Part shown: positions 1 to 64,000 of the stretch, piece after piece
Position numbering within the stretch: the first letter of the stretch is position 1
Layout of the letters: the number at the start of each line of letters is the position of its first letter
Assembly: GCF_001552785.1 (NCBI RefSeq)
Contig: NZ_KQ959507.1
Span: 62,001-126,000 of the forward strand
DNA: 64,000 nucleotides
Reading direction: 5' to 3'
Source: Atopobium deltae
GTDB taxonomy: Bacteria > Actinomycetota > Coriobacteriia > Coriobacteriales > Atopobiaceae
Translations under genes and position numbers: made by a program
Notes under the pieces: generated by a model
The model's database searches: none
What the model was told of the DNA's origin: nothing
The model's input: the letters and a program-made list of their open reading frames with translations, nothing else

Positions 1-1279
1 CCTTTACTTTGACAGTCGTTTCGGTCGGCGCTGCAGGAGTTGCGCTCGACGATGAGGTATCGCTAGAGGTAGACGCCCCAGCTGCAGACGATGACGACTC
101 ACTGCTCGAATTCTTCTTAGTGGCACCCGCATCAGCCGTAGCAATAGGAACAACTTTTTGATCCGACGTTACCTTCTTTGCACAGGAACGGACGGCAAAA
201 ATCAAAACTGCAATTAGCACGACGGTAACGAGCACACCGATAGCAAAAATAAGGCGCCGCTGATCGGCAAAAATATATTGTATAAAGCCTGCGATGCCCG
301 GTTTTCTCGGCGCTTGCGGAGCACGACGGGCACGGAGTTGTTGGCGCCCAAGCTCATTGTTGCGACGCACGCTCGGACGCTTGGTCGAAGCAATATTACG
401 AAACGATTGGCGTCCCTGACGCGTGGATGCTGACTCATAACGACTCGCATTATTGTCAATGCGCAGGTCATCAACATAGTCTTGACCAGAAACACCACGT
501 TGGACAATATCGTTGCTCGAAAAGTCGTCTATGTTCTGGTCGTTGCCCTGCATCTCTGCACCGTAGCCTTGTGCATAACGAGCACGATTCGCCCGTGCAC
601 GAGAAGGACGAGAAGATCGCGAGCGTGACGAGCTGTACGCTGCCGATGCTGACTGGCCTGTGTAGGGACGTCCCTGCGGATAACTGCGAGACGTTAATGA
701 CGAGGTTACACCAGCTGGGTTAAGGGAGCCCGTTGCACCAAGTGCGCCAGCGCCTAGCAAGCCAGCCGCGCTACTTGTCACATTCTGGGTACGACTTGCG
801 TTGCTGCGCTGCTGATAGAGCTCAGAACGAGAACGTGCAGGCGAGGTGGTATCAAAAGAAGCAGTGCGCCCCAAAAGGGGGTTCTCGGGAAGTAAATGCG
901 GAGGCGCGGGCAGATGCCTATTCGTGCGACGTTGTCCTAAAAGCGAAGCATCATAGGAATTGGTATCCAAAGGACCTCGTCCGTACACGCCATCGCGCGT
1001 GCGTTTACGCAGCTCATGAGACATCACACCGTTGGTGTGCTCATATAAATCCTCTTGAAATTGGTCAACAACCTCGCGCGGATTCAGCCCCAAATAGCGT
1101 GCGTATGACGAAAGCATGCCCTGCGCATAGCCTGACTTAGGAATTGAGGTGAAGTCAGCCTCTTCAAAGGCAATCAGTGCTTGTTCTTTTAATTTTAAAA
1201 CTCGCGATGCTTGCTCGATAGTCAATCCTAATTGCTCACGACGATCTCTGAGCATCTCGTTAAAATGTGCATTTGGCAC
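1..1279 (-). CDS. RodZ-like helix-turn-helix membrane protein, cut by left edge
   Basis: The gene starts at GTG 1279, eight bases after a strong AAGGAGG site, and stays open to the window edge, so the C-terminus is missing. The first ~65 residues look like the HTH_25 / RodZ cytoplasmic helix-turn-helix. A long low-complexity Ser/Arg/Ala/Gly linker follows, then one hydrophobic segment near residues 340-360 flanked by basic residues, then the start of a Ser/Thr-rich outer part. This HTH-linker-TM-outside order is that of RodZ, which links MreB to the cell envelope. It follows ftsK by 26 bp, probably in one transcript. The family call rests on architecture. A different membrane-bound HTH regulator is possible. 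Confidence 0.7.
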   Translation of the reverse strand, partial: MPNAHFNEMLRDRREQLGLTIEQASRVLKLKEQALIAFEEADFTSIPKSGYAQGMLSSYARYLGLNPREVVDQFQEDLYEHTNGVMSHELRKRTRDGVYGRGPLDTNSYDASLLGQRRTNRHLPAPPHLLPENPLLGRTASFDTTSPARSRSELYQQRSNASRTQNVTSSAAGLLGAGALGATGSLNPAGVTSSLTSRSYPQGRPYTGQSASAAYSSSRSRSSRPSRARANRARYAQGYGAEMQGNDQNIDDFSSNDIVQRGVSGQDYVDDLRIDNNASRYESASTRQGRQSFRNIASTKRPSVRRNNELGRQQLRARRAPQAPRKPGIAGFIQYIFADQRRLIFAIGVLVTVVLIAVLIFAVRSCAKKVTSDQKVVPIATADAGATKKNSSSESSSSAAGASTSSDTSSSSATPAAPTETTVKVK

Positions 1280-1305
1280 GGCTACACCTCCTTATGCATT
1301 ACAGC

Positions 1306-3867
1306 TTACTGGTCAGCGCGCAATTCATCAAGCTCATCAGCAGTTACCAATACTTCACGGGGCTTTGATCCATCAGGCGGACCAACAATACCCTTTGCTT
1401 GAAGCATATCCATAATGCGCCCAGCACGAGCATACCCGACTTTCAGTCTTCGTTGAATACCTGAGGTCGAACCCAACTGAGAATCAACAACTATCTGCGC
1501 AGCCTCCCAGAGCAACGGATCGTCATCGTCGGCACCAGCACCGCCGCCAGATCCTGCCGCGGTTGCAGGTGCGACAACCGAAAGAATGTCTTCGTGATAG
1601 TCGGCTTCATGATGCTGCTTGATAAAATCAACCACGCGCTCGACTTCCGCTTCCGACACAAAGCAGGCCTGCGCGCGCTTTGGTTTGCGTCCGCGCAGTT
1701 TATAGAGCATGTCACCGCGACCGAGGAGCTTCTCGGCACCCGTCTGATCAAGAATGATGCGCGAGTTGATGCTATTATCGACCGACAATGCTACGCGGTT
1801 ATCGATATTTGCCTTAATAAGGCCCGTGACGACATCGGCCGAGGGGCGCTGGGTAGCAACAATAAGGTGAATACCAGCAGCACGACCAAGTTGCGCGATG
1901 CGGACGATCGAAGCCTCAACGTCTTTGCCAGCCACCATCATCAAATCAGAAAGCTCGTCAATGACGATTACAAAATATGGCATCTTTGCGGGCGGATTAT
2001 CCATCTGAGCAAGCTTGCCACTTTCGACCTGACCATTGAAAGATTTAATGTCACGAACCTTGTAGTGCTCGAAGACTTTTAAGCGGCGCTCCATCTCGGT
2101 GACGCCCCACTGCAAGGCGCTGGTTGCCTGGCGTGGTTCGGTCACAACGGGCACATACAAATGCGGAAGGCTAGCGTAGAAGGTAAATTCAACACGCTTC
2201 GGATCAACCATAATCAGGCGCAGCTCTTCAGGGGTCGCGCGCATCAACATGGTCATCACAATGCTATTGAGAAGAACGGATTTACCAGAACCCGTAGTCC
2301 CAGCGACCAAAAGGTGTGGCAAAGCAGCGATGTCAACCACCACGGGAGCACCTTCAGAATCGCGACCAAAGGCGGCTTCCAAAGGACCGCCCGTTACATG
2401 CGGCAGCACGTCGCCCAAAAAGACGGCTTGAGTTGCCTTGTTAGGAATTTCGATACCTACCAGCGAAGTACCTGGTATGGGAGCAAAAATACGAACCGAT
2501 TTGGCGGCAAGCGACAGGGCAATATCGTCCTCAAGATTGCGAATCTTGTTGACGCGCTCCCCTTCACCCATCTCGATTTTAAAAGTGGTAACCGCAGGTC
2601 CGCTGGTCCAGCCAACGACGCGACTCACCAGACCAAATTCTTCAAGTGTTGCTTGTAATTTTGCGGCGGTGGCAGAAAGCTCGTCAGAGCTTACCGCAGC
2701 TTTTGCATCCGCAGCAGAGTGTTTAATCATGTTCAAAGGTGGAAGTGCAGCATCGTCATTATCCGAGCGCTGGCGTAAGGGGTCAACCGCGGGCTTGGAT
2801 GATTGTTTTGTGGATTGCTTCGTGCTGGGCTTTGCAGGGGTTTTGGCTGATGAAGCTTCGTCTACAGCGTCAAACCCAAGCAGCGTCGTTTTTGCACTGT
2901 CGGGTGCGGTGGCGCCTTGACCATCGGTACGCGCGCTGGGGTGTTTTTTGCGCGAAAGAAGGGTGGTTGCTGTGGTGCTTAGGCTGCCAGCAGCTGATGC
3001 AGCGCCTGTGCCAGCCAGCCCACGTTTAATGACGGAAGTTTTACGCGAGCCAATAAACGTTGTTGCGGGTGCAGCTATTGCTGCCCCTGCAACACCTGCT
3101 CCACGACCAGAGCCAGCTGTACCGCGCTTCCCCACCGCAGAAGCGGGATAGCCTTGTTGTGCTGCAGCAGCAGCTGCCATCTGAGCATCAGAGGCAAACT
3201 GAGCGCGTTCGGCGCGTGATGCACGTCGAGCACTGACGCCGTCATACCAATCTTGCACGGACTCTTTGAGTTTGGAAACGCTGCCCGAAACCGAAAAGCC
3301 ACAGACCACAATGCCCACGATAATCAGGCCAACAAGCAAGACCAACGAAACGGATTTCCCCAGATAGCGTAGCGCCACCCACGCAATGCTTCCGCCAACA
3401 TAGCCGCCAGCCTGCGTAACGTAGCTAGGCTCAATCACGTGTGCGACATCAAGTTCTGCTGCAGGAAGGCTGACCGATAAGATCGACAAAATAGCAAGGA
3501 CGATCAGTCCCAAGCCAAGGCCAATGCGCACGCTCATGGGCTTCTCGTTTACCAAAAAGTAGCTTATAACATACAAAAGCATCGCTATGGGCACAAGCAG
3601 CGCGCCAACACCAAAACCTTGCGATAAGATCTGCGCAGTAACGTAGGTCACAGGTGCATTGGTTGGCACTACTAGCGCAATGATAAGCGCAACAGCGATA
3701 ACCGCAGCAACGACACCCACCATATCGTGAACGAGACGTCCTTGCGAGCCGTTTGCCCACGATGCACCAGCACCGCTAGCACCGCCCCCACGGGCCGAAG
3801 TACCGCGACGCTGTGCTACTTGATTTTTTGTGCCTTTCCGAGGTGTGTTTAAGCTACGATTAGGCAT
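1306..3867 (-). CDS. ftsK: DNA translocase FtsK/SpoIIIE
   Basis: Septum-anchored ATP-driven motor that pumps chromosomal DNA during division. The 853-residue protein has about four hydrophobic segments between residues 45 and 200, an Ala/Ser/Lys-rich linker to about 370, then the RecA-like motor. The motor carries Walker A GTTGSGKS near residue 525 and a Walker B strand ending in IDE near 635. The last ~70 residues form the gamma winged helix, with QRRLKVGYARAGR, that reads polar chromosome sequences. The start is an ATG whose GGAGG site lies in the last codons of rnj, 3 bp upstream, so the two are translationally coupled. Size and domain order are normal. Confidence 0.95.
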   Translation of the reverse strand: MPNRSLNTPRKGTKNQVAQRRGTSARGGGASGAGASWANGSQGRLVHDMVGVVAAVIAVALIIALVVPTNAPVTYVTAQILSQGFGVGALLVPIAMLLYVISYFLVNEKPMSVRIGLGLGLIVLAILSILSVSLPAAELDVAHVIEPSYVTQAGGYVGGSIAWVALRYLGKSVSLVLLVGLIIVGIVVCGFSVSGSVSKLKESVQDWYDGVSARRASRAERAQFASDAQMAAAAAAQQGYPASAVGKRGTAGSGRGAGVAGAAIAAPATTFIGSRKTSVIKRGLAGTGAASAAGSLSTTATTLLSRKKHPSARTDGQGATAPDSAKTTLLGFDAVDEASSAKTPAKPSTKQSTKQSSKPAVDPLRQRSDNDDAALPPLNMIKHSAADAKAAVSSDELSATAAKLQATLEEFGLVSRVVGWTSGPAVTTFKIEMGEGERVNKIRNLEDDIALSLAAKSVRIFAPIPGTSLVGIEIPNKATQAVFLGDVLPHVTGGPLEAAFGRDSEGAPVVVDIAALPHLLVAGTTGSGKSVLLNSIVMTMLMRATPEELRLIMVDPKRVEFTFYASLPHLYVPVVTEPRQATSALQWGVTEMERRLKVFEHYKVRDIKSFNGQVESGKLAQMDNPPAKMPYFVIVIDELSDLMMVAGKDVEASIVRIAQLGRAAGIHLIVATQRPSADVVTGLIKANIDNRVALSVDNSINSRIILDQTGAEKLLGRGDMLYKLRGRKPKRAQACFVSEAEVERVVDFIKQHHEADYHEDILSVVAPATAAGSGGGAGADDDDPLLWEAAQIVVDSQLGSTSGIQRRLKVGYARAGRIMDMLQAKGIVGPPDGSKPREVLVTADELDELRADQ

Positions 3868-3870
3868 GTT

Positions 3871-5535
3871 TTAAACCTCCATCACGACCGGAATAACAAT
3901 CGGACGCGTGTGGGTCTTATTCCACAAATAATTAGATAGGTTGTTACGTGCAGCTTTCTTGAGGGTCTCTAAGGAAGAGCCTGTATTGTTTGCTGCCCTT
4001 GTAAGGGTATCACGAACTGAATCTTGCGCGCCACTGAGGAGGTCCTCATCGTTGGCAAAGGAGACACCACGACAAGAAATTTCGATCTCGGAGACGCGCC
4101 GATCGCGAGAAGCGATGGCAACAAAGCAAGTCACCATACCATCTTGCGATAACTTTTGACGATCGCGCAGCACGGCGGGCTCGGTTGCGCCAACGTTCAA
4201 GCCATCGACATATACAAGACCCGATTCAACGGGGGTGCCAATACACACCTGACCGTTGCGCATCTCGAGCGTATCGCCATTATCGAGCACGAAGATATTC
4301 TCGGGCTTAACGCCCATAAGGCGGCCCAATTTGGCATGAGCGCGCAAATGTACTGCCTCGCCGTGGACTGGCGCAAAGTTCCGTGGGTGAGTCATCGCTA
4401 AGAAGAGCTTAAGCTCTTCTTGCGAGCTATGACCCGAGACGTGCACCAAGGTGTTGCTCTTATCGTAAATGGTGCAGCCAATTTTCGAGAGCGAATTGAT
4501 GATGCTTTGTACGCTACGCTCGTTACCAGGAACGGGTGATGCCGAGATAATCACCGTGTCAGAGGCGGTAATCGTTAACGACTTATGTTCACCGTTGGCC
4601 ATGCGCGCCAATGCACTTAGAGGCTCGCCCTGGCTTCCAGTGCACAACACAATGACCTTATCGTCAGGAAGCTCATCAATGTCGTAAGCGTCAATAATGT
4701 CGGAGTCGGCGATATGCAAGTAGCCCAGCTGGCGGGCAATGCGTGTGTTGGTCACCATGGAACGGCCAGTGACCACGACTTTGCGTCCACAAGCGGTTGC
4801 AAAATTGCAAATCTGCTGCAAGCGATGGATATGGCTTGCGAAGGATGAGACAAAAATTTTGCCCGTTGCATTTTTAATGATGTGACGAAGCGACGCGCCT
4901 ACTTCGGCCTCGGAAGGCGTGTAGCCGGGCTTGGTTGCGTTGGTTGAGTCGCTTAAGAGCAGGTCAATGCCCTGATGTGCAAAGCTGTTGATGGCGTAGT
5001 AATTGGGAAGCACGCCATCGATGGGCGTCTGGTCGAGCTTAAAGTCGCCCGTGTGCATAACACTTCCCTGTGGCGTCTGGAAAAAGATTCCCAGAGCGCC
5101 TGGAATGGAGTGCGTCATCGAGAAGAAATTAACCGTGAAGGCACCCAGCTGAATGCGCGCACCATCCGAGACTTCACACAGCTTCCGATTTTGAATGCGA
5201 TGTTCAGCAAGTTTGCCCTCGACAAAGCCCAGTGTTAATTTACTGGAATAGATGGGTACCTGCGGATTTAAGTCCTGAAGCAAGTACGGCAAAGCACCCG
5301 TGTGGTCTTCATGACCATGGGTGATGATAATACCGCGGAGCTTCTCTTCATTCTCTAAAACGTAGGTGTAGTCGGGCAACACCAGGTCAATACCTGGTTG
5401 GTCATCGTCGGGAAACATCAAGCCAGCGTCAATAAGAATCATGTCGTTGCCATATTCAAAGCAGGTCATGTTCTTACCAATGCCGTCAAGGCCTCCCAAA
5501 GGAATAATCTTTAAAGGCGGTTTATTTTTTGGCAT
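3871..5535 (-). CDS. rnj: Ribonuclease J
   Basis: Zinc-dependent 5'-3' exonuclease and endonuclease of the metallo-beta-lactamase / beta-CASP family, acting in mRNA decay and rRNA maturation in the cytoplasm. The 554 residues match the family length. The catalytic HGHEDH motif is at residues 73-78, and the later metal ligands are visible (MTHSIPG, HTGDFKLD, VSGHSSQEE). It lies between pnp upstream and ftsK 3 bp downstream, so two central RNA-decay nucleases are neighbours. A terminator after pnp means it probably uses its own promoter in the ~120 bp upstream. I could not pick a convincing hexamer pair there. Confidence 0.96.
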   Translation of the reverse strand: MPKNKPPLKIIPLGGLDGIGKNMTCFEYGNDMILIDAGLMFPDDDQPGIDLVLPDYTYVLENEEKLRGIIITHGHEDHTGALPYLLQDLNPQVPIYSSKLTLGFVEGKLAEHRIQNRKLCEVSDGARIQLGAFTVNFFSMTHSIPGALGIFFQTPQGSVMHTGDFKLDQTPIDGVLPNYYAINSFAHQGIDLLLSDSTNATKPGYTPSEAEVGASLRHIIKNATGKIFVSSFASHIHRLQQICNFATACGRKVVVTGRSMVTNTRIARQLGYLHIADSDIIDAYDIDELPDDKVIVLCTGSQGEPLSALARMANGEHKSLTITASDTVIISASPVPGNERSVQSIINSLSKIGCTIYDKSNTLVHVSGHSSQEELKLFLAMTHPRNFAPVHGEAVHLRAHAKLGRLMGVKPENIFVLDNGDTLEMRNGQVCIGTPVESGLVYVDGLNVGATEPAVLRDRQKLSQDGMVTCFVAIASRDRRVSEIEISCRGVSFANDEDLLSGAQDSVRDTLTRAANNTGSSLETLKKAARNNLSNYLWNKTHTRPIVIPVVMEV

Positions 5536-5659
5536 ACCGTTGTACTTTCTCTCTTGTACTGTGTTGTAGTACTGCGTTTTACTTACTATGGATAGCTACG
5601 TGTGAGCTTATGCGCGAATGTGCTGTTTATGTAACTATACCCGTATTGGCGGCGCTAAA

Positions 5660-5690
5660 AAGCGGTTAGGTCGTGATAACCCAACCGCTT
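5660..5690 (-). terminator. Rho-independent terminator after pnp
   Basis: An 8-bp stem AAGCGGTT/AACCGCTT has two further inner G-C pairs, and on the minus strand it is followed by a run of five T. It lies about 100 bp beyond the pnp stop and ends that transcript before rnj. The rest of 5536-5793 shows no gene. Confidence 0.8.
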
Positions 5691-5793
5691 AGAAAAATTA
5701 CATGTGCGACGTGCTACGATGCGCGTTTTTGAAGGATGCCCGACCGCTTACGTGCGGACGAGAAGCCCGGCGCGTGCTGAGGTACCTTACACG

Positions 5794-8031
5794 CTACGCG
5801 CCTTCGTGATGACGGCGTGGCATGCGCGCGGGTGCGTGCGCCTCGGAGCCAGAAGCGTGATTGCGCTTCCGTGGCGCGGGGCGACCGTCAGCAAATCCCT
5901 GCTTTTTGAAGGAGCGACCAGGGTGGTTGTTGGAAGCAAGCTCGGGCTTATCAAGACGATCAAGCGAAATCTTGCCATTCTCGGCCACCTCAATGACCTT
6001 GACCTTGACTTCATCGCCGATGGTCAGGACATCCTCGACCTTATCGACACGACCCTGTGCCATGTGCGAGATGTGCAGCAGGCCGTCTTTACCAGGAAGC
6101 AGCTCGACAAAGGCGCCAAAGGGCTGGATGCCAACCACACGGCCAACATACTCCTCGCCGACCTCGGGAACCTTAATGATCATCTTTACACGCTCTTCAG
6201 CGGCCTCGCCTGCACCACCAACACCAGCGATGTAGATTGTTCCGTCTTCTTGGATGTCAATCGTGGCGCCCGTCTCATCCTGGATGGCACGAATGACTTT
6301 GCCGCCACTGCCAATGACCTCGCGAATCTTATCAACAGGAATGGAGAAGCTAATGATCTGAGGAGCTGTCTCTTTGGTGTGTGCGCGGGGCTCAGGAATG
6401 GCTTCGAGCATCGCCTTGAGGATGTGCATACGGCCCTCGTGAGATTGTTGCATAGCCTGCTTAAAGATTTCGGGCGTCAGACCCGTCGCTTTGTTGTCCA
6501 TTTGCATGGCGGTAATGCCGCGCTCGGTACCTGTGACCTTAAAGTCCATGTCGCCCAAGAAGTCCTCGAGCCCCTGGATGTCGGTCAAAACCACTGTCTT
6601 GCCATCCTCCTGGATCAGGCCCATAGCCACGCCCGAAACGGGGCGCTTAATGGGAACGCCAGCATCCATAAGAGCCAAAGTAGAACCGCAGGTAGAAGCC
6701 ATTGAGGATGAGCCGTTGGACTCCATAACCTCCGACACCACGCGAATAGCGTAGGGGAACTCTTCTTCGGACGGAATGACGGGCAGTAAAGCACGCTCCG
6801 CCAACGCACCGTGACCAAGCTCGCGACGCTTGGGGCTACCCATGCGGCCTACTTCGCCCGTGCAGTACGGCGGGAAATTGTAATGGTGAATGTAGCGCTT
6901 GCCCTCGACAGGCTCAATCGTATCGAGGCGTTGCCACTCGTTGAGCATGCCCAGCGTTGCTACCGATAAGACCTGCGTTTGCCCACGTTGGAACAAACCA
7001 GAACCGTGTACCAAAGGCAAATAGTCGGGCTTAACCATCAGCGGACGAACTTCTTGGGCAGTACGACCATCAACGCGCTCGCCCGTTTGGACAACCATCA
7101 TGCGCATCGCGTGCTTCTCGAGTGTTTTAAGCTCGAGTGCCAATGGACGCGACCACTCTTCGAGCTCCTCGTCAGTGAACTCTGCGCGAATCTGATCCAT
7201 AAGATCGGCCACACGCTGCATACGAGACTGCTTGTCAGCGTGCTTCAGGGCAGTACTCATCTCGTCATAGTGAGCAAAGACGCGCTGGTGCACCTCTTCG
7301 CAGGGCTGATCAAGTTCGTAGATACGCTTCTCGATAGGACCGTTGACCTGTTCATATTTAGCGATAAAGGTCTTTTGTTCTTCACAAAATGCTGCAATAG
7401 CCTGCTGGCCAAAAGCCATAGCGGCAAGCATGTCGGCTTCGGAGATCTCGTCGGCGCCAGCCTCGAGCATTGAGATAAAGTCTGCCGAGCCCGCGAGCTC
7501 AAGATCAAGATCGGAATTTTCGCGCTCTTCGTAGGTGGGGTTCACCATAAACTCGCCCGTGGTCTTATCACGACCAATGCGCACGCAGGCCAAGGGGCCT
7601 TCAAAGGTGACGCCACCAACCATCAACGCGGAAGAAGCTGCCATAACACAGATGGTGTCAACGGGATGGATTTGGTCGGCTACCAGCGAGGTAGCAACAA
7701 CCTGTACTTCATTACGGAAACCTTCTGGAAAACTAGGGCGCAAAGGACGATCAATCATGCGTGCCGTCAGCGTGGCTTTCTCGGAAGGACGCGATTCACG
7801 CTTGAGATAGCCGCCAGGGATACGACCAACCGCGTACATCTTTTCGACGAAATCAACGGTTAATGGAAAGAAGTCGTAATCCTTGCGCTCGTCCGAAACA
7901 ACCGCCGTCAACAGGACGGTCGTATCGCCACATTGTACTAAACAAGCACCAGTTGCCTGCTTAGCGAGCTCACCTGCTTGAAGCGTGTAGTGTTTACCAT
8001 ACAGCTCAAACTCATGAGTAACTTTTGTCAT
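5794..8031 (-). CDS. pnp: Polyribonucleotide nucleotidyltransferase (PNPase)
   Basis: Phosphorolytic 3'-5' exoribonuclease and RNA 3'-tailing enzyme. The 745 residues comprise two RNase PH folds, a KH domain with the GxxG loop IGSGGK near residue 565, and an S1 domain near 630-700 (VGRVVGIQPFGAFVEL). A basic His/Arg/Ala-rich tail of about 45 residues follows. The ATG is preceded by AAGGGG. It follows rpsO, as in many bacteria, with a hairpin terminator in the gap. The rpsO-pnp pair then leads to rnj. Confidence 0.97.
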   Translation of the reverse strand: MTKVTHEFELYGKHYTLQAGELAKQATGACLVQCGDTTVLLTAVVSDERKDYDFFPLTVDFVEKMYAVGRIPGGYLKRESRPSEKATLTARMIDRPLRPSFPEGFRNEVQVVATSLVADQIHPVDTICVMAASSALMVGGVTFEGPLACVRIGRDKTTGEFMVNPTYEERENSDLDLELAGSADFISMLEAGADEISEADMLAAMAFGQQAIAAFCEEQKTFIAKYEQVNGPIEKRIYELDQPCEEVHQRVFAHYDEMSTALKHADKQSRMQRVADLMDQIRAEFTDEELEEWSRPLALELKTLEKHAMRMMVVQTGERVDGRTAQEVRPLMVKPDYLPLVHGSGLFQRGQTQVLSVATLGMLNEWQRLDTIEPVEGKRYIHHYNFPPYCTGEVGRMGSPKRRELGHGALAERALLPVIPSEEEFPYAIRVVSEVMESNGSSSMASTCGSTLALMDAGVPIKRPVSGVAMGLIQEDGKTVVLTDIQGLEDFLGDMDFKVTGTERGITAMQMDNKATGLTPEIFKQAMQQSHEGRMHILKAMLEAIPEPRAHTKETAPQIISFSIPVDKIREVIGSGGKVIRAIQDETGATIDIQEDGTIYIAGVGGAGEAAEERVKMIIKVPEVGEEYVGRVVGIQPFGAFVELLPGKDGLLHISHMAQGRVDKVEDVLTIGDEVKVKVIEVAENGKISLDRLDKPELASNNHPGRSFKKQGFADGRPAPRKRNHASGSEAHAPARMPRRHHEGA

Positions 8032-8080
8032 ACTATTTCCCCTTACCTCCGCCTACCGTATTGTAGACGGGCCTCAAGAA

Positions 8081-8105
8081 AAAAGGACGCAGGTCGCGTC
8101 CTTTT
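8081..8105 (-). terminator. Terminator/attenuator between rpsO and pnp
   Basis: The hairpin GGACGC-AGGTC-GCGTCC is extended to about 10 bp by flanking A/T pairs. On the minus strand it ends in six T. It lies just after the rpsO stop and should cut off most rpsO transcripts, so that only read-through reaches pnp. This is a common arrangement. The opposite strand also ends in T, so it could work both ways. Confidence 0.85.
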
Positions 8106-8115
8106 CATTACCTTG

Positions 8116-8397
8116 TTATTGGACGTTGTCACGAATGCCCAAACGTGCAATAAGGTCACGATATTCCGTAATATCGTTACGCTTAATGTAGGAAAGCAAA
8201 CGACGGCGCTGACCTACCAGCATCAACAGACCACGACGAGTGTGGAAGTCCTTAGGATGAGACTTCATGTGCTCGGTCAAATTCTTAATGCGCGTAGAAA
8301 GAATTGCGACCTGTACACGGGCGCTTCCAGAGTCCTTCTCGCTTTTGCCGAACTCTTTAATGATGTCAGCAATCTGCTGCGTTGTAATGGTAGCCAT
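8116..8397 (-). CDS. rpsO: 30S ribosomal protein S15
   Basis: Primary 16S-rRNA-binding protein of the small-subunit platform. The 93 residues match S15 (usually 89) and carry the conserved features HPKDFHTRRGLLMLVGQRRR and LSYIKRND. The chosen ATG at 8397 follows AAGGTGGAG by a normal distance. An in-frame start further upstream would add a tail unlike S15. It has its own upstream region and a terminator after it. Confidence 0.97.
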   Translation of the reverse strand: MATITTQQIADIIKEFGKSEKDSGSARVQVAILSTRIKNLTEHMKSHPKDFHTRRGLLMLVGQRRRLLSYIKRNDITEYRDLIARLGIRDNVQ

Positions 8398-8471
8398 GCT
8401 ACTCCACCTTTCTTGTGTCATACGACACAACAAAACGATACACCCAAAGCTGCGTACATATCGAAGTGGTC

Positions 8472-8498
8472 GGTATAAACGAAACTTGGGTATGACAA
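8472..8498 (-). promoter_or_regulatory. Candidate rpsO promoter
   Basis: On the minus strand TTGTCA (8493-8498) is followed 15 bp later by TATACC (8472-8477), about 75 bp ahead of rpsO. The spacing is short. A second TATACT (8508-8513) lies upstream without a good -35. The choice is uncertain, but an rpsO promoter in 8398-8554 is likely. Confidence 0.3.
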
Positions 8499-8554
8499 AC
8501 GAACAGAAGTATAACAAAAAAGCAGCAGATAAGACCTGACAACTTGTTACGACT

Positions 8555-9304
8555 TCATAAACTCAAATAGTATTCAAATGCTTTGAAGCGACACTCGAGG
8601 TGCGTGGACGCCCAGATATGTGCCGTGCATACGAGGAAATTTGCAGTGTTGGTATCCACCTGAGCTGCTAAAAGTTCATCAAAGGTGAGGTTGAGCAGCG
8701 CTTTAATCCACGAGATTTCGCCAGTCGAAATCTCCTCACAACCCTCGTGTTCTGACGCACAACTTTCACACACAACACCGCCCAGCAGTGCCGAAAAACG
8801 AGACACTACTGCATCGCCACAGCTAATGCACTCATCGAGCTGAGGGCGCCAACCAGCGTGTGCAAGTACCTTAAACACATAGGCGGCAATCATCACGTCA
8901 AGAAGATCGGTCGAACTCGCCTGCTCAATAGCTTGTATTGCACGACGCAGCAAGGGATATAAAAACTTGTCACAGGCATCTGAATACGAGCTTGTTTGTG
9001 CCATTTGACACAAACAAGAAGCGGCGCTCATGCGCTCGATGTCAGCACGCAAACTTTGATGAGAATCAATTAGGGATGCCTCAGAAACGATGTCGAGCGA
9101 GCGGCCGTGCGCCAGCAAAAAATCCACCTCGCAAAACAAATCGCAGCGTGCCGCCAGGCGCCCCTGCGGCTTGCGGGCGCCTTTTGCCACCGCTTGACGC
9201 TGGCAACCATCGTCGGACAACAACGTAAGAATAAGATCCTGTTCCGATAGTTTTGTTTTGTGTAGCACGATACCGCGCGTGCGATAGGTGCGCGTTTTTG
9301 CCAT
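8555..9304 (-). CDS. recO: DNA repair protein RecO
   Basis: RecF-pathway mediator that helps load RecA and anneals single-stranded DNA. It is about 249 residues, normal for the family. It has the N-terminal OB-fold start (RTRGIVLHKTKLSEQDLI) and a four-cysteine zinc site: CISCG near the middle, then CESC about 22 residues on. I prefer ATG 9304 (MAKTRTY). A GTG nine bases upstream overlaps the era stop (TAGTG) and is possible. It lies directly after era, a usual pairing. Confidence 0.93.
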   Translation of the reverse strand: MAKTRTYRTRGIVLHKTKLSEQDLILTLLSDDGCQRQAVAKGARKPQGRLAARCDLFCEVDFLLAHGRSLDIVSEASLIDSHQSLRADIERMSAASCLCQMAQTSSYSDACDKFLYPLLRRAIQAIEQASSTDLLDVMIAAYVFKVLAHAGWRPQLDECISCGDAVVSRFSALLGGVVCESCASEHEGCEEISTGEISWIKALLNLTFDELLAAQVDTNTANFLVCTAHIWASTHLECRFKAFEYYLSL

Positions 9305-9312
9305 AACGCTCA

Positions 9313-10320
9313 CTACTCACTTGCGTCATAACCAAGACGGCGTATCTCATTTTGATCGCGGCGCCACAGAGGGCGCACCTTTACCTCAAGTGATAAAAAG
9401 ACTGTGCAACCAAACAGATGCTCAATATCTTTACGTGCTTGCATGCCAATCTTTTTGATCATCTGGCCCGCACGACCAATAACAATGTGCTTCTGGCTTT
9501 CGCGCTCGACCAAAATGCTTGCTTCAATGGAAGCATGGTTTTTGGAAGTCCAGCTTATGGAATCGCAGGTAACTGCCACCGAATGTGGTATTTCTTGCTT
9601 GCATAACAGAAGCACTTTTTCGCGTACAAATTCTGCTACTAGATCTTCGTCGGTGGCATCAGTATCATCGGTTTCCGCAAACCAATGTGGCCCTTCGGGA
9701 AGGCAGGCTCGCACCATGTCGAGAAATGCATCCACGTTAAACTGTGACACCGACGATACCACAAGCACATCATCAAAATCCCCAAGCTTGCTTGCAGCGT
9801 CAATTTGATTGCGTACCTGCTCAGGTGTGGCAATGTCGGCTTTGGAGATGATAAGAAACTTGCGCGCGGAAACCTCATTCACATGACGAGCCACCCACTG
9901 ATCCCCTCGACCAACAACTTTAGTGGCATCAATGAGCAGCGCTACCGCATCAACATCAGCAAGACTTGCCAACGCTGTTTTGTTGAGCTGATTGCCCAAG
10001 GCATCCTTTGGTTTATGCAGACCAGGAGTGTCAACCATAATGATTTGCGAATCCTCGTCGGTTAAGATGCAACGCAGACGGCGACGCGTAGTTTGCGCCA
10101 CAGGGCTGGTGATCGCGAGACGTTTATTCATACACGCATTGATGAGTGTAGATTTACCAACGTTGGGACGCCCAACCAGCGCTACAAAACCACTGCGAAA
10201 TGCTGGGGTTTTTTCACTTGTGTCACTTGTGTCACTGCGCTCGCTTTGCTCGGGCTTCTCGCCAGCGTCAATGGAGCCATCGGCAAGATGGTCGTCATGC
10301 GTATGTTCATCGTGAGTCAT
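9313..10320 (-). CDS. era: GTPase Era
   Basis: Ras-like GTPase that binds the 3' end of 16S rRNA and acts in 30S assembly. The protein is 335 residues. Motifs in order are G1 GRPNVGKST, G2 around QTTRRR, G3 DTPGLH, G4 ISKAD, then a C-terminal KH domain (VIGRAGQMIKKIG). The ATG at 10320 is chosen because upstream starts lie inside dgkA and add unrelated residues. The first ~40 residues are unusually acidic and His/Asp/Ser-rich before the G domain. Neighbours ybeY, dgkA and recO are its usual company. Confidence 0.95.
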   Translation of the reverse strand: MTHDEHTHDDHLADGSIDAGEKPEQSERSDTSDTSEKTPAFRSGFVALVGRPNVGKSTLINACMNKRLAITSPVAQTTRRRLRCILTDEDSQIIMVDTPGLHKPKDALGNQLNKTALASLADVDAVALLIDATKVVGRGDQWVARHVNEVSARKFLIISKADIATPEQVRNQIDAASKLGDFDDVLVVSSVSQFNVDAFLDMVRACLPEGPHWFAETDDTDATDEDLVAEFVREKVLLLCKQEIPHSVAVTCDSISWTSKNHASIEASILVERESQKHIVIGRAGQMIKKIGMQARKDIEHLFGCTVFLSLEVKVRPLWRRDQNEIRRLGYDASE

Positions 10321-10334
10321 GGTCGTAACTTTCT

Positions 10335-10706
10335 CTAAATAAGCGCTTGGGCGAATACGAGCACACCAGCAAGTGCCACAAAGATGCATAAAATCCAGAC
10401 GGAAGCGGCGGCGATATCCTTTGCGCGCTTTGCAAGGGGGTGTAGCTCGGGTGAGGCTAAATCGACAACCGTCTCGATAGAGGTGTTGATAAGTTCGGCC
10501 GAAATGACCATGCCACTACCAAGCAACACGACAGCCCATCCCGTAAAGCTCAGCTTCACAAACACACCCACTAAACAGGCCAAACATGCAATAGTCAGCA
10601 TAACGCGGATGTTACGCTCCGTTTTGAGCGCACACAGAAACCCCTTGATAGCGAAGTAAAAGCTTCGGGCGAAGCTCGGATGATCGTTTGATGAACCTGG
10701 AATCAT
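10335..10706 (-). CDS. dgkA: Diacylglycerol/undecaprenol kinase family protein
   Basis: Small integral membrane kinase, 123 residues, with three transmembrane segments and the family motif around the conserved acidic residues (AELINTSIETVVD). In Gram-positive bacteria these enzymes mostly phosphorylate undecaprenol and so recycle the cell-wall lipid carrier. Which lipid this one uses cannot be told from sequence. The start overlaps the ybeY stop as ATGA (10703-10706), so the two are translationally coupled. Confidence 0.9.
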   Translation of the reverse strand: MIPGSSNDHPSFARSFYFAIKGFLCALKTERNIRVMLTIACLACLVGVFVKLSFTGWAVVLLGSGMVISAELINTSIETVVDLASPELHPLAKRAKDIAAASVWILCIFVALAGVLVFAQALI

Positions 10707-11227
10707 GCGTGTGTACTACCTTCCATGCCTTCTTCACGATGACGCGTCAAAACTACCGTCGTCAAGGTCTTATCGGTAGGGATCTGCTGCAAAAGCCTAT
10801 CTTCAATGCCCTGCATCACATGTGCCTCATCTTCCTCCATGTGGTCGTAGCCCATCAAATGAAGGACGCCATGGACCAGCATAAGACGTACCTCGTCATT
10901 AAAACTGGTGCCAAACGTTTGCGCCTGCGCCTGCACATACGCTGGAGCAATGACGATGTCGCCCAGTTCGCAGTGTTCATTATCGAGAAGATCGGGGTCG
11001 TCGGGATGCTCCATCTCGAACGAAAGCACGTCCGTTGGCGCAGAAATCATGCGCCAACGCTCATTGAGCTCGGCGATGCTTTTATCAGAAACAAATGATA
11101 GAGAAATGCAGCAATCGCGTGTGACTTGGCGGTCCTGCAGCACCGTTAAAGCGAGGTTTTCTATTTCATCTTGTGCTAAGGGCGCAACCACGCCGTCCTC
11201 ACAAAATATATCAACGCTTACGGTCAT
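10703..11227 (-). CDS. ybeY: Endoribonuclease YbeY
   Basis: Metal-dependent RNase for 16S rRNA 3' maturation and ribosome quality control. The zinc motif HGVLHLMGYDH matches HGxLHLxGYDH. The ATG at 11227 follows GGGGAGGAAT and gives 174 residues. Further upstream in-frame starts lie inside phoH. It is 2 bp after phoH and overlaps dgkA, in the conserved phoH-ybeY-dgkA-era order. Confidence 0.95.
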   Translation of the reverse strand: MTVSVDIFCEDGVVAPLAQDEIENLALTVLQDRQVTRDCCISLSFVSDKSIAELNERWRMISAPTDVLSFEMEHPDDPDLLDNEHCELGDIVIAPAYVQAQAQTFGTSFNDEVRLMLVHGVLHLMGYDHMEEDEAHVMQGIEDRLLQQIPTDKTLTTVVLTRHREEGMEGSTHA

Positions 11228-11229
11228 GC

Positions 11230-12417
11230 TTATTCCTCCCCTTGTGCTGCTGTTTGTGCATGGATGCTTGTGTGGGTGTGTGCTTCTGTTTGCGGGCGAG
11301 TTTGCACTCGTCGGCACGCTGATACTTGCGAGTGAGCTTCCGCTGCCGCGTAGGCGTCAACAATGCGTGCCACCAAACGGTGGCGTACAATGTCTTTGGC
11401 GTTCAGCTCAATAAAGGCAATGTCATCGATGTCTTTTAAAATTGTGCGTGCCGAGACGAGGCCATTCTCACCCAACACATCGCGCTGTGACATATCGCCT
11501 GTGATGATAAAGCGAGAGCCAAATCCCAGGCGTGTTAAAAACATTTTCATTTGCTGCGGTGTCGTGTTTTGTGCTTCATCCAAAATGACGAAGGCATCGT
11601 TAAAGGTGCGACCTCGCATAAAAGCCAAGGGCACGATTTGAATGATGTGCTGCTCCATGAGCAAGGGCAGCTTTTCCATATCCTGTATATCACACAGTGC
11701 GTCGTACAAAGGACGAATGTAGGGATCCAACTTCTCTTCCAGTGTGCCAGGTAAAAAGCCTAAAGACTCCCCTGCTTCGACGACGGGACGCGTTAAGATG
11801 ATACGACTTACTTCTCTTTTTTGCAGCGCCGAGACCGCCATGGCCATCGCAAGATAGGTTTTGCCCGTGCCAGCAGGTCCCGTACCAAAGGTTATAAGAT
11901 TGTTCCGAATTGCTTCGACGTAGCGCGTTTGTCCCTCAGTTTTGGGATAAATTGCTCTTCCGTGGACATGCAAAATCACGTCAGGCGTTTTTTTAGGCGC
12001 GCCTGTTTTTGAAGTACTCTCTCTCGTCGGGAGATTTGTGCTGCTCGTCGCCTGATTTAGACCTGCGATGGAAGCGCTGTTGGCTGTCATGCTATGAGCG
12101 GCACTATGAGCTGCACTCGCGTCCGAATTTGCAGCCGCGCTGGTGCAGTTTGCATGTTTTACAGCATCAATAAGCAACTCGACGCTGTTCTTGGTAGGAG
12201 CAATACCAGCCCCAATTTGGTCGATAAGCTCGGAGAATACCTCGATAACCTGCGCAACATCCACACGGGGACCTTTAACCGAGATCATCGTTCCTCGAAC
12301 AACGATAAAAACGTCCCAGGAAGCTTCAATGCTGCGCAAGTAAGCATCTGCTGGCCCCATGAGCTCCAGCAGATCAACAGTATCAGGAATAGTCAAACGA
12401 AGCAGACAGGGCTCCAT
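11230..12417 (-). CDS. PhoH-like ATPase
   Basis: RNA-linked P-loop ATPase of the PhoH family, whose exact substrate is not settled. The 395-residue protein has an N-terminal KH-like part, then Walker A GPAGTGKT, Walker B VILDEAQN and the conserved TGDMSQRD. Compared with the usual ~330 residues it has an Ala/Ser/Asn/Thr-rich insert at about 95-145 and a His/Thr/Gln-rich tail. The ATG follows GGAGGAAC. It is 27 bp after mtaB and 2 bp ahead of ybeY. Confidence 0.93.
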
Positions 12418-12444
12418 GTTCCTCCAAACATTACGCCTTGTGCA

Positions 12445-13728
12445 TTACGCCTTAGGCTGGATGATATGCGCCAGAAGCGTTGTACCACGCACTGCATCAA
12501 TCATACAGTTATACATACCATGAAGGTTGTGACTATTGAGCTGTACATCAAATAATCCCGAGGAAACGCCACGATTTCGACCCTGTATAACCACGTAATC
12601 CGTTTTTCCTGCCAACGAGGCGGCGGATGCTTGACGCATATAAATTGCCAGCTCGCGAGCATGTTTTGCACGCTCATTCATGACCTGCGGATCAACCTGA
12701 TTGGGAGCTTGAGCTGCGGGCGTGCCAGGACGCTTGGAGTAACGGAAGATGTGCATCTTTGTGAAGAATGCCTCTTTGCAGGTTTGCATACTCTGCGCAA
12801 ACTCCTCATCCGTCTCGCCAGGAAAACCAACGATAAGATCACAGCCAAGCGAAAGCGAAGGGAGCATTTTTTTGGCGAGCTGGATGGTTGCCATGTAGTC
12901 GTCGAGGGTATACGCCCTTCCCATGCGCCGTAGCGTCGCATCACAGCCCGACTGCAGCGGAATATGTAGGTACGAAGCAATGCGCCCCGACGAATGCGCG
13001 ATAACATCCAAAAGATGCCCACTTACATCCTGCGGCTCGATAGACGATAAGCGAATGCGCGAGATGTCAGTATCTTTAAGCAGATTTTCGAGAAGGGTGG
13101 CTATGTCGCAATCTTTATTGTTGTAGTGCGTGTGATAACAACCCAGGTTGATGCCCGTAAGTACGACTTCCTTCACACCTTGATCGTACTGTTCCTGCAC
13201 GCGCTCAACAACCTGTTCGTAGGGCAAGGATCGTCCTGGCCCACGGGCCTTCCAGACGATGCAAAAGGTACAACGGTGATCACAGCCGTCTTGAATTTTA
13301 ATGCCGGGACGAGTGCGGCCCGTTGGTGTCAAAATACTTTGCAGTTGCTCTTTGGGAACAAGGTTGCGCGTATCGACAACAAAGCCGAGCTCTTGCATGG
13401 CGCGAAGCGGGACGTGACGCTTGTCGATTTCGACAAGCACGTGCTCGCCGAGCTGGGTAAGTTCATTGGAAAACAGCGCCGCAACACAACCTGTTGCAAG
13501 CACCAGCGGAGATTGCGGCAGTGCCGCATGTTTGCGAATGGCCTTGCGTGTCTTGGCTTCGGCCTCTCCCGTAACAGCACAGGTATTAATGACTACTAAA
13601 TCTGCTTCTTCAGCTGGAACGATTTGTGCACCTAAGCGTTCTGCAGTATATGCCATATCATCAAGCTCAACGCGATTAACGCGACAACCCAGGTTAACAA
13701 AAGCCAGCCGTGGTGTTGTTCCGTTCAT
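12445..13728 (-). CDS. mtaB: tRNA N6-threonylcarbamoyladenosine methylthiotransferase MtaB
   Basis: Radical-SAM enzyme that converts t6A37 to ms2t6A in tRNAs. The 427-residue protein has the N-terminal UPF0004 domain with conserved cysteines (NLGCRVNRVE, NTCAVTGEAE), the radical-SAM cluster CDHRCTFC, and a C-terminal TRAM-like part. The NLGCRVN motif fits MtaB better than MiaB or RimO. Its ATG overlaps the dnaJ stop by four bases. Confidence 0.92.
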   Translation of the reverse strand: MNGTTPRLAFVNLGCRVNRVELDDMAYTAERLGAQIVPAEEADLVVINTCAVTGEAEAKTRKAIRKHAALPQSPLVLATGCVAALFSNELTQLGEHVLVEIDKRHVPLRAMQELGFVVDTRNLVPKEQLQSILTPTGRTRPGIKIQDGCDHRCTFCIVWKARGPGRSLPYEQVVERVQEQYDQGVKEVVLTGINLGCYHTHYNNKDCDIATLLENLLKDTDISRIRLSSIEPQDVSGHLLDVIAHSSGRIASYLHIPLQSGCDATLRRMGRAYTLDDYMATIQLAKKMLPSLSLGCDLIVGFPGETDEEFAQSMQTCKEAFFTKMHIFRYSKRPGTPAAQAPNQVDPQVMNERAKHARELAIYMRQASAASLAGKTDYVVIQGRNRGVSSGLFDVQLNSHNLHGMYNCMIDAVRGTTLLAHIIQPKA

Positions 13729-15047
13729 TTGTGATGTCCCTTGCGTGAGCGAGACGCAGCTTTTGCGCGCGACGTATGAGACACACGTTTCTTTTTGCTG
13801 TTCTTAGACGGTTGAGAAGAGCTGCGTTTTTTCGTAGGTTTGTCGGGCGCGGTATCAGCGCTGGTAGTGGCATCCGCATCCGCGGCGTCAGGGGCCGCAT
13901 CAGCCTCGTTGGTCTTCTCAGGAGCTCCAGTGGAATCGGCGTCGTCACCGTCAACAGCATCCTTCTCGCCCGAAAGCGACTTTTGCACCGCGGCAAGTGC
14001 TTCGCGTACATGAGCATCCAAATCGCGAGGAATGCTGATTGTCACTGTCACAATAAGGCTTCCGCGAGCCGAGCTTGAAAGACGCGGCATACCATGGCGG
14101 GCACATACGAGCTGTTGGCCATACTGGCAGCCAGCGGGCACCTCGATCGTGATCTTCTCGTCAGGCAAAATACCATCGATGACGCACGTGGCACCAAGCA
14201 TTGCCTCAAACGCATCGATGTCCAGCGTGTAAAACAGGTCGTCGCCCTGGCGCTTGAACTGTGGATGAGACTCGATGGCAATGGTGATGAGCAAATCGCC
14301 CGAGGGCTTGTTGCGCACGCCCGCCTCGCCGCGGCCCGACACTCGAAGCGACTGACCCGAATGAATACCAGCAGGAATATCGACCTGCACTTTTTCACGA
14401 GACGGAGCACGACCCTGGCCCGCACAAGTGTCACAGGCACCTTCGATATGCTGGCCCGTGCCGCCGCACTCAGAACACATCGTTTGAATTTGCTGCGCAC
14501 CAAAAATAGTCTGCTGCACAATGACACGACGGCCCGAACCGTGGCAGTACGAACATTGCTTCACGCTGCCATGCGCGCCCACGCCCGATCCATTACAGTC
14601 ATCGCAGGTAGCAAGACGCTCATAGGCTACCGTTTTAGTGCATCCACGTGCTGCTTCCTCAAGCGTGATTTGCAGGGTTAAGCCCATATCACGCCCGCGG
14701 GTATTTTGCGCTTGTGCTGCGGCACCATGACCCATGCCACCAAAGAATGACGAGAAGATATCGCCCACGCCAAAGTTATTAAACAGATCGGACATGTCGA
14801 CATAGTCGCCAGCAAAGCCACCAGGACCATCGGGGTCGCCGTAACGATCGTAATTAGCACGACGAGTCTCGTCCGATAAGACCGAATAGGCCTCGTTGAT
14901 GTCTTTAAATTTCTTCTCGGCATCAGGGTCATCCGAAACATCTGGATGTACTTTGCGCGCAAGCTTTAAAAATGCTCGCTTAATCGTTTTTGCGTCAGCA
15001 TCGCGCGAAACGCCCAACACCTCGTAGTAATCTTTTGAAGCAGCCAA
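13725..15047 (-). CDS. dnaJ: Chaperone DnaJ
   Basis: Hsp40 co-chaperone that stimulates the DnaK ATPase. It has a J domain with HPD near residues 34-36, a Gly/Phe-rich stretch, four CxxCxGxG repeats (CDDCNGSG, CSYCHGSG, CSECGGTG, CDTCAGQG) and the C-terminal substrate domains. After about residue 355 it carries an extra ~80-residue tail, first acidic and then Lys/Ser/Arg-rich, that ordinary DnaJ lacks. No ATG is near. TTG 15047 has AAAAAGGA at good distance, and TTG 15053 is the alternative. No dnaK, grpE or hrcA lies in the window, and I saw no CIRCE element. Confidence 0.9.
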   Translation of the reverse strand: MAASKDYYEVLGVSRDADAKTIKRAFLKLARKVHPDVSDDPDAEKKFKDINEAYSVLSDETRRANYDRYGDPDGPGGFAGDYVDMSDLFNNFGVGDIFSSFFGGMGHGAAAQAQNTRGRDMGLTLQITLEEAARGCTKTVAYERLATCDDCNGSGVGAHGSVKQCSYCHGSGRRVIVQQTIFGAQQIQTMCSECGGTGQHIEGACDTCAGQGRAPSREKVQVDIPAGIHSGQSLRVSGRGEAGVRNKPSGDLLITIAIESHPQFKRQGDDLFYTLDIDAFEAMLGATCVIDGILPDEKITIEVPAGCQYGQQLVCARHGMPRLSSSARGSLIVTVTISIPRDLDAHVREALAAVQKSLSGEKDAVDGDDADSTGAPEKTNEADAAPDAADADATTSADTAPDKPTKKRSSSQPSKNSKKKRVSHTSRAKAASRSRKGHHK

Positions 15048-15145
15048 ACCCAATCCTTTTTCTTAATCCTCTTCGGTTTCTCTACCAACTTTTACCAGCG
15101 TCTGCACCAGCGCCGTATTTACCACCGCCTGTACCCACGCCATAT

Positions 15146-16291
15146 TTACCACCGCCGCGGCGAGAAAAGTCTCCCCGACATGCAGGATGCCATGAAGTTC
15201 AAAAATACTAAAATGACAAAGCCATTAAACAGGCCATCCGCTAAGACACGACCAGCGTTTTTCCACCAACGGAGGCGCTTTTTAAGAATGCCACGTGAAA
15301 AAATAAGATACAACGCCAGCAGCATCGGCAGCGAAAAAGCAAAGCTAAAGGTCCATAGCGAAGACGAGAAGAAGCTGTTGTAGATAAAGAACGGCAGTAC
15401 GACACCAAAGAGCCTGAAGCCAAACGCTTGTACAGGTTCCAAACGTTCACTCGGAACGCCAATTCTAAACACAAAGTCTCCAGCAGCTTGCCCATTGGTT
15501 CCCGCATTGCCTTTGCTCGCAAGACGAACTACATCACCATCGTGCGAATCCGCAGGTATAGTCACCAGTATTTCGCTGGCGCTCAACACACGACCAGAAC
15601 CAGAGCACACATCACAGGGGTCAACAACAACCTTACCCGTGCCTTCGCATTCCGGACATACCATCTCGAGCGCTCCAAAGCCCAAAATGGACATCAGGTC
15701 CACCGAAATACGACCCGAACCCGAACAGGTGGGACACATCACGGCTTCATTAACGTGCACCGAACCCTTGCCATGACAAGCATCACAGCAGGTAAAGTGG
15801 TTATAGGTAATGCCACGCGTCGTGCCATTTTTTGCGGCATCAAAATCAAAGTCCATTTGATACACCACGTCTGCACCCACCTTGGGATTGTACGAACGCG
15901 CTTGTGTTGTTCGCTGCCGAGAAGATCCACCAAATGGCGAGCCCCACTCAAAAGGAGACCCCCATTTGGCACCACCAAAACCCCAGCTCGAAAAATCGTC
16001 ATAACCAGAAGAAGACGAACCTGCCGGCGCAGAAGAACCTGCCCAGCCTTGCGCGCCCGCAAAGGGATTGCCGCTACGCAGTGCATCATAGCGGCGACGC
16101 TTAGCCTCGTCCGAGAGTACCGCATAAGCTTCCGACACCTCTTTGAACTGCTGCTCTGCATCAGATGATTTATTAATATCGGGATGCAATTTGCGTGCTT
16201 TTTTTTGAAACGCACGACGAATTTCCTCGGTGGTTGCCTGAGAGGAAACCCCTAAGATGCTGTAGTAATCTTTTTCGTTTATTGCGGCCAC
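15146..16291 (-). CDS. DnaJ-type J-domain protein with C-terminal membrane segments
   Basis: A second Hsp40 with HPD at residues 36-38 and four zinc-finger repeats (CDACHGKG, CPTCSGSG, CPECEGTG, CDVCSGSG). Instead of the full second substrate domain it ends in three hydrophobic segments at about 289-307, 311-332 and 352-370, so it is probably membrane anchored with the J domain in the cytoplasm. GTG 16291 (AAINEKDYY) follows AAGGAT. An upstream start would add 35 residues of odd composition. The last residues (FSPRRW) look out of frame; see the frameshift finding. It is 381 residues as read. Confidence 0.85.
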   Translation of the reverse strand: MAAINEKDYYSILGVSSQATTEEIRRAFQKKARKLHPDINKSSDAEQQFKEVSEAYAVLSDEAKRRRYDALRSGNPFAGAQGWAGSSAPAGSSSSGYDDFSSWGFGGAKWGSPFEWGSPFGGSSRQRTTQARSYNPKVGADVVYQMDFDFDAAKNGTTRGITYNHFTCCDACHGKGSVHVNEAVMCPTCSGSGRISVDLMSILGFGALEMVCPECEGTGKVVVDPCDVCSGSGRVLSASEILVTIPADSHDGDVVRLASKGNAGTNGQAAGDFVFRIGVPSERLEPVQAFGFRLFGVVLPFFIYNSFFSSSLWTFSFAFSLPMLLALYLIFSRGILKKRLRWWKNAGRVLADGLFNGFVILVFLNFMASCMSGRLFSPRRW

Positions 16292-16385
16292 CGATACATC
16301 CTTATCTTGTGATTGTCGCTGCTTGCGCGCGCTGCTCGCGGGTGGTGTGCGGTCGCTGCGCGACGTGCACCATACTGCTCGATGA

Positions 16386-16391
16386 ATTATA
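16386..16391 (-). promoter_or_regulatory. Candidate -10 box for the dnaJ2-dnaJ-mtaB run
   Basis: TATAAT on the minus strand lies 95 bp ahead of the second dnaJ gene. The best -35 in range, TGCTTA/GCTTAA, is poor. It lies between divergent genes, where a promoter is needed. Confidence 0.4.
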
Positions 16392-16510
16392 TCCAAATTG
16401 CTTCATTTTAAGCATATAGAGCAATTATACATACTACGTGCAGCTTTTAGGAATAATCATGAGTATGTCGAGAAGACTGCCGAAGCTTATAAGCTCCAAA
16501 AACACTCGGG

Positions 16511-16516
16511 TATAAT
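16511..16516 (+). promoter_or_regulatory. Candidate -10 box for the histidine phosphatase gene
   Basis: A perfect TATAAT lies 40 bp ahead of the plus-strand gene. No clear -35 is seen; CTTATA at 16486-16491 is the nearest candidate, at long spacing. The 264-bp divergent gap has no other gene. Confidence 0.45.
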
Positions 16517-16555
16517 ACGAAGTACAACGCAACAAAACGTGAGGAACCATACGCA

Positions 16556-17221
16556 ATGAGCAAAAAGCATGTGACGTTTTACTATGTACGCCACGGAAAA
16601 ACGCATTACAACTGCAAGCGCATCATCCAGGGTGGGCTTGTTGATTCTGATTTAACCGATGAGCATCTGTACCTTGTAAACGATACGGCACATACTTTGC
16701 AAAACGTTCCCTTCGCCCGCTGCTATGCCTCACCCTTGGGCCGAGCAGTTCACACCGCTCAAATTATCATGGATGCACAAACGCACACGCCCGATAAGGC
16801 CACCCCTACCATGACGCTCGACGATCGTCTTAAGGAAATATCCTTTGGTCGCATTGATGGCAAGCCTTTTGAACAACATAAATGGGAGTTTACCTGGGCA
16901 TTTTTACGACAGGATTTTAGAAGCCTCGGCGGAGAAACTCACCACGAACTGCGGACTCGCATGCGGCAAGTATTTGTCGATATGTACAAGCAAGCGCAGG
17001 ATGGCGATAAGATCCTCGTGGTTGCACATGGTGGTTTGGTGCGCTATTTAGTGTTGGAATTTTTGGACGCGCCCTTCTTTAAAAAAATGTATCTAAGTCG
17101 CTGCGTGCGTGTCAGCAATGCTTCCATTGGCATTATTGATGCCAATGACGATCACTTTAGCCTTAGCGTGCTGCCCCTATCGTCAAAAGAGTTTGCCGCT
17201 CAACACCCTAAGCTGCTTTAA
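16556..17221 (+). CDS. Histidine phosphatase family protein
   Basis: Phosphoglycerate-mutase-like phosphatase of 221 residues. The phosphohistidine motif RHGKTHYN is near residues 12-19. SPLGRAVHTA, LKEISFGRIDG and the second catalytic histidine in VAHGGLVR follow in the family order. The substrate cannot be assigned; such proteins range from nucleotide and sugar phosphatases to phosphoglycerate mutases. ATG 16556 follows AGGA. It is one of the few plus-strand genes, and its stop overlaps the hemW stop by 4 bp in convergent orientation. Confidence 0.88.
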   Translation: MSKKHVTFYYVRHGKTHYNCKRIIQGGLVDSDLTDEHLYLVNDTAHTLQNVPFARCYASPLGRAVHTAQIIMDAQTHTPDKATPTMTLDDRLKEISFGRIDGKPFEQHKWEFTWAFLRQDFRSLGGETHHELRTRMRQVFVDMYKQAQDGDKILVVAHGGLVRYLVLEFLDAPFFKKMYLSRCVRVSNASIGIIDANDDHFSLSVLPLSSKEFAAQHPKLL

Positions 17222-18456
17222 GCTCCTGTCTGCATCTGTGCCACGGGCGATTCTGCCAAATCCCATAACAAGCCATAGAGTTGATTGCCAAGAAGCCAGC
17301 CTGATTGTGTTGGAACGAAGCCATGATTCGAAGTTTTTCTCAATAGGCCCTGCTTTTCTGCGGCTAGAAGCGCGCGGTCGAGGGCAGTTTTTCCCAGTAC
17401 GTGCCGCGCGTATGTGTACAGCGCGCTCGAAATCCCAAACGAGGTTCTTGTGGCAAGCATGAGATCTTCAGCCACGGACTGCTGAGGCGTGAGTAGCTCG
17501 AGATCGTAGCTCATATCAGCAAGGCTTTGTGCATCAAGAAAATCGCTGGTAGGCGTCAGGGTTTGCAGGCGCACACGTGCTATGTTGTTCGCAAGCGCAC
17601 AAAGCTGCGGCGCTATCTGTCGCAGCTGCTCATAGCTTTCACGCGAAAGCATGGCCGCAGACGCCGTACCAAAGGCCATGTAAGGTTTCCCCGTCCAGTA
17701 GGCAAGATTGTGCTGACACCAGCGGCGATCTTTGGCATAGCTCGCAACCTCATAATGCGCAAAGCCCTGAGCCTCGAGGTAGCTTTGCGCTGTGGTCATC
17801 ATCTGCGCCTGCACGTCCGCATCGGGCCACGCAAGCGAGCCCTTCATACACAGATCCCAAAATCGCGTATGCTCTTCAATGGACAGCGGATACACACTCA
17901 CATGATGCACGCCACATGCCACAAGCTCTTGCAGAGAATATCGCCAGCTCGAGGCTGTTTGCAGAGGAATGCCACACATCAAATCGCCCGAGATCTCCAG
18001 ACCTGCCGTGCGAGCGTAGCCTATCGCACGACGCGCCGTAGCGGCCGAGTGAACGCGACCAAGGGCGTGCAACTCCTTATCAACCAGCGATTGCACTCCC
18101 AACGAAATGCGCGTTGCTCCTGCGCGGGCAAGCCCGTCCGCAAGCTTAGCCGTAAATGATTCAGGATTTGCTTCGCAGCTCAGCTCTTCGATCGAGCCAA
18201 TTTGAGCAAGTACTCGCACCAAATCGACGAGTTTCTCGCCAAGAAATGAGGGTGTACCGCCGCCGATATAGACCGTTTTTACCGTGTCGAGGAGCCCAAG
18301 ACGCGCGCATTGCTGTATCTGTCGTAGGAGTGCCTGTACATAGCGCTCAGGCACGGAGGAATCTTTGGCGGTAGCAGCCGTAGAAAAGTCACAGTAACTG
18401 CAGCGCTTAACGCAAAAAGGAATGTGCACGTAGATGGCATAGACCTGTTTATGCAT
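17218..18456 (-). CDS. hemW: Radical SAM family heme chaperone HemW
   Basis: HemN/HemW-family radical-SAM protein of 412 residues. It has the cluster motif CVKRCSYC near the N-terminus, GGGTPSFL, and the HemN C-terminal domain. HemW proteins bind and hand over heme rather than oxidise coproporphyrinogen. Sequence alone separates them imperfectly, and a coproporphyrinogen dehydrogenase is the alternative. ATG 18456 (HKQVYAIYVHIPFC) is chosen because it gives the usual short N-terminus. It overlaps the end of dus by 8 bp. Confidence 0.88.
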   Translation of the reverse strand: MHKQVYAIYVHIPFCVKRCSYCDFSTAATAKDSSVPERYVQALLRQIQQCARLGLLDTVKTVYIGGGTPSFLGEKLVDLVRVLAQIGSIEELSCEANPESFTAKLADGLARAGATRISLGVQSLVDKELHALGRVHSAATARRAIGYARTAGLEISGDLMCGIPLQTASSWRYSLQELVACGVHHVSVYPLSIEEHTRFWDLCMKGSLAWPDADVQAQMMTTAQSYLEAQGFAHYEVASYAKDRRWCQHNLAYWTGKPYMAFGTASAAMLSRESYEQLRQIAPQLCALANNIARVRLQTLTPTSDFLDAQSLADMSYDLELLTPQQSVAEDLMLATRTSFGISSALYTYARHVLGKTALDRALLAAEKQGLLRKTSNHGFVPTQSGWLLGNQLYGLLWDLAESPVAQMQTGA

Positions 18457-19630
18457 GGTCGCAACATTCTTTACGAATGGTGTCGAGAAGATCGAGGTAT
18501 TGCTCCTGCGTCGTGCATTGCACGGCCTGCTGTCTATATGATGCCGCTTGCGGGATGCCACGCAAATACCATGCCGCTAAGCTTCTCGCACAAACTAGAG
18601 GTGCGCCCGTAGCCTGCAACAAACGAATGTGCAGTTCAAAGGCGGCAAGACGCGAGCGCAATGGGTGTTCGGGAGGCTGCTGTGCTTGTGCTACGGAGTC
18701 GTCTTGCTGTACTGAGCTGCTCTGTTGCGCCCGCAATAAAGAGCGGGCATCAGCAAAAATCCAGGGATTTCCATAGCTGCCGCGGGCAATGTAGCACCCT
18801 GCGCACGCCGTTTTATTGAGCATGTCAAACGTCGCGTTAGCAGTAAAAATGTCGCCCGATGCGATGACAGGAAGGGTCACACTTCGCGCGACCTTATCGA
18901 CAGCTTGCCAATCTGACTGGCCGCGATAAAGCTGTGATGCAAAGCGCCCATGCACGCCAAGAGCGGCTATCCCTGCATCTTCGAGCTGTTGTGCAAACTC
19001 GCAAGCCACAAAGACATCGGGGGTACGACCAAGACGAATCTTGGCAGTGACCTCCACGGACGTATGTTCGCGCACCGCACGCACAATATCGCAGGCAAGT
19101 GGGGCGTCCGATAAAAGCGCCGAGCCCTCCCCTTTGCGCGTGACCTTAGGAACAGGGCAGGCCATGTTGATATCCAACGCTAACAAACGCGAGCCGAGGC
19201 GCTGGCTTATTGCTTCAGCTGCTTCGGCAAACTGTGAAGGTTTTGAACCAAAAAGCTGCACCACAATGTCGGGCTCAGCTGCATCGGGCAGCACGAGCTC
19301 CCAGGTTTTTTTACTTTCAAAATGAAGGCCTGCGACCGAAACCATTTCAGTTGTTGCCCAGGCTGCTCCCCCAGCGCGCGCCATCAATCGATAGGCAGCG
19401 TTGGAAACGCCGGCCATGGGTGCGAGGACAAAAGGATTTTTGCGAAGACGCTCGCCTATGCTTGCGCCAGCTGGGGTTGCGGCTATGGTGGACGCCAGAC
19501 CCGCTGTGGGGGCATAGTGCTGAAGCAAGGTTTGTACCGTGTCGAGCGTTACGTCGGAAGCGGCATCGGACGCGATAGCGGATGCAAGGTCGGTTGCAAC
19601 TGAAGCCTCGGCGGGTGTTTTAGTACTCAT
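18449..19630 (-). CDS. dus: tRNA-dihydrouridine synthase
   Basis: FMN-dependent reductase of uridines in the tRNA D-loop, DusB-like. The conserved opening LAPMAGVSNAAYR, the catalytic cysteine in DINMACPVPK, GEGSALL and HGRFASQLYRG are visible. The N-terminus carries about 45 extra Ala/Ser/Thr-rich residues ahead of the barrel. ATG 19630 (STKTPAEAS) is used. An ATG at 19639 would overlap the lepA stop, and neither start has a strong ribosome site. About 393 residues. Confidence 0.9.
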   Translation of the reverse strand: MSTKTPAEASVATDLASAIASDAASDVTLDTVQTLLQHYAPTAGLASTIAATPAGASIGERLRKNPFVLAPMAGVSNAAYRLMARAGGAAWATTEMVSVAGLHFESKKTWELVLPDAAEPDIVVQLFGSKPSQFAEAAEAISQRLGSRLLALDINMACPVPKVTRKGEGSALLSDAPLACDIVRAVREHTSVEVTAKIRLGRTPDVFVACEFAQQLEDAGIAALGVHGRFASQLYRGQSDWQAVDKVARSVTLPVIASGDIFTANATFDMLNKTACAGCYIARGSYGNPWIFADARSLLRAQQSSSVQQDDSVAQAQQPPEHPLRSRLAAFELHIRLLQATGAPLVCARSLAAWYLRGIPQAASYRQQAVQCTTQEQYLDLLDTIRKECCDHA

Positions 19631-19631
19631 G

Positions 19632-21443
19632 CTAGTCATCATCCACTTTGAGAACAGCCAAAAATGCTTCCTGCGGGACCTCAACAGAACCAATCTGCTT
19701 CATGCGCTTCTTGCCCTCTTTTTGCTTTTCGAGTAGTTTGCGCTTACGAGAAATATCGCCGCCGTAGCATTTTGCGAGTACGTCTTTACGCACAGCCTTG
19801 ACCGTCGAACGGCTGATAATTTTGTTACCAATAGCACCCTGGATAGGCACTTCAAACTGCTGGCGCGGAATAATTTCTTTAAGGCGATCACACAGAGCAC
19901 GGCCCATCTCGTAGGCCTTCTCGCGATGCACAATAAATGACAAGGCATCAACCACTTCACCCGCGAGCAAAATATCGAGTTTCACGAGGTCGGAGGCCTT
20001 ATATTCGCCCATCTCGTAATCGAGCGATGCATAGCCCTTGGTCCTGCTCTTCAGCTGGTCGAAGAAATCAAGAATAAGCTCCGCTAAAGGAATATCAAAC
20101 AGTACCTCGGTGCTCTTATCGGTAAGATACACCATGTTTTGCACCACGCCACGATGCTCGACGACAAGCTGCATCACGGCACCCATGTAATCGGGAGGCA
20201 CAATAACCTTAGCGTTGAGATACGGCTCATCAATGTGATCGATGCGTGTCGGCTCGGGAAGATCTTGTGGGCTGGTAATGGTAAGGCAGCTTCCATCAGT
20301 GCCATAGACGTGATAGCTGACGGACGGCGAGGTTGCGATGAGCGAAAGGTCAAACTCGCGCTCGAGGCGCTCCTTAACCACCTCCATGTGGAGAAGCCCT
20401 AAGAAGCCCACGCGAAAACCAAAGCCCAAAGCCACACTTGTTTCGGGCGTCCAGGTGAGCGAAGGGTCATTTACCTTGAGCTTCTCGAGAGCATCACGAA
20501 GATTTTCGTACTGCTTGTTGTCAACGGGAAAAAGGCCTGTGTAGACCATGGGTTTTGCTTCATGGTAGCCAGGGCAGGGCTCTTCGGTGGGGTTCTCTTC
20601 ATAGGTAATCGTGTCGCCCGTTTTGACCAATGCGGGATCCTTCAAACCAGTCACCATAAAGCCAACTTCTCCCACGCCAAGCTCAGGCAGGGAAACTTCT
20701 GCAGGACGCTTGCAGCCAACGCCATCGCACAAAAAGCTTGTTTGTGCGGCCATCAGACGCAGTTGCTGGCCCTTTTTCATGACGCCATCAAAGATGCGCA
20801 CCGTTGCCACGACGCCGCGATACTCATCAAAATAGGAGTCCAAAATGAGGGCCTTGAGAGGTTTATGCGGATCACCCTGCGGAGGAGAAATCAAGTACAC
20901 GATGCTTTCGAGAAGATCGGCGATACCTTCGCCTGTTTTGCCCGAGACGCACACCGCATCTTCGGCGGGAATTGCCAGCTCATCCTCAATTTCGTGACAC
21001 ACGCGCTCGGGCATGGCCGAAGGCAGGTCAATCTTGTTGATGGCAGGCAAAATATCCAAGTTTGCATTCATAGCGAGATTGGCGTTGGAAACCGTCTGAG
21101 CCTCGACGCCTTGGGTTGCGTCTACTACCAAAATGGCACCTTCGCAGGCCGCAAGCGAGCGGGAGACTTCGTAGGTAAAGTCTACATGCCCTGGCGTATC
21201 AATAAGATTAAATTGATACTTTTCCCCATCATGCGCCTGGTAGATGACGCGCACGGCATTGGATTTGATGGTGATACCACGCTCACGCTCGATATCCATA
21301 TTATCGAGAAGCTGAGACGCCATATCACGTTGGTCAACCGTATGCGTGAGCTCTAAAATGCGATCCGAAATCGTCGATTTGCCATGATCGATGTGCGCAA
21401 CAACAGAAAAGTTGCGAATATGTGTAGTATCAAATGTATTCAT
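19632..21443 (-). CDS. lepA: Elongation factor 4 (LepA)
   Basis: Ribosome-bound translational GTPase that back-translocates stalled ribosomes. The G-domain motifs are G1 AHIDHGKST, the switch region [17 protein letters not shown] and NKIDLP. The LepA-specific C-terminal domain ends in [19 protein letters not shown] 21443 ([12 protein letters not shown]) gives 603 residues. An ATG at 21467 would add eight. Neither has a good Shine-Dalgarno sequence, and TATTAT lies 7 bp before ATG 21443, so a leaderless start is possible. Confidence 0.95.
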
Positions 21444-21553
21444 AGTAAAGATAATAGCGTATAGCATAGCCTTCGTGCTATACTTCTTGAATTGACCTCA
21501 CCGTGTCTCAACGAAAGAGGCCTCACAGAGATTATTTCGAAAGGAAAACACAC

Positions 21554-21817
21554 GTGGCTAATATTAAGTCTCAAATTAAGCGCAATAAAACCGCTGAGAA
21601 AGCACGCATTCGCAACAAGGCAGTTCGTTCTGAGCTCAAAACTGTTGTCAAGAATGTACGTCTTGCCGTAGAGGCAAACGATGCTGACGCTGCAAAGGCA
21701 GCTGTGAAGCACGCTTCTCGCCTGCTCGACAAGGCTGCTGCTAAGGGCATCATTCACAAGAATCAGGCTGCTCAGCGTAAAAGTGGTATTGCAAAGCTTA
21801 TCAACACGCTTGGCTAA
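21554..21817 (+). CDS. rpsT: 30S ribosomal protein S20
   Basis: Small-subunit assembly protein, 87 residues. It has the typical opening [20 protein letters not shown] and the Ala/Lys-rich helical body ending [15 protein letters not shown] 21554 follows GAAAGGA. A longer in-frame start upstream has no S20 match. It is divergent from lepA, a common pairing, and is followed by a strong terminator. Confidence 0.95.
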
Positions 21818-21898
21818 CGCTTCGCTTGTCCACGCTTGCATATTTGTTTGATCTTCAGGCAAATCTGCACTTTAAGCGCTTATATAATCTTTGTGTGT

Positions 21899-21929
21899 AA
21901 GACCTCGTGTGCTGACGAGGTCTTTTTTT
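21899..21929 (+). terminator. Rho-independent terminator of rpsT
   Basis: The 10-bp stem AAGACCTCGT/ACGAGGTCTT is followed by a run of seven T, 80 bp after the rpsT stop on the plus strand. Confidence 0.9.
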
Positions 21930-21950
21930 GAGCGTTTTTGAGCTGACATC

Positions 21951-22011
21951 CAGACAAACTATGGGGAACTATGTAGCCTCATCCGCACCGCGGGGCTTGT
22001 CTGCCTTTTTT
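21951..22011 (+). terminator. Second terminator-like hairpin downstream of rpsT
   Basis: CAGACAA (21951-21957) pairs with TTGTCTG (21997-22003) across a ~39-nt loop that can fold internally, and is followed by a T tract. It also points in the plus direction and so does not serve the convergent holA. It could be a back-up terminator or the end of a small transcript. Confidence 0.45.
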
Positions 22012-22021
22012 ATTTGCCTTC

Positions 22022-22993
22022 TTATTTGCTCTTTGTCATCGCGACAATAAAGCGAACGCACGCCTGTTGTTTGTCAGCCGTATTTTTTAAATACCATTCC
22101 AGTTGCTTGGCACGCGCGAGACAGTCGAGCAATTCTTGCTCACTAAATAACGAGGCAAAGCCATGGTACTTCTCGACCTGCCACGCTTGCCTGTGTAAAA
22201 GCTCGGGTAAACGATACTCCTCGTGTGTCTGTTGCAACGTCTTGGTGCAGATAAGTTCGCGTAAGCGCGCCACAATGCGTATGTGCATCAGGATGTACGA
22301 ACTCGGTTTAATCGTCGAGAAAAGCGATAGTGCTTCAGCTCGATTTCGCTTTGAGAGCACATCTAAAAAATTCCAAATGTTTGCTTCAACCAGCTGCGGA
22401 ACATAGGTCGTAATATCGGCATCTTCAAGACAATAGCCCGTGCCAAAGCGCTGAGCTAATGAGACAATTTGATTGTCGAGCATCAACATGGAGTCACCGA
22501 GGCGTGCCTGCAGCAAGCGGGCGGCACTGGTGGTTATGCTCAGACCATGGTTGCGTACTAAGACTTGTATCTCTTTGACAAGTGCCGCATATTGTTTTGT
22601 TTTGCAATCAATGATTGCCTGTTTACCACAGTGCGCAATCGCTTTATAGAGGCGTGTATTTTTGGGAAGTGCATCAGCAATACAAAGCAAAATGCTTGCG
22701 GGATTGGGATTATATAAATAACTCACGAGGGCTTCTGAGGTCTCTTTTTTGAGCTTTTCGACCTTGTGAATTACAAAGAGCTTACGAGTGTCGCCAAAGG
22801 GAAGTTGCTGCAAAGCATCAAGACAGGGTGTTGGTTCAAGTGCAGAGGCATCAAGATGTTCCTCAAAGTTAAAATCAAAAAAGTCGGGATTCAGGTAGTC
22901 CTTGAGACGCGAGAGCGAGTGTTGACGTTTCAGCTCATCGGTTCCTACCAACAAATAGGCAGATAAAAGACTATCTTTCGGCACTTTTGCCAT
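22022..22993 (-). CDS. holA: DNA polymerase III subunit delta
   Basis: Clamp-loader subunit that opens the sliding clamp. The 323 residues fit the family. The opening AYLLVGTDELKRQHSLSRL and the weak ATPase-like fold (FGDTRKLFVIHKVEKLKK) are typical, with the helical collar domain at the C-terminus. The protein is divergent, and the call leans also on position: holA commonly follows comEC, as here (28 bp). Confidence 0.88.
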   Translation of the reverse strand: MAKVPKDSLLSAYLLVGTDELKRQHSLSRLKDYLNPDFFDFNFEEHLDASALEPTPCLDALQQLPFGDTRKLFVIHKVEKLKKETSEALVSYLYNPNPASILLCIADALPKNTRLYKAIAHCGKQAIIDCKTKQYAALVKEIQVLVRNHGLSITTSAARLLQARLGDSMLMLDNQIVSLAQRFGTGYCLEDADITTYVPQLVEANIWNFLDVLSKRNRAEALSLFSTIKPSSYILMHIRIVARLRELICTKTLQQTHEEYRLPELLHRQAWQVEKYHGFASLFSEQELLDCLARAKQLEWYLKNTADKQQACVRFIVAMTKSK

Positions 22994-23021
22994 ACCTTAA
23001 TCCCATCTCGTAACAATGCGT

Positions 23022-24617
23022 CTACAGCGCAGCGACACATAACGCAATAGCAGCTGCCAGAAGCATCATACCCAGCACCATACGTGCGCGTGCAAGCGCT
23101 TTCTCTGATGGTAGCGGCCACCGATACAATACTATAAGCATACACGCTGCACTGCCAAGAATAATAAGCGGGTGCGGCTGTTCCCAATAAATACAGGCAA
23201 AGGGCAGGTTTGCCAAAGCCTGTGCGCAACTCAGTACAAACCCACCCACTCCATCAATAACAAAGTATAAAAATCCTAGCTGCGGGATAACATAAACCAC
23301 CCCCATCACCGCAAAACTCAGAAGCATAAAGATAAAAAATATTGGTCCAATGCAGATATTTGCCAAAATTGCCACCAATGACAGCTGTTTAAAAAGTGCC
23401 AGCGTCAGCGGAAAGGTGCACCACAACGCCACAAGAGAACTTGTCATAGTATTCGTTGTGCTTACAAATGCACGCCGCAGGATACCCATGAGCTTTTTGG
23501 GTGCTGCTGGTATATACAGCGATGTTGTACCCACCAGTTCATGTAAGAGCCAGGACGCATAGGACGAGAAGATACACAGCCCCAACACTGACACCAACGA
23601 CAGTAAAAACCCGATGTCAGTCGCAAGCGTGGGCTGAATCAGGATGAGTACCACGGCACAGCTACAGCTTGCAGCAAGGGCACTTTTGCGTCTTCCCCAT
23701 ATACCTGATAGTTGCCCTACCACCGTCATGCACCATGAGCGCAACGCCGAAGCAGGGCACGCGCAAAACAAAACGAACAGCCCGCAGATACTCATAAGCA
23801 ATACACTGCGCGCAAAAGGTTTTAATGGCAGGCGTCCTATGGCAGCTGCACATAGCATATTGACCAACGCCAAATGCGATCCCGATACCGCCACGATATG
23901 CGCCAGTCCAACGCGAGCAAACATATCGGATATACCAAATCGATCCAGCGCTGTTTTGTAACCACATACACAGGCAGCAGCTAAAGCTCTTGTGGGACTT
24001 TTTTCGGGCTCAAGCGAGAAGAGCACACAATTACGAAAGTCTACAAGCCCCACAAATACATGCTGAGGTCGTATCATGTGTGTAATAGCTCGTACTTGCA
24101 CCTTCCCTACAATTCCTTTTGCAGACGCCTGCTGAGCCTGCGTGGCTGGTAAAGGTTTTGCCTGACCAATAAGCTGAAATGTATCACCATAACGGAGCGG
24201 TTGTGAGCTTACAAGCCATGCTTGCACTTGGTGCCGTACGTCTTTGCTACAACAGAGTGCCTTTGTTTTATAGCTACCATAGCTTTTGCTACTATCGCTG
24301 AGCGCTTCAAAACGTACTTGCGAAAGTGAGGTCTTTTTAAACCACTGTGACGCTTCAACAAATGCTTGTGATGTCTGCCACACTCGCACAAGACAAATAC
24401 CAAGCAAAAACATACAAATGCCTGCACGAACGACTGGCACTTTGTTGCGTCGTACCAAAATATACATACCCGCGCCGCTACAAGCGACAAGTGCACTCAC
24501 AGGCGCAAACCATCCAGGGTTATACAACAGCAACAAGCTTATCCCAAGGCACGCAAGCAACAGATACCAGATTTCGGATAGCTCTGGCTTGTAAGGCAAA
24601 ATTGCGCTGTTAGACAC
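23022..24617 (-). CDS. comEC: ComEC/Rec2 DNA-uptake channel protein without MBL domain
   Basis: Inner-membrane protein that carries single-stranded DNA in during transformation. The N-terminal hydrophobic and OB-like region (DUF4131) is followed by the multi-spanning Competence domain with the diagnostic HIVAVSGSHLALV. The sequence ends about residue 531, in the last membrane helices. Family members of 700-800 residues continue with a metallo-beta-lactamase domain, which is absent. GTG 24617 is chosen: it follows AAGG and overlaps the comEA stop by 8 bp. No frameshift was seen near the end, where holA follows after 28 bp. Confidence 0.9.
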   Translation of the reverse strand: MSNSAILPYKPELSEIWYLLLACLGISLLLLYNPGWFAPVSALVACSGAGMYILVRRNKVPVVRAGICMFLLGICLVRVWQTSQAFVEASQWFKKTSLSQVRFEALSDSSKSYGSYKTKALCCSKDVRHQVQAWLVSSQPLRYGDTFQLIGQAKPLPATQAQQASAKGIVGKVQVRAITHMIRPQHVFVGLVDFRNCVLFSLEPEKSPTRALAAACVCGYKTALDRFGISDMFARVGLAHIVAVSGSHLALVNMLCAAAIGRLPLKPFARSVLLMSICGLFVLFCACPASALRSWCMTVVGQLSGIWGRRKSALAASCSCAVVLILIQPTLATDIGFLLSLVSVLGLCIFSSYASWLLHELVGTTSLYIPAAPKKLMGILRRAFVSTTNTMTSSLVALWCTFPLTLALFKQLSLVAILANICIGPIFFIFMLLSFAVMGVVYVIPQLGFLYFVIDGVGGFVLSCAQALANLPFACIYWEQPHPLIILGSAACMLIVLYRWPLPSEKALARARMVLGMMLLAAAIALCVAAL

Positions 24618-25401
24618 GGATTTTACCTTGCAACTTTGCAAATTTCTTCTCGCCAATACCACTGATGCGCATCAGATCTTTGGGCGAGCTAAACTTACCA
24701 TGCTCTTTTCTATCCTGTATGATCCTGCGAGCTGTCGACTGTCCAATCCCTGGCAACGTCATGAGCTGTTCTTCTGTGGCGGTATTAATGTTCACAGGCT
24801 TTTGAGCTCGTCCCGTTTGTGATGCTCGACCTCGACTTGCTCGCTGCGCGCTACCCTGCGCCGTGGCTGGCAACTGTCCCAAAGGCGTTGGTACGGGCAC
24901 AGCTGCGGCATCAAAACGCGGCTCTTCTCCCTTTTTTGGAACGTAAATTTTGCTGCCATCCTCAACAAGCTCAGCAAGGTTGATGTTTGTCACATCTGCG
25001 CCCTCTAGCAGGCCACCTGCTTGATCTATGCCATCTTGTACGCGAGGCTTTTGAGAAGACAGGCTATAGACACCAGGTTTTTTGACGGCTCCGGCCACGT
25101 GCACCATTACTAATTCGGCTGCACGACTTGATTCTTGCTGTGCTTCGCTCGTGCCCGCCGCCTGTGTCTTTTTTCCTCCAGCGACCTTCTCGCCAGATCC
25201 ATCGTCAATAATTTGTGCCGATACCCCTGTCGAGAAGAGCGGCCAGCCCGCAACCATACTTGCAAGCGAGCTGCGAAAACGCCATGCAATACCACACGCA
25301 AGTCCCAGCAGCATCACAGCTGCTAACAGCCATAATTTTTGCTTCGTGAGCCCGTGACGTCTGATAAAACTTGTCAGCGGTCGAGACAAATATTGAGCCA
25401 T
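24610..25401 (-). CDS. comEA: ComEA family DNA-binding competence protein
   Basis: Membrane-anchored receptor that binds double-stranded DNA outside the cell and passes it to ComEC. One TM segment lies at about residues 23-40. An SLBB domain (HVAGAVKKPGVYSL) lies near 105-165, then an Arg/Gly-rich linker, then two helix-hairpin-helix motifs (VNINTATEEQLMTLPGIG and SPKDLMRISGIG) at the C-terminus. It has 263 residues. ATG 25401 has a strong GGAGG site that lies inside a 12-bp hairpin, so initiation may be restrained. Confidence 0.93.
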   Translation of the reverse strand: MAQYLSRPLTSFIRRHGLTKQKLWLLAAVMLLGLACGIAWRFRSSLASMVAGWPLFSTGVSAQIIDDGSGEKVAGGKKTQAAGTSEAQQESSRAAELVMVHVAGAVKKPGVYSLSSQKPRVQDGIDQAGGLLEGADVTNINLAELVEDGSKIYVPKKGEEPRFDAAAVPVPTPLGQLPATAQGSAQRASRGRASQTGRAQKPVNINTATEEQLMTLPGIGQSTARRIIQDRKEHGKFSSPKDLMRISGIGEKKFAKLQGKIRV

Positions 25402-25406
25402 ACAAA

Positions 25407-25437
25407 AAACCTCCTCAGTACAATTCTGAAGAGGTTT
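25407..25437 (-). promoter_or_regulatory. Hairpin joining the thiI terminator and the comEA ribosome site
   Basis: On the minus strand a 12-bp stem with one G-U pair and a 7-nt loop closes between thiI and comEA, then runs into six T and the comEA ATG. The GGAGG of comEA is in the 3' arm. It can act as the thiI terminator and also hide the comEA ribosome binding site. Confidence 0.75.
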
Positions 25438-25510
25438 CGCGTACAGCTTCTGTACTATCTCAAAAAGCGGCGCGCAAGCTGTCAAAAATCTAACACGAAG
25501 CTAACACAGC

Positions 25511-26845
25511 TTACGAGATTGGTACCGCGGCTGGCCCCAACGTAGCATGATAGGTTCTCAGCTCACGTGGAGGCTTATAGGAAGGACAGTCGCCCGTATC
25601 GATATATTCGATCTGCTGCATCAACTGCTCGAGGGCCGCCTCAAAATCAAACAATGCTTCAGCTGCATGAACTTCCCGCAAGCGGGCATGCGTTTCGGGG
25701 CGGCGAGGCATAAACAGCGTGCAGCAATCTGGTGCTGTCTGGCTCGAAATCTCAAAAGTACCGATCTGCTGGGCGCGGGCAATAATTTCCTGCTTATCGC
25801 TGCCAATCAGCGGCCTGAAGACGGGTATGTCGACCACTTCGTTGGTTGCGGTAATGTTTTCGAGCGTTTGCGATGCCACTTGCCCCAGTGACTCGCCCGT
25901 GACCAGCGCTTGCGCACCTTCCAGTCGCGCCACACGCTCGGCAATGCGAAACATCATACGTCGATACATAATAATGCGCAGGCTTTGCGGGACAGCAAGC
26001 GAAATTTCGCGCTGTACAGCCCCAAAGGGAACCACATACATCCGGCCGATACTGCCAGCGCTCTTGAGCTTCTCGACGATATCTTGGCACAAGTATTCGC
26101 TGGCATCAGAGGTCATTGGGCGGCCCGAAAAATGCACGGGTACCACGATGGCGCCGCGACGCCCCACCATCCAACTGGCAACAGGAGAATCGATACCGCT
26201 CGAAAGCAAGGACACAACTTTTCCAGCGGTGCCGACGGGAAGACCACCCACGCCCACCAGTGAGTGTGCGTAGACGTAGACATCGCCTTGCACCACGTTG
26301 ACATGCACCACGATATCGGGGTTATGCACATCGACTTTTTTATCGGGAAAATGCTCACAGAGTACCGAACCAACCAGACGGTTGAGCTCGAGTGTATGCA
26401 AATGATAATCGGTAGCACTGCGACGGGCTCGCACCTTAAAGGTCTCGAATCCGTCCGAGCTCGCAGCAGCCGAAACTGCAAAACTGCCCGAGGCAGCAAG
26501 CCCCGATAGTGTTGACGCTGCGCGCGCAGCCGCGGCCTGCGTCAATGCATCCACCGCAGCTTGGCAAAATTCTTCTTCTTGTTGGGCGGTTCTAAACGCA
26601 AGAGAGGCTCGCGCAACACCCGGTATCTGCGAAACCGTTTGTGCTATAGCCTCGAGGATCTTCTCGTCAGCTTGATCATCCGAAATGCGAATGCGCAAGT
26701 GACCAGAAATACGCTTAATATCTTGCACGGGATAGTCTTTTAGGGCGTGGCGCAAATTAACGATAAGCTGGTTTTCAAAACGCGCGCGGTTTTTGCCCTT
26801 GAGCCCTATCTCGTGGTAGTGCACTAAACAAACACGTGAAATCAT
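25511..26845 (-). CDS. thiI: tRNA 4-thiouridine synthase ThiI
   Basis: ATP-dependent sulfurtransferase that makes s4U8 in tRNA and may supply sulfur for thiazole synthesis. The 444-residue protein has an N-terminal ferredoxin-like/THUMP region and the PP-loop SSGIDSPVASW. The later TGESLGQVASQTLENI and the PDCCTLFMP cysteines are visible. It ends without a rhodanese domain, as in many Gram-positive ThiI. An Ala/Ser-rich insert of about 30 residues lies inside THUMP. It follows rpoZ by 21 bp. Confidence 0.93.
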   Translation of the reverse strand: MISRVCLVHYHEIGLKGKNRARFENQLIVNLRHALKDYPVQDIKRISGHLRIRISDDQADEKILEAIAQTVSQIPGVARASLAFRTAQQEEEFCQAAVDALTQAAAARAASTLSGLAASGSFAVSAAASSDGFETFKVRARRSATDYHLHTLELNRLVGSVLCEHFPDKKVDVHNPDIVVHVNVVQGDVYVYAHSLVGVGGLPVGTAGKVVSLLSSGIDSPVASWMVGRRGAIVVPVHFSGRPMTSDASEYLCQDIVEKLKSAGSIGRMYVVPFGAVQREISLAVPQSLRIIMYRRMMFRIAERVARLEGAQALVTGESLGQVASQTLENITATNEVVDIPVFRPLIGSDKQEIIARAQQIGTFEISSQTAPDCCTLFMPRRPETHARLREVHAAEALFDFEAALEQLMQQIEYIDTGDCPSYKPPRELRTYHATLGPAAVPIS

Positions 26846-26866
26846 AGTTGTCGATCACACACGTAC

Positions 26867-27160
26867 TTACTCAATGATGTCAAATTTGCTGTTGGCGGCC
26901 TTGATGTCCTCGTCAAAGGCTTCTTTCACGAAGCTCAGGCTGCCGTCAGCCACCTCGTCCATGGCAATGCCAATGGAGTCTTTGCCAGAAGCCAGGGTGG
27001 TGATGTCATCAATATCGCGCACCGCGGCAACGCGCTGGTGCTGACCGCGAAGCATGTCATTAATATCGCAGGCACGCTTCGCTGCTATAGAGCAAAGTAA
27101 AAAGGGGTTGTGCTCGGTTTTCTCGAGAAGTAAATTAATTTGCGGCTGAATGACAGACAT
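26867..27160 (-). CDS. rpoZ: RNA polymerase omega subunit
   Basis: Small assembly subunit of RNA polymerase, 97 residues. The conserved features are INLLLEKTEHNPFLLCSIAAKRA (near residues 8-30) and DINDMLRGQ. The C-terminal half is acidic. ATG 27160 follows GGGAGGGG. It comes right after gmk, the standard gmk-rpoZ order. Confidence 0.9.
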   Translation of the reverse strand: MSVIQPQINLLLEKTEHNPFLLCSIAAKRACDINDMLRGQHQRVAAVRDIDDITTLASGKDSIGIAMDEVADGSLSFVKEAFDEDIKAANSKFDIIE

Positions 27161-27222
27161 CAAGCCCCTCCCTCATTCATTTCTTCGTTCGTTTTGTGGC
27201 GTCGCCTACTTTGTAGCGCTGA

Positions 27223-27816
27223 CTACTTTGTAGTAGCAGCCGCGGTAGTGTCGCCTGCCTCGTAGCGGCGTATACAGCTTGCTAGCTCGCGAGCTGCTGT
27301 CGCAAGATCGTCGTTTACAATGCGCGCATCGTACTTATCGGCAAGAGATAATTCTTTGGACGCATTGGCAAGGCGCAATTCGATGTCCTTCTCGGCCTCC
27401 GTATGACGATTACGCAAGCGCTGCGCAAGGACCTCAAGCGACGGAGGCTCAATAAAGATAAGAACGGCCTCGGGGATACGCTCTTTGACCTGCAACGCTC
27501 CTTGGACATCGATCTCTAGTATAACCGATTGACCCTTTGCAAGACAGGCATCGACCTCGGATTTTGGCGTGGCATAGCAGTGGCCATGCACACGTGCCCA
27601 CTCCAAAAAGTCACCCTTGCGCAGGTGCTCGTCAAATTGAGTCTGCGACATAAAGTGATACGCCTGGCCATCTATCTCGCTAGGGCGTGGAGCGCGTGTA
27701 GTTGCCGAAACCGTCAGACCCAAGTCCTGGCGTTGTGCTCGAACTTTTTCGAGCAACGTACCTTTACCTGCGCCTGACGGTCCCGAAACGACAAAAAGTC
27801 TTGGATTTACTAACAC
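27223..27816 (-). CDS. gmk: Guanylate kinase
   Basis: Phosphorylates GMP to GDP with ATP in the cytoplasm. Walker A SGPSGAGKGT, the GMP-binding SATTRAPRPSE and LEIDVQGA match the family. It has about 197 residues. GTG 27816 lies two bases after the mihF TAA; a TTG at 27837 is the alternative. mihF-gmk-rpoZ is the usual actinobacterial order. The last residues are Ala/Thr-rich. Confidence 0.94.
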   Translation of the reverse strand: MLVNPRLFVVSGPSGAGKGTLLEKVRAQRQDLGLTVSATTRAPRPSEIDGQAYHFMSQTQFDEHLRKGDFLEWARVHGHCYATPKSEVDACLAKGQSVILEIDVQGALQVKERIPEAVLIFIEPPSLEVLAQRLRNRHTEAEKDIELRLANASKELSLADKYDARIVNDDLATAARELASCIRRYEAGDTTAAATTK

Positions 27817-27817
27817 G

Positions 27818-28126
27818 TTACTTAGAAAGAGCCTCAAGAAGCTGCTCGCGCTGGCGGGCGCCCAAACCCTTTACACGACGCGAATCAGAAATGCCAAGCT
27901 CTGCCATGACCTTAGCAGCCTTTGCTTTACCATAACCAGGCAAAGATTCAATAAGTGCAGAAACCTTCAAGCGACTGGCGATAGGATCATCAGAGTTAAG
28001 AACGCTGTCAAGAGAGACATCGCCGTTCTTGATTTTCTCACGAAGCTCGGCACGCTGGTGACGAGCAGCTGCTGCCTTCTCAAGAGCTGCCTTGCGCTGC
28101 TCAGGGGTAAGGTTAGGGAGAGCCAT
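27818..28126 (-). CDS. mihF: Actinobacterial integration host factor (mIHF)
   Basis: Nucleoid-associated DNA-binding protein of actinobacteria, with an S13-like helix-two-turn-helix unlike HU/IHF. It has 102 residues. The N-terminal helix (LTPEQRKAALEKAAAAR) and the LIESLPGYGKAKAAKVM motif are diagnostic. ATG 28126 follows GGAGGA. Extending upstream adds residues with no family match. It marks the organism as an actinobacterium. Confidence 0.93.
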   Translation of the reverse strand: MALPNLTPEQRKAALEKAAAARHQRAELREKIKNGDVSLDSVLNSDDPIASRLKVSALIESLPGYGKAKAAKVMAELGISDSRRVKGLGARQREQLLEALSK

Positions 28127-28503
28127 GTTTTCCTCCAAACACATAACGTTTGCATACTTTGTTTGATGCATAACTGCACAATAACTCGCAAGATATGCAA
28201 TAACCGAAAAACTAGTTTGGCATACCACGCTGCAAAATCAAGTGCAATCTGCTCAAAGTATGAGATTACACCATTCACTTTACATAACTAACAGGAAAAT
28301 TTCTCAAAAAATAAAACTTTTTAAGTAAACAGCACTAAATATCTGGTGTACGGTGTTTTTTTGCCCCCAAACGCTCAATTTTGAGCCCAGATTGCAGATT
28401 TTTATCCCTTTTGAGCAATTTTTTCACGCAGCTGGCGCGAGCTTGACACGAGCGTTTTGGTGCAGACTGCGCTGACGCAAGCGTTTTGGCGCATCGATAA
28501 AAC
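28127..28503 (-). other. 377-bp intergenic region ahead of mihF
   Basis: No gene was found. It holds an AT-rich stretch (about 28270-28340), a perfect palindrome GCTCAATTTTGAGC (28373-28386) with a repeated half near 28405, and an imperfect direct repeat next to pyrF. Minus-strand TTGCAC-N17-TATGCC, near 28220-28250, is a possible mihF promoter. No clear pyrF terminator was seen. Confidence 0.5.
28441..28492. repeat. Imperfect 23-24-bp direct repeat downstream of pyrF
   Basis: Two copies start at 28441 and 28471, sharing GCT(T)GAC-C-AGCGTTTTGG-GCA with about four differences and a 6-7 bp gap. The function is unknown. Confidence 0.7.
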
Positions 28504-29262
28504 TTACGATTCCGCAATAATGCTGTCGATAATACCATCGAAGGCTGCTACTGGATCGTCTGCTTGCGTAATGGGACGCCCGATAACCACCATCGAGGCG
28601 CCAGCCGCAAGTGCTTGCGCAGGAGTTGCTGTACGCTTTTGATCGCCAAGCTGCGAACCGCGCGGGCGAACGCCTGGCGTGACAATAAGGGCTTTCTCAC
28701 CCAAAAGCTCACGCATCATGCTCGCTTCCTGCGGAGAACAAACCACACCATGCGCGCCATGAGTGTAGGCAAGCTCGGCTAAACGCTTGACCTCATCAGT
28801 GAGCTCGTCGCTTATGCCAATTTGCTCGAGCATCTGCTGATTCATGCTGGTCAACACCGTAATTGCAATGAGCTTTGTGTTGGCAGTACGGGCATTAAAA
28901 CAGTGCTCCGATAAACCTTGGGCTGCAGCGGCAATCATGTCGGGCCCACCCAAGCCGTGGATCGAAATAATGTCAGCACCAGCACGTGCCGCTGACATAA
29001 TAGCACCATGTACCTGATGCGGGATGTCGTGCAACTTAAGGTCGAGAAATACCTTCATGCCTGCCTCATGCATCGTGCTAATAATACGAGGTCCACAGGC
29101 GTAATACAGGGTCATGCCTACCTTGACCCACTGCGCATGACCACTCAGGCGCTTGACCAGCTCAAGAGCGGTATCTTCGTCGCAGTCGAGCGCCACAATA
29201 ATCTTTTGTGCGCAGGCGTCATAGGCCGCATCGTAGAACGTATTATTCGTAGCTTCTAGCAT
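28504..29262 (-). CDS. pyrF: Orotidine-5'-phosphate decarboxylase
   Basis: Last step of UMP synthesis. The 252-residue protein shows the catalytic FLDLKLHDIP motif and the phosphate-binding end GVRPRGSQLGDQKR followed by GASMVVIGRPIT. It overlaps the pyrD end by 7 bp and closes the pyr operon. Confidence 0.95.
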   Translation of the reverse strand: MLEATNNTFYDAAYDACAQKIIVALDCDEDTALELVKRLSGHAQWVKVGMTLYYACGPRIISTMHEAGMKVFLDLKLHDIPHQVHGAIMSAARAGADIISIHGLGGPDMIAAAAQGLSEHCFNARTANTKLIAITVLTSMNQQMLEQIGISDELTDEVKRLAELAYTHGAHGVVCSPQEASMMRELLGEKALIVTPGVRPRGSQLGDQKRTATPAQALAAGASMVVIGRPITQADDPVAAFDGIIDSIIAES

Positions 29263-30260
29263 TCAAATGCTCCTATCAACTCAGTAATACTCGAAACACC
29301 TTGCGAAGCAACCCACGCCTCGAGCTCCGACAAAATGCGAGGCGCCGAAGTAGGATCCACCATATTGGCCGTACCTACCGAGACAAGCGTGGCGCCCGCC
29401 AAAATAAACTCAGCCGCATCCTCACCCGTCATAATGCCACCAATGCCACATAACGGCAGCTTGCAGGCCTTATATGCTTCCCACACCATGCGCACCGCAA
29501 TGTTATGAATCGCTGGCCCCGAAACACCTGCAACAGGCCGCGCCAAACGACTTCGGCGCGTGTGCACGTCAATGGCCATGCCAGGAATGGAATTGATTAA
29601 CGATAAACCATCGGCACCCGCAGCCTCGAGCGCGCGAGCAATCTCGGCAATGTTGACGGGCGCCATCTTGACAATAAGCGGGCGCTTTGTGCGCGAACGC
29701 ACGGCTTGAACCACCCCCGCCGCACCCGAAGGTGTGCCACCCATAGCAGCACCACCTGCCGAAACATTGGGACAGCTGACATTGAGCTCGATAGCATCGG
29801 CAAAAGGTACAAATTCCTCGTACTTCTCGACAGATTCGATGTACTCTTCCAGGGTGTGGCCCACCGCCTGTACAATGATACGCGTGCCTTTGACCGCCAG
29901 CGCGGTCAGGTACTCGCCATAGGTTTTGGAAAAGGCTTCGACACCAGGATTTTCCAGCCCGACCGAGTTAATAATGGCCGCGGTGATTTCGGCGGTACGC
30001 GGCGCGGGGTTACCCTCCCATGGTTCGGCAGAGCAACCCTTCGTGGTGATGGCCCCCAGCACCGAAACGTCATAAAAGGGCTCGAATTGGCAGCCTTGAC
30101 CATAGGTACCCGAGGCAGTGTTCACGGGGTTTTTACAGGAAAGGCCAGCAAAAGTAACGGACATGTCGGGTTTAGCGAGAAGATCGGCCTTCTCGGCAGG
30201 CGGCTGCACACAGGTATCGAGAGCAGTTGGCTGCGTGCAGGTATTGAGTTTGTTGTGCAT
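29256..30260 (-). CDS. pyrD: Dihydroorotate dehydrogenase B, catalytic subunit
   Basis: Flavoenzyme that oxidises dihydroorotate to orotate. It is the class 1B type that works with PyrK and NAD. The FMN-barrel motifs are NPVNTASGTYGQG, the catalytic cysteine in NVSCPNVSAGG, and IGGIMTGEDA. About 334 residues. ATG 30260 overlaps the pyrK stop as TAATG. The first ~30 residues are unusual and variable. The inverted repeat 30176-30195 carries two copies of the window-wide CGAGAAG word. Confidence 0.94.
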   Translation of the reverse strand: MHNKLNTCTQPTALDTCVQPPAEKADLLAKPDMSVTFAGLSCKNPVNTASGTYGQGCQFEPFYDVSVLGAITTKGCSAEPWEGNPAPRTAEITAAIINSVGLENPGVEAFSKTYGEYLTALAVKGTRIIVQAVGHTLEEYIESVEKYEEFVPFADAIELNVSCPNVSAGGAAMGGTPSGAAGVVQAVRSRTKRPLIVKMAPVNIAEIARALEAAGADGLSLINSIPGMAIDVHTRRSRLARPVAGVSGPAIHNIAVRMVWEAYKACKLPLCGIGGIMTGEDAAEFILAGATLVSVGTANMVDPTSAPRILSELEAWVASQGVSSITELIGAFEC

Positions 30261-31054
30261 TACCACACCACCTCTTCGGCATCAAAGACGGGACCTTCGG
30301 TGCAGCAGCGTTTGTAACCGCCAGCAATCATGGCGACATTGCACACGTGACATGCGCCAAAGCCGCAGGCCATCATGCGCTCAAGAGAAACTTGGCAGTC
30401 GGTATGATAGCGCTTGGCGATGCGTGCGATCGCAGCCATCATCGGTGCGGGGCCGCAGGTATAAACGCAGTCGTAACCCTGTTGTTTTAGGAGTTCTTCT
30501 GCGGCGGTGGTCGTAAATCCACGCATGCCACAGCTTCCATCATCGGTGGTTATCATCACGCGCCCAGCACCAGCGTCGCGCGATTGGGTCACACCCCAAA
30601 GGCGTGCCTTGGTTTGCGCACCAATGACCACGTCAAAGGCTCTGCCGCGAGCCTGCAGCTCGTGAGCCAGACCCACGATGGGTGTAATGCCCACACCACC
30701 AGCAACAAGCAACACACGACCCGTATCGCGTGCCGCAGAAATCTGCCAACCATTCCCGGAAGGACCCACGAGGTCGGAAGTCTGCTGCGGTTTCATTGCA
30801 GCAAGACGTCGCGTGCCCTCCCCTACAATGGCGTAGACAATTTCGACGATACCGTTTTTGGCATCGGAGGCACTGTACGAAAGCGGGATGCGCGTAATGT
30901 GACGTGCGTCACCTGGCACCGCAATATTCACAAATTGACCAGGGGCAATCGTAGAAGCAAGCTCGGGAGAGGCAATCACAATCCTTTGCAACGCATCACC
31001 TACGGGCTCGTTTTTTACTACTTCAAAATCATACAAACCGAGATGTGTATTCAT
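30260..31054 (-). CDS. pyrK: Dihydroorotate dehydrogenase electron-transfer subunit
   Basis: FAD and [2Fe-2S] subunit that passes electrons from PyrD to NAD. It has the ferredoxin-reductase-like fold with RIPLSYS, the glycine loop GGVGITPIVGLA, and the cluster cysteines in MMACGFGACHVC plus a final Cys. It has 264 residues from ATG 31054. A GTG 18 bp upstream sits almost on its own GGAAGG, so the ATG is preferred. Confidence 0.92.
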   Translation of the reverse strand: MNTHLGLYDFEVVKNEPVGDALQRIVIASPELASTIAPGQFVNIAVPGDARHITRIPLSYSASDAKNGIVEIVYAIVGEGTRRLAAMKPQQTSDLVGPSGNGWQISAARDTGRVLLVAGGVGITPIVGLAHELQARGRAFDVVIGAQTKARLWGVTQSRDAGAGRVMITTDDGSCGMRGFTTTAAEELLKQQGYDCVYTCGPAPMMAAIARIAKRYHTDCQVSLERMMACGFGACHVCNVAMIAGGYKRCCTEGPVFDAEEVVW

Positions 31055-31140
31055 ATGAGGATATGCTTGCACCTTCCAACCTTCCTTTACTCACTACCCA
31101 TCGCTGTGCGCGGTAAGCTGCTACTCGACAGCTAGTCTTA

Positions 31141-32502
31141 CTACTCGACAACCGCGCCCTGAGACACAACCTGCTTGCCAGCGACAAACACATCACTTGC
31201 AAAGCCCGTGAGCTCTTGGCCGATAAAGCCCGAGTTCTTCGACTTACTCTCAAAATAATCGGGCGTAATACGCTCGGTCTTCTCGGGATCAATCAGGGTA
31301 ATATCTGCCACGTTGCCAGCGCTTATGCTCACAGGCTCCAAGCGCAAAATACGACGAGGATTGATGGCCATCAGCTCGACCAAACGAACCATACTCATCT
31401 TGTTTGAAAGCACCATGTGCGTCATCATCAGCGGCAACGAGGTCTCAAGGCCTATCATGCCACAAAACGCGATCTCCCACTCGCAATCCTTCTCGTGTGC
31501 GGCATGGGGCGCGTGATCGGTAGCAATACAATCGATCGAGCCGTCGAGAAGACCATCGCGCAGTGCGGCAGCATCACTTGCCAGACGCAGCGGCGGATTC
31601 ATCTTGAGGTTCGTGTTGTAGGTGTCGGTAATATCGTCCTCGCACAAGAAGAGATGATGCGGTGTAACTTCGCAGGTCACAGGCAGTCCTTCGGCCTTGG
31701 CAGCACGCACCAAGTCGAGGCCCTTCTTAGTAGAAATGTGTGCAATGTGCAAGGGGCATTTGGTAATGCGACACAGCTCAATGTCGCGATAAATCTCGAG
31801 CTCTTCGCCCAGTGCAGGCCAGCCAAACATACCCAAGCGCGTGGAGGCATAGCCTTCATTAATAACGCCGTGGGACGATAGGGAATTATCCTCGCAGTGG
31901 GCGATTGCCACGCGGTCGAATTGCGATACATATTCCATGCAGGTGCGCATCATACCAGCCGACTGAACGCCGTGGCCGTCGTCCGAAAAGCCGCAAGCGC
32001 CTTCCATAACCATGTCGCCGATCTCGGCAATTGCCTCGCCCTTCTCGCCACGGGTAAGCGCACCCAGGGGACGGATGTGAGCATACCCTGCAGCAGCGCC
32101 GCGGTCGTACTGGTAGCGAATTTCGGCACCCGTGTCGGCCACGGGATCGGTGTTCGGCATAGTCGCGACATCGGTAAAGCCGCCGTGCACGGCCGCACGA
32201 GAGCCCGTCTCGATGGTCTCTTTGTACTCGAAGCCAGGATCACGAAAATGCACGTGCATGTCGACGAGGCCAGGTACCAGGTACTTGCCAGAGACATCGA
32301 TAACGGTAATGTCGTTGTCGGTGGCGGTGTTGGTGGTATTCGCACTGCCGTCGTTGAGGGCATCTGCGCCGACAGCAAGCTGTGCGACGTCAAGCTCGGG
32401 GGCTACCGCAGCAATGCGATCACCCTGGATATAGACATCATAGATACCATCCAACTCGACGGCTGGGTCTACGACATGCGCGCCTTTAAGCAGATACGAC
32501 AT
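31141..32502 (-). CDS. pyrC: Dihydroorotase
   Basis: Zinc amidohydrolase that cyclises carbamoyl aspartate. The 453-residue protein carries the metal motif DMHVHFRDPG, later histidines (HCED, HISTKKG), and DHAPHAAHEK. It is class I, without a fused domain. An acidic Asn/Thr-rich insert near 45-65 lengthens it slightly. Its start overlaps the end of pyrB by 17 bp, so the two are coupled. Confidence 0.95.
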   Translation of the reverse strand: MSYLLKGAHVVDPAVELDGIYDVYIQGDRIAAVAPELDVAQLAVGADALNDGSANTTNTATDNDITVIDVSGKYLVPGLVDMHVHFRDPGFEYKETIETGSRAAVHGGFTDVATMPNTDPVADTGAEIRYQYDRGAAAGYAHIRPLGALTRGEKGEAIAEIGDMVMEGACGFSDDGHGVQSAGMMRTCMEYVSQFDRVAIAHCEDNSLSSHGVINEGYASTRLGMFGWPALGEELEIYRDIELCRITKCPLHIAHISTKKGLDLVRAAKAEGLPVTCEVTPHHLFLCEDDITDTYNTNLKMNPPLRLASDAAALRDGLLDGSIDCIATDHAPHAAHEKDCEWEIAFCGMIGLETSLPLMMTHMVLSNKMSMVRLVELMAINPRRILRLEPVSISAGNVADITLIDPEKTERITPDYFESKSKNSGFIGQELTGFASDVFVAGKQVVSQGAVVE

Positions 32503-33421
32503 TGTTTTCTCCTCCCAAAAGCAGGTACATTTCGGCCATACGCGTTAAAACGCCAGCGTTGACCTGGTTAAGAATCCTTGAACGAGCGCTATCGGCAACT
32601 TCTGTATTAATTTCCATACCGCGGTTCATGGGGCCTGGGTGGCACACAATGGCATTGGGCTTCATGCGCTTTTCGCGAGCGGCATCCAAACCGTACAGGC
32701 GATTGTATTCACGACGAGAAGGAATGGCGGCACCTTCCATGCGCTCGAGCTGTACGCGAAGCATGTAAACGACGTCCATATCTTCCAATACCTCGTCCAA
32801 GCTGGAGGTTTGCGGGCACCCAAACCACTCGGGGTCATCGACCTGGAAAGTGGGAGGTGCCACCAACGTGACTGAAGCGCCCATGGTTTTGAGGGCGGGT
32901 GCCAAGGAACCGCAGACGCGGCTATGCTTGAGGTCGCCGACGATAGCAACCTTTAAGCCGTCCAGATGGCCAAAGTTCTTGCGAATGGTATACAAGTCGA
33001 GCATGGCCTGGGTGGGATGCTGATGTTTACCGTCACCTGCGTTGATGACAACCGCATCGGTATTCTCGGTAATTTTTTGAGGCGTACCTGCCAGGCGTGC
33101 GCGACAAATAAACATGTCGACATTCATGGCGTCAATCGTTTGAATGGTGTCTGCGAGGCTTTCGCCTTTCACCACCGAGCTCGTGGAGCCACCCATGTTA
33201 AGCGCATCGGCGCTCAGACGCTTCTCGGCCAGCTCAAACGAGCTGCGCGTGCGTGTCGAAGGCTCCAAAAACAGATTGACGATCGTGCGTCCGCGAAGGG
33301 CGGGTACCTTTTTAATGGCACGGCTGTTAACCTGCTCAAACGAAGCCGCTGTATCCAGAATTTGCGTAATGTCGTCCGCGGTTAAGCTATTGGTGTCGAT
33401 TAGATGTTTGACGGAAAGCAT
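32486..33421 (-). CDS. pyrB: Aspartate carbamoyltransferase
   Basis: Makes carbamoyl aspartate, the committed pyrimidine step. The 311 residues include the carbamoyl-phosphate loop FLEPSTRTRSSFE, the HPTQAMLDLYT motif and HPGPMNRGMEI. ATG 33421 overlaps the pyrR stop as TAATG and has GGAGG at good distance. No pyrI is present, as expected outside enterobacteria. Confidence 0.96.
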   Translation of the reverse strand: MLSVKHLIDTNSLTADDITQILDTAASFEQVNSRAIKKVPALRGRTIVNLFLEPSTRTRSSFELAEKRLSADALNMGGSTSSVVKGESLADTIQTIDAMNVDMFICRARLAGTPQKITENTDAVVINAGDGKHQHPTQAMLDLYTIRKNFGHLDGLKVAIVGDLKHSRVCGSLAPALKTMGASVTLVAPPTFQVDDPEWFGCPQTSSLDEVLEDMDVVYMLRVQLERMEGAAIPSRREYNRLYGLDAAREKRMKPNAIVCHPGPMNRGMEINTEVADSARSRILNQVNAGVLTRMAEMYLLLGGENNVVSA

Positions 33422-33975
33422 TAGCGTGCACCTCCATTTTTCTCCCAAATGCCCACCGAGTCGACGTCATCGAAGGGCGTAATTTGTACGCGTACGTCTT
33501 CTTCGTGAGATGAAGGAACATTTTTGCCGACGTAATCCGCGCGGATCGGCAGCTCGCGATGACCGCGATCAACCATAACAGCCAGCTGGACGGTGGAAGG
33601 ACGACCAAAGTCCATCAGCGCGTCCAAGGCCGAGCGCACGGTGCGGCCGGTATACAGCACGTCGTCGACAAGCACAATGTCGGTGTCATCAATGGCAAAA
33701 GGAATGTTGGTGGCATGCAACACAGGCGCAATGGCGCGCGTGACATCGTCTCGATAAAAACTGATATCTAGGGTACCGACCTGCGGGCGTACACCCTCGA
33801 TCTTCTCGATAGCGTCGGCAAGACGCTCAGCTAAAGGCACTCCTCTGCGCACAATACCTACCAGCGCAAGGTGAGAAGCCCCTTCGTTGTGTTCTACGAT
33901 TTCGTGAGCAATACGCGTAATCGCGCGACCCATTACAGCGCCGTCCATAAGGACTGCCTTTGCTTGCTGCTCCAT
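33421..33975 (-). CDS. pyrR: PyrR, pyr operon regulator and uracil phosphoribosyltransferase
   Basis: UMP/UTP-responsive RNA-binding regulator that also has uracil phosphoribosyltransferase activity. The PRPP motif is [18 protein letters not shown], and [14 protein letters not shown] is typical. It has 184 residues from ATG 33975, which follows GAAGGGGG. In-frame starts upstream run through the attenuator and are rejected. It is the first gene of pyrRBCKDF and most likely controls it through the leader elements listed here. Confidence 0.95.
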
Positions 33976-33990
33976 ACGACCCCCTTCATA

Positions 33991-34029
33991 AAAAAAGATG
34001 TCCTTGCCGTTCGTGCGGCACAAGACATC
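33991..34029 (-). terminator. Attenuator terminator of the pyr operon
   Basis: On the minus strand a stem GATGTC-TTG-GCCG/CGGC-AAG-GACATC is followed by seven T, ending just ahead of the pyrR ribosome binding site. It is downstream of a PyrR-type RNA element, as in Bacillus-like pyr attenuation. Confidence 0.8.
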
Positions 34030-34164
34030 CAGCTTGGGGCGTTGCTTTATTGTTGAAACACGCGCGCAGTTTTGCGTTGCTGTTGGCATTGGCGTTGACG
34101 TCACCATTGCTGCTGGCGTAGCTCAAGCCTTCGCTCCTACGTTGGTGCGTTGGTCACGCTCGTG

Positions 34165-34205
34165 TTTTTAAGCACCTTACGGGTATCTCGTACCTCACTT
34201 AAAGG
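34165..34205 (-). promoter_or_regulatory. PyrR-binding RNA element
   Basis: Read on the minus strand, TTTAAG opens and CTTAAA closes a lower stem. Inside is an upper stem AGGTA/TACC around the loop CGAGA, followed by GTAAGG. This matches the usual PyrR site (lower stem, purine loop like AGAGA, then AAGG). It starts a few bases after the proposed transcription start. Confidence 0.7.
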
Positions 34206-34214
34206 TCTAGAAGC

Positions 34215-34220
34215 ACTGTA
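34215..34220 (-). promoter_or_regulatory. Candidate pyr operon promoter (-10)
   Basis: TACAGT preceded by TGT forms an extended -10 on the minus strand, predicting a start near 34208, directly before the PyrR element. The -35 region (CAAGCC) is poor. Between it and the upstream glycosyltransferase stop at 34251 there is no terminator. Confidence 0.55.
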
Positions 34221-34250
34221 ACACAAAAGCGGGCACAAGGCTTGCACAAA

Positions 34251-35306
34251 CTATGAACGTTTGAAGATTTTTCGCAGCGCTGCTTTTACAAAACCACGTT
34301 TGCCCTGCTCTTCGAGGACAAAACGGGCTTTGAGCATAAGGCGCTGTGTCGAAGACGTCACATGATTGTCATAACACCACAACAATAGCTGCGTCGTGGC
34401 ACCTGACAGATGCGCGTTTGTGATGTCATCCCTGGATACATAAGCGCGCATGAGCTTCGAAGCCGCGGCGAGTACATCGGCCCATGCATCGTCTTCAAGC
34501 GCTAAGGCATCGCGCAAATAAAACTCGACCATCCAGCTCAGCTGCTCTGGCATATAGCTATCGAGAATACCGAGCGCTTGCCACTTTTGCAAAATGACTG
34601 CCTCGATACGTATTTGTTCGCGTAAAAACTTATGCTTATTTGTAAGCATCTCAGTAAGCGCAGAAGATTCACGATTAATGCGATATTGATATAGCTTATC
34701 ACTTATTAACTGCACAGCCCGTAGTTGAGGGAACATCTCAAATGCAAAGATTTGATCTTCTCCATAGCGTATTTCGTCATCGTAAAAAATGTTTTTATCT
34801 AATAAAACATCACGTCGACAGGCATACCGCCAAGAGAATGGTTTTATCGGTTCTGTAAATAGTATGGTGGGACTTACGGGAGCAATATATTTTGTTGTTG
34901 GTGACAACACATACTCAAGCCAAGGATATGTTGTCTCAAGTGGCAGAGCTTCGCCGCCAAAGACCACCACATCAGCACCACTACGTTCAAGCGCTTCATA
35001 CATGCGTTGACATGCCTGCGGCTTAAAACGATCGTCCGCATCCAAAAAGCACACATACTTAGCTGACGCAGACCTAATACCCGTATTACGAGCCCGAGAA
35101 GGACCTGCATTTTGCTGATGGATAAGCACAAAGCGAGGATCTTTTTCTGCATATTGCGCAGCGATCACGTCAGAACCATCTGTACTTTCATCGTTAACAC
35201 AGATGATCTCAATGTCCTGCAAAGTTTGCGCGAGCAACGAATCAAGGCACGCTGGCAGATAGGCAGAAACATTATAAATGGGAATAATTATCGAAATCTG
35301 CGGCAT
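34251..35306 (-). CDS. Family 2 glycosyltransferase (pair type B, copy 2)
   Basis: GT-A fold sugar transferase, 351 residues. It opens with ISIIIPIYNVSAYLPACLDSL, then VNDESTDGS and the DADD metal motif near residue 88. The C-terminal half, with GEDQIFAFEMF and YQYRINRESS, is a helical region resembling the gene at 36469-37593. It is likely cytoplasmic or membrane-associated and adds a sugar to the exported polysaccharide. It overlaps the preceding gene by 19 bp and ends the locus. Donor and linkage are unknown. Confidence 0.85.
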   Translation of the reverse strand: MPQISIIIPIYNVSAYLPACLDSLLAQTLQDIEIICVNDESTDGSDVIAAQYAEKDPRFVLIHQQNAGPSRARNTGIRSASAKYVCFLDADDRFKPQACQRMYEALERSGADVVVFGGEALPLETTYPWLEYVLSPTTKYIAPVSPTILFTEPIKPFSWRYACRRDVLLDKNIFYDDEIRYGEDQIFAFEMFPQLRAVQLISDKLYQYRINRESSALTEMLTNKHKFLREQIRIEAVILQKWQALGILDSYMPEQLSWMVEFYLRDALALEDDAWADVLAAASKLMRAYVSRDDITNAHLSGATTQLLLWCYDNHVTSSTQRLMLKARFVLEEQGKRGFVKAALRKIFKRS

Positions 35307-36466
35307 AGGACATCCTTTAATTTGGAGATCACAAGCTTGAGTGCAAGTCCGATTCCACCCAGTTGAAACAGATGGATGACCTTTGAAAGATTATCGTATT
35401 GCGGTTCGCCATTGCTCCAAACCTTCTTAAAGCGTTGGGGATTTTGAACGAGCACGCAGGTTTGTTCATAGCGAAACATTCCGATGCTGTCGGGAGAAAA
35501 CAGTCCAGCATCAAAATCTTCTTTAATTTGTTGATGCATGGTGGGAAAGAATTCTTCTCGCAAAGTTGGCGCCAAGCGATTGTAGTTCCATAAATAACTG
35601 TTGAGCTGCATGATGGCAACAACCTGCTGTAAATGTTTTTGCAGTTCAGGTTGACGTGCAAGCCAATGTTTAATCTCTTGATACTCATCACAAACGCAAA
35701 AGACCTTACCTGGACTGTTGACGGACGAGTTTTCGTTATCTTGGCGATACAGCAAGATGCTCTCTCCAATAAACGCCGATGCGGCAGCGCTTGCAAATAC
35801 TTTAAAAGTAAAGGAAGTGTCTTGGTAGGATGCGCCTGGGGTTTCTAAAAATGTAATTTCCTTTTCCTGCAAGAAACTGCGCTTATACAGACAACTCCAG
35901 AGCGAAGGTTTTGCATAGAATATTTCTTGAGCCTCGGTTGCGGGAGTGAGCGGATATTCTTCGGTTCTGTACGGCAAGCCGCCGACGACATCAAAAAACT
36001 CAGTGCGTGGCTCAGGCGTTGACCAATACAGCGAAAAATTCGCTTTGACAACATCGACCGCAAAGTCAAACTGTTGCGCTTTGGCATATAAAAGCTGCAG
36101 TGCCTCAGGAACAAACATGTCGTCCGATTCGAGAATAGCGATCCATGTTCCGCGGGCTTCTCGCAAGCCTCTGTTCATGGATGCGCCGTAGCCCGAGTTG
36201 GGCTTATCGATACACCTAAAGCGCTTATCAACATCACAATAGCGCTGGATAATCTCGCGACTGCCATCCGTTGAACCATCATTGATGCACAGCACCTCAA
36301 AGTCGCGGAAGGTCTGCACCTTAAGCGAATCGAGACATTCGTCCAGGTAGCGCTCAACGTTATAGATGGGCACGAGTACCGAAATCGTTGGGGCTGGCGC
36401 TGCGAGTGTGGATGTTGTCGTATCGAGCTTGGTGTCAAGCTTTGTGTCTAGAGCGTCTGTGCTCAT
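35288..36466 (-). CDS. Family 2 glycosyltransferase (pair type A, copy 2)
   Basis: 392-residue GT-A transferase from ATG 36466 with AAAGGAG. After a Thr/Leu/Asp-rich N-terminal stretch comes ISVLVPIYNVERYLDECLDSL, NDGSTDGS, SGYGASMNRGL and ESDD in place of DADD. The later SYQDTSFTFKVFASA and YRQDNENSSVNS closely match the gene at 37590-38741, pointing to duplication. The role is inferred as a step in surface polysaccharide assembly. Type A proteins resemble TagF/CpsJ-like transferases only in general outline. Confidence 0.85.
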   Translation of the reverse strand: MSTDALDTKLDTKLDTTTSTLAAPAPTISVLVPIYNVERYLDECLDSLKVQTFRDFEVLCINDGSTDGSREIIQRYCDVDKRFRCIDKPNSGYGASMNRGLREARGTWIAILESDDMFVPEALQLLYAKAQQFDFAVDVVKANFSLYWSTPEPRTEFFDVVGGLPYRTEEYPLTPATEAQEIFYAKPSLWSCLYKRSFLQEKEITFLETPGASYQDTSFTFKVFASAAASAFIGESILLYRQDNENSSVNSPGKVFCVCDEYQEIKHWLARQPELQKHLQQVVAIMQLNSYLWNYNRLAPTLREEFFPTMHQQIKEDFDAGLFSPDSIGMFRYEQTCVLVQNPQRFKKVWSNGEPQYDNLSKVIHLFQLGGIGLALKLVISKLKDVLCRRFR

Positions 36467-36468
36467 CA

Positions 36469-37593
36469 CTACTCCTTTGCTTTTTGCGAAAGGCCCCATA
36501 CCACGCGCTTAATGCTATTGATAAGACCACGCTGACGAAGATAAAACATGCTTAAGTGACGCTTCGAAACCACCGCTTGCCTGGAGCAGATATCCTTCAG
36601 ACAGCTCTTGGCATAGGGCGCCAATCGCGGTGAATGTAACAGCTGCGGCACAGCAATATACGAAAGAACGCGTTGTTTCCAATCATTCCAAAACTGTTGT
36701 TGTGTGCTTTGATCAAGCTTCGAAACATCAAACAGTACCAGTTCAATGCACCATTCAATCAGACGCTCGTCACACAGCCCCAAAAACTGACCCTGCTTCC
36801 AGTCCTTTAGAATGGCCTCTTCACACGCAAGATGCTTGTAGAGCTTCTCCAAAAGCTGCTGTGGCTGCATGACGGACGTATGCGTCATGGATGTCTCGTG
36901 CATGCGATAGCAATACAGTTGCTGCGACATCAACACTGTGCGCTGGGAGCGCGGATAAATCTCGAAGCAGAAAAATTGATCATCGCCGAGGGTTAGGCCT
37001 TCATCCCAGTGAATGTTGTGAGTACGCATAAACTCCGCTGTTAAGGCAATACGAGCACCAAATGGACGGGCATTCTCTTTAAAGAGCAGGGCAATAACGG
37101 ATTGCGGCGTGTTGTCGAGCACGGCATCACGCATATCCATGGCTTGTTTGAGTACGGGATGTACGTCGGTCTCCGAAAAATCGGCAGTAGCAGCAGGCGT
37201 CGGCGCGATGGTGGTAAAAGCAAAGGTCACAACCTGCGCACTCGTGTCTTCAAAGCGCTGCGCCACAAGCTCACAAGCGTTAAAACACAGAGTATCGTCG
37301 GCATCACAAAACATAATGATGTCCCCTGTCGCTGCCTGCATACCTGCGTTGCGAGCCGCGCCGACCCCGCAATTCGACTGGTCGATAAGCACGATGCGCT
37401 CGTCTTTTTGTGCGTAGTCGGCTATGAGTTCTGCGGTCTTATCGGTAGAACCGTCGTTGACGCAAATAATTTCGATGTCGCGCAGGGTTTGTTTACACAG
37501 CGAATCCAAGCACTCGTTGATATAGGGCTCGGCATTGTAGGCGGGAACAACGATGGAAACTTGACTAGAAACTCGACTGGAAACCTGACTCAT
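36469..37593 (-). CDS. Family 2 glycosyltransferase (pair type B, copy 1)
   Basis: 374 residues from ATG 37593, which overlaps the upstream stop as ATGA and follows AAAGGGG. It has VSIVVPAYNAEPYINECLDSL, NDGSTDKT, GVGAARNAG and CDADD near residue 95. The shared tail motifs GDDQFFCFEIYP and YCYRMHETSMT pair it with 34251-35306. Longer in-frame starts give a Cys/Trp-rich leader that looks spurious. It is followed 2 bp later by the next type A gene. Confidence 0.85.
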   Translation of the reverse strand: MSQVSSRVSSQVSIVVPAYNAEPYINECLDSLCKQTLRDIEIICVNDGSTDKTAELIADYAQKDERIVLIDQSNCGVGAARNAGMQAATGDIIMFCDADDTLCFNACELVAQRFEDTSAQVVTFAFTTIAPTPAATADFSETDVHPVLKQAMDMRDAVLDNTPQSVIALLFKENARPFGARIALTAEFMRTHNIHWDEGLTLGDDQFFCFEIYPRSQRTVLMSQQLYCYRMHETSMTHTSVMQPQQLLEKLYKHLACEEAILKDWKQGQFLGLCDERLIEWCIELVLFDVSKLDQSTQQQFWNDWKQRVLSYIAVPQLLHSPRLAPYAKSCLKDICSRQAVVSKRHLSMFYLRQRGLINSIKRVVWGLSQKAKE

Positions 37594-38741
37594 TTGCGCC
37601 CCTTTCGCTCTTTGAGGGCAGCAAAGAGCGCCCCCGTGCCACCAAGCTCCAGCGCAAACGCGGCCTTCGCCAAGGGATTGGGTCCGTGCAAACGCTGACG
37701 GGTGTGCAAATACTGCTGTGGATCGTGCATAATCGTGCGCAAATTCAGCGCCCGCCAGTCGTCGATAAGCGACCAATCAATGCGGCCTGCATCGTCCATC
37801 AGCGAAAACTCTTTGCTCATATGCATAATGAATTCCTCTTGAAACTCTTGTGCAATGCGATCAAGATTCCACAGATAGGCATTGTAGCGCGCAATGAAGG
37901 AGGCATTTCGCAAGGCCAGCTCAAAATTCTGATTATTGCGATGCGTAAGCCAGCGGTCGATCTCGTCAAACTCCTGGCACACGGCATATACCTTGCCACG
38001 CGAACGAACCGACGAGGTCTCGTTATCCTGGCGATAATAGACCACGGGTGTGTCGAGCAGCAGCACCTTTTGCGCCGCTGCATAGGTTTTAAACGCAAAT
38101 GACGTATCCTGATATGCGGCACTCGGCGTTTGCAAAAAGTAGATGCTATTATCGTCAAGCAGATGTTTTTTATACACGCCATTCCAAATGGCGGGTCGCG
38201 TCAAAAAGACACGCAGATCAGCGCGCAAATCCTTCGTACGGCCGATAAGATCGGCAGGATACGGATGCTGTACCAGCGCTTTGTTTTGTTTTTCCCAAAA
38301 GAGCGAGAAGGTCCCGCGGACAATATCGGCATCGGCTTTGATGGCATGTTGCATCAAATACTGCAACGCATTTGGATACATGCTGTCGTCCGATTCGAGA
38401 AACGCAATGTAGCGCCCGCGGGCCTGACCTAAACCCTCATTTAAAGTTGCGCCGTAGCCCGTATTCTTTTTGTTGATCAGGCGGACAAAATCATAAGTTT
38501 GCGCAAAGCGCGCGGCAATGCGGCCTGAGGCATCGGTCGAACCATCATTGAGGAGCAGTACCTCAAACTTGTTATAGGACTGCGTTACCAGTGACGTTAA
38601 GCAGGTCTCGAGGTAGCGCTCAACATTGTAGATAGGCACGAGTACCGATAAGAGTGGGTGGATGCACTCGGATGTTGTAGCACTTGCAGACGCACTGGTC
38701 GCAGGCGCACTTGAAGAAGATGTCGAGATTGAGCTAATCAT
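37590..38741 (-). CDS. Family 2 glycosyltransferase (pair type A, copy 1)
   Basis: 383 residues from ATG 38741, one base after the ABC ATPase stop and coupled to it. A Ser/Ala/Thr-rich start leads to LSVLVPIYNVERYLETCLTSL, NDGSTDAS, TGYGATLNEGL and ESDD. The C-terminal part, AYQDTSFAFKTYAAA then YRQDNETSSVRSRGKV, matches the type A partner at 35288-36466. It heads the glycosyltransferase run directly behind the exporter genes, which ties it to the exported glycan. Confidence 0.85.
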   Translation of the reverse strand: MISSISTSSSSAPATSASASATTSECIHPLLSVLVPIYNVERYLETCLTSLVTQSYNKFEVLLLNDGSTDASGRIAARFAQTYDFVRLINKKNTGYGATLNEGLGQARGRYIAFLESDDSMYPNALQYLMQHAIKADADIVRGTFSLFWEKQNKALVQHPYPADLIGRTKDLRADLRVFLTRPAIWNGVYKKHLLDDNSIYFLQTPSAAYQDTSFAFKTYAAAQKVLLLDTPVVYYRQDNETSSVRSRGKVYAVCQEFDEIDRWLTHRNNQNFELALRNASFIARYNAYLWNLDRIAQEFQEEFIMHMSKEFSLMDDAGRIDWSLIDDWRALNLRTIMHDPQQYLHTRQRLHGPNPLAKAAFALELGGTGALFAALKERKGRK

Positions 38742-38742
38742 C

Positions 38743-39573
38743 TTACGCTTCCAACTTCTTGTACTGCTCGCACACTTCCTTGGTTGGTCCAAGCATACGC
38801 TGCTGGCCTTTTTCGATCCAGCACACACGGTCGCAAATACGCTCGACCAACTCAATGCTGTGGCTGACTAACAATACGGTAACCCCATCGGCGTCGATAA
38901 GCTCCTTGATGCGCTTCTCGCACTTTTGCTGAAACAAAAAGTCGCCGACCGAAAGGGTTTCGTCAACAATTAAAATATCTGGCTCGGTGATAGTGGCAAT
39001 CGCAAACGCAATGCGCGCGACCATACCACTCGAGTAATTTTTAAGGGGCATCTCCATAAAGTCTTGAAGCTCGGCAAAGGCGACGATCTCATCAAAATGA
39101 TCGTCGATGAAGCTCTTTTTATAACCGAGAAGAGCACCGTTTAAATAAATATTTTCGCGGGCGGTGAGTTCCATATCAAAGCCTGCACCAAGCTCGATGA
39201 GCGGTGCAATCGAGCCCGTAACGCGACAAGTTCCCGCTGAGGCTTCCAAAACGCCAGCAATAATCTTGAGCATGGTCGACTTACCAGAGCCATTGGTGCC
39301 AACCAAACCAAAGGCTTCCCCACGTTTCACCTCAAAATTGATATGGTTGAGCGCGCGGAATTCCTTAAAATGCAGCTCACCCTTCATAAGGGCCAAGGCA
39401 TATTCCTTGAGCGAATTGAACTGCTCGGAAGCAATGTTGAAGATCATAGAAACATCGTCAACAGCTATGACCGTTTGCGGGTCAGGCGCGTTATGCAGCT
39501 CTTGCGGGCTATGTGCGTCATGTAGCACTTGCGTCTCGTGCGTAGTACTCGTATGTTCTGATGTCTGCGTCAA
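38743..39573 (-). CDS. Polysaccharide ABC exporter ATPase (Wzt/TagH-like)
   Basis: Energises export of a lipid-linked glycan with the permease encoded just upstream. It has Walker A VGTNGSGKST, signature NYSSGMVARIAF and Walker B DILIVDETLSVGD. It has 276 residues and lacks the C-terminal carbohydrate-binding domain of some Wzt proteins. The first ~35 residues are His/Thr/Gln-rich. The start is TTG 39573, supported by AAGGAG seven bases before. Confidence 0.93.
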   Translation of the reverse strand: MTQTSEHTSTTHETQVLHDAHSPQELHNAPDPQTVIAVDDVSMIFNIASEQFNSLKEYALALMKGELHFKEFRALNHINFEVKRGEAFGLVGTNGSGKSTMLKIIAGVLEASAGTCRVTGSIAPLIELGAGFDMELTARENIYLNGALLGYKKSFIDDHFDEIVAFAELQDFMEMPLKNYSSGMVARIAFAIATITEPDILIVDETLSVGDFLFQQKCEKRIKELIDADGVTVLLVSHSIELVERICDRVCWIEKGQQRMLGPTKEVCEQYKKLEA

Positions 39574-39639
39574 GCTAAAACTCCTTAGACTGCATAGGCT
39601 CCACGCTCGAAAAAACCTGCCAAGCTGAGCGCCGATGCG

Positions 39640-40473
39640 TCAGATATACAAAATAAACTTATGCTCGTGTTTGCGAAATGCCCACATGCCGAGCAGCAGC
39701 GAGAGTGCCGCAAATACCACACAGCGCGCCACGAGTACAAGCGTCGGGGTTTGACCCCACAGCAACGCATCGCGAATGAGCGTTATGTAGCAGTACATGG
39801 GGTTAAACATCTCCAAGAACTTCATCCACTCGGGCAAAATCTCATACGGATAAAACAGCGGCGTGGCATACATCCAGGCAGTCAAAAACACGCTCCACAG
39901 ATGAATAACGTCTCTGAAAAAGACCGATAAGGTTGCCAGCAACAGCGATAGCCCCACCGAAAAAATTCCCAAAAGCAGCAACGCCAAAGGCAAAAAACAT
40001 GCCGCAGCCGTTAGCGGTATGCGGAAAAATAGCATAACAAAGCCAACGGCAATCAGCGAAAACGCATAATTCACCATCGCGAAAAGCACTTTTTGTACGG
40101 GAAAAACAAAGCGATTCACGCGCACCTTTTTGAGCAGCGATGCCGCGTTAATAATCGAGAGCATTCCCTGCGTGGTCGCATCGCTCATCAGCTGCCACGC
40201 GGTGTTACCCAAAATAAGATACAAAGGATAATTGCCAACATTACTGCCCTGATAGCGCATGAATGACGAGAAGACCGCCGCCATGACAATCATCATAAGC
40301 AGAGGATTTAAAACACTCCATGCAATGCCCAGCGCACTGCGGCGATATTTGAGCTTGAAGTCTTTTGTAACAAGCTGTTCAATAATGCTCGCGTCACGTT
40401 TATAGCCCGTGTTCCAAGCATTTTTACGACTGATATCCCCAATCGCATTATCAGTTGTTTGCATGGTGCTCAC
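39640..40473 (-). CDS. Polysaccharide ABC exporter permease (Wzm/TagG-like)
   Basis: 277-residue ABC-2 membrane protein with about six TM segments. The family start is visible: QLVTKDFKLKYRRSALGIAW. RRSALG and the late FLEMFNPMYCYITLIRDALLW are typical of Wzm/TagG. GTG 40473 or ATG 40464 may start it; the former is used. It leads the exporter-glycosyltransferase run. The glycan (teichoic, rhamnan or other) cannot be named. Confidence 0.92.
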   Translation of the reverse strand: MSTMQTTDNAIGDISRKNAWNTGYKRDASIIEQLVTKDFKLKYRRSALGIAWSVLNPLLMMIVMAAVFSSFMRYQGSNVGNYPLYLILGNTAWQLMSDATTQGMLSIINAASLLKKVRVNRFVFPVQKVLFAMVNYAFSLIAVGFVMLFFRIPLTAAACFLPLALLLLGIFSVGLSLLLATLSVFFRDVIHLWSVFLTAWMYATPLFYPYEILPEWMKFLEMFNPMYCYITLIRDALLWGQTPTLVLVARCVVFAALSLLLGMWAFRKHEHKFILYI

Positions 40474-40508
40474 GTTGGATGTCCAATCCTTTCACGAACA
40501 TGTACGCA

Positions 40509-40712
40509 TCAGTAAATCCTATCATGGAGTACGGCCATTCTAAAAAATCTCATACAAACGGCATCATACGTACGTTCGAAAAAACGTTCTAAAAAACGCT
40601 CCTCCATTTGCTTCGGTGTACCCGATTTTGAAGGCTTGTCAATTGCTACTAAGAAGCTCAGTGTATTACAAGTTGCGATCCTGGCCACCAATGGATTTGC
40701 CTTGGTCTTCAT
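40509..40712 (-). CDS. Small hypothetical protein, 67 aa
   Basis: Unrecognised basic protein with many Arg, Phe and Lys residues and no membrane segment. Support is from signals: a GAAAGGAAC site lies about eight bases before ATG 40712, and a perfect TATAAT lies about 33 bp upstream. It ends 35 bp ahead of the permease gene and could be its leader gene. It is divergent from the ribbon-helix-helix ORF. No function is proposed. Confidence 0.45.
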   Translation of the reverse strand: MKTKANPLVARIATCNTLSFLVAIDKPSKSGTPKQMEERFLERFFERTYDAVCMRFFRMAVLHDRIY

Positions 40713-40744
40713 GATAGGCGTTCCTTTCGGATACGTTATACCTT

Positions 40745-40750
40745 ATTATA
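40745..40750 (-). promoter_or_regulatory. Candidate -10 box between divergent small genes
   Basis: Minus-strand TATAAT lies within the 11-bp palindrome CTTATTATAAG. It is well placed for the small gene and the exporter run. No good -35 was seen. A nearby inverted repeat GTGTT-N8-AACAC (about 40771-40788) may be an operator. Confidence 0.4.
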
Positions 40751-40827
40751 AGATTAAGCCTTAGTTTTGTGTTCGGTATTTAACACTTGGCTGGTTATGG
40801 AAGATAGCGTTAACGAAAGAAGGAAAA

Positions 40828-41268
40828 ATGAGTGATGAAGTCATTGACGTAGCCAAAAACGGACAGCCAGTAACTCAATCAATGATAAATGCTCGGTGCG
40901 AAGCTTATGATAAGGAGGAGTTTCCCGAAGAAGAATACTCAACAGGACACATCTGGTATGGCATTCCAAAAAACTCAAATCTTATACAAACAATATCTTT
41001 CAAAGTGACTGAAAGCTTTGAAAAGGATGTTAAGGAAGCTGCACAGAAGCATGGTATCTCGATCAGTGAGTTTTGCCGACAGGCAATCTTGGAAGAACTG
41101 ATATTTAAACCATTGTATAAAATAGATCTGTGGCATACAGAACAGGCTATGACTCTCTCCCCTGTTGGTTTCTACGCGAAAACAAAAAGACCCGCGGGTA
41201 ATCCCACGGGTCTTATCATAAACAAATGGCTCCCCGGGCAGGATTCGAACCTGCGACACGCTGATTAA
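40828..41268 (+). CDS. Ribbon-helix-helix (CopG-like) ORF running into tRNA-Asn
   Basis: ATG 40828 follows AAGGA. Residues ~52-90 (TISFKVTESFEKDVKEAA, then HGISISEFCRQAILEEL) look like a ribbon-helix-helix DNA-binding fold, as in CopG-type repressors and antitoxins. From about residue 119 the reading frame is the complement of the tRNA terminator, and the end (GQDSNLRHAD) is the complement of tRNA-Asn. The natural 3' end seems lost, so the gene is probably a remnant or has a read-through tail. No toxin partner is recognisable. Confidence 0.5.
   Translation: MSDEVIDVAKNGQPVTQSMINARCEAYDKEEFPEEEYSTGHIWYGIPKNSNLIQTISFKVTESFEKDVKEAAQKHGISISEFCRQAILEELIFKPLYKIDLWHTEQAMTLSPVGFYAKTKRPAGNPTGLIINKWLPGQDSNLRHAD
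41181..41214 (-). terminator. Terminator of tRNA-Asn
   Basis: The 8-bp stem AAGACCCG/CGGGTCTT plus three inner G-C pairs closes on a TAAT loop and is followed on the minus strand by TTTTTGTTTT. It starts 13 bp after the tRNA 3' end. Confidence 0.9.
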
Positions 41269-41301
41269 CAGTCAGCTGCGCTACCACTGCGCCACCGGGG
41301 A
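41227..41301 (-). tRNA. tRNA-Asn (anticodon GTT), CCA encoded
   Basis: A full cloverleaf of 75 nt: acceptor TCCCCGG/CCGGGGA, D arm GCGC/GCGC, anticodon stem GCTGA/TCAGC with loop CTGTTAA (anticodon GTT), T arm GCAGG-TTCGAAT-CCTGC, discriminator G and CCA. It has its own promoter and terminator. Confidence 0.97.
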
Positions 41302-41335
41302 ATGTTGCATACAGCACTGCACACGACGAGTTATA

Positions 41336-41363
41336 AGTATAACTAACTCATCAAAAGGTGCAA
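41336..41363 (-). promoter_or_regulatory. Promoter of tRNA-Asn
   Basis: Minus-strand TTGCAC (41358-41363), 16-bp spacer, TATACT (41336-41341). The start near 41330 is about 30 bp before the tRNA 5' end. Confidence 0.75.
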
Positions 41364-41392
41364 GTACTTTTTTAAAAACGCACGAAAGCGCC

Positions 41393-42748
41393 CTACTCCT
41401 CCATGTAATCCTTCAGCTTACCCGAGCGGGAAGGATGACGAAGCTTCGCAAGAGTCTTTGATTCAATCTGGCGAATGCGCTCTCGCGTGACACCAAACTC
41501 GCGGCCAACTTCCTCAAGGGTACGAGGATGTCCATCCTCAAGACCAAAACGCAGCTTAATGACCTTACGCTCCCGATCAGCTAAACCATCGAGCACCTGA
41601 TCGAGCTGCTCATGCAGCATCGAATCAGAGGCAGCATCAGGAGGGGCCACCGCTTGCGCATCTTCAATGAAGTCACCGAGCTGCGAGTCCTCTTCCTCAC
41701 CAATGGGCGTCTCGAGACTTACGGGCTCTTGGCTGATCTTTTGGATCTCGCGCACGCGATCTGCGCTCATATCCATCTGCTCGCCAATCTCTTCGGGAGT
41801 CGGGTCACGACCCAAATCCTGCAAAAGCTGACGCTGAATGCGCACAAGCTTATTGATCGTCTCGACCATGTGAACGGGAATACGAATCGTACGCGCCTGA
41901 TCGGCAATGGCACGGGTAATCGCCTGACGAATCCACCAGGTTGCATAGGTAGAAAACTTGAAACCCTTCGTGTAGTCGAACTTCTCGACAGCACGAATAA
42001 GACCAAGGTTGCCTTCCTGAATCAGGTCCAAAAAGAGCATGCCACGACCGACATAGCGCTTCGCAATCGAGACAACCAAACGAAGGTTTGCGCTGATAAG
42101 AGCCTGTTTTGCTTCAAGACCAACCTGCTCGACGCGAGTCAGGCGTCTCACCTGCGCGCGCGTCAACTCGACCTCGCCCAGCTCGGCAGCTTCGAGCTGA
42201 TCGGCAGCCTCGCAGCCAGCCTCGATTTTCATGGCAAGGTGTACCTCTTCGGATGCGGTCAGAAGGTCGACCTTACCGATCTCCTTCAGGTACATACGCA
42301 CAGGGTCACCCGTCAAAAGCACGGTTGACATATCGGTTTTACTGCGCTTCTTGGCGCGAGTAGTGGTGCGTTTTTTAGCGGGCTTGGCACGGGAAGCACT
42401 GCGAAGTTCCTCATCGGCGATTTTTACTTCATCGATGCCAGTGCGATCCTCGTCCTCGTCCAAATCCTCAAACATGGGTGCGTCGTCGTCATCAGAAACA
42501 TCCAAAACATCTATCAAGCTTGCGGCAGGATCGGCATCGGGCGCCGTGGTTACCTCAACACCGCGCGAGCGAATGACCTCGTAAAGGTCCGAAAGCTCGT
42601 CGTCTTCGATGTCGATATTTTTAAGCGCAATTTGAATCTCGTCCTCAGTCACGCTTCCCTTTTGGGAAGAAGTGCCTACCAGGTTTTGAGCAACCTGCTC
42701 AAGCTCTTCGGAAAGTTTTACTTCAGATTTTTGCTTTTTCGTGGCCAC
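41393..42748 (-). CDS. rpoD: Primary sigma factor RpoD (SigA)
   Basis: Housekeeping sigma-70 factor, 451 residues. A long acidic then basic N-terminal region (1-140) precedes region 1.2 ([11 protein letters not shown]). Region 2 follows ([48 protein letters not shown]), then region 3 and region 4.2 ([17 protein letters not shown]). GTG 42748 has AAAGGAC at good distance. It follows dnaG by 32 bp, as in the classic dnaG-rpoD unit. Confidence 0.97.
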
Positions 42749-42780
42749 AAAAGTCCTTTCGACACATGGATTTGATTATT

Positions 42781-44697
42781 CTACCCATTATTATCTGGAG
42801 ATAACAGCGATGAGAGGTTTTTGCTCAGTTCCTGCACTTGCAGCTGCAACGCGGTCGCCTGTTTGAGAAGTTCTTCGGCCTGCGCAGACTCAAGCGAAGC
42901 ATGGAGTTGCGCGCGAATTTTACGAACACGGCGCTTCGTCGAGAACAGATCGAGCTGTTTGATCAAAAACTCGAGTTTTTTATCCTCGGGTCCTGTCCAG
43001 ACATGTGACAATTTGCCTGACGATAAGATCTTGCTTGCTTCGGGAAATGCCGCTTGTGCGCTTAAGACTACCTGGTCAGCAGGGGTGCCATAGGGTGTAG
43101 CAAGCATGGCCCATGCCAAAATTTGGTGGCGACTATCGACCCAATCAAAGCCACCAATGATTGTGTCAAAGGGTCGTGCTGCATCGATATGCTCTGCCAT
43201 AAAGCTTAAAAGCTCGCACTCGCAAGCAAGCTGACGCCGCTCCTCGAGCGATAGGGCTTGCATCGCGGGTGACGCAGTAGCTGATGTCGCGGGAGGGGCT
43301 TGAGTGGCGGCGGGGTCGGCTGCTGCAGATGACGGAATACGTGTCTGGCTGCCTTTATCGTCATATGCCCCAGTCGCGGCTTGGCGATCCCAGCTATCGC
43401 GCGTATCATACGTCTTAGGCGTTGCGCGCTGAATGCGTCGCTTTGTCTCGTTTAAATCGGTACCCAAAGCGTCGGATAAACGCATGGCATATTCGTCGAT
43501 AATGAGTGACTGCTTGAGCGGCGCCAAAACGCTCGCAATATCATCAAGCGCGGTCAAGCGCTGCCCCACCACGGTCAAATCATAGCTTGCAAGCATTTTA
43601 GAAAAGACAAAATCGATGAGCGGACGTGAGGCATCGAGCTGCTGCTGCAGCGCTTGCGCTCCACGTGCCGCAAGAAATTCTGCAGGATCAAGATTGTCGG
43701 GCAACACCACACAGCGCATATCTGCGCTGGTCTTATCGATGAACTGAACAGCGCGCTGAGCTGCCTTTTGACCTGCGGCATCGCCATCAAACATGCAGAT
43801 GATTGTCTGCGCAAAACGCGAAATCGTTTTGACGTGATCAAGCGAAAACGAGGTCCCCAAGGCGGCAACCGTGTTGGTAAACCCTGCTTCGTGCATAGCA
43901 ATGACGTCGGTGTAGCCTTCGCAGACGATCACCACGCCTGTTTGTGCGATGCTCGCCTTGGCATAATCAAAGGCAAACAGATGCTTTCCCTTGTGGAAGA
44001 CGGGGGTTTCCTTGGTATTGAGGTATTTGGGCTTTGCATCACCCATGACGCGACCACCAAAACCGATGCAGCGACCCGTTTCGTCGTGGATGGGAAACAT
44101 AACGCGGTCATAAAAAACATCCTGCAAAAATCCACGGCGCTCGACCGCGAGGTTTGCAGCAATCATCTCGGCTTTGGTGAAGCCCTGTTGTTGCAAATGC
44201 TGCACCAAAGCTTCTCGACCAGGCGCAACGCCCAGCTTCCACTTTTTGCAAACATCACTCTTAAAGCCGCGATTTGCAAAGTATTCGCGCGCGTGCGAGA
44301 AGAGCATGCCCCGACTGCGCATGAGCTGCGTATGATAAAACGTTTCTGCTTGTGTCAAACAGGCAATAAGCCTCGAGCGGCGAGGTCCGCGCGACGCACG
44401 TGTTTTTTGCTCGGTGAGCTCGATACCAGCGCGATCAGCCAAATAACGGATAGAGTCGACAAAATCAAGATTTTCTCGGCGGGAAATATAATCAAAAACG
44501 TCGCCTCCCTGCCCGCAGCCAAAGCAGTGCCACAAACCAGTCGACGGATTGATTTTGAACGAAGGGCTTTTTTCCTCGTGAAACGGGCAGCAACCCCACA
44601 GCTCATGGCCACGAGGCTTCAAAAGGACCGTCTCGCCCACGAGGGCCGCGAAGTCAGTTGCCTGGCGCACGCGTTCTTTATCTGTTGGATCAATCAT
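42781..44697 (-). CDS. dnaG: DNA primase DnaG
   Basis: Makes RNA primers for replication. It has a CHC2 zinc finger (Cys37, His40, Cys58, Cys61), the RNA-polymerase/TOPRIM core with VIVCEGYTDVIAMHEAG and MFDGDAAGQKAA, and a C-terminal helicase-binding region after an Ala/Pro/Thr-rich linker. It has 638 residues from ATG 44697, which overlaps the ribF stop by 8 bp. It lies between ribF and rpoD. Confidence 0.96.
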   Translation of the reverse strand: MIDPTDKERVRQATDFAALVGETVLLKPRGHELWGCCPFHEEKSPSFKINPSTGLWHCFGCGQGGDVFDYISRRENLDFVDSIRYLADRAGIELTEQKTRASRGPRRSRLIACLTQAETFYHTQLMRSRGMLFSHAREYFANRGFKSDVCKKWKLGVAPGREALVQHLQQQGFTKAEMIAANLAVERRGFLQDVFYDRVMFPIHDETGRCIGFGGRVMGDAKPKYLNTKETPVFHKGKHLFAFDYAKASIAQTGVVIVCEGYTDVIAMHEAGFTNTVAALGTSFSLDHVKTISRFAQTIICMFDGDAAGQKAAQRAVQFIDKTSADMRCVVLPDNLDPAEFLAARGAQALQQQLDASRPLIDFVFSKMLASYDLTVVGQRLTALDDIASVLAPLKQSLIIDEYAMRLSDALGTDLNETKRRIQRATPKTYDTRDSWDRQAATGAYDDKGSQTRIPSSAAADPAATQAPPATSATASPAMQALSLEERRQLACECELLSFMAEHIDAARPFDTIIGGFDWVDSRHQILAWAMLATPYGTPADQVVLSAQAAFPEASKILSSGKLSHVWTGPEDKKLEFLIKQLDLFSTKRRVRKIRAQLHASLESAQAEELLKQATALQLQVQELSKNLSSLLSPDNNG

Positions 44698-45925
44698 GCG
44701 CAAGCTCACCGACCTTCACAGCGGCGTTGCCAAGATGCGTTTTTACCCAGTAAATATTCCCGTGAACGGTCTTTTCTAATGCGGCGATGGATGGAAATTT
44801 TCTGGACGGTCGCAAAAGCGCCACGAACGAAACGTCAACCGTCTGGTCGTAGAGGTTTCCCGAAAATCCGAGGAGATGCGCTTCCAGCAGGCGCTGGGCG
44901 TTGTTCTGGCCTTTGCCTGAGCCGCAGCTTTGGTCTTTATGCTGGCCGCAGCACTGGCCTCGTGTTTGCTCGTCTGACGAGAAGGTCAACGGTGCGCCCA
45001 CATTAATCGCCGCAGGCCAGGCATGGTTTTGAACGTGCACAAACCCAGCGTAGACAGCGCTCGCGGGCACGCAGCGTGCGGCCTCGCATACAAGGTTTGC
45101 CGTGGGAAAACCAAAACTTTTGCCTTCTCCCCTGCCATGCTGCACGCGTCCACGCACAAAATGCGCGCGGCCCAGAAGCCGATGAGCTTCAGTCAGTGCA
45201 TCAGAAGTAGTCAACGCATCAGGAGTGGCAGCTTGCGCCAGCAAGCGGCGAATGCGTGTGGCACACACGACGGTATTATCGATATGCAAGAGCTCGTGCG
45301 ACACGACCTCAAAATCGTGCTGAGCGCCCAGCTCACGCAATGCGTCAATAGTGCCTTTGCCGTCACGACCGAGCACGGTATTACAGCCCAGATGCAGCGA
45401 ATGCACACTGGCAAAACTGGGCAGAGTCTGCAAACAAAAATCGATGTAGCTCGTCTGTAAGAGTGCGTGAGTGCACGACAATACAATCACCGCATCGACA
45501 CCAGCCTGCGCCAGCGCGCGAACGCGATCATTGATGTCAAGCAGCACCGACTGCGGGCGCGAATCGAGAAGCACAGAAGGATCGGGGTCGAACAGCACCG
45601 CCGCACAACGGATCTGCCTTGTATGAGCGTACTGCACAGCATCATGTATCAGCTGTTGATGACCCTTGTGGAAGCCATCAAACGCGCCGATGCCAAAGGC
45701 CGCTGGAACCGCCTCGTCATACCACGCCTTGCGATAAATATACACGCGCGCGGCGTGGTCCTGTTTTGCTTCAGTTTTGCGTACCTCAAGCGGCTGAGGT
45801 GCTCGTAACAATAACGAGTTCTCCACCCATGTTTTGATTGTTTCTGCCGAGAAGATCGTCGAAGCTGAGAAGTTCGGTGAGCTCAACGCCCCCTTCGCGC
45901 CCGAGAAGAGCGGCGTGCGCGTCAT
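44690..45925 (-). CDS. ribF: Bifunctional riboflavin kinase / FAD synthetase
   Basis: Makes FMN and FAD from riboflavin. The adenylyltransferase half has GIGAFDGFHKGHQQL. The C-terminal riboflavin-kinase half has RGRVQHGRGEGKSFGFPTANL and FSGNLYDQTVDVSF. ATG 45925 overlaps the truB stop as ATGA, giving 411 residues. That is about 80-100 more than usual, through a ~70-residue N-terminal extension and a Cys/Gln/Gly-rich insert in the kinase domain. A shorter start inside the extension is possible. Confidence 0.92.
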   Translation of the reverse strand: MTRTPLFSGAKGALSSPNFSASTIFSAETIKTWVENSLLLRAPQPLEVRKTEAKQDHAARVYIYRKAWYDEAVPAAFGIGAFDGFHKGHQQLIHDAVQYAHTRQIRCAAVLFDPDPSVLLDSRPQSVLLDINDRVRALAQAGVDAVIVLSCTHALLQTSYIDFCLQTLPSFASVHSLHLGCNTVLGRDGKGTIDALRELGAQHDFEVVSHELLHIDNTVVCATRIRRLLAQAATPDALTTSDALTEAHRLLGRAHFVRGRVQHGRGEGKSFGFPTANLVCEAARCVPASAVYAGFVHVQNHAWPAAINVGAPLTFSSDEQTRGQCCGQHKDQSCGSGKGQNNAQRLLEAHLLGFSGNLYDQTVDVSFVALLRPSRKFPSIAALEKTVHGNIYWVKTHLGNAAVKVGELAHD

Positions 45926-46899
45926 GATTGTACCCCCGAGATGCCATCAAGCAGGTTGACCACACAAACCAGTCGAGAATCTTGCTGTTCGTACACGCCG
46001 ACAAGCTTGTTTTGAAAAAGCAAACTGACTCGCTGAGAGCTGACTTGTTGAGGTTTTGCTTGCGTCTGCACAGCAATAGGACGACCACAGCGAATATCAT
46101 CCATCTCGGCAGCAGTCAACACGCGAGTGGGATATCCGAGCGCATGAGCGGGATCGACCCAGAGTTTTTCGAGCTCGGCGGTACGAGCCTCGACATCAAG
46201 CTCTTGCAGCTCCTCAAGCTGAGCAAGAGACACACAGGATCCCAATTCAAACGAACCGCTTTGCAGACGCCTCAAGCCGCCAATATGAGCACAGGTTCCT
46301 AACGCTGCACCCAAATCGCGAGCGATACTGCGAATATAAGTCCCCTTAGAAACATGCAGCCGTACATCCCAGACCACAGACTCACCATTCCAGGCGCTCT
46401 CAGTACTCGACATATGCAGCAACGATGCCTCATACACACAAATTGTTCGTGGTGCAAGCTTCGGATCACGGCCTGTGCGAGCAAGCTCATACGCACGAAC
46501 ACCATCGATACTGATTGCGCTATAGGCAGGTGGAAGTTGTTCATGCGTGCCAAGAAGAGCCTCAAGCGCACGACGAGCAACATCAGCTTGCAGAAGCGCT
46601 GCGGGAACTGGCTTCGTTTGGATAACTTCACCAGCAGCGTCGTCGGTGGTTGTTTGCGTTCCAAACACGATGCGCGCTTCGTAGGTCTTATCGTCAGCCG
46701 AAAGCATGCCCAGCAAACGCGTAGCAGAGCCCACACCGCAAACCAGCACGCCCGAAGCGTCGGGGTCAAGGGTGCCAGCGTGACCAATGCGGCGCTCATG
46801 CAAAGCACGACGCAGCTTGTTGACTACGTCGTGACTTGTCATCTTGCATGGCTTATCGACAGCCAAAAGTCCTCGAAGGCCTGAGCTGGTACGTTTCAA
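45922..46899 (-). CDS. truB: tRNA pseudouridine(55) synthase TruB
   Basis: Makes pseudouridine 55 in the T-loop of tRNAs. The motifs LLAVDKPCKMTSHDVV and the catalytic aspartate in GHAGTLDPDASGVL are present, with a PUA-like C-terminus. TTG 46899 has GAAGGG seven bases before and lies one base after the nrnA stop. A start at 46926 would overlap nrnA by 26 bp. It has 325 residues. Confidence 0.95.
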   Translation of the reverse strand: MKRTSSGLRGLLAVDKPCKMTSHDVVNKLRRALHERRIGHAGTLDPDASGVLVCGVGSATRLLGMLSADDKTYEARIVFGTQTTTDDAAGEVIQTKPVPAALLQADVARRALEALLGTHEQLPPAYSAISIDGVRAYELARTGRDPKLAPRTICVYEASLLHMSSTESAWNGESVVWDVRLHVSKGTYIRSIARDLGAALGTCAHIGGLRRLQSGSFELGSCVSLAQLEELQELDVEARTAELEKLWVDPAHALGYPTRVLTAAEMDDIRCGRPIAVQTQAKPQQVSSQRVSLLFQNKLVGVYEQQDSRLVCVVNLLDGISGVQS

Positions 46900-46900
46900 G

Positions 46901-47920
46901 CTATAACCCTTCTTCAAAAAGCACATGCAGCTTGGGAAGCGCCGAGCTCAACGCCTCGTCGATCGTGCCATTAAAGGTGAAACCAGCAGCAGCCTTGTGC
47001 CCACCACCGCCGAGTTCGCGCGCCACACCCGAAATATCGATATCCGACTTCGATCGCAAATTACCACGCACGACGTGCTTATCGACCTGCTTCAAAAACA
47101 ACGCCACCTGCGTTCCCGCGACGCTACGCACCATGTCGATAAGACCTTCGGCTTGATCGGGCAGCACCGCACAGCGCGCAAAATCTTCTTCAGTCGCATA
47201 GCTGTACGCAACGCGACCCTTATCAAAAATGCTAATACGACCCATGACTAGCGACTTTAAGCGCAAGTACGCAAGGCTTTGGCTCTGATACACTTGCAGA
47301 GAAATCTCGGCAGGATTGGCACCTGCCTCCACCAAGATACTCGCAATGGTAAAAGCCTCGGTGTTTGCATTTTGATACTGGAAACTTCCCGTGTCGGTCA
47401 CCAGCGCGCACATCAAACAGGTTGCCATCTGCGGCGTTAAAGGCACCTTTTTGTAGAGCGCAAATTGCGCAACCAAGACGCCTGCTGCCGCAGCCTCGGG
47501 ACGAGAAAAGCACACGTCCCCGACGGGCGTATCAGCAGGGTGATGATCAACGGTGGCACGCTTTCGTGCGCGCTCGAAGATGGGCTGAGCCTCGTTAAGG
47601 CGCGCAGGATAAGCCAAGTCAACCATAATAAACAGATCAGGATCCTGCGTGTAGGTCGCTGGCTGCACCAAGGTATCGCTTTTTGGTAAGAAACGATACA
47701 TATCGGGAATGTCCTCGTTATCGGCCAAAAGATTGGTAACCATTTTGTCAGGCCACAAGTGCGAAATGATCATGCTCAAGGCAAGCCCTGATCCCAAGGC
47801 ATCGCCATCGGGTTTGGTGTGCGCGCAAATCGCTATTGTTTGTGCCTGTTCAATCAATGCCGCAAGAGCATCCAATTGTTGCACGTCTGCGGCGCTCTGT
47901 TCTATACGACAACAAGCCAC
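46901..47920 (-). CDS. nrnA: DHH/DHHA1 phosphoesterase, NrnA-like
   Basis: Oligoribonuclease and pAp phosphatase of the DHH family, 339 residues. It has the metal motifs AHTKPDGDALGSGLAL, MVDLAY and VDHHPADT, and the DHHA1 signature GGGGHKAAAG. GTG 47920 overlaps the rbfA stop (TAGTG). The rbfA-nrnA-truB order is standard. A cyclic dinucleotide or nanoRNA substrate is likely but not provable here. Confidence 0.92.
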   Translation of the reverse strand: MACCRIEQSAADVQQLDALAALIEQAQTIAICAHTKPDGDALGSGLALSMIISHLWPDKMVTNLLADNEDIPDMYRFLPKSDTLVQPATYTQDPDLFIMVDLAYPARLNEAQPIFERARKRATVDHHPADTPVGDVCFSRPEAAAAGVLVAQFALYKKVPLTPQMATCLMCALVTDTGSFQYQNANTEAFTIASILVEAGANPAEISLQVYQSQSLAYLRLKSLVMGRISIFDKGRVAYSYATEEDFARCAVLPDQAEGLIDMVRSVAGTQVALFLKQVDKHVVRGNLRSKSDIDISGVARELGGGGHKAAAGFTFNGTIDEALSSALPKLHVLFEEGL

Positions 47921-48414
47921 TACGCATCTTCCTTTACAGAATCCGCGGAATTATCCGCCAGACCACTTGCGGCGTCCTTCTCGGCAGCACCGCCAGCGAA
48001 ACCATCTGCACCGTCGCCTGCGGGATTATCAACGTTATCCAAAGGATACCCATCTTCGTCTTTTGGTACACCTAAAGTGGGAGGAACCTGCTCAAGCGCT
48101 TGCGCAATACGCTCGGCCTCGTCGGTCGTACGATCGATTTCGAAGCGCAGCTGCGGCGTCACACGCCAAGCCAAACTGCGCCCCAGAAGCGAACGTATAC
48201 GCCCCTTGGCCCGATCGAAAGCTGCCATCGTGCGCTCGTATTGCGACGAATCGCAGCTCACAAACACACGCATAAACGAGCGATCGACCGAAACCTCCAC
48301 AGCCGTAATGGTCACCATGGCCAAATCGGGATCCGAAATTTCGAGCAGCAAAATGCTCGCGAGCTTCTCGCGCGCCTGTTCGTTGATGCGGCGCGACGCT
48401 TGATTTTGTTTCAT
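47920..48414 (-). CDS. rbfA: Ribosome-binding factor A
   Basis: 16S rRNA maturation factor with a KH-like fold. The RRINEQAREKLASILL opening and VSVDRSFMRVFVS match the family. ATG 48414 follows GAGGAGG. It has 164 residues, longer than usual, because of an acidic Asp/Ala/Gly-rich tail after about residue 115. It lies 78 bp after infB. Confidence 0.92.
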   Translation of the reverse strand: MKQNQASRRINEQAREKLASILLLEISDPDLAMVTITAVEVSVDRSFMRVFVSCDSSQYERTMAAFDRAKGRIRSLLGRSLAWRVTPQLRFEIDRTTDEAERIAQALEQVPPTLGVPKDEDGYPLDNVDNPAGDGADGFAGGAAEKDAASGLADNSADSVKEDA

Positions 48415-48492
48415 AGCGCCTCCTCTCGGCGAGCAGTGTGGTACAAACCAATCAGTGCAGCTACAAGCTGCAAGCAATCAGACGCCACTACC

Positions 48493-51258
48493 CTACTCAG
48501 TACGAGCTACTTCAACAATCTTATAGCCTTCGATAAGATCACCAGGGTGAATATCCTGGTAATTCTCTAAGCCAATACCGCATTCGAAGCCTGCCTTGAT
48601 TGACTTCACATCATCCTTAAAGTGACGCAGCGAGGCAATCTTGCCATCAAAGACAACGATACCATCGCGCACGAGACGGACCTTATCGTCACGCGAAAGC
48701 TCGCCCTCGACAATCATGCAGCCTGCGGCAATGCCCACCTTGGGCACTTTAAAGGTGTCGCGAACCTCCGCCGTGGCCGTTTGGACTTCTTCCTCGGTCG
48801 GCTTGAGCATACCAATACGTGCAGCATCAATATCCTCGATGGCCTTGTAAATGACACTGTAAGTACGAATCTCGACACCGGCGCGGGTTGCTGCAGCACG
48901 AGCCTTTGCCTCGGGACGCACGCCAAAGCCGATGATAATCGCGTTGGAGGCGTCCGCCAAAATGACGTCAGTCTCGCTAATGGCGCCAACGGCCGAGTGA
49001 ATGGTATTGATACGAACCTCGGATTGATCCATCTTATCGAGCGAGTCTTGCAACGCCTCGATGGAGCCTTGTACATCGGCCTTAATAATGAGGTTAAGCT
49101 CTTTGACCTCGGCATCTTCGATCGTCTGGAAGAGATTCTCCAGCGTGACATGCTTCACACGCTGCTGTTCTTCAATACGAGCCTTCAGAGCACGCTTATC
49201 GGCCAGATCACGCGCGTCGCGCTCATCCGAGAAGACCCTGAACTCGTCGCCCGCCATGGGTACACTTTGCAGACCCAAAATCTCAACAGCGTCAGAAGGT
49301 CCAGCCTCGCTCACGTTGTTGCCCTTTGAATCAACCATGGCACGAACGCGACCAAAGCTCATACCCGCAACAAGAGCATCGCCAACATGCAAGGTACCGC
49401 GGGTAACCAGCACGGTTGCGACCGATCCACGGCCGCGATCGAGCTTAGCTTCAAGCACGTTACCCGAGGCAAACGTCGAGGGGTTACCCTTGAGCTCAAG
49501 TACATCTGCCTGCAGCAAAACGGACTCGAGCAAATCATCGATGCCGATTTTTTTCTTAGCCGAAATGTCGACAAACATATTTTGTCCGCCCCATTCCTCA
49601 GGAATAACACCATATTCGGTGAGCTCCTGGCGAACACGGCTGGGATCAGCGCCGGGCTTATCGATCTTGTTCACCGCAACAACAATGGGAACTTCAGCGG
49701 CCTTTGCGTGATTGATGGATTCAATCGTTTGCGGCATGACACCGTCGTCGGCAGCGACGATCAAAATGACAATGTCGGTCACACGCGCACCACGCGCGCG
49801 CATGGCAGTAAAGGTCTCGTGACCAGGCGTATCGATAAAGGTGATCTTGCGGCCCTTGATGGTTACCTGCGATGCACCGATAGCCTGGGTAATGCCGCCC
49901 GCTTCGCCTTCGGCCACACCCGTATGACGGATGGCATCGAGCAGCGAGGTTTTACCGTGGTCAACGTGGCCCATAACGGTTACCACAGGCGGACGAGGCG
50001 CCAGATCTTTCGGATCATCGTAGAAGGTGAAGGAATTCTCTTCCTCTTTGGTCATGATCTTGATATCCACGCCTAAGTCATCGGCTACCAGCTCGATAAG
50101 ATCGTCTGACATGCTCTGCGTCATCGTGAGCGGGGTTCCCAGCAAGAACAAACGCTTAATGATGTCATTGGCGGGCACGCCGAGAAGTTCGGCGAGACCG
50201 GCAACGGTGGTACCCTGCGGCACGCGAACGGTGTCGAGTTGGGAAAGATCCTGGTCGTTGGCCAGCGCTTCTTCAATACGCGCCTGCTCAGCGGCTTGTT
50301 CTGCCTGCTTTTGGCGACGCTCTTTACGCTTTTTACGACGTCCTGTGGATTCTTTTGTTGCTTCCTCAACCGCTGCACGAGCCTCTGCTAAAATGTGCAC
50401 GCGATTGTACTCTTCGGCTTCGCGAGCCATGCGCGTGTAGCGATCCTCTTGCTCCTGATGGCGTCCACCGCGACGACCGTGACCACGCTTGGACGTGGCT
50501 TCCTGCTCTTGGGCTTGCATGGCGACAATATCGTTGTTCGCGCCAGTGCCAGCACCTGCAGACTGCGCATGTTTATGACGTCCGCGTCTCGAGCCTGCGC
50601 CCTGCAAGCCTTCGTGCTTGGACTCGTGCTCGTCACTAGCGCGCTCAGCTCGTCCGTGCTCACCCTTGCCGCGAGCGCCCTTCTCGTCAGAGCCAGCAGC
50701 GCCGCCGCGATCGTCAGCTTTACCAGAGCCTTTGCCAGCAGTTTTGCGAGCAGCCTTCTTCTGAGACTTCTTCTCTTCGAGCACCTTTTGCTGCGCTGCA
50801 ATCTGATCAAGCAAACTCGTCATCGAAGGAATCGCCTTGGGAGCGTTGTCCTTCACGCGCAGCTTCTCGGCTTCTTCGGCAGCCTTGCGCTCTGCCTCGG
50901 CCTTCTCGGCCTCCGCCTTTTTACGTGCCTCTTCTTCAGCAGCACGGCGCGCTTCTTCCTCGGCACGCTCCTGCGCACGGCGAGCTTCGGCAGCCTTGCG
51001 CTCTTCTTCAGCCTTTGCCTTTGCAGCGGCCTCTTCGGCAGCAAGGCGCTCAGCCTCAGCCTTTTTTTGTGCCTCGATCTCGGCAGCGCGCGCTTCCAAG
51101 ATAGGAGCGAGCTTCTTTTTGACCATCGAGAGATACGCGTCTTCCAACGACGACGATGCGCTTGAGGCGGGAATCTTCATTTCTTGTAAGTGACCGAGCA
51201 ACTCTTTGCTGGTCATACCATATTCTTTTGCAAGGTCATGTACGCGAATTTTTGCCAT
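48493..51258 (-). CDS. infB: Translation initiation factor IF-2
   Basis: GTPase that places initiator tRNA on the 30S subunit. The 921-residue protein begins with the IF2_N fold ([18 protein letters not shown]). A long Glu/Ala/Lys/Arg coiled-coil and Gly/Arg/His-rich linker follow to about 340. The G domain carries [14 protein letters not shown], the DTPGHETF motif and NKIDKPGAD, then domains II-IV. The charged linker is long but typical of high-GC relatives. It follows nusA by 48 bp without a ylxR gene between. Confidence 0.97.
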
Positions 51259-51306
51259 AGACTCAATCCCTTCATATCACAGTATTTCCAAGATAAAGAA
51301 CCTAGA

Positions 51307-52572
51307 CTAAATCAACGAATCGGGGTCGTCGGACACGGGCAGATCATCCATCTGGGCCATGCGCTCATGCAGACCACAAAAACGAGACCCTTCGCGCGCC
51401 ATGTTACGGCAAGCGACGCCTGCCTCGGTAACGTACTGGCAGCGCTGCTCTTCGACAGTGTTATCGATAAGATCGTCGGAAACTTCAGCAGGAACTGCGG
51501 GCATGGATGCCATAAGCTTAGCGGCAAGCGATTCGTTTTTGATGTCAATATGAAGACCCGTCAGGCGTGCAGTAAGACGTGCATTTTGGCCCTCTTTGCC
51601 GATAGCCAAGCTCAGCTGATCATCGGGAACAACAACCGTTGCATATCCTGTCTCGGGGTCAATAGCAACACGGCTCACCTTTGCGGGAGACAAGGCATTG
51701 GCAACGCATTTAGCGGGGTCATCGCTCCACAAAATGACGTCAACACGCTCCCCGTGCAGCTCGCCAACCACAGCACGCACACGGCTGCCCTTAGGACCGA
51801 CGCAGGCGCCAACGGGATCAAGATGCTCATCGGCAGAACTCACGGCAATCTTCGAACGCGCCCCCGCCTCGCGAGCAATGGAACGGATCTCGACAACGCC
51901 ATCGTAAATCTCGGGCACTTCGGCCTCAAAGAGGCGACGAATAAGATCGGGGTGTGTGCGGCTCACTACGATGGAAGGACGCACATGCTCACCGCGCACG
52001 GGTGCGGCATTGCTGGAAGGATCGCGCACGTCAACGATAATGGCCTTGAGGCGCTGGTTGTGGACATAACGCTCGCCCTCAGGACGCTCGTTGCGCTCAT
52101 TTGGATTACGGCGCACGTCAAAGTATGGAAGCTCGGCTTCGACACCTTCACGGATTTTTACGATGGTGAAGTCATTGGTAATCTGCAAAACGGTGCAGTT
52201 GATGATGTCGCCAATGCGCTGCGAAAACTCCTCGTAAATCTGTTGACGAGCAGCATTACGTACGATGTTGTTGATCTCCATTTTTGCATGTGCTGCGGCG
52301 ATGCGGCTGGTGTTTGCAGGGGTAACATCTACCTCATCAAATTCGGTATACAAACCCGTTTCGTCATCCCAAGAATCCTCGCGCGGTACGAGCTTATAGA
52401 CATAAATCTTGCCCGTCGCACGATCGATCGTGACTTTTGCACCATCGACAAGGTGCATGATGTCGGCATAACTTTTTGCAAGCGACTGCTCAAGACGATC
52501 GAGCAAGTACAGCTGGTCAATGTGTTTTTCCTGACACAGGGTCATCAACGCGTCCATCATTTCTGATGCCAT
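51307..52572 (-). CDS. nusA: Transcription factor NusA with C-terminal Cys3His tail
   Basis: Binds RNA polymerase and controls pausing, termination and antitermination. The N-terminal domain, S1 domain (about 130-200) and two KH domains (VGACVGPKGSRV and SLAIGKEGQNARLTARL) are normal. After residue 370 a short tail carries Cys378, Cys388, Cys399 and His402 in the pattern CxxxxxxxxxC-x10-CxxH, like a small zinc motif. It ends acidic. ATG 52572 follows AAGGAGA. It has 421 residues. Confidence 0.95.
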   Translation of the reverse strand: MASEMMDALMTLCQEKHIDQLYLLDRLEQSLAKSYADIMHLVDGAKVTIDRATGKIYVYKLVPREDSWDDETGLYTEFDEVDVTPANTSRIAAAHAKMEINNIVRNAARQQIYEEFSQRIGDIINCTVLQITNDFTIVKIREGVEAELPYFDVRRNPNERNERPEGERYVHNQRLKAIIVDVRDPSSNAAPVRGEHVRPSIVVSRTHPDLIRRLFEAEVPEIYDGVVEIRSIAREAGARSKIAVSSADEHLDPVGACVGPKGSRVRAVVGELHGERVDVILWSDDPAKCVANALSPAKVSRVAIDPETGYATVVVPDDQLSLAIGKEGQNARLTARLTGLHIDIKNESLAAKLMASMPAVPAEVSDDLIDNTVEEQRCQYVTEAGVACRNMAREGSRFCGLHERMAQMDDLPVSDDPDSLI

Positions 52573-52614
52573 ATTTTCTCCTTACGTGTTTTTACGGTAT
52601 GTTGCTACAGCGTG

Positions 52615-53118
52615 TTATTGCAGTATTTTGCTGTTGGCACCAGAAAAATCGATCTGGGGCTTTAACGTACAACGATTAATCTCTTCAAGTGCAAACGTAA
52701 AACGCTCACCATCGACCTCAAGCACGATGCGACCATCCTCAACGCCCAAAAGCTGTCCCGTATAACGACGACGACCCTCGTGAGCAGTGGTGCTTAGTGC
52801 CACATGTTGCTGGGCAAAGCGCTCGAAGTCCTTCAGGCGACGCAAAGGACGAGAAAGGCCTGGAGACGAAACCTCCAAGGTATACGAACCAACAAAGGGA
52901 TCAAGCTCGTCAATCACCTCAGAAATCCATGAGGTTTGTTGAGTAACTTCGTCCAAACCAATGGTTGGTTTGTTGGGGTCGTCATGATCAATACGAACCC
53001 GAACCACGGGAGCTTTGCTCGCACCCACAATCTCGACATCAATGATGTCAATCTGATGCGCTACCGCTGCCTGTTCCAAGGTGGTTAAAAGCGTTTGCGT
53101 GATATGCTCGTGAGTCAT
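52615..53118 (-). CDS. rimP: Ribosome maturation factor RimP
   Basis: Early 30S assembly factor, 167 residues. The motif YTLEVSSPGLSRPL is diagnostic. ATG 53118 follows AAGGAGGG. The longer in-frame start upstream runs through the leader. It is first in the rimP-nusA-infB operon, 42 bp ahead of nusA. Confidence 0.93.
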   Translation of the reverse strand: MTHEHITQTLLTTLEQAAVAHQIDIIDVEIVGASKAPVVRVRIDHDDPNKPTIGLDEVTQQTSWISEVIDELDPFVGSYTLEVSSPGLSRPLRRLKDFERFAQQHVALSTTAHEGRRRYTGQLLGVEDGRIVLEVDGERFTFALEEINRCTLKPQIDFSGANSKILQ

Positions 53119-53193
53119 CGTTTCCCTCCTTCCGCGCAGTTTGTGCGTCGCTGGCAGCGCAGGCCGTGCGCCACTTTGTGCGTATACATACAA

Positions 53194-53228
53194 GAGGAAG
53201 CGGGGCCAAACGTGCACCCCACTTCCTC
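53194..53228 (-). other. Stable hairpin in the rimP-nusA leader
   Basis: GAGGAAG-T-GGGG pairs with CCCC-G-CTTCCTC, giving 11 pairs around one mismatch and an 11-nt loop. The transcript would carry it about 20-50 nt from its start and 76 nt before rimP. No T run follows, so it is not a simple terminator. Confidence 0.7.
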
Positions 53229-53252
53229 AAACACTAACAAACATTCGACATA

Positions 53253-53281
53253 ACTATAGCCGTATACGCGACATTTAGCAA
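53253..53281 (-). promoter_or_regulatory. Promoter of the rimP-nusA-infB operon
   Basis: Minus-strand TTGCTA (53276-53281), exactly 17 bp, TATAGT (53253-53258). Start near 53246. It is the best sigma-A type match in the window and heads a nine-gene run. Confidence 0.8.
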
Positions 53282-53337
53282 GTATGACACACCGAGCGGC
53301 TCATAGCTGCCTCCCCGTACACGAAGCCTACAGAAAC

Positions 53338-54666
53338 TTAGCTCATCGTATATTCGGGAATATCACCCGCAGGATCACTAAAGCTAGTAAGCTGCGCGGA
53401 GCGATTAAACTGCAGTTTTATCTCGTGCGTATCGGTGGAGGTCACCTGTGCATACTCACCACCAAGCTTTGACCAATCCCATTTCACGACCACACGGACG
53501 CTCACGGCGCCATCAGAGCCCGCGGCAACGCTTTCGATATGCACCACGCTTCGCGTAAGAACACCAATACGGGCATCAACGCCTTCGGGAAGTCTAATCC
53601 CTTGCTTGACAAAGGCCTGGTACACCTCTTGCTCTGATGCATCCTTGATGGACTTGCCACCAATCGTCATAGTGGGATCAGCATATTGTTTAAGCACAGA
53701 GCCACCCGTATAACCGCCTGCTTCAGGGTCGCCGCTGTAGACCGCGTTGACGATCTCTTTTGCATAGGCTTCGATCGTCTTGCCTAGGTTTTTCGTTACG
53801 GTCATGGTCACAACACTATCCTTGGTAACAACCGTGCCATAGGCGGGATCGGTCTTTACCACGATCCCCTCTTTTTGTCCCGCTGCGGGAATGACATAGC
53901 TGACCTTAATCTTCACCTCAAGCGCCTCAAGCGCCTTGGTGGCATCGGCCTCACTTAAGCTTACAAGATTGGGAATTTCGCGTTTCTTCGAAATGGTGAG
54001 GGCAATCTTCTTCTTAGAAGACGCAGGTGATCCCGCCTTAACTGAACTGTCTAGAACCAGATCGGGTGTACCATCGTCGGGTTTCTCGGCAAATTCCCAG
54101 GTCAAACCCTGCTCTTCAAGCAGCTTTGTTGCTTCATCTTTTGTTTTACCCACAACTTCAGGCATGATGCGCGGCTTAGAAACCACTAAGGTTATTGTGG
54201 TGCCTGGGATAATACGCGCCTGGGGTTTAGGATCCATCTCGAGGATAAGACCTTCGGGTTCATCGGCAAGCTTAGATGTTGTGCGCACTTTAAAGCCCGC
54301 GCGCTCGAGCTGCGGCTGTGCGCGCTCGATGCGCCAACCCACCACATCGGGAAGGGTTACACCGCCAACTACCTGCATGTGCCAAAGCACAAACACCACC
54401 AGTCCAACCGCAGCGATGCACAACAAAAGGGCAATATATTTGGCTTTTCCATCCCAAGGGTGCTTGCGTACAAGCGCAGCTGTCATGGTCTCGCCATCAT
54501 CAGCAAACTGACGGCTGCGGAAGCCACGACGCTGGGTCGCAAGCTTCTTAGCATTTGCTAAGGCGCTATTCGTGTCACAAATATTGGCAAGATTGTGTCC
54601 GCATTCAGGACAGCGAGCAGGAAGCATGCCGTCGGCAAGTTCGTATGAACAGTGGGGACAACGCAT
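53338..54666 (-). CDS. Zinc-ribbon, single-TM, PASTA-domain protein
   Basis: 442 residues. Residues 3-22 form a zinc ribbon (Cys3, Cys6, Cys19, Cys22). A basic cytoplasmic stretch and one TM segment at about 75-97 follow. Three PASTA repeats lie at about 103-295 (VTLPDVVGWRIERAQ, MPEVVGKTKDEATKLL, IPNLVSLSEADATKAL), then a ~145-residue unknown domain. PASTA repeats usually sit outside on PknB kinases or penicillin-binding proteins and bind peptidoglycan fragments. Here there is no kinase or transpeptidase part. Expected orientation is ribbon inside, PASTA outside. It follows leuS by 12 bp with AAGGAGG. Confidence 0.85.
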   Translation of the reverse strand: MRCPHCSYELADGMLPARCPECGHNLANICDTNSALANAKKLATQRRGFRSRQFADDGETMTAALVRKHPWDGKAKYIALLLCIAAVGLVVFVLWHMQVVGGVTLPDVVGWRIERAQPQLERAGFKVRTTSKLADEPEGLILEMDPKPQARIIPGTTITLVVSKPRIMPEVVGKTKDEATKLLEEQGLTWEFAEKPDDGTPDLVLDSSVKAGSPASSKKKIALTISKKREIPNLVSLSEADATKALEALEVKIKVSYVIPAAGQKEGIVVKTDPAYGTVVTKDSVVTMTVTKNLGKTIEAYAKEIVNAVYSGDPEAGGYTGGSVLKQYADPTMTIGGKSIKDASEQEVYQAFVKQGIRLPEGVDARIGVLTRSVVHIESVAAGSDGAVSVRVVVKWDWSKLGGEYAQVTSTDTHEIKLQFNRSAQLTSFSDPAGDIPEYTMS

Positions 54667-54678
54667 GCTTCCTCCTTG

Positions 54679-57252
54679 CTAACGAGCAACAAAATTCACG
54701 AGCTTATGAGGTACCACAATGACCTTGTTGACGGTCTTATCGGCAAGTTGGGTTGCAACCGCTGCAGCCGCCGCCTCTTTAAGCTCATCGTCGGTGGCAT
54801 CAGTTGCTACCGTAATGCGAGCGCGAAGCTTACCCATAATTTGCACGACAATTTCTTGCGTGTCGGCTTTGGTCTGAGACGCATCAAAGCTAGGCCAAGG
54901 TTCATGATATATCGACTCGGTAAAACCAAGCGCCTCATGATACAACTCTTCTGCCCAGTGGGGGCAAATTGGCGATAACATGGCAACAATATCGCGTGCA
55001 ACGAGCGCACACAACGCCGCATTGCGCGGGGCATCCTGCGTGGCAAGCAAATACTTGCTCGCAGCATTCACGAGTTCCATAATCGCCGAAATCGCAGTAT
55101 TAAACTGTGCGCGATCAAAGTCGTTAGTACAACGAATGCCCAGATCATGCAAGCTGCGATGCAGTTCAGCCTCGTCGGGCGTGCAGGAGCTGCGATCGAA
55201 GGTCGCACTAAAGTCGGCTTCGCGACTCAAGGTCCACACGACACGCCACGCGCGTTTAATAAAGCGATGGGCACCGCCAACGGCCTCTTCGTCCCAATCG
55301 AAGTCCTTCTCGGGAGGAGCGATAAACAAAATCGCTAAACGCATCGTATCGGCGCCGTACGGTTCAATAACACTGGAAGGCGGCACAACGTTGCCCTTCG
55401 ATTTGGACATGGTGTCGCCGTTGGCGTCTTTGACCATGCCCTGTGTCAACAGGTTAATGAAGGGCTCATCGATGTCGATAAAACCAAGGTCGCGCGCAAC
55501 TTTTGTCCAAAAACGCGAGTACAAAAGGTGCAGAATGGCATGCTCAATACCGCCGATATAATTATCGACACCCATCCAGTGATTAGCTCTTTGTTTGTCG
55601 TAGCAGGCCTTGTCATTGTGGGGATCGGTGTAGCGGATAAAATACCAGCTCGAGCAGGTAAAGGTATCCATGGTATCGGTCACGCGTTTAGCGGGTTTAT
55701 CGCAGCGAGGACAGATTGTTTCGTAAAACTCTTTGCATTGTGCAAGGGTTTGTCCAGCACCCAAATCGAGGTTTTCGGGCAACAGCACAGGCAAGTCAGA
55801 CTCAGGCACAGGAACATCGCCGCAGTCGTCGCAGACAATCATCGGGATGGGGTTACCCCAGTAGCGCTGACGAGAAATGAGCCAATCGCGCAGACGGAAT
55901 TGCACTTTTGAGCGGCCCTTGTGCTGCTCAGAAAGCCATGCGGTAATGGCGCGAGACGCTTCGGAGTGCTTGCCACCCACGAGGCCTGTAAATTGACCAG
56001 ATTGCACCAAATAGCCTTGGGCCTCCATGGCGCTACCCCAGTTTACGGTGGTGACTTTGATGTCCTTCTCGTCTTTGAGCTGGGTATACAAAGGATCATC
56101 ATTGGTGCAAATAATGGGGATAATGTCCAAATCGTAGCGTCGAGCAAAGTCAAAATCGCGCTGGTCACCGCAGGGAACACCCATGACGGCGCCCGTTCCG
56201 TAATCAAGCACGATATAGTTAGCAACCCAAATGGGGACACGACGACCGTTGACGGGATTTATGACATAGCGTCCCGTAAAGACGCCTTGCTTCTCCATAT
56301 GAGACGCTTGGCGATCAACGCTCGAGATCTTCTCGGTCTGAGCTTTGAGCTGGGCAAAATCTGCCTCATAAGCGGTGTTAGCCACAAGCTTTTGCGCAAG
56401 AGGGCTCTCGGGCGGAAGCGCCAAAAAGCTCACGCCAAAAATGGTGTCCGCGCGCGTGGTAAACACGCTAATGGTTTGATCGGTCGGGGTCTGTCCGTCT
56501 TGATTGAGCAGCGTAAAGTCAATTTCGGTACCTTCGGAGCGCCCGATCCAGTTACGCTGCTGTGCCTTGACGTTTTCGGGCCAGCCATCAAGCGTGTCGA
56601 GGTCGTCGAGCAACTCCTGCGCATAATCGGTGATCTTGAGGTACCACTGCGACAGATTGCGCTTTTGCGGAATCGTCTTACAGCGCCAACAGCGACCTTC
56701 AACGACCTGCTCATTTGCGAGCACCGTCTTACAGCTATCGCACCAGTTCACGGGTGAAGTAGCACGATATGCCAGACCCTTCTCCCACATCTTAATAAAC
56801 ATCCACTGACCCCAGCGATAGTAGGCGGGGTCACAGGTGTTAAATGTTCGATCATAGTCGTACGAGAAACCCATGCGGCGCATGGTAGCGGTAGCTTGGG
56901 CGATATTTTGGTAGGTCCACTTGGCGGCCTGGGTATGGTGCTTGATGGCGGCATTCTCGGCAGGAAGACCAAAGGCGTCAAAGCCTATGGGGTGCAAGAC
57001 ATTAAAGCCGCGCATATGCGCTTGACGTGCCATCGCATCGCCAATGGTGTAATTGCGTGCATGACCCATATGCAGATCACCCGAAGGATACGGGAACATC
57101 TCGAGCACATATTTTTTTGGCCGGTCCGAAGTGTCTGCAACACGAAAGGTCTTGTGCTGCGCCCAATACGTTTGCCAAGTTTGTTCAATCTGTTTTGCGT
57201 CATAGGTCGGCGCTTCAACCATTTGATTCGTTTGGCTTTGTGTATCTGCCAC
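54679..57252 (-). CDS. leuS: Leucyl-tRNA synthetase
   Basis: Charges tRNA-Leu. Class I motifs are [14 protein letters not shown] and the KMSKS form DTMSKSKGN, with a CP1 editing domain between and a zinc-like CDDCGD and CPRC pair. It has 857 residues from GTG 57252, which follows GGAAGGG. A TTG/ATG start further upstream has no such site. It lies 40 bp after guaB. Confidence 0.96.
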
Positions 57253-57292
57253 GTCTAACCCTTCCTTCAGCACCTTTGTGTACGTTTATACC

Positions 57293-58810
57293 TTACGAGC
57301 GGAAATTATTCTCGGAATTGCTCTCGCGCAAGACAACGTCGTGCGCGCCACCCTCGACGAGCGAGGTTGCCGAGACAAGTGTGATCTTTGCCTTGTCGCG
57401 CAGCTCAGGCAAGTCAAGAGCGCCGCAGTTGCACATGGTCGAGCGCACCTTCGTGAGCGAGCCTTCGACATTGTCTTTAAGAGGGCCTGCATACGGCACG
57501 TAGGAGTCAACACCTTCCACAAACGAAAGCTGCTTTTTGCTGCCACCGAGGTCGTAGCGCGCCCAGTTGCGAGCACGGGCACTTCCCTCGCCCCAGTACT
57601 CTTTCATGTAAGAACCATTAACGTTGACGCGGCGGGTGGGAGACTCATCGAAGCGAGCAAAGTAGCGGCCAAGCATCAAGAAGTCGGCACCCATGGCAAG
57701 GGCAAGCGTCATGTGGTAGTCGTAGACAATACCGCCGTCGGAGCACACAGGCACATACACGCCCGTCTCTTCAAAATACTCATCGCGAGCACGGCACACA
57801 TCAATCAGTGCTGAGGCCTGACCGCGACCGATGCCCTTTTGCTCGCGCGTAATGCAAATGGAACCACCGCCGATGCCAACCTTAATAAAGTCGGCACCGC
57901 AGTCCGCCAAATAGCGAAAACCGTCGGCGTCAACCACGTTACCAGCGCCGACCTTTACGGAGTTGCCATAGTGCTCGCGAATCCAGTCGAGGGTGAGTTT
58001 TTGCCACTCGGAATAGCCTTCAGAGGAGTCGATGCACAATACGTCAGCACCCGCCTCGACCAACAGTGGCACGCGCTCGGCGTAGTCGCGCGTATTAATA
58101 CCAGCGCCGACAATATAGCGTTTATGTTTGTCGAGAAGTTCATCGGGTCGCGCCTTGTGCGAATCGTAGTCTTTACGGAACACGAGTGAACACAGATTGC
58201 CCTTCTCGTCAACGATAGGAAGGGTGTTGATCTTGTTTTCCCAGATGATGTCGTTACAAACCTTCAGCGAGCTGTTTTGAGGCGCCGTTACACACTCGGA
58301 AGCGGGTGTCATAAACTCGTGAACGCGCAGTTCGCGATCGTCACGCGAAACACGATAGTCTCGACTGGTAACAATGCCGCAGAACTTGCCCGTTGCAGTG
58401 CCGTCCTCGGTCACGGGCATGGTGGTATGGCCCGTGCGCTCGCGCAAATCCAGCACGTCCTGCAGGGTCATGTCAGGTGTCAAAGTTGAATCGGACACGA
58501 CAAAGCCCGCCTTGTACGACTTCACCTCGCGAACCATCGAGGCTTCATCCTCGGGCGACTGAGAGCCGTAAATAAACGAAATGCCTCCTTGCTGAGCCAA
58601 GCTCACCGCCAAACGGGGGCCAGAAACTGCCTGCATAATGGCCGAAACCATGGGAATGTTCATCATAATGGAGGACTCTTCGCCGCGCTTAAACTTTACC
58701 AGCGGCGTCTTGAGAGACACATTCGCAGGTACATTTTGCGACGAGGAATAACCAGGAACCAGCAGATACTCAGAGAATGTATGGGACTCCCCTTCGAAAA
58801 ATGTAGCCAT
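57293..58810 (-). CDS. guaB: IMP dehydrogenase
   Basis: Oxidises IMP to XMP, the first step to GMP. The 505-residue barrel protein has an inserted CBS-domain pair (about 95-225), the catalytic cysteine loop [18 protein letters not shown] and the late [20 protein letters not shown]. The flap differs somewhat from the commonest GuaB ([12 protein letters not shown] in place of the usual sequence), resembling the larger IMPDH subgroup. ATG 58810 follows AAAGGAG. Confidence 0.93.
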
Positions 58811-58840
58811 AACAATCGCTCCTTTGTGTTCGTGTGCAAT

Positions 58841-58899
58841 GCTTGCGTGTAATGTTTGACCTTGCTTGACCTTGCTTGCGCGTAATGCCTGTAATGCCT
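58841..58899. repeat. Cluster of short direct repeats ahead of guaB
   Basis: A 10-mer TTGACCTTGC is repeated in tandem at 58856-58875. It is flanked by GCTTGCGTGTAATG (58841-58854) and GCTTGCGCGTAATG (58874-58887). Then GTAATGCCT is repeated in tandem at 58882-58899. All lie in the guaB leader. On the minus strand TACAAT (58938-58943) could be the -10 box. Confidence 0.7.
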
Positions 58900-58991
58900 A
58901 CCAGCCCCGCACTTATCGATGCAAGAGGTTGTGCATGATTGTAGCGCACTGGCAGGTTTTATGCTTGCCATGTATGCATATATCCTACTGT

Positions 58992-60314
58992 TTACGCGGT
59001 ATCCGAAGATGAACTTTGCCCAGCGCTGTTCACCACATCGTTAAACGAAACCGAAATTGTATGTTTGGTCGGTACCCACTCCACTTTTTTGAACAGAGCT
59101 GCCACATTAATAGGAATGTAGGTCATCATAAAGAAGGGGAAGGTAAACAGGTTCGTAAAAATTTTGTACTTCTTCGCAGCGTGAATATGCTTATACTCCA
59201 CAATCGTTGTCAATAATCCCAGAATAAACAGGACAAAGTACATCGAGACAAAGCTCATCACCAACGAGCCGCTTGCCAGTGCCAGCTCACTTGCGCTGAC
59301 CAAAAAGCCACCCGAAAGCTTACCAACAATCAAATATGAGGCGTTTACGAATACCGATAAGAGCGTCAAAATCATGCTCGGCGCAATGGTCATGAGCATG
59401 TCGTATGCACTAAATTTGCCACGCCCAACCCCGCGGAATAAATCGCGCCAGTACGAGAAAAACACCTGGTAAAAGCCCTTGGTCCAGCGCATGCGCTGGG
59501 TCCACGATGCTTGGAAGGTGACGGGTTGCTCGTCAAAAAATTCAGCTGGTGCATAGCCAATGCAAATATTGTTGGCTGCACAGAAAGTCGAAAATTGAAT
59601 GTCCTCGGTTAAGGTGTGAAAATCCCAGCCGTGCATCCCTTTAATAATTTGATTGGACACCATCCAGCCCGAACCCGAGATGGCACAACTGGTATGGCTT
59701 TGCATGCGAGCATTGTTCAAAAACTTCGCCTCACGCAAATACCAGGTAGCATAGCCAGCAGAAATCCAGTTCGAATCAAAGTTTTTGGAATTGCGATAGC
59801 TCGTCGCAGCTAAATAGCCCATGTCAAAGACTTGATTCATAATGGAAACGTAATCGGGCGACGCGATATTATCGGCATCAAAAATAAAGAACGCATCAAA
59901 GGCGTCGGGGCCGTACTCGTTTAAAATCCGATTGAAGCCATAATCCATAACCCAACTTTTGCCGCGCCGTGCCAAGTCATGGCGCTCATAGACCACCGCG
60001 CCTGCCTCAGCCGCTTTTTGCGCCGTCGCATCGGTGCAGGCATCAACCACGACAAAAGTTTCGATAAGTTCGGCGGGGTACTTTTGGTTCTTAATGGAGC
60101 GCACCAAATTGCCGATGACCTCTTCCTCGTTGTGCGCCGCAATAAAAAAGGCATATTTGTGCTGCTTTTTGGCAGGAGGAAGCTTGACATCGCCCTTGAT
60201 GAGTACCCGAATCAAAAACAAAAATTGATAGAGGTACGCAAAGGTATAAAAACAAAACATCAGAGCGTTGAAAAAGACTATTGGTGTAATGGCGGTATGA
60301 TTAAACTCGTACAC
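58992..60314 (-). CDS. Processive family 2 membrane glycosyltransferase
   Basis: 440 residues with one or two N-terminal TM segments, a GT-A domain and about four C-terminal TM segments. Processive motifs are present: DACTD, FDADN, TEDIQ and QRMRW (QxxRW). This layout is that of hyaluronan, cellulose and poly-N-acetylglucosamine synthases, which polymerise and export a chain. The product cannot be told. GTG 60314 is the start, with weak AAGATGGG upstream. It lies 15 bp after the pseudouridine synthase gene and ends with a Ser-rich tail. Confidence 0.85.
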   Translation of the reverse strand: MYEFNHTAITPIVFFNALMFCFYTFAYLYQFLFLIRVLIKGDVKLPPAKKQHKYAFFIAAHNEEEVIGNLVRSIKNQKYPAELIETFVVVDACTDATAQKAAEAGAVVYERHDLARRGKSWVMDYGFNRILNEYGPDAFDAFFIFDADNIASPDYVSIMNQVFDMGYLAATSYRNSKNFDSNWISAGYATWYLREAKFLNNARMQSHTSCAISGSGWMVSNQIIKGMHGWDFHTLTEDIQFSTFCAANNICIGYAPAEFFDEQPVTFQASWTQRMRWTKGFYQVFFSYWRDLFRGVGRGKFSAYDMLMTIAPSMILTLLSVFVNASYLIVGKLSGGFLVSASELALASGSLVMSFVSMYFVLFILGLLTTIVEYKHIHAAKKYKIFTNLFTFPFFMMTYIPINVAALFKKVEWVPTKHTISVSFNDVVNSAGQSSSSDTA

Positions 60315-60329
60315 GAAATTATCCCATCT

Positions 60330-61397
60330 TCACTCGTTGTGTGGCGCGTTTGGCGTCGCTGGCGATAAGATCTGTGGAATGATCTCGTCCCCCGCAGCAG
60401 TTCTCCCCAGTGAACGCGATTGTATAGATTGTAAACAAGCTAACAGGTCAGCGGGCAAGCAATCACGAATCTGCACGAGCTCTCCCAAAACGGGATGCGT
60501 AAACGCAATGCGCCATGAATGCAAAAATTGTCTCGTTAACCCAAGGTTTCGCGACACCACGCGGCTTCCGTACAAGGGATCTCCCACCAGCTGATGCCCA
60601 ATGTGGCGCATGTGCACGCGAATTTGATGCGTACGCCCTGTATACAGATGGCATTCAAGTAGAGAATAGCCTTCGTCCTTTGGCGTTGCCTCGAAGCGCT
60701 CAAGGCAGCGGTAGGTTGTGATCGCCTCGCGGGCGCCAGGCGCATCCGAAACGGTCATCGTCAAGCGATTGCGTGTAGAACGGGCAATACCCGTTTGAAT
60801 AGTGCCTTCGTCTTGCGACACACAGCCCTGTACCAGCGTAATGTAGCGTCGATCCAAGGTACGCAAGCGAATCAAATCCTGCAGTGCTTTTTGCGTGGCG
60901 TCGTCCTTGGCGGCCATCATCAAGCCCGAGGTATCCATATCGAGGCGATGCACAATACCAGGACGATCCTCCCCTTGCAACAGGCCAAGGTGTCCATAGC
61001 CGCAATGAGCTACAAGCGCGTTTGCAAGCGTATCGTCAACATGCCCTGGACTGGGATGACACACCAGTCCTATCTGCTTCGATAAGACCAACAGGTACTG
61101 ATCCTCAAAACGAATATCGAGTGGAATGTACGTGTTAGGACGAAGTAAACCACTTTGCGCAAGGTCATAGGCAGGCGTTGGCGCTTCATAACTGACGCAG
61201 ATGCGATCGCCCAGCATGACGCGCTCCGACTTGTTGGTCGCAAGCGTGCCATTAATGGTGACGCTTCCTGCTTCAATAAGCTTGACGCAGGCAGAGCGCG
61301 AGGCAAAGTCACCCGCCTGTACCATGAAAGCATCAAGGCGCAAGCCGCAAGTTTGCGGATCGACGAGAAAATCAAGAAGCTTGAGTATCGCACCCAC
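60330..61397 (-). CDS. RluA/RluD-family pseudouridine synthase
   Basis: Makes pseudouridine in large-subunit rRNA. An S4 domain near residues 18-70 is followed by the catalytic HRLDMDTSGLMM and YTGRTHQIRVHM motifs. It has 355 residues from GTG 61397, directly after the lspA stop. The lspA-rluD order is common. RluD is the likely type, though the exact target uridines are not shown. Confidence 0.92.
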   Translation of the reverse strand: MGAILKLLDFLVDPQTCGLRLDAFMVQAGDFASRSACVKLIEAGSVTINGTLATNKSERVMLGDRICVSYEAPTPAYDLAQSGLLRPNTYIPLDIRFEDQYLLVLSKQIGLVCHPSPGHVDDTLANALVAHCGYGHLGLLQGEDRPGIVHRLDMDTSGLMMAAKDDATQKALQDLIRLRTLDRRYITLVQGCVSQDEGTIQTGIARSTRNRLTMTVSDAPGAREAITTYRCLERFEATPKDEGYSLLECHLYTGRTHQIRVHMRHIGHQLVGDPLYGSRVVSRNLGLTRQFLHSWRIAFTHPVLGELVQIRDCLPADLLACLQSIQSRSLGRTAAGDEIIPQILSPATPNAPHNE

Positions 61398-61943
61398 CTA
61401 CTTTGTTGTGCGATCACAGCGCTGATCGTCGCGTCGATCGTAGCGCCATATCAAGATGAAAGCCACAAAAATACCCAAGCTAATGGCAATATCGGCCACA
61501 TTAAAAATGGGAAACTTTATAAACTCGGTGGCAAAAAAGTCCGTCACACTGCCACGAACGAGCCGGTCAATAAGATTGCCAGCTCCACCGCCGCAAATAA
61601 CACCAAGACTAACCACGATCGAAAGCGGAAGATTCTTATCATTGATAACCCACAGATAGGCACAAAAGATAATACCCATCGCAGTTGCAATAAAAAGCCA
61701 AGTGGCACCCTGCCCGATGCTAAACGCCGCACCGGTATTCTCGACAAGCGATAGACGAAGCACGCCGGGGATCAGCGGCAGATCTCCCCGTACTAACACG
61801 AGGCGCATCCACGCTTTACTCACCTGGTCAAGCACCACCACAAGCAGGGCTATGGCGCTCAAAAGAGCAATCCGTGCACCCAGCGTAATGCCTGCGGTGG
61901 CCTTTTTGCTTCTCAGCTTTTCTTTGAAGGATGCCTTGGTCAT
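61398..61943 (-). CDS. lspA: Lipoprotein signal peptidase
   Basis: Aspartic membrane protease that removes lipoprotein signal peptides. It has four TM segments and the catalytic aspartates in GNLIDRL and FNVADIAIS. It has 181 residues from ATG 61943 (TKASFKEKLRSKK). A GTG at 61973 falls in the repeat array. No clear ribosome site precedes either start. Confidence 0.94.
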   Translation of the reverse strand: MTKASFKEKLRSKKATAGITLGARIALLSAIALLVVVLDQVSKAWMRLVLVRGDLPLIPGVLRLSLVENTGAAFSIGQGATWLFIATAMGIIFCAYLWVINDKNLPLSIVVSLGVICGGGAGNLIDRLVRGSVTDFFATEFIKFPIFNVADIAISLGIFVAFILIWRYDRRDDQRCDRTTK

Positions 61944-61944
61944 G

Positions 61945-62056
61945 GTTGCTACTCGCTTTTGGTCGTTGCTCACTTTGGTTGTTGCTCGCTTTGGTCGCTG
62001 CTCGCTTTGGTCGCTGCTCGCTGTTGTCGATGCGCTCGGTCGTTACTCGCTTTTGA
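61945..62056. repeat. 16-bp tandem repeat between ileS and lspA
   Basis: About seven degenerate copies of a unit near TCGCTGCTCGCTTTGG, the two central ones most alike. The outer copies make up the last codons of ileS and the bases just before lspA. The period is not a multiple of three, so it is not a coding repeat. Confidence 0.85.
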
Positions 62057-64000
62057 TTGCTACTACAACGTCATGGCAACGAGCGCACAGACCGTCATCG
62101 CCCAACGTACGCCAGTTCCAGCAACGAGGGCATTTATCGCCCGAAGCGTTGGTCACGACACACACGCTTTCGGCGAGTGTTCCAGCAGATGTAGCGCTGG
62201 TCGTCGCAGCGTCAGCGGATTCGGCCTCGTCGATCTTCTCGGCAGCGAGATCGAGCTTGCAAAGCTCTACCTCGGAGCATACGAACGATTCACTCAAGTC
62301 AACACCGCTAGCACGAAGCAAGTCGTACAGCTCGGGCGAAACCGTAAGCTCGGTGCGCGTTGCCTGCGTGGTCTTCTCGGCAATAGAGCCCTGTGCCAGC
62401 GCCGCATCGTAAGCGCGCGTGAAGCTCGAACGAACGTCCGCTACCGCCTCGTAGGCTTGCAGGAGCGGCTCGTACTGCTCACAGGTCATGGGTGCCTCGA
62501 ACCAGTCGAGAAGAGCGGCGTGAGTTTGATTATCGCGCAGCGACTTAGGCAAAAATTGCATGACTTCGTCAGTGGTGTAGACCAAAATGGGCTGGAAATC
62601 ATGGACGAGCATGCTCAAGATGTATGACCAAGTCGTCAGGGCACTTCTGCGCTCGAAGCTCGATGGGGCCGAACAATAGGTTCTGTCCTTGGTCGCATTC
62701 AAATAATCGTTCGAAAGCTCCGTGATGATGTAATCGTACAGCGTGCGATATACCACGTTGAAGCGGTACTGCTCGTAGGCACGGCTCACGATGTCGTGCA
62801 CTTCACACATGCGTGCCAGCGCGAGTTTATCGTTGGGAAGCAAATCCTGCACCGCAATGCCGTCGCGAGCAAGGTCAAACTGCCCCTCAAGCTCGCCGAG
62901 CAAGAAGCGCATAGTGTTACGAACCTTGCGATAAGCATCGCCAACATGCGACAAAATGCTGTCATCACACGAAACATCTGTGGAAGTATCGACCGACGCG
63001 ACCCACAGGCGCAACACGTCAGCACCCTGTGTCGCACATACCTTGTTAGGATCAATGACATTGCCCAACGACTTACTCATTTTGCGGCCATTGCCATCCA
63101 GGGTAAATCCTTGCGACACCACGGCTTTGTAGGGAGCAACATCGTAAGCGCCAATGGAGGTCATAAGCGAACTCATAAACCAACCACGGTGCTGATCCGA
63201 CCCCTCCAAGTATATATCCGCAGGAAAATCAAGGTAATCGCGATGCTTGCAAACGGCGGTGTGGCTGACACCCGAATCCCACCACACGTCCAAAATATCG
63301 GTATTCGCAACGAGCTTGGTGCCGCCGCATTCAGTGCATACGCAGGCGTCACCGAGGTAGTTGGCAGGGTCATCCACAAACCACGCGTCAGAACCCTTAG
63401 CATAAAAGAGCTCGATGACCTTATCGAGAGTCTTATCGTTTATGACAGTTGCACCGCAAGAAGCGCAGGTATATGCGGGAATAGGCACACCCCAATTGCG
63501 CTGGCGAGAAATGCACCAGTCGGGCCTGCCCTCAACCATCGAACCAATGCGATTGCGCGCATGGTCGGGATAAAAACGAACCTTCGCTAAGGCCTCGGCC
63601 GCACGTGCGCGCAAACCAGTCTTATCCATCGACACAAACCATTGATCGGTTGCGCGGAAAATGACGGGCTGCTTGCAGCGCCAGCAGTGAGGATACGAGT
63701 GCGTAATGTCCTCGTGTAAAATGAGCGATCCTCGCTGCGTGAGCCATTCGATAATAACAGGATTTGCCTCGTTGACGTGCATGCCGCCGAAGGGGCCACC
63801 GCTGCCAGCGCCTTCGCCTTTATAGAAGTGGCCATCGTTGTCGACAGGCATGGTGATGGGGATATCAAAACGCATACCCGCATTGTAGTCGTCAACACCG
63901 TGACCAGGCGCTGAGTGAACAACACCCGTACCATCGTCAAGGGTGACATAATCGGCATAAATGAAGCGTCCCTGAGCACCCAAATCACCAAAAATAGGCT
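62043..64000 (-). CDS. ileS: Isoleucyl-tRNA synthetase, cut by right edge
   Basis: C-terminal ~650 residues; the N-terminal HIGH part lies beyond the window. It has the end of the editing domain (GDLGAQGRFIYADYV, HSAPGHG), the WCISRQRNWGVPIP motif, KMSKS as GRKMSKSLGN, and a C-terminal zinc site (CPRCWNW and CARCHD). It follows the usual bacterial form with the zinc tail. lspA lies downstream, past the repeat array. Confidence 0.95.
   Translation of the reverse strand, partial: PIFGDLGAQGRFIYADYVTLDDGTGVVHSAPGHGVDDYNAGMRFDIPITMPVDNDGHFYKGEGAGSGGPFGGMHVNEANPVIIEWLTQRGSLILHEDITHSYPHCWRCKQPVIFRATDQWFVSMDKTGLRARAAEALAKVRFYPDHARNRIGSMVEGRPDWCISRQRNWGVPIPAYTCASCGATVINDKTLDKVIELFYAKGSDAWFVDDPANYLGDACVCTECGGTKLVANTDILDVWWDSGVSHTAVCKHRDYLDFPADIYLEGSDQHRGWFMSSLMTSIGAYDVAPYKAVVSQGFTLDGNGRKMSKSLGNVIDPNKVCATQGADVLRLWVASVDTSTDVSCDDSILSHVGDAYRKVRNTMRFLLGELEGQFDLARDGIAVQDLLPNDKLALARMCEVHDIVSRAYEQYRFNVVYRTLYDYIITELSNDYLNATKDRTYCSAPSSFERRSALTTWSYILSMLVHDFQPILVYTTDEVMQFLPKSLRDNQTHAALLDWFEAPMTCEQYEPLLQAYEAVADVRSSFTRAYDAALAQGSIAEKTTQATRTELTVSPELYDLLRASGVDLSESFVCSEVELCKLDLAAEKIDEAESADAATTSATSAGTLAESVCVVTNASGDKCPRCWNWRTLGDDGLCARCHDVVVAIKSE

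Follow-up and report, generated by a model that had tools for sequence, protein, structure and literature searches.

In the insertion sequences IS10 and IS50 the transposase gene is guarded against transcription from outside: read-through RNA folds over the transposase start, whereas the RNA made from the internal promoter does not. Phages are known to use a related arrangement: the genes e (lysozyme), soc, 49 and I-TevI of phage T4 and mobE of phage Aeh1 have a late promoter in or beside a hairpin which sequesters the ribosome binding site (RBS), and in the T4 late genes the transcripts from upstream promoters are closed while the late transcripts, which are without the 5' arm, are translated (PMC2988022, PMC3014915). 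Two further observations bear on the genes considered here. Leaderless genes of bacteria carry TANNNT some 12 bp upstream of their start codon (PMC3160421), and in Micrococcus luteus, an actinobacterium, the Flp/Tad pilus is needed for DNA uptake and transformation (PMC4322843).

In this study we followed up a hairpin in front of comEA in a stretch of DNA of 64,000 nucleotides, the whole of which we call the window. We consider it likely that this hairpin is an insulator against read-through with the gene's own promoter inside it. The computed support consists of the fold, the covariation, a -10-like element with a fixed spacing to an upstream array, and a promoter common to cpaB. From these we infer the exact start, the binding of an activator, the termination and the effect on translation. 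A sequence-only reading of the locus had proposed that comEA-comEC might be made only when the stem is melted, bound by a factor or bypassed by a start inside it; melting and binding now appear less likely, and the bypass is favoured because a -10-like element in the loop keeps a fixed phase with the shared upstream array. A start inside the hairpin had figured in that reading both as an option and as a refuting result.

The hairpin between thiI and comEA

The hairpin lies on the minus strand between the stop codon of thiI (25511) and the ATG of comEA (25401). The names thiI, comEA and comEC (PF03772 in Pfam) are all correct. The features of this region are as follows.

24610-25401, minus strand: comEA, 263 aa, starting MAQ, with HHH_3 and SLBB domains (Pfam)
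25511-26845, minus strand: thiI (PF02568), co-directional and upstream of comEA, the source of read-through
25426-25437, minus strand: 5' arm of the hairpin, AAACCTCTTCAG, by direct reading and folding; expected only in read-through RNA
25407-25418, minus strand: 3' arm of the hairpin, CTGAGGAGGTTT, by direct reading and folding
25410-25416, minus strand: Shine-Dalgarno (SD) sequence of comEA, GAGGAGG, within the 3' arm
25404-25409, minus strand: run of six Ts (T6) after the stem, which may be the tail of an intrinsic terminator of thiI

On the minus strand the region reads AAACCTCTTCAG-AATTGTA-CTGAGGAGGTTT-TTTGT-ATG or, with all that follows the loop up to the comEA ATG given in one piece, AAACCTCTTCAG-AATTGTA-CTGAGGAGGTTTTTTGT-ATG. 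Direct reading confirmed that the comEA SD lies inside the 3' arm of a 12-bp hairpin (25437-25407, minus strand), as had been claimed: positions 25437-25426 pair with 25418-25407 through 11 Watson-Crick pairs and one G-U pair, and one more G-U pair extends the stem to 13. The T run, which was said to end right before the ATG, does exist and comprises six Ts, but two bases (GT) separate it from the ATG at 25401.

The proposal that the hairpin hides the SD was borne out by computed folding. The segment 25480-25380 folds at -40.1 kcal/mol, compared with -23.1 on average for shuffled sequences (z = -5.3; 0 of 200 shuffles were as good), and in this fold the comEA start codon is also paired, by a lower helix. 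Opening the SD of comEA costs 19.2 kcal/mol, compared with 0.1-9.9 kcal/mol for 43 other genes of the window, and comEA is the outlier in the cost of SD exposure among the 44 window genes compared. In RNA begun upstream the SD is paired in the computed fold, as it is in a T4-type block, and both the folding and the SD opening costs support the earlier view that read-through RNA has a closed start site. A perfect palindrome, GTACAGAAGCTGTAC (25455-25441, minus strand), lies between the upstream array and the hairpin, and its second half pairs with the region of the comEA start codon in the computed fold.

Pairing and promoter element in relatives

When contigs were scanned with the comEA protein, all matches belonged to distant Firmicutes and one further lineage; the relatives were taken instead from a genome search, by which comEA upstream regions were gathered from the window's family and order, probably the Atopobiaceae and Coriobacteriales. 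The thiI-comEA gene order is kept in nearly all of these relatives and their ComEA proteins mostly start with MAQ. Most of their leaders have such a stem, with the SD regularly within the 3' arm. The sequence of the arms varies widely between relatives, the arm length ranges from about 6 to 17 bp and the loop from 3 to more than 13, while the pairing persists. One leader (L059) has a perfect ACCACCCCTGACAC/GTGTCAGGGGTGGT stem. In some genera (L118 and others) the gap between thiI and comEA is 300-500 nt, and the SD hairpin is weak or absent there.

When 25 leaders were aligned with MAFFT their 5' arms came out misplaced, and we therefore used a half-swap test rather than pair counts. In this test, which needs no structure-fitted alignment, each leader was cut in the loop and every 5' half was refolded with every 3' half. 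Own halves fold at -22.5 kcal/mol and swapped halves at -18.0 kcal/mol, a mean loss of 4.5 (z = -12; 0 of 20,000 permutations), and when each of the 22 genera is represented by a single sequence z is about -7.6. The search for compensatory changes in relatives, suggested by the sequence-only reading, has thus been carried out, and the pairing is conserved through compensatory change, as in a T4-type block. The pairing in the comEA leader is under selection. No match to an Rfam covariance model of a known riboswitch, thermometer or leader was found: none of 17 loci matched at E up to 1, and the window, searched at gathering scores, gave only a tRNA.

What, then, does the loop contain? In most relatives it holds CANNMT, 23-29 nt upstream of the start codon. 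In the window the following features belong to this element and to the DNA upstream of it.

25479-25506, minus strand: direct-repeat array TGTTAG-N5-TGTTAG-N5-TGACAG, 11-bp period, starting just past the thiI stop; presumed activator site
25458-25467, minus strand: CTTTTTGAGA, the counterpart of a conserved CTTTCT, 39 bp upstream of the -10-like hexamer
25423-25428, minus strand: CAGAAT, putative -10 hexamer at the top of the 5' arm and in the loop, from the anchor tests and a 50-nt gap to the array as at cpaB
25416, minus strand: predicted comEA transcription start, +1 = G, the first base of the SD, placed by the leaderless ruler

As CANNMT was picked by rule, the fact that it is conserved is no evidence in itself; what counts is the information found upstream of it. 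Under the picking rule 25 of 122 sequences have no hexamer. When sequences are anchored on CANNMT the upstream information amounts to 13.3 bits; the ATG as anchor gives 6.1 bits, and none of 300 distance shuffles exceeds 5.7. The upstream signal consists of GNNAG words with an 11-bp period together with CTTTCT at -39; a single phase out of the 11 accounts for 86 of the 190 GNNAG words, and the 11-bp phase is conserved across genera. Conversely, CTTTCT as the sole anchor recovers CANNMT 40 bp downstream. CANNMT is locked to the upstream DNA repeats and not to the gene start, and it is therefore read as a promoter element. Its position fits a -10 box and it looks like one, with a C at position 1 that departs from the consensus sigma-70 -10; no -35 was found for the comEA promoter element. 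The window scores low against the family profile (8.2 in a leave-one-out comparison; median 19.5). Our first reading of the conserved loop, as an RNA-binding motif, was dropped, as the anchor tests point to a promoter element. The array has the direct repeats with an 11-bp period that are typical of OmpR/PhoB-type activator sites, which we take these repeats to resemble, and the binding of such an activator is presumed from the repeat spacing.

The promoter at other genes and the predicted start

We asked whether the same promoter precedes other genes. A strict search, for three repeats followed by CTTTCT, 33 nt and YANNMT, finds additional sites in the 140 genomes scanned, and a reversed control pattern has 0 matches. 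These sites precede cpaB, which encodes an SAF/RcpC protein and heads a Tad-pilus cluster, and, in other genera, the genes of a family of proteins of about 320-370 aa, two members of which were scanned and gave no Pfam match. In this family the distance between the ATG and the hexamer's first base is exactly 12 nt at all eight loci (hexamer-N6-ATG); the eight loci represent one protein family and so are not eight independent tests. The family (L271, L273, L274, L275, L281 and L237-L239; MSIFLSHISALEVIRR..., MAIYLGHTSALEYWR...) shares the promoter and looks leaderless. A pattern for the window's own genus, TGTTNG-N5-TGACAG-N47..53-NANNMT, has 7 matches in 3 genomes (control 0), and six of them stand before comEA and cpaB, once for either gene in every genome, always with a gap of exactly 50 nt. 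A loose pattern, GACTTTCT-N30..36-CAYSMT, gives mostly scattered matches outside comEA and becomes specific once the repeats are added. No clear promoter was found near dprA and the T2SSE loci, and the pattern matches within the dprA loci were set aside as promoters, as they resemble conserved coding sequence.

In the window's genome the array and the hexamer CACAAT stand upstream of cpaB (L335; G000:C5:62525-62597, minus strand), and cpaB is preceded by a co-directional gene whose product has a C-terminus resembling, by eye, that of rsgA. This locus also has a CGTACC/GGTACG stem, which would be cut by the predicted cpaB start, the A that stands 12 nt past the first base of CACAAT. Opening the cpaB SD costs 7.6 kcal/mol in read-through RNA and 3.8 kcal/mol in RNA begun at the predicted start, and z is -6.1 in the swap test; the effect is weaker than at comEA.

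In the leaderless genes the ATG lies at the start of the hexamer plus 12, and therefore the start was set at this same distance, which places that of comEA at 25416. On the evidence of sequence, the promoter is so positioned that its own transcripts would lose the 5' arm, as in a T4-type block. Among 78 comEA leaders the median cost of opening the SD is 10.5 kcal/mol in read-through RNA and 1.2 kcal/mol from the predicted start, and for comEA of the window the values are 17.3 and 2.7 kcal/mol. Part of the lower cost from the gene's own start is expected for any shorter RNA: the SD opening cost of control genes is 3.8 at full length and 2.0 when truncated. Shuffling the upstream part lowers the comEA cost to 5.6, and therefore the specific 5' arm matters.

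We propose the following course of events. An activator would probably bind the 11-bp repeats just past thiI, and CAGAAT, which spans the loop and the top of the 5' arm, would serve RNA polymerase as a -10 box. Transcription would begin at 25416 or within a base or two of it, inside the stem. The comEA-comEC mRNA from this promoter would begin 5'-GAGGAGGUUUUUUGUAUG, with the SD exposed right at the terminus and the 5' arm missing, while read-through RNA from thiI, which has both arms, would fold and yield no ComEA. ComEA would be made only upon firing of the competence promoter. Perhaps the whole competence and Tad-pilus regulon translates only RNA from its own promoters, with comEA and cpaB starting inside a hairpin which closes the SD, the other members being leaderless and RNA from neighbouring genes giving little protein; we advance this wider proposal tentatively.

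Alternative explanations and known systems

Could the hairpin be a plain intrinsic terminator of thiI, its overlap with the SD being incidental? Its termination of thiI, part of the original proposal, is plausible, as the stable 12-bp stem is followed by the T6 run and the scan found no other thiI terminator in the window's genome, but a simple fixed-rule terminator scan of the window does not list the site, and "terminator-like" here denotes direct reading. Where a separate thiI terminator is lacking, the leaders contain more Ts ahead of the start than elsewhere (3.3 of 9 against 2.1 of 9; p = 0.0007, uncorrected for relatedness) and have stronger stems. This tie between hairpin strength and the lack of a terminator looked strong per genome (p = 0.001) but is no more than suggestive per genus (p = 0.056), and we draw no conclusion from it. 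In this species most of the thiI read-through is probably terminated at the T6 run as well. As the whole explanation, however, termination is very unlikely: in many relatives no T run follows the SD-pairing stem, some possess a separate terminator of thiI besides that stem, the 3' arm regularly includes the SD, and cpaB has the same design downstream of another gene. In two congeners (L336 and L337) the array lies in the loop of a separate terminator-like hairpin about 60-130 nt past thiI, CCTCTGTTTGA...TCAAACAGAGG followed by a T-rich stretch, and there the activator site and the terminator overlap.

It is unlikely, too, that comEA is a closed translational switch, its mRNA starting upstream with the hairpin complete and needing temperature, a protein or a small RNA to open it. 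The strong pairing of both SD and start codon and the conservation of pairing and loop would suit such a switch, but the loop element keeps a fixed distance to the upstream DNA repeats and not to the ATG, it also precedes cpaB and the leaderless genes, and the Rfam search at E up to 1 gives no family. We give very little credence to the inverted repeat as a DNA operator for a dimeric repressor sitting over the promoter. It does overlie the putative -10 and start, but an operator is expected to be constant in sequence and spacing, and here arm sequence, arm length and loop length vary while the pairing persists. An attenuator, in which an upstream AGTACAG acts as antiterminator by pairing with the TTGTACT of loop and 3' arm, is hardly credible: this 7-bp complementarity is visible in the window, adjoining the palindrome GTACAGAAGCTGTAC, but the pairing is absent from the minimum-energy fold. 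We thus retain the hairpin as an insulator with an internal promoter. If this is true, a chromosomal regulon uses a phage trick and translation checks which promoter made the RNA. The work also offers, for this bacterial group, a first candidate for a competence promoter with its regulon and links comEA-comEC with the Tad pilus, and the comEA transcript end is predicted to the base.

In the open-access literature we found no prior report of a promoter within an RBS hairpin in a bacterial competence regulon. The paper on M. luteus comEA (PMC8467076) does not contain "hairpin", "leaderless" or "transcription start", and no comparable leader structure was found in it. In M. luteus Tad genes serve DNA uptake, and here comEA and the Tad gene cpaB have a common type of promoter. 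The hexamer-N6-ATG members of the regulon fit the leaderless distance exactly and, unlike the genes of the earlier survey (PMC3160421), share an upstream array with hairpin-bearing genes. As in the T4 late genes, the comEA start is predicted within the RBS hairpin, freeing an RBS that is closed in the longer RNA. T4 and Aeh1 use this arrangement in genes for lysis and for homing endonucleases, the starts of several of which have been mapped, whereas here it concerns chromosomal competence and pilus genes with predicted starts; in contrast to T4, an array of activator type is present, and the T run at comEA of the window suggests termination. IS10 and IS50 are mobile elements in which the terminal repeat supplies the arm, and here the arrangement belongs to a conserved chromosomal regulon. 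The mechanism is known from the T4 late genes, and its use across a bacterial competence and pilus regulon appears to be new.
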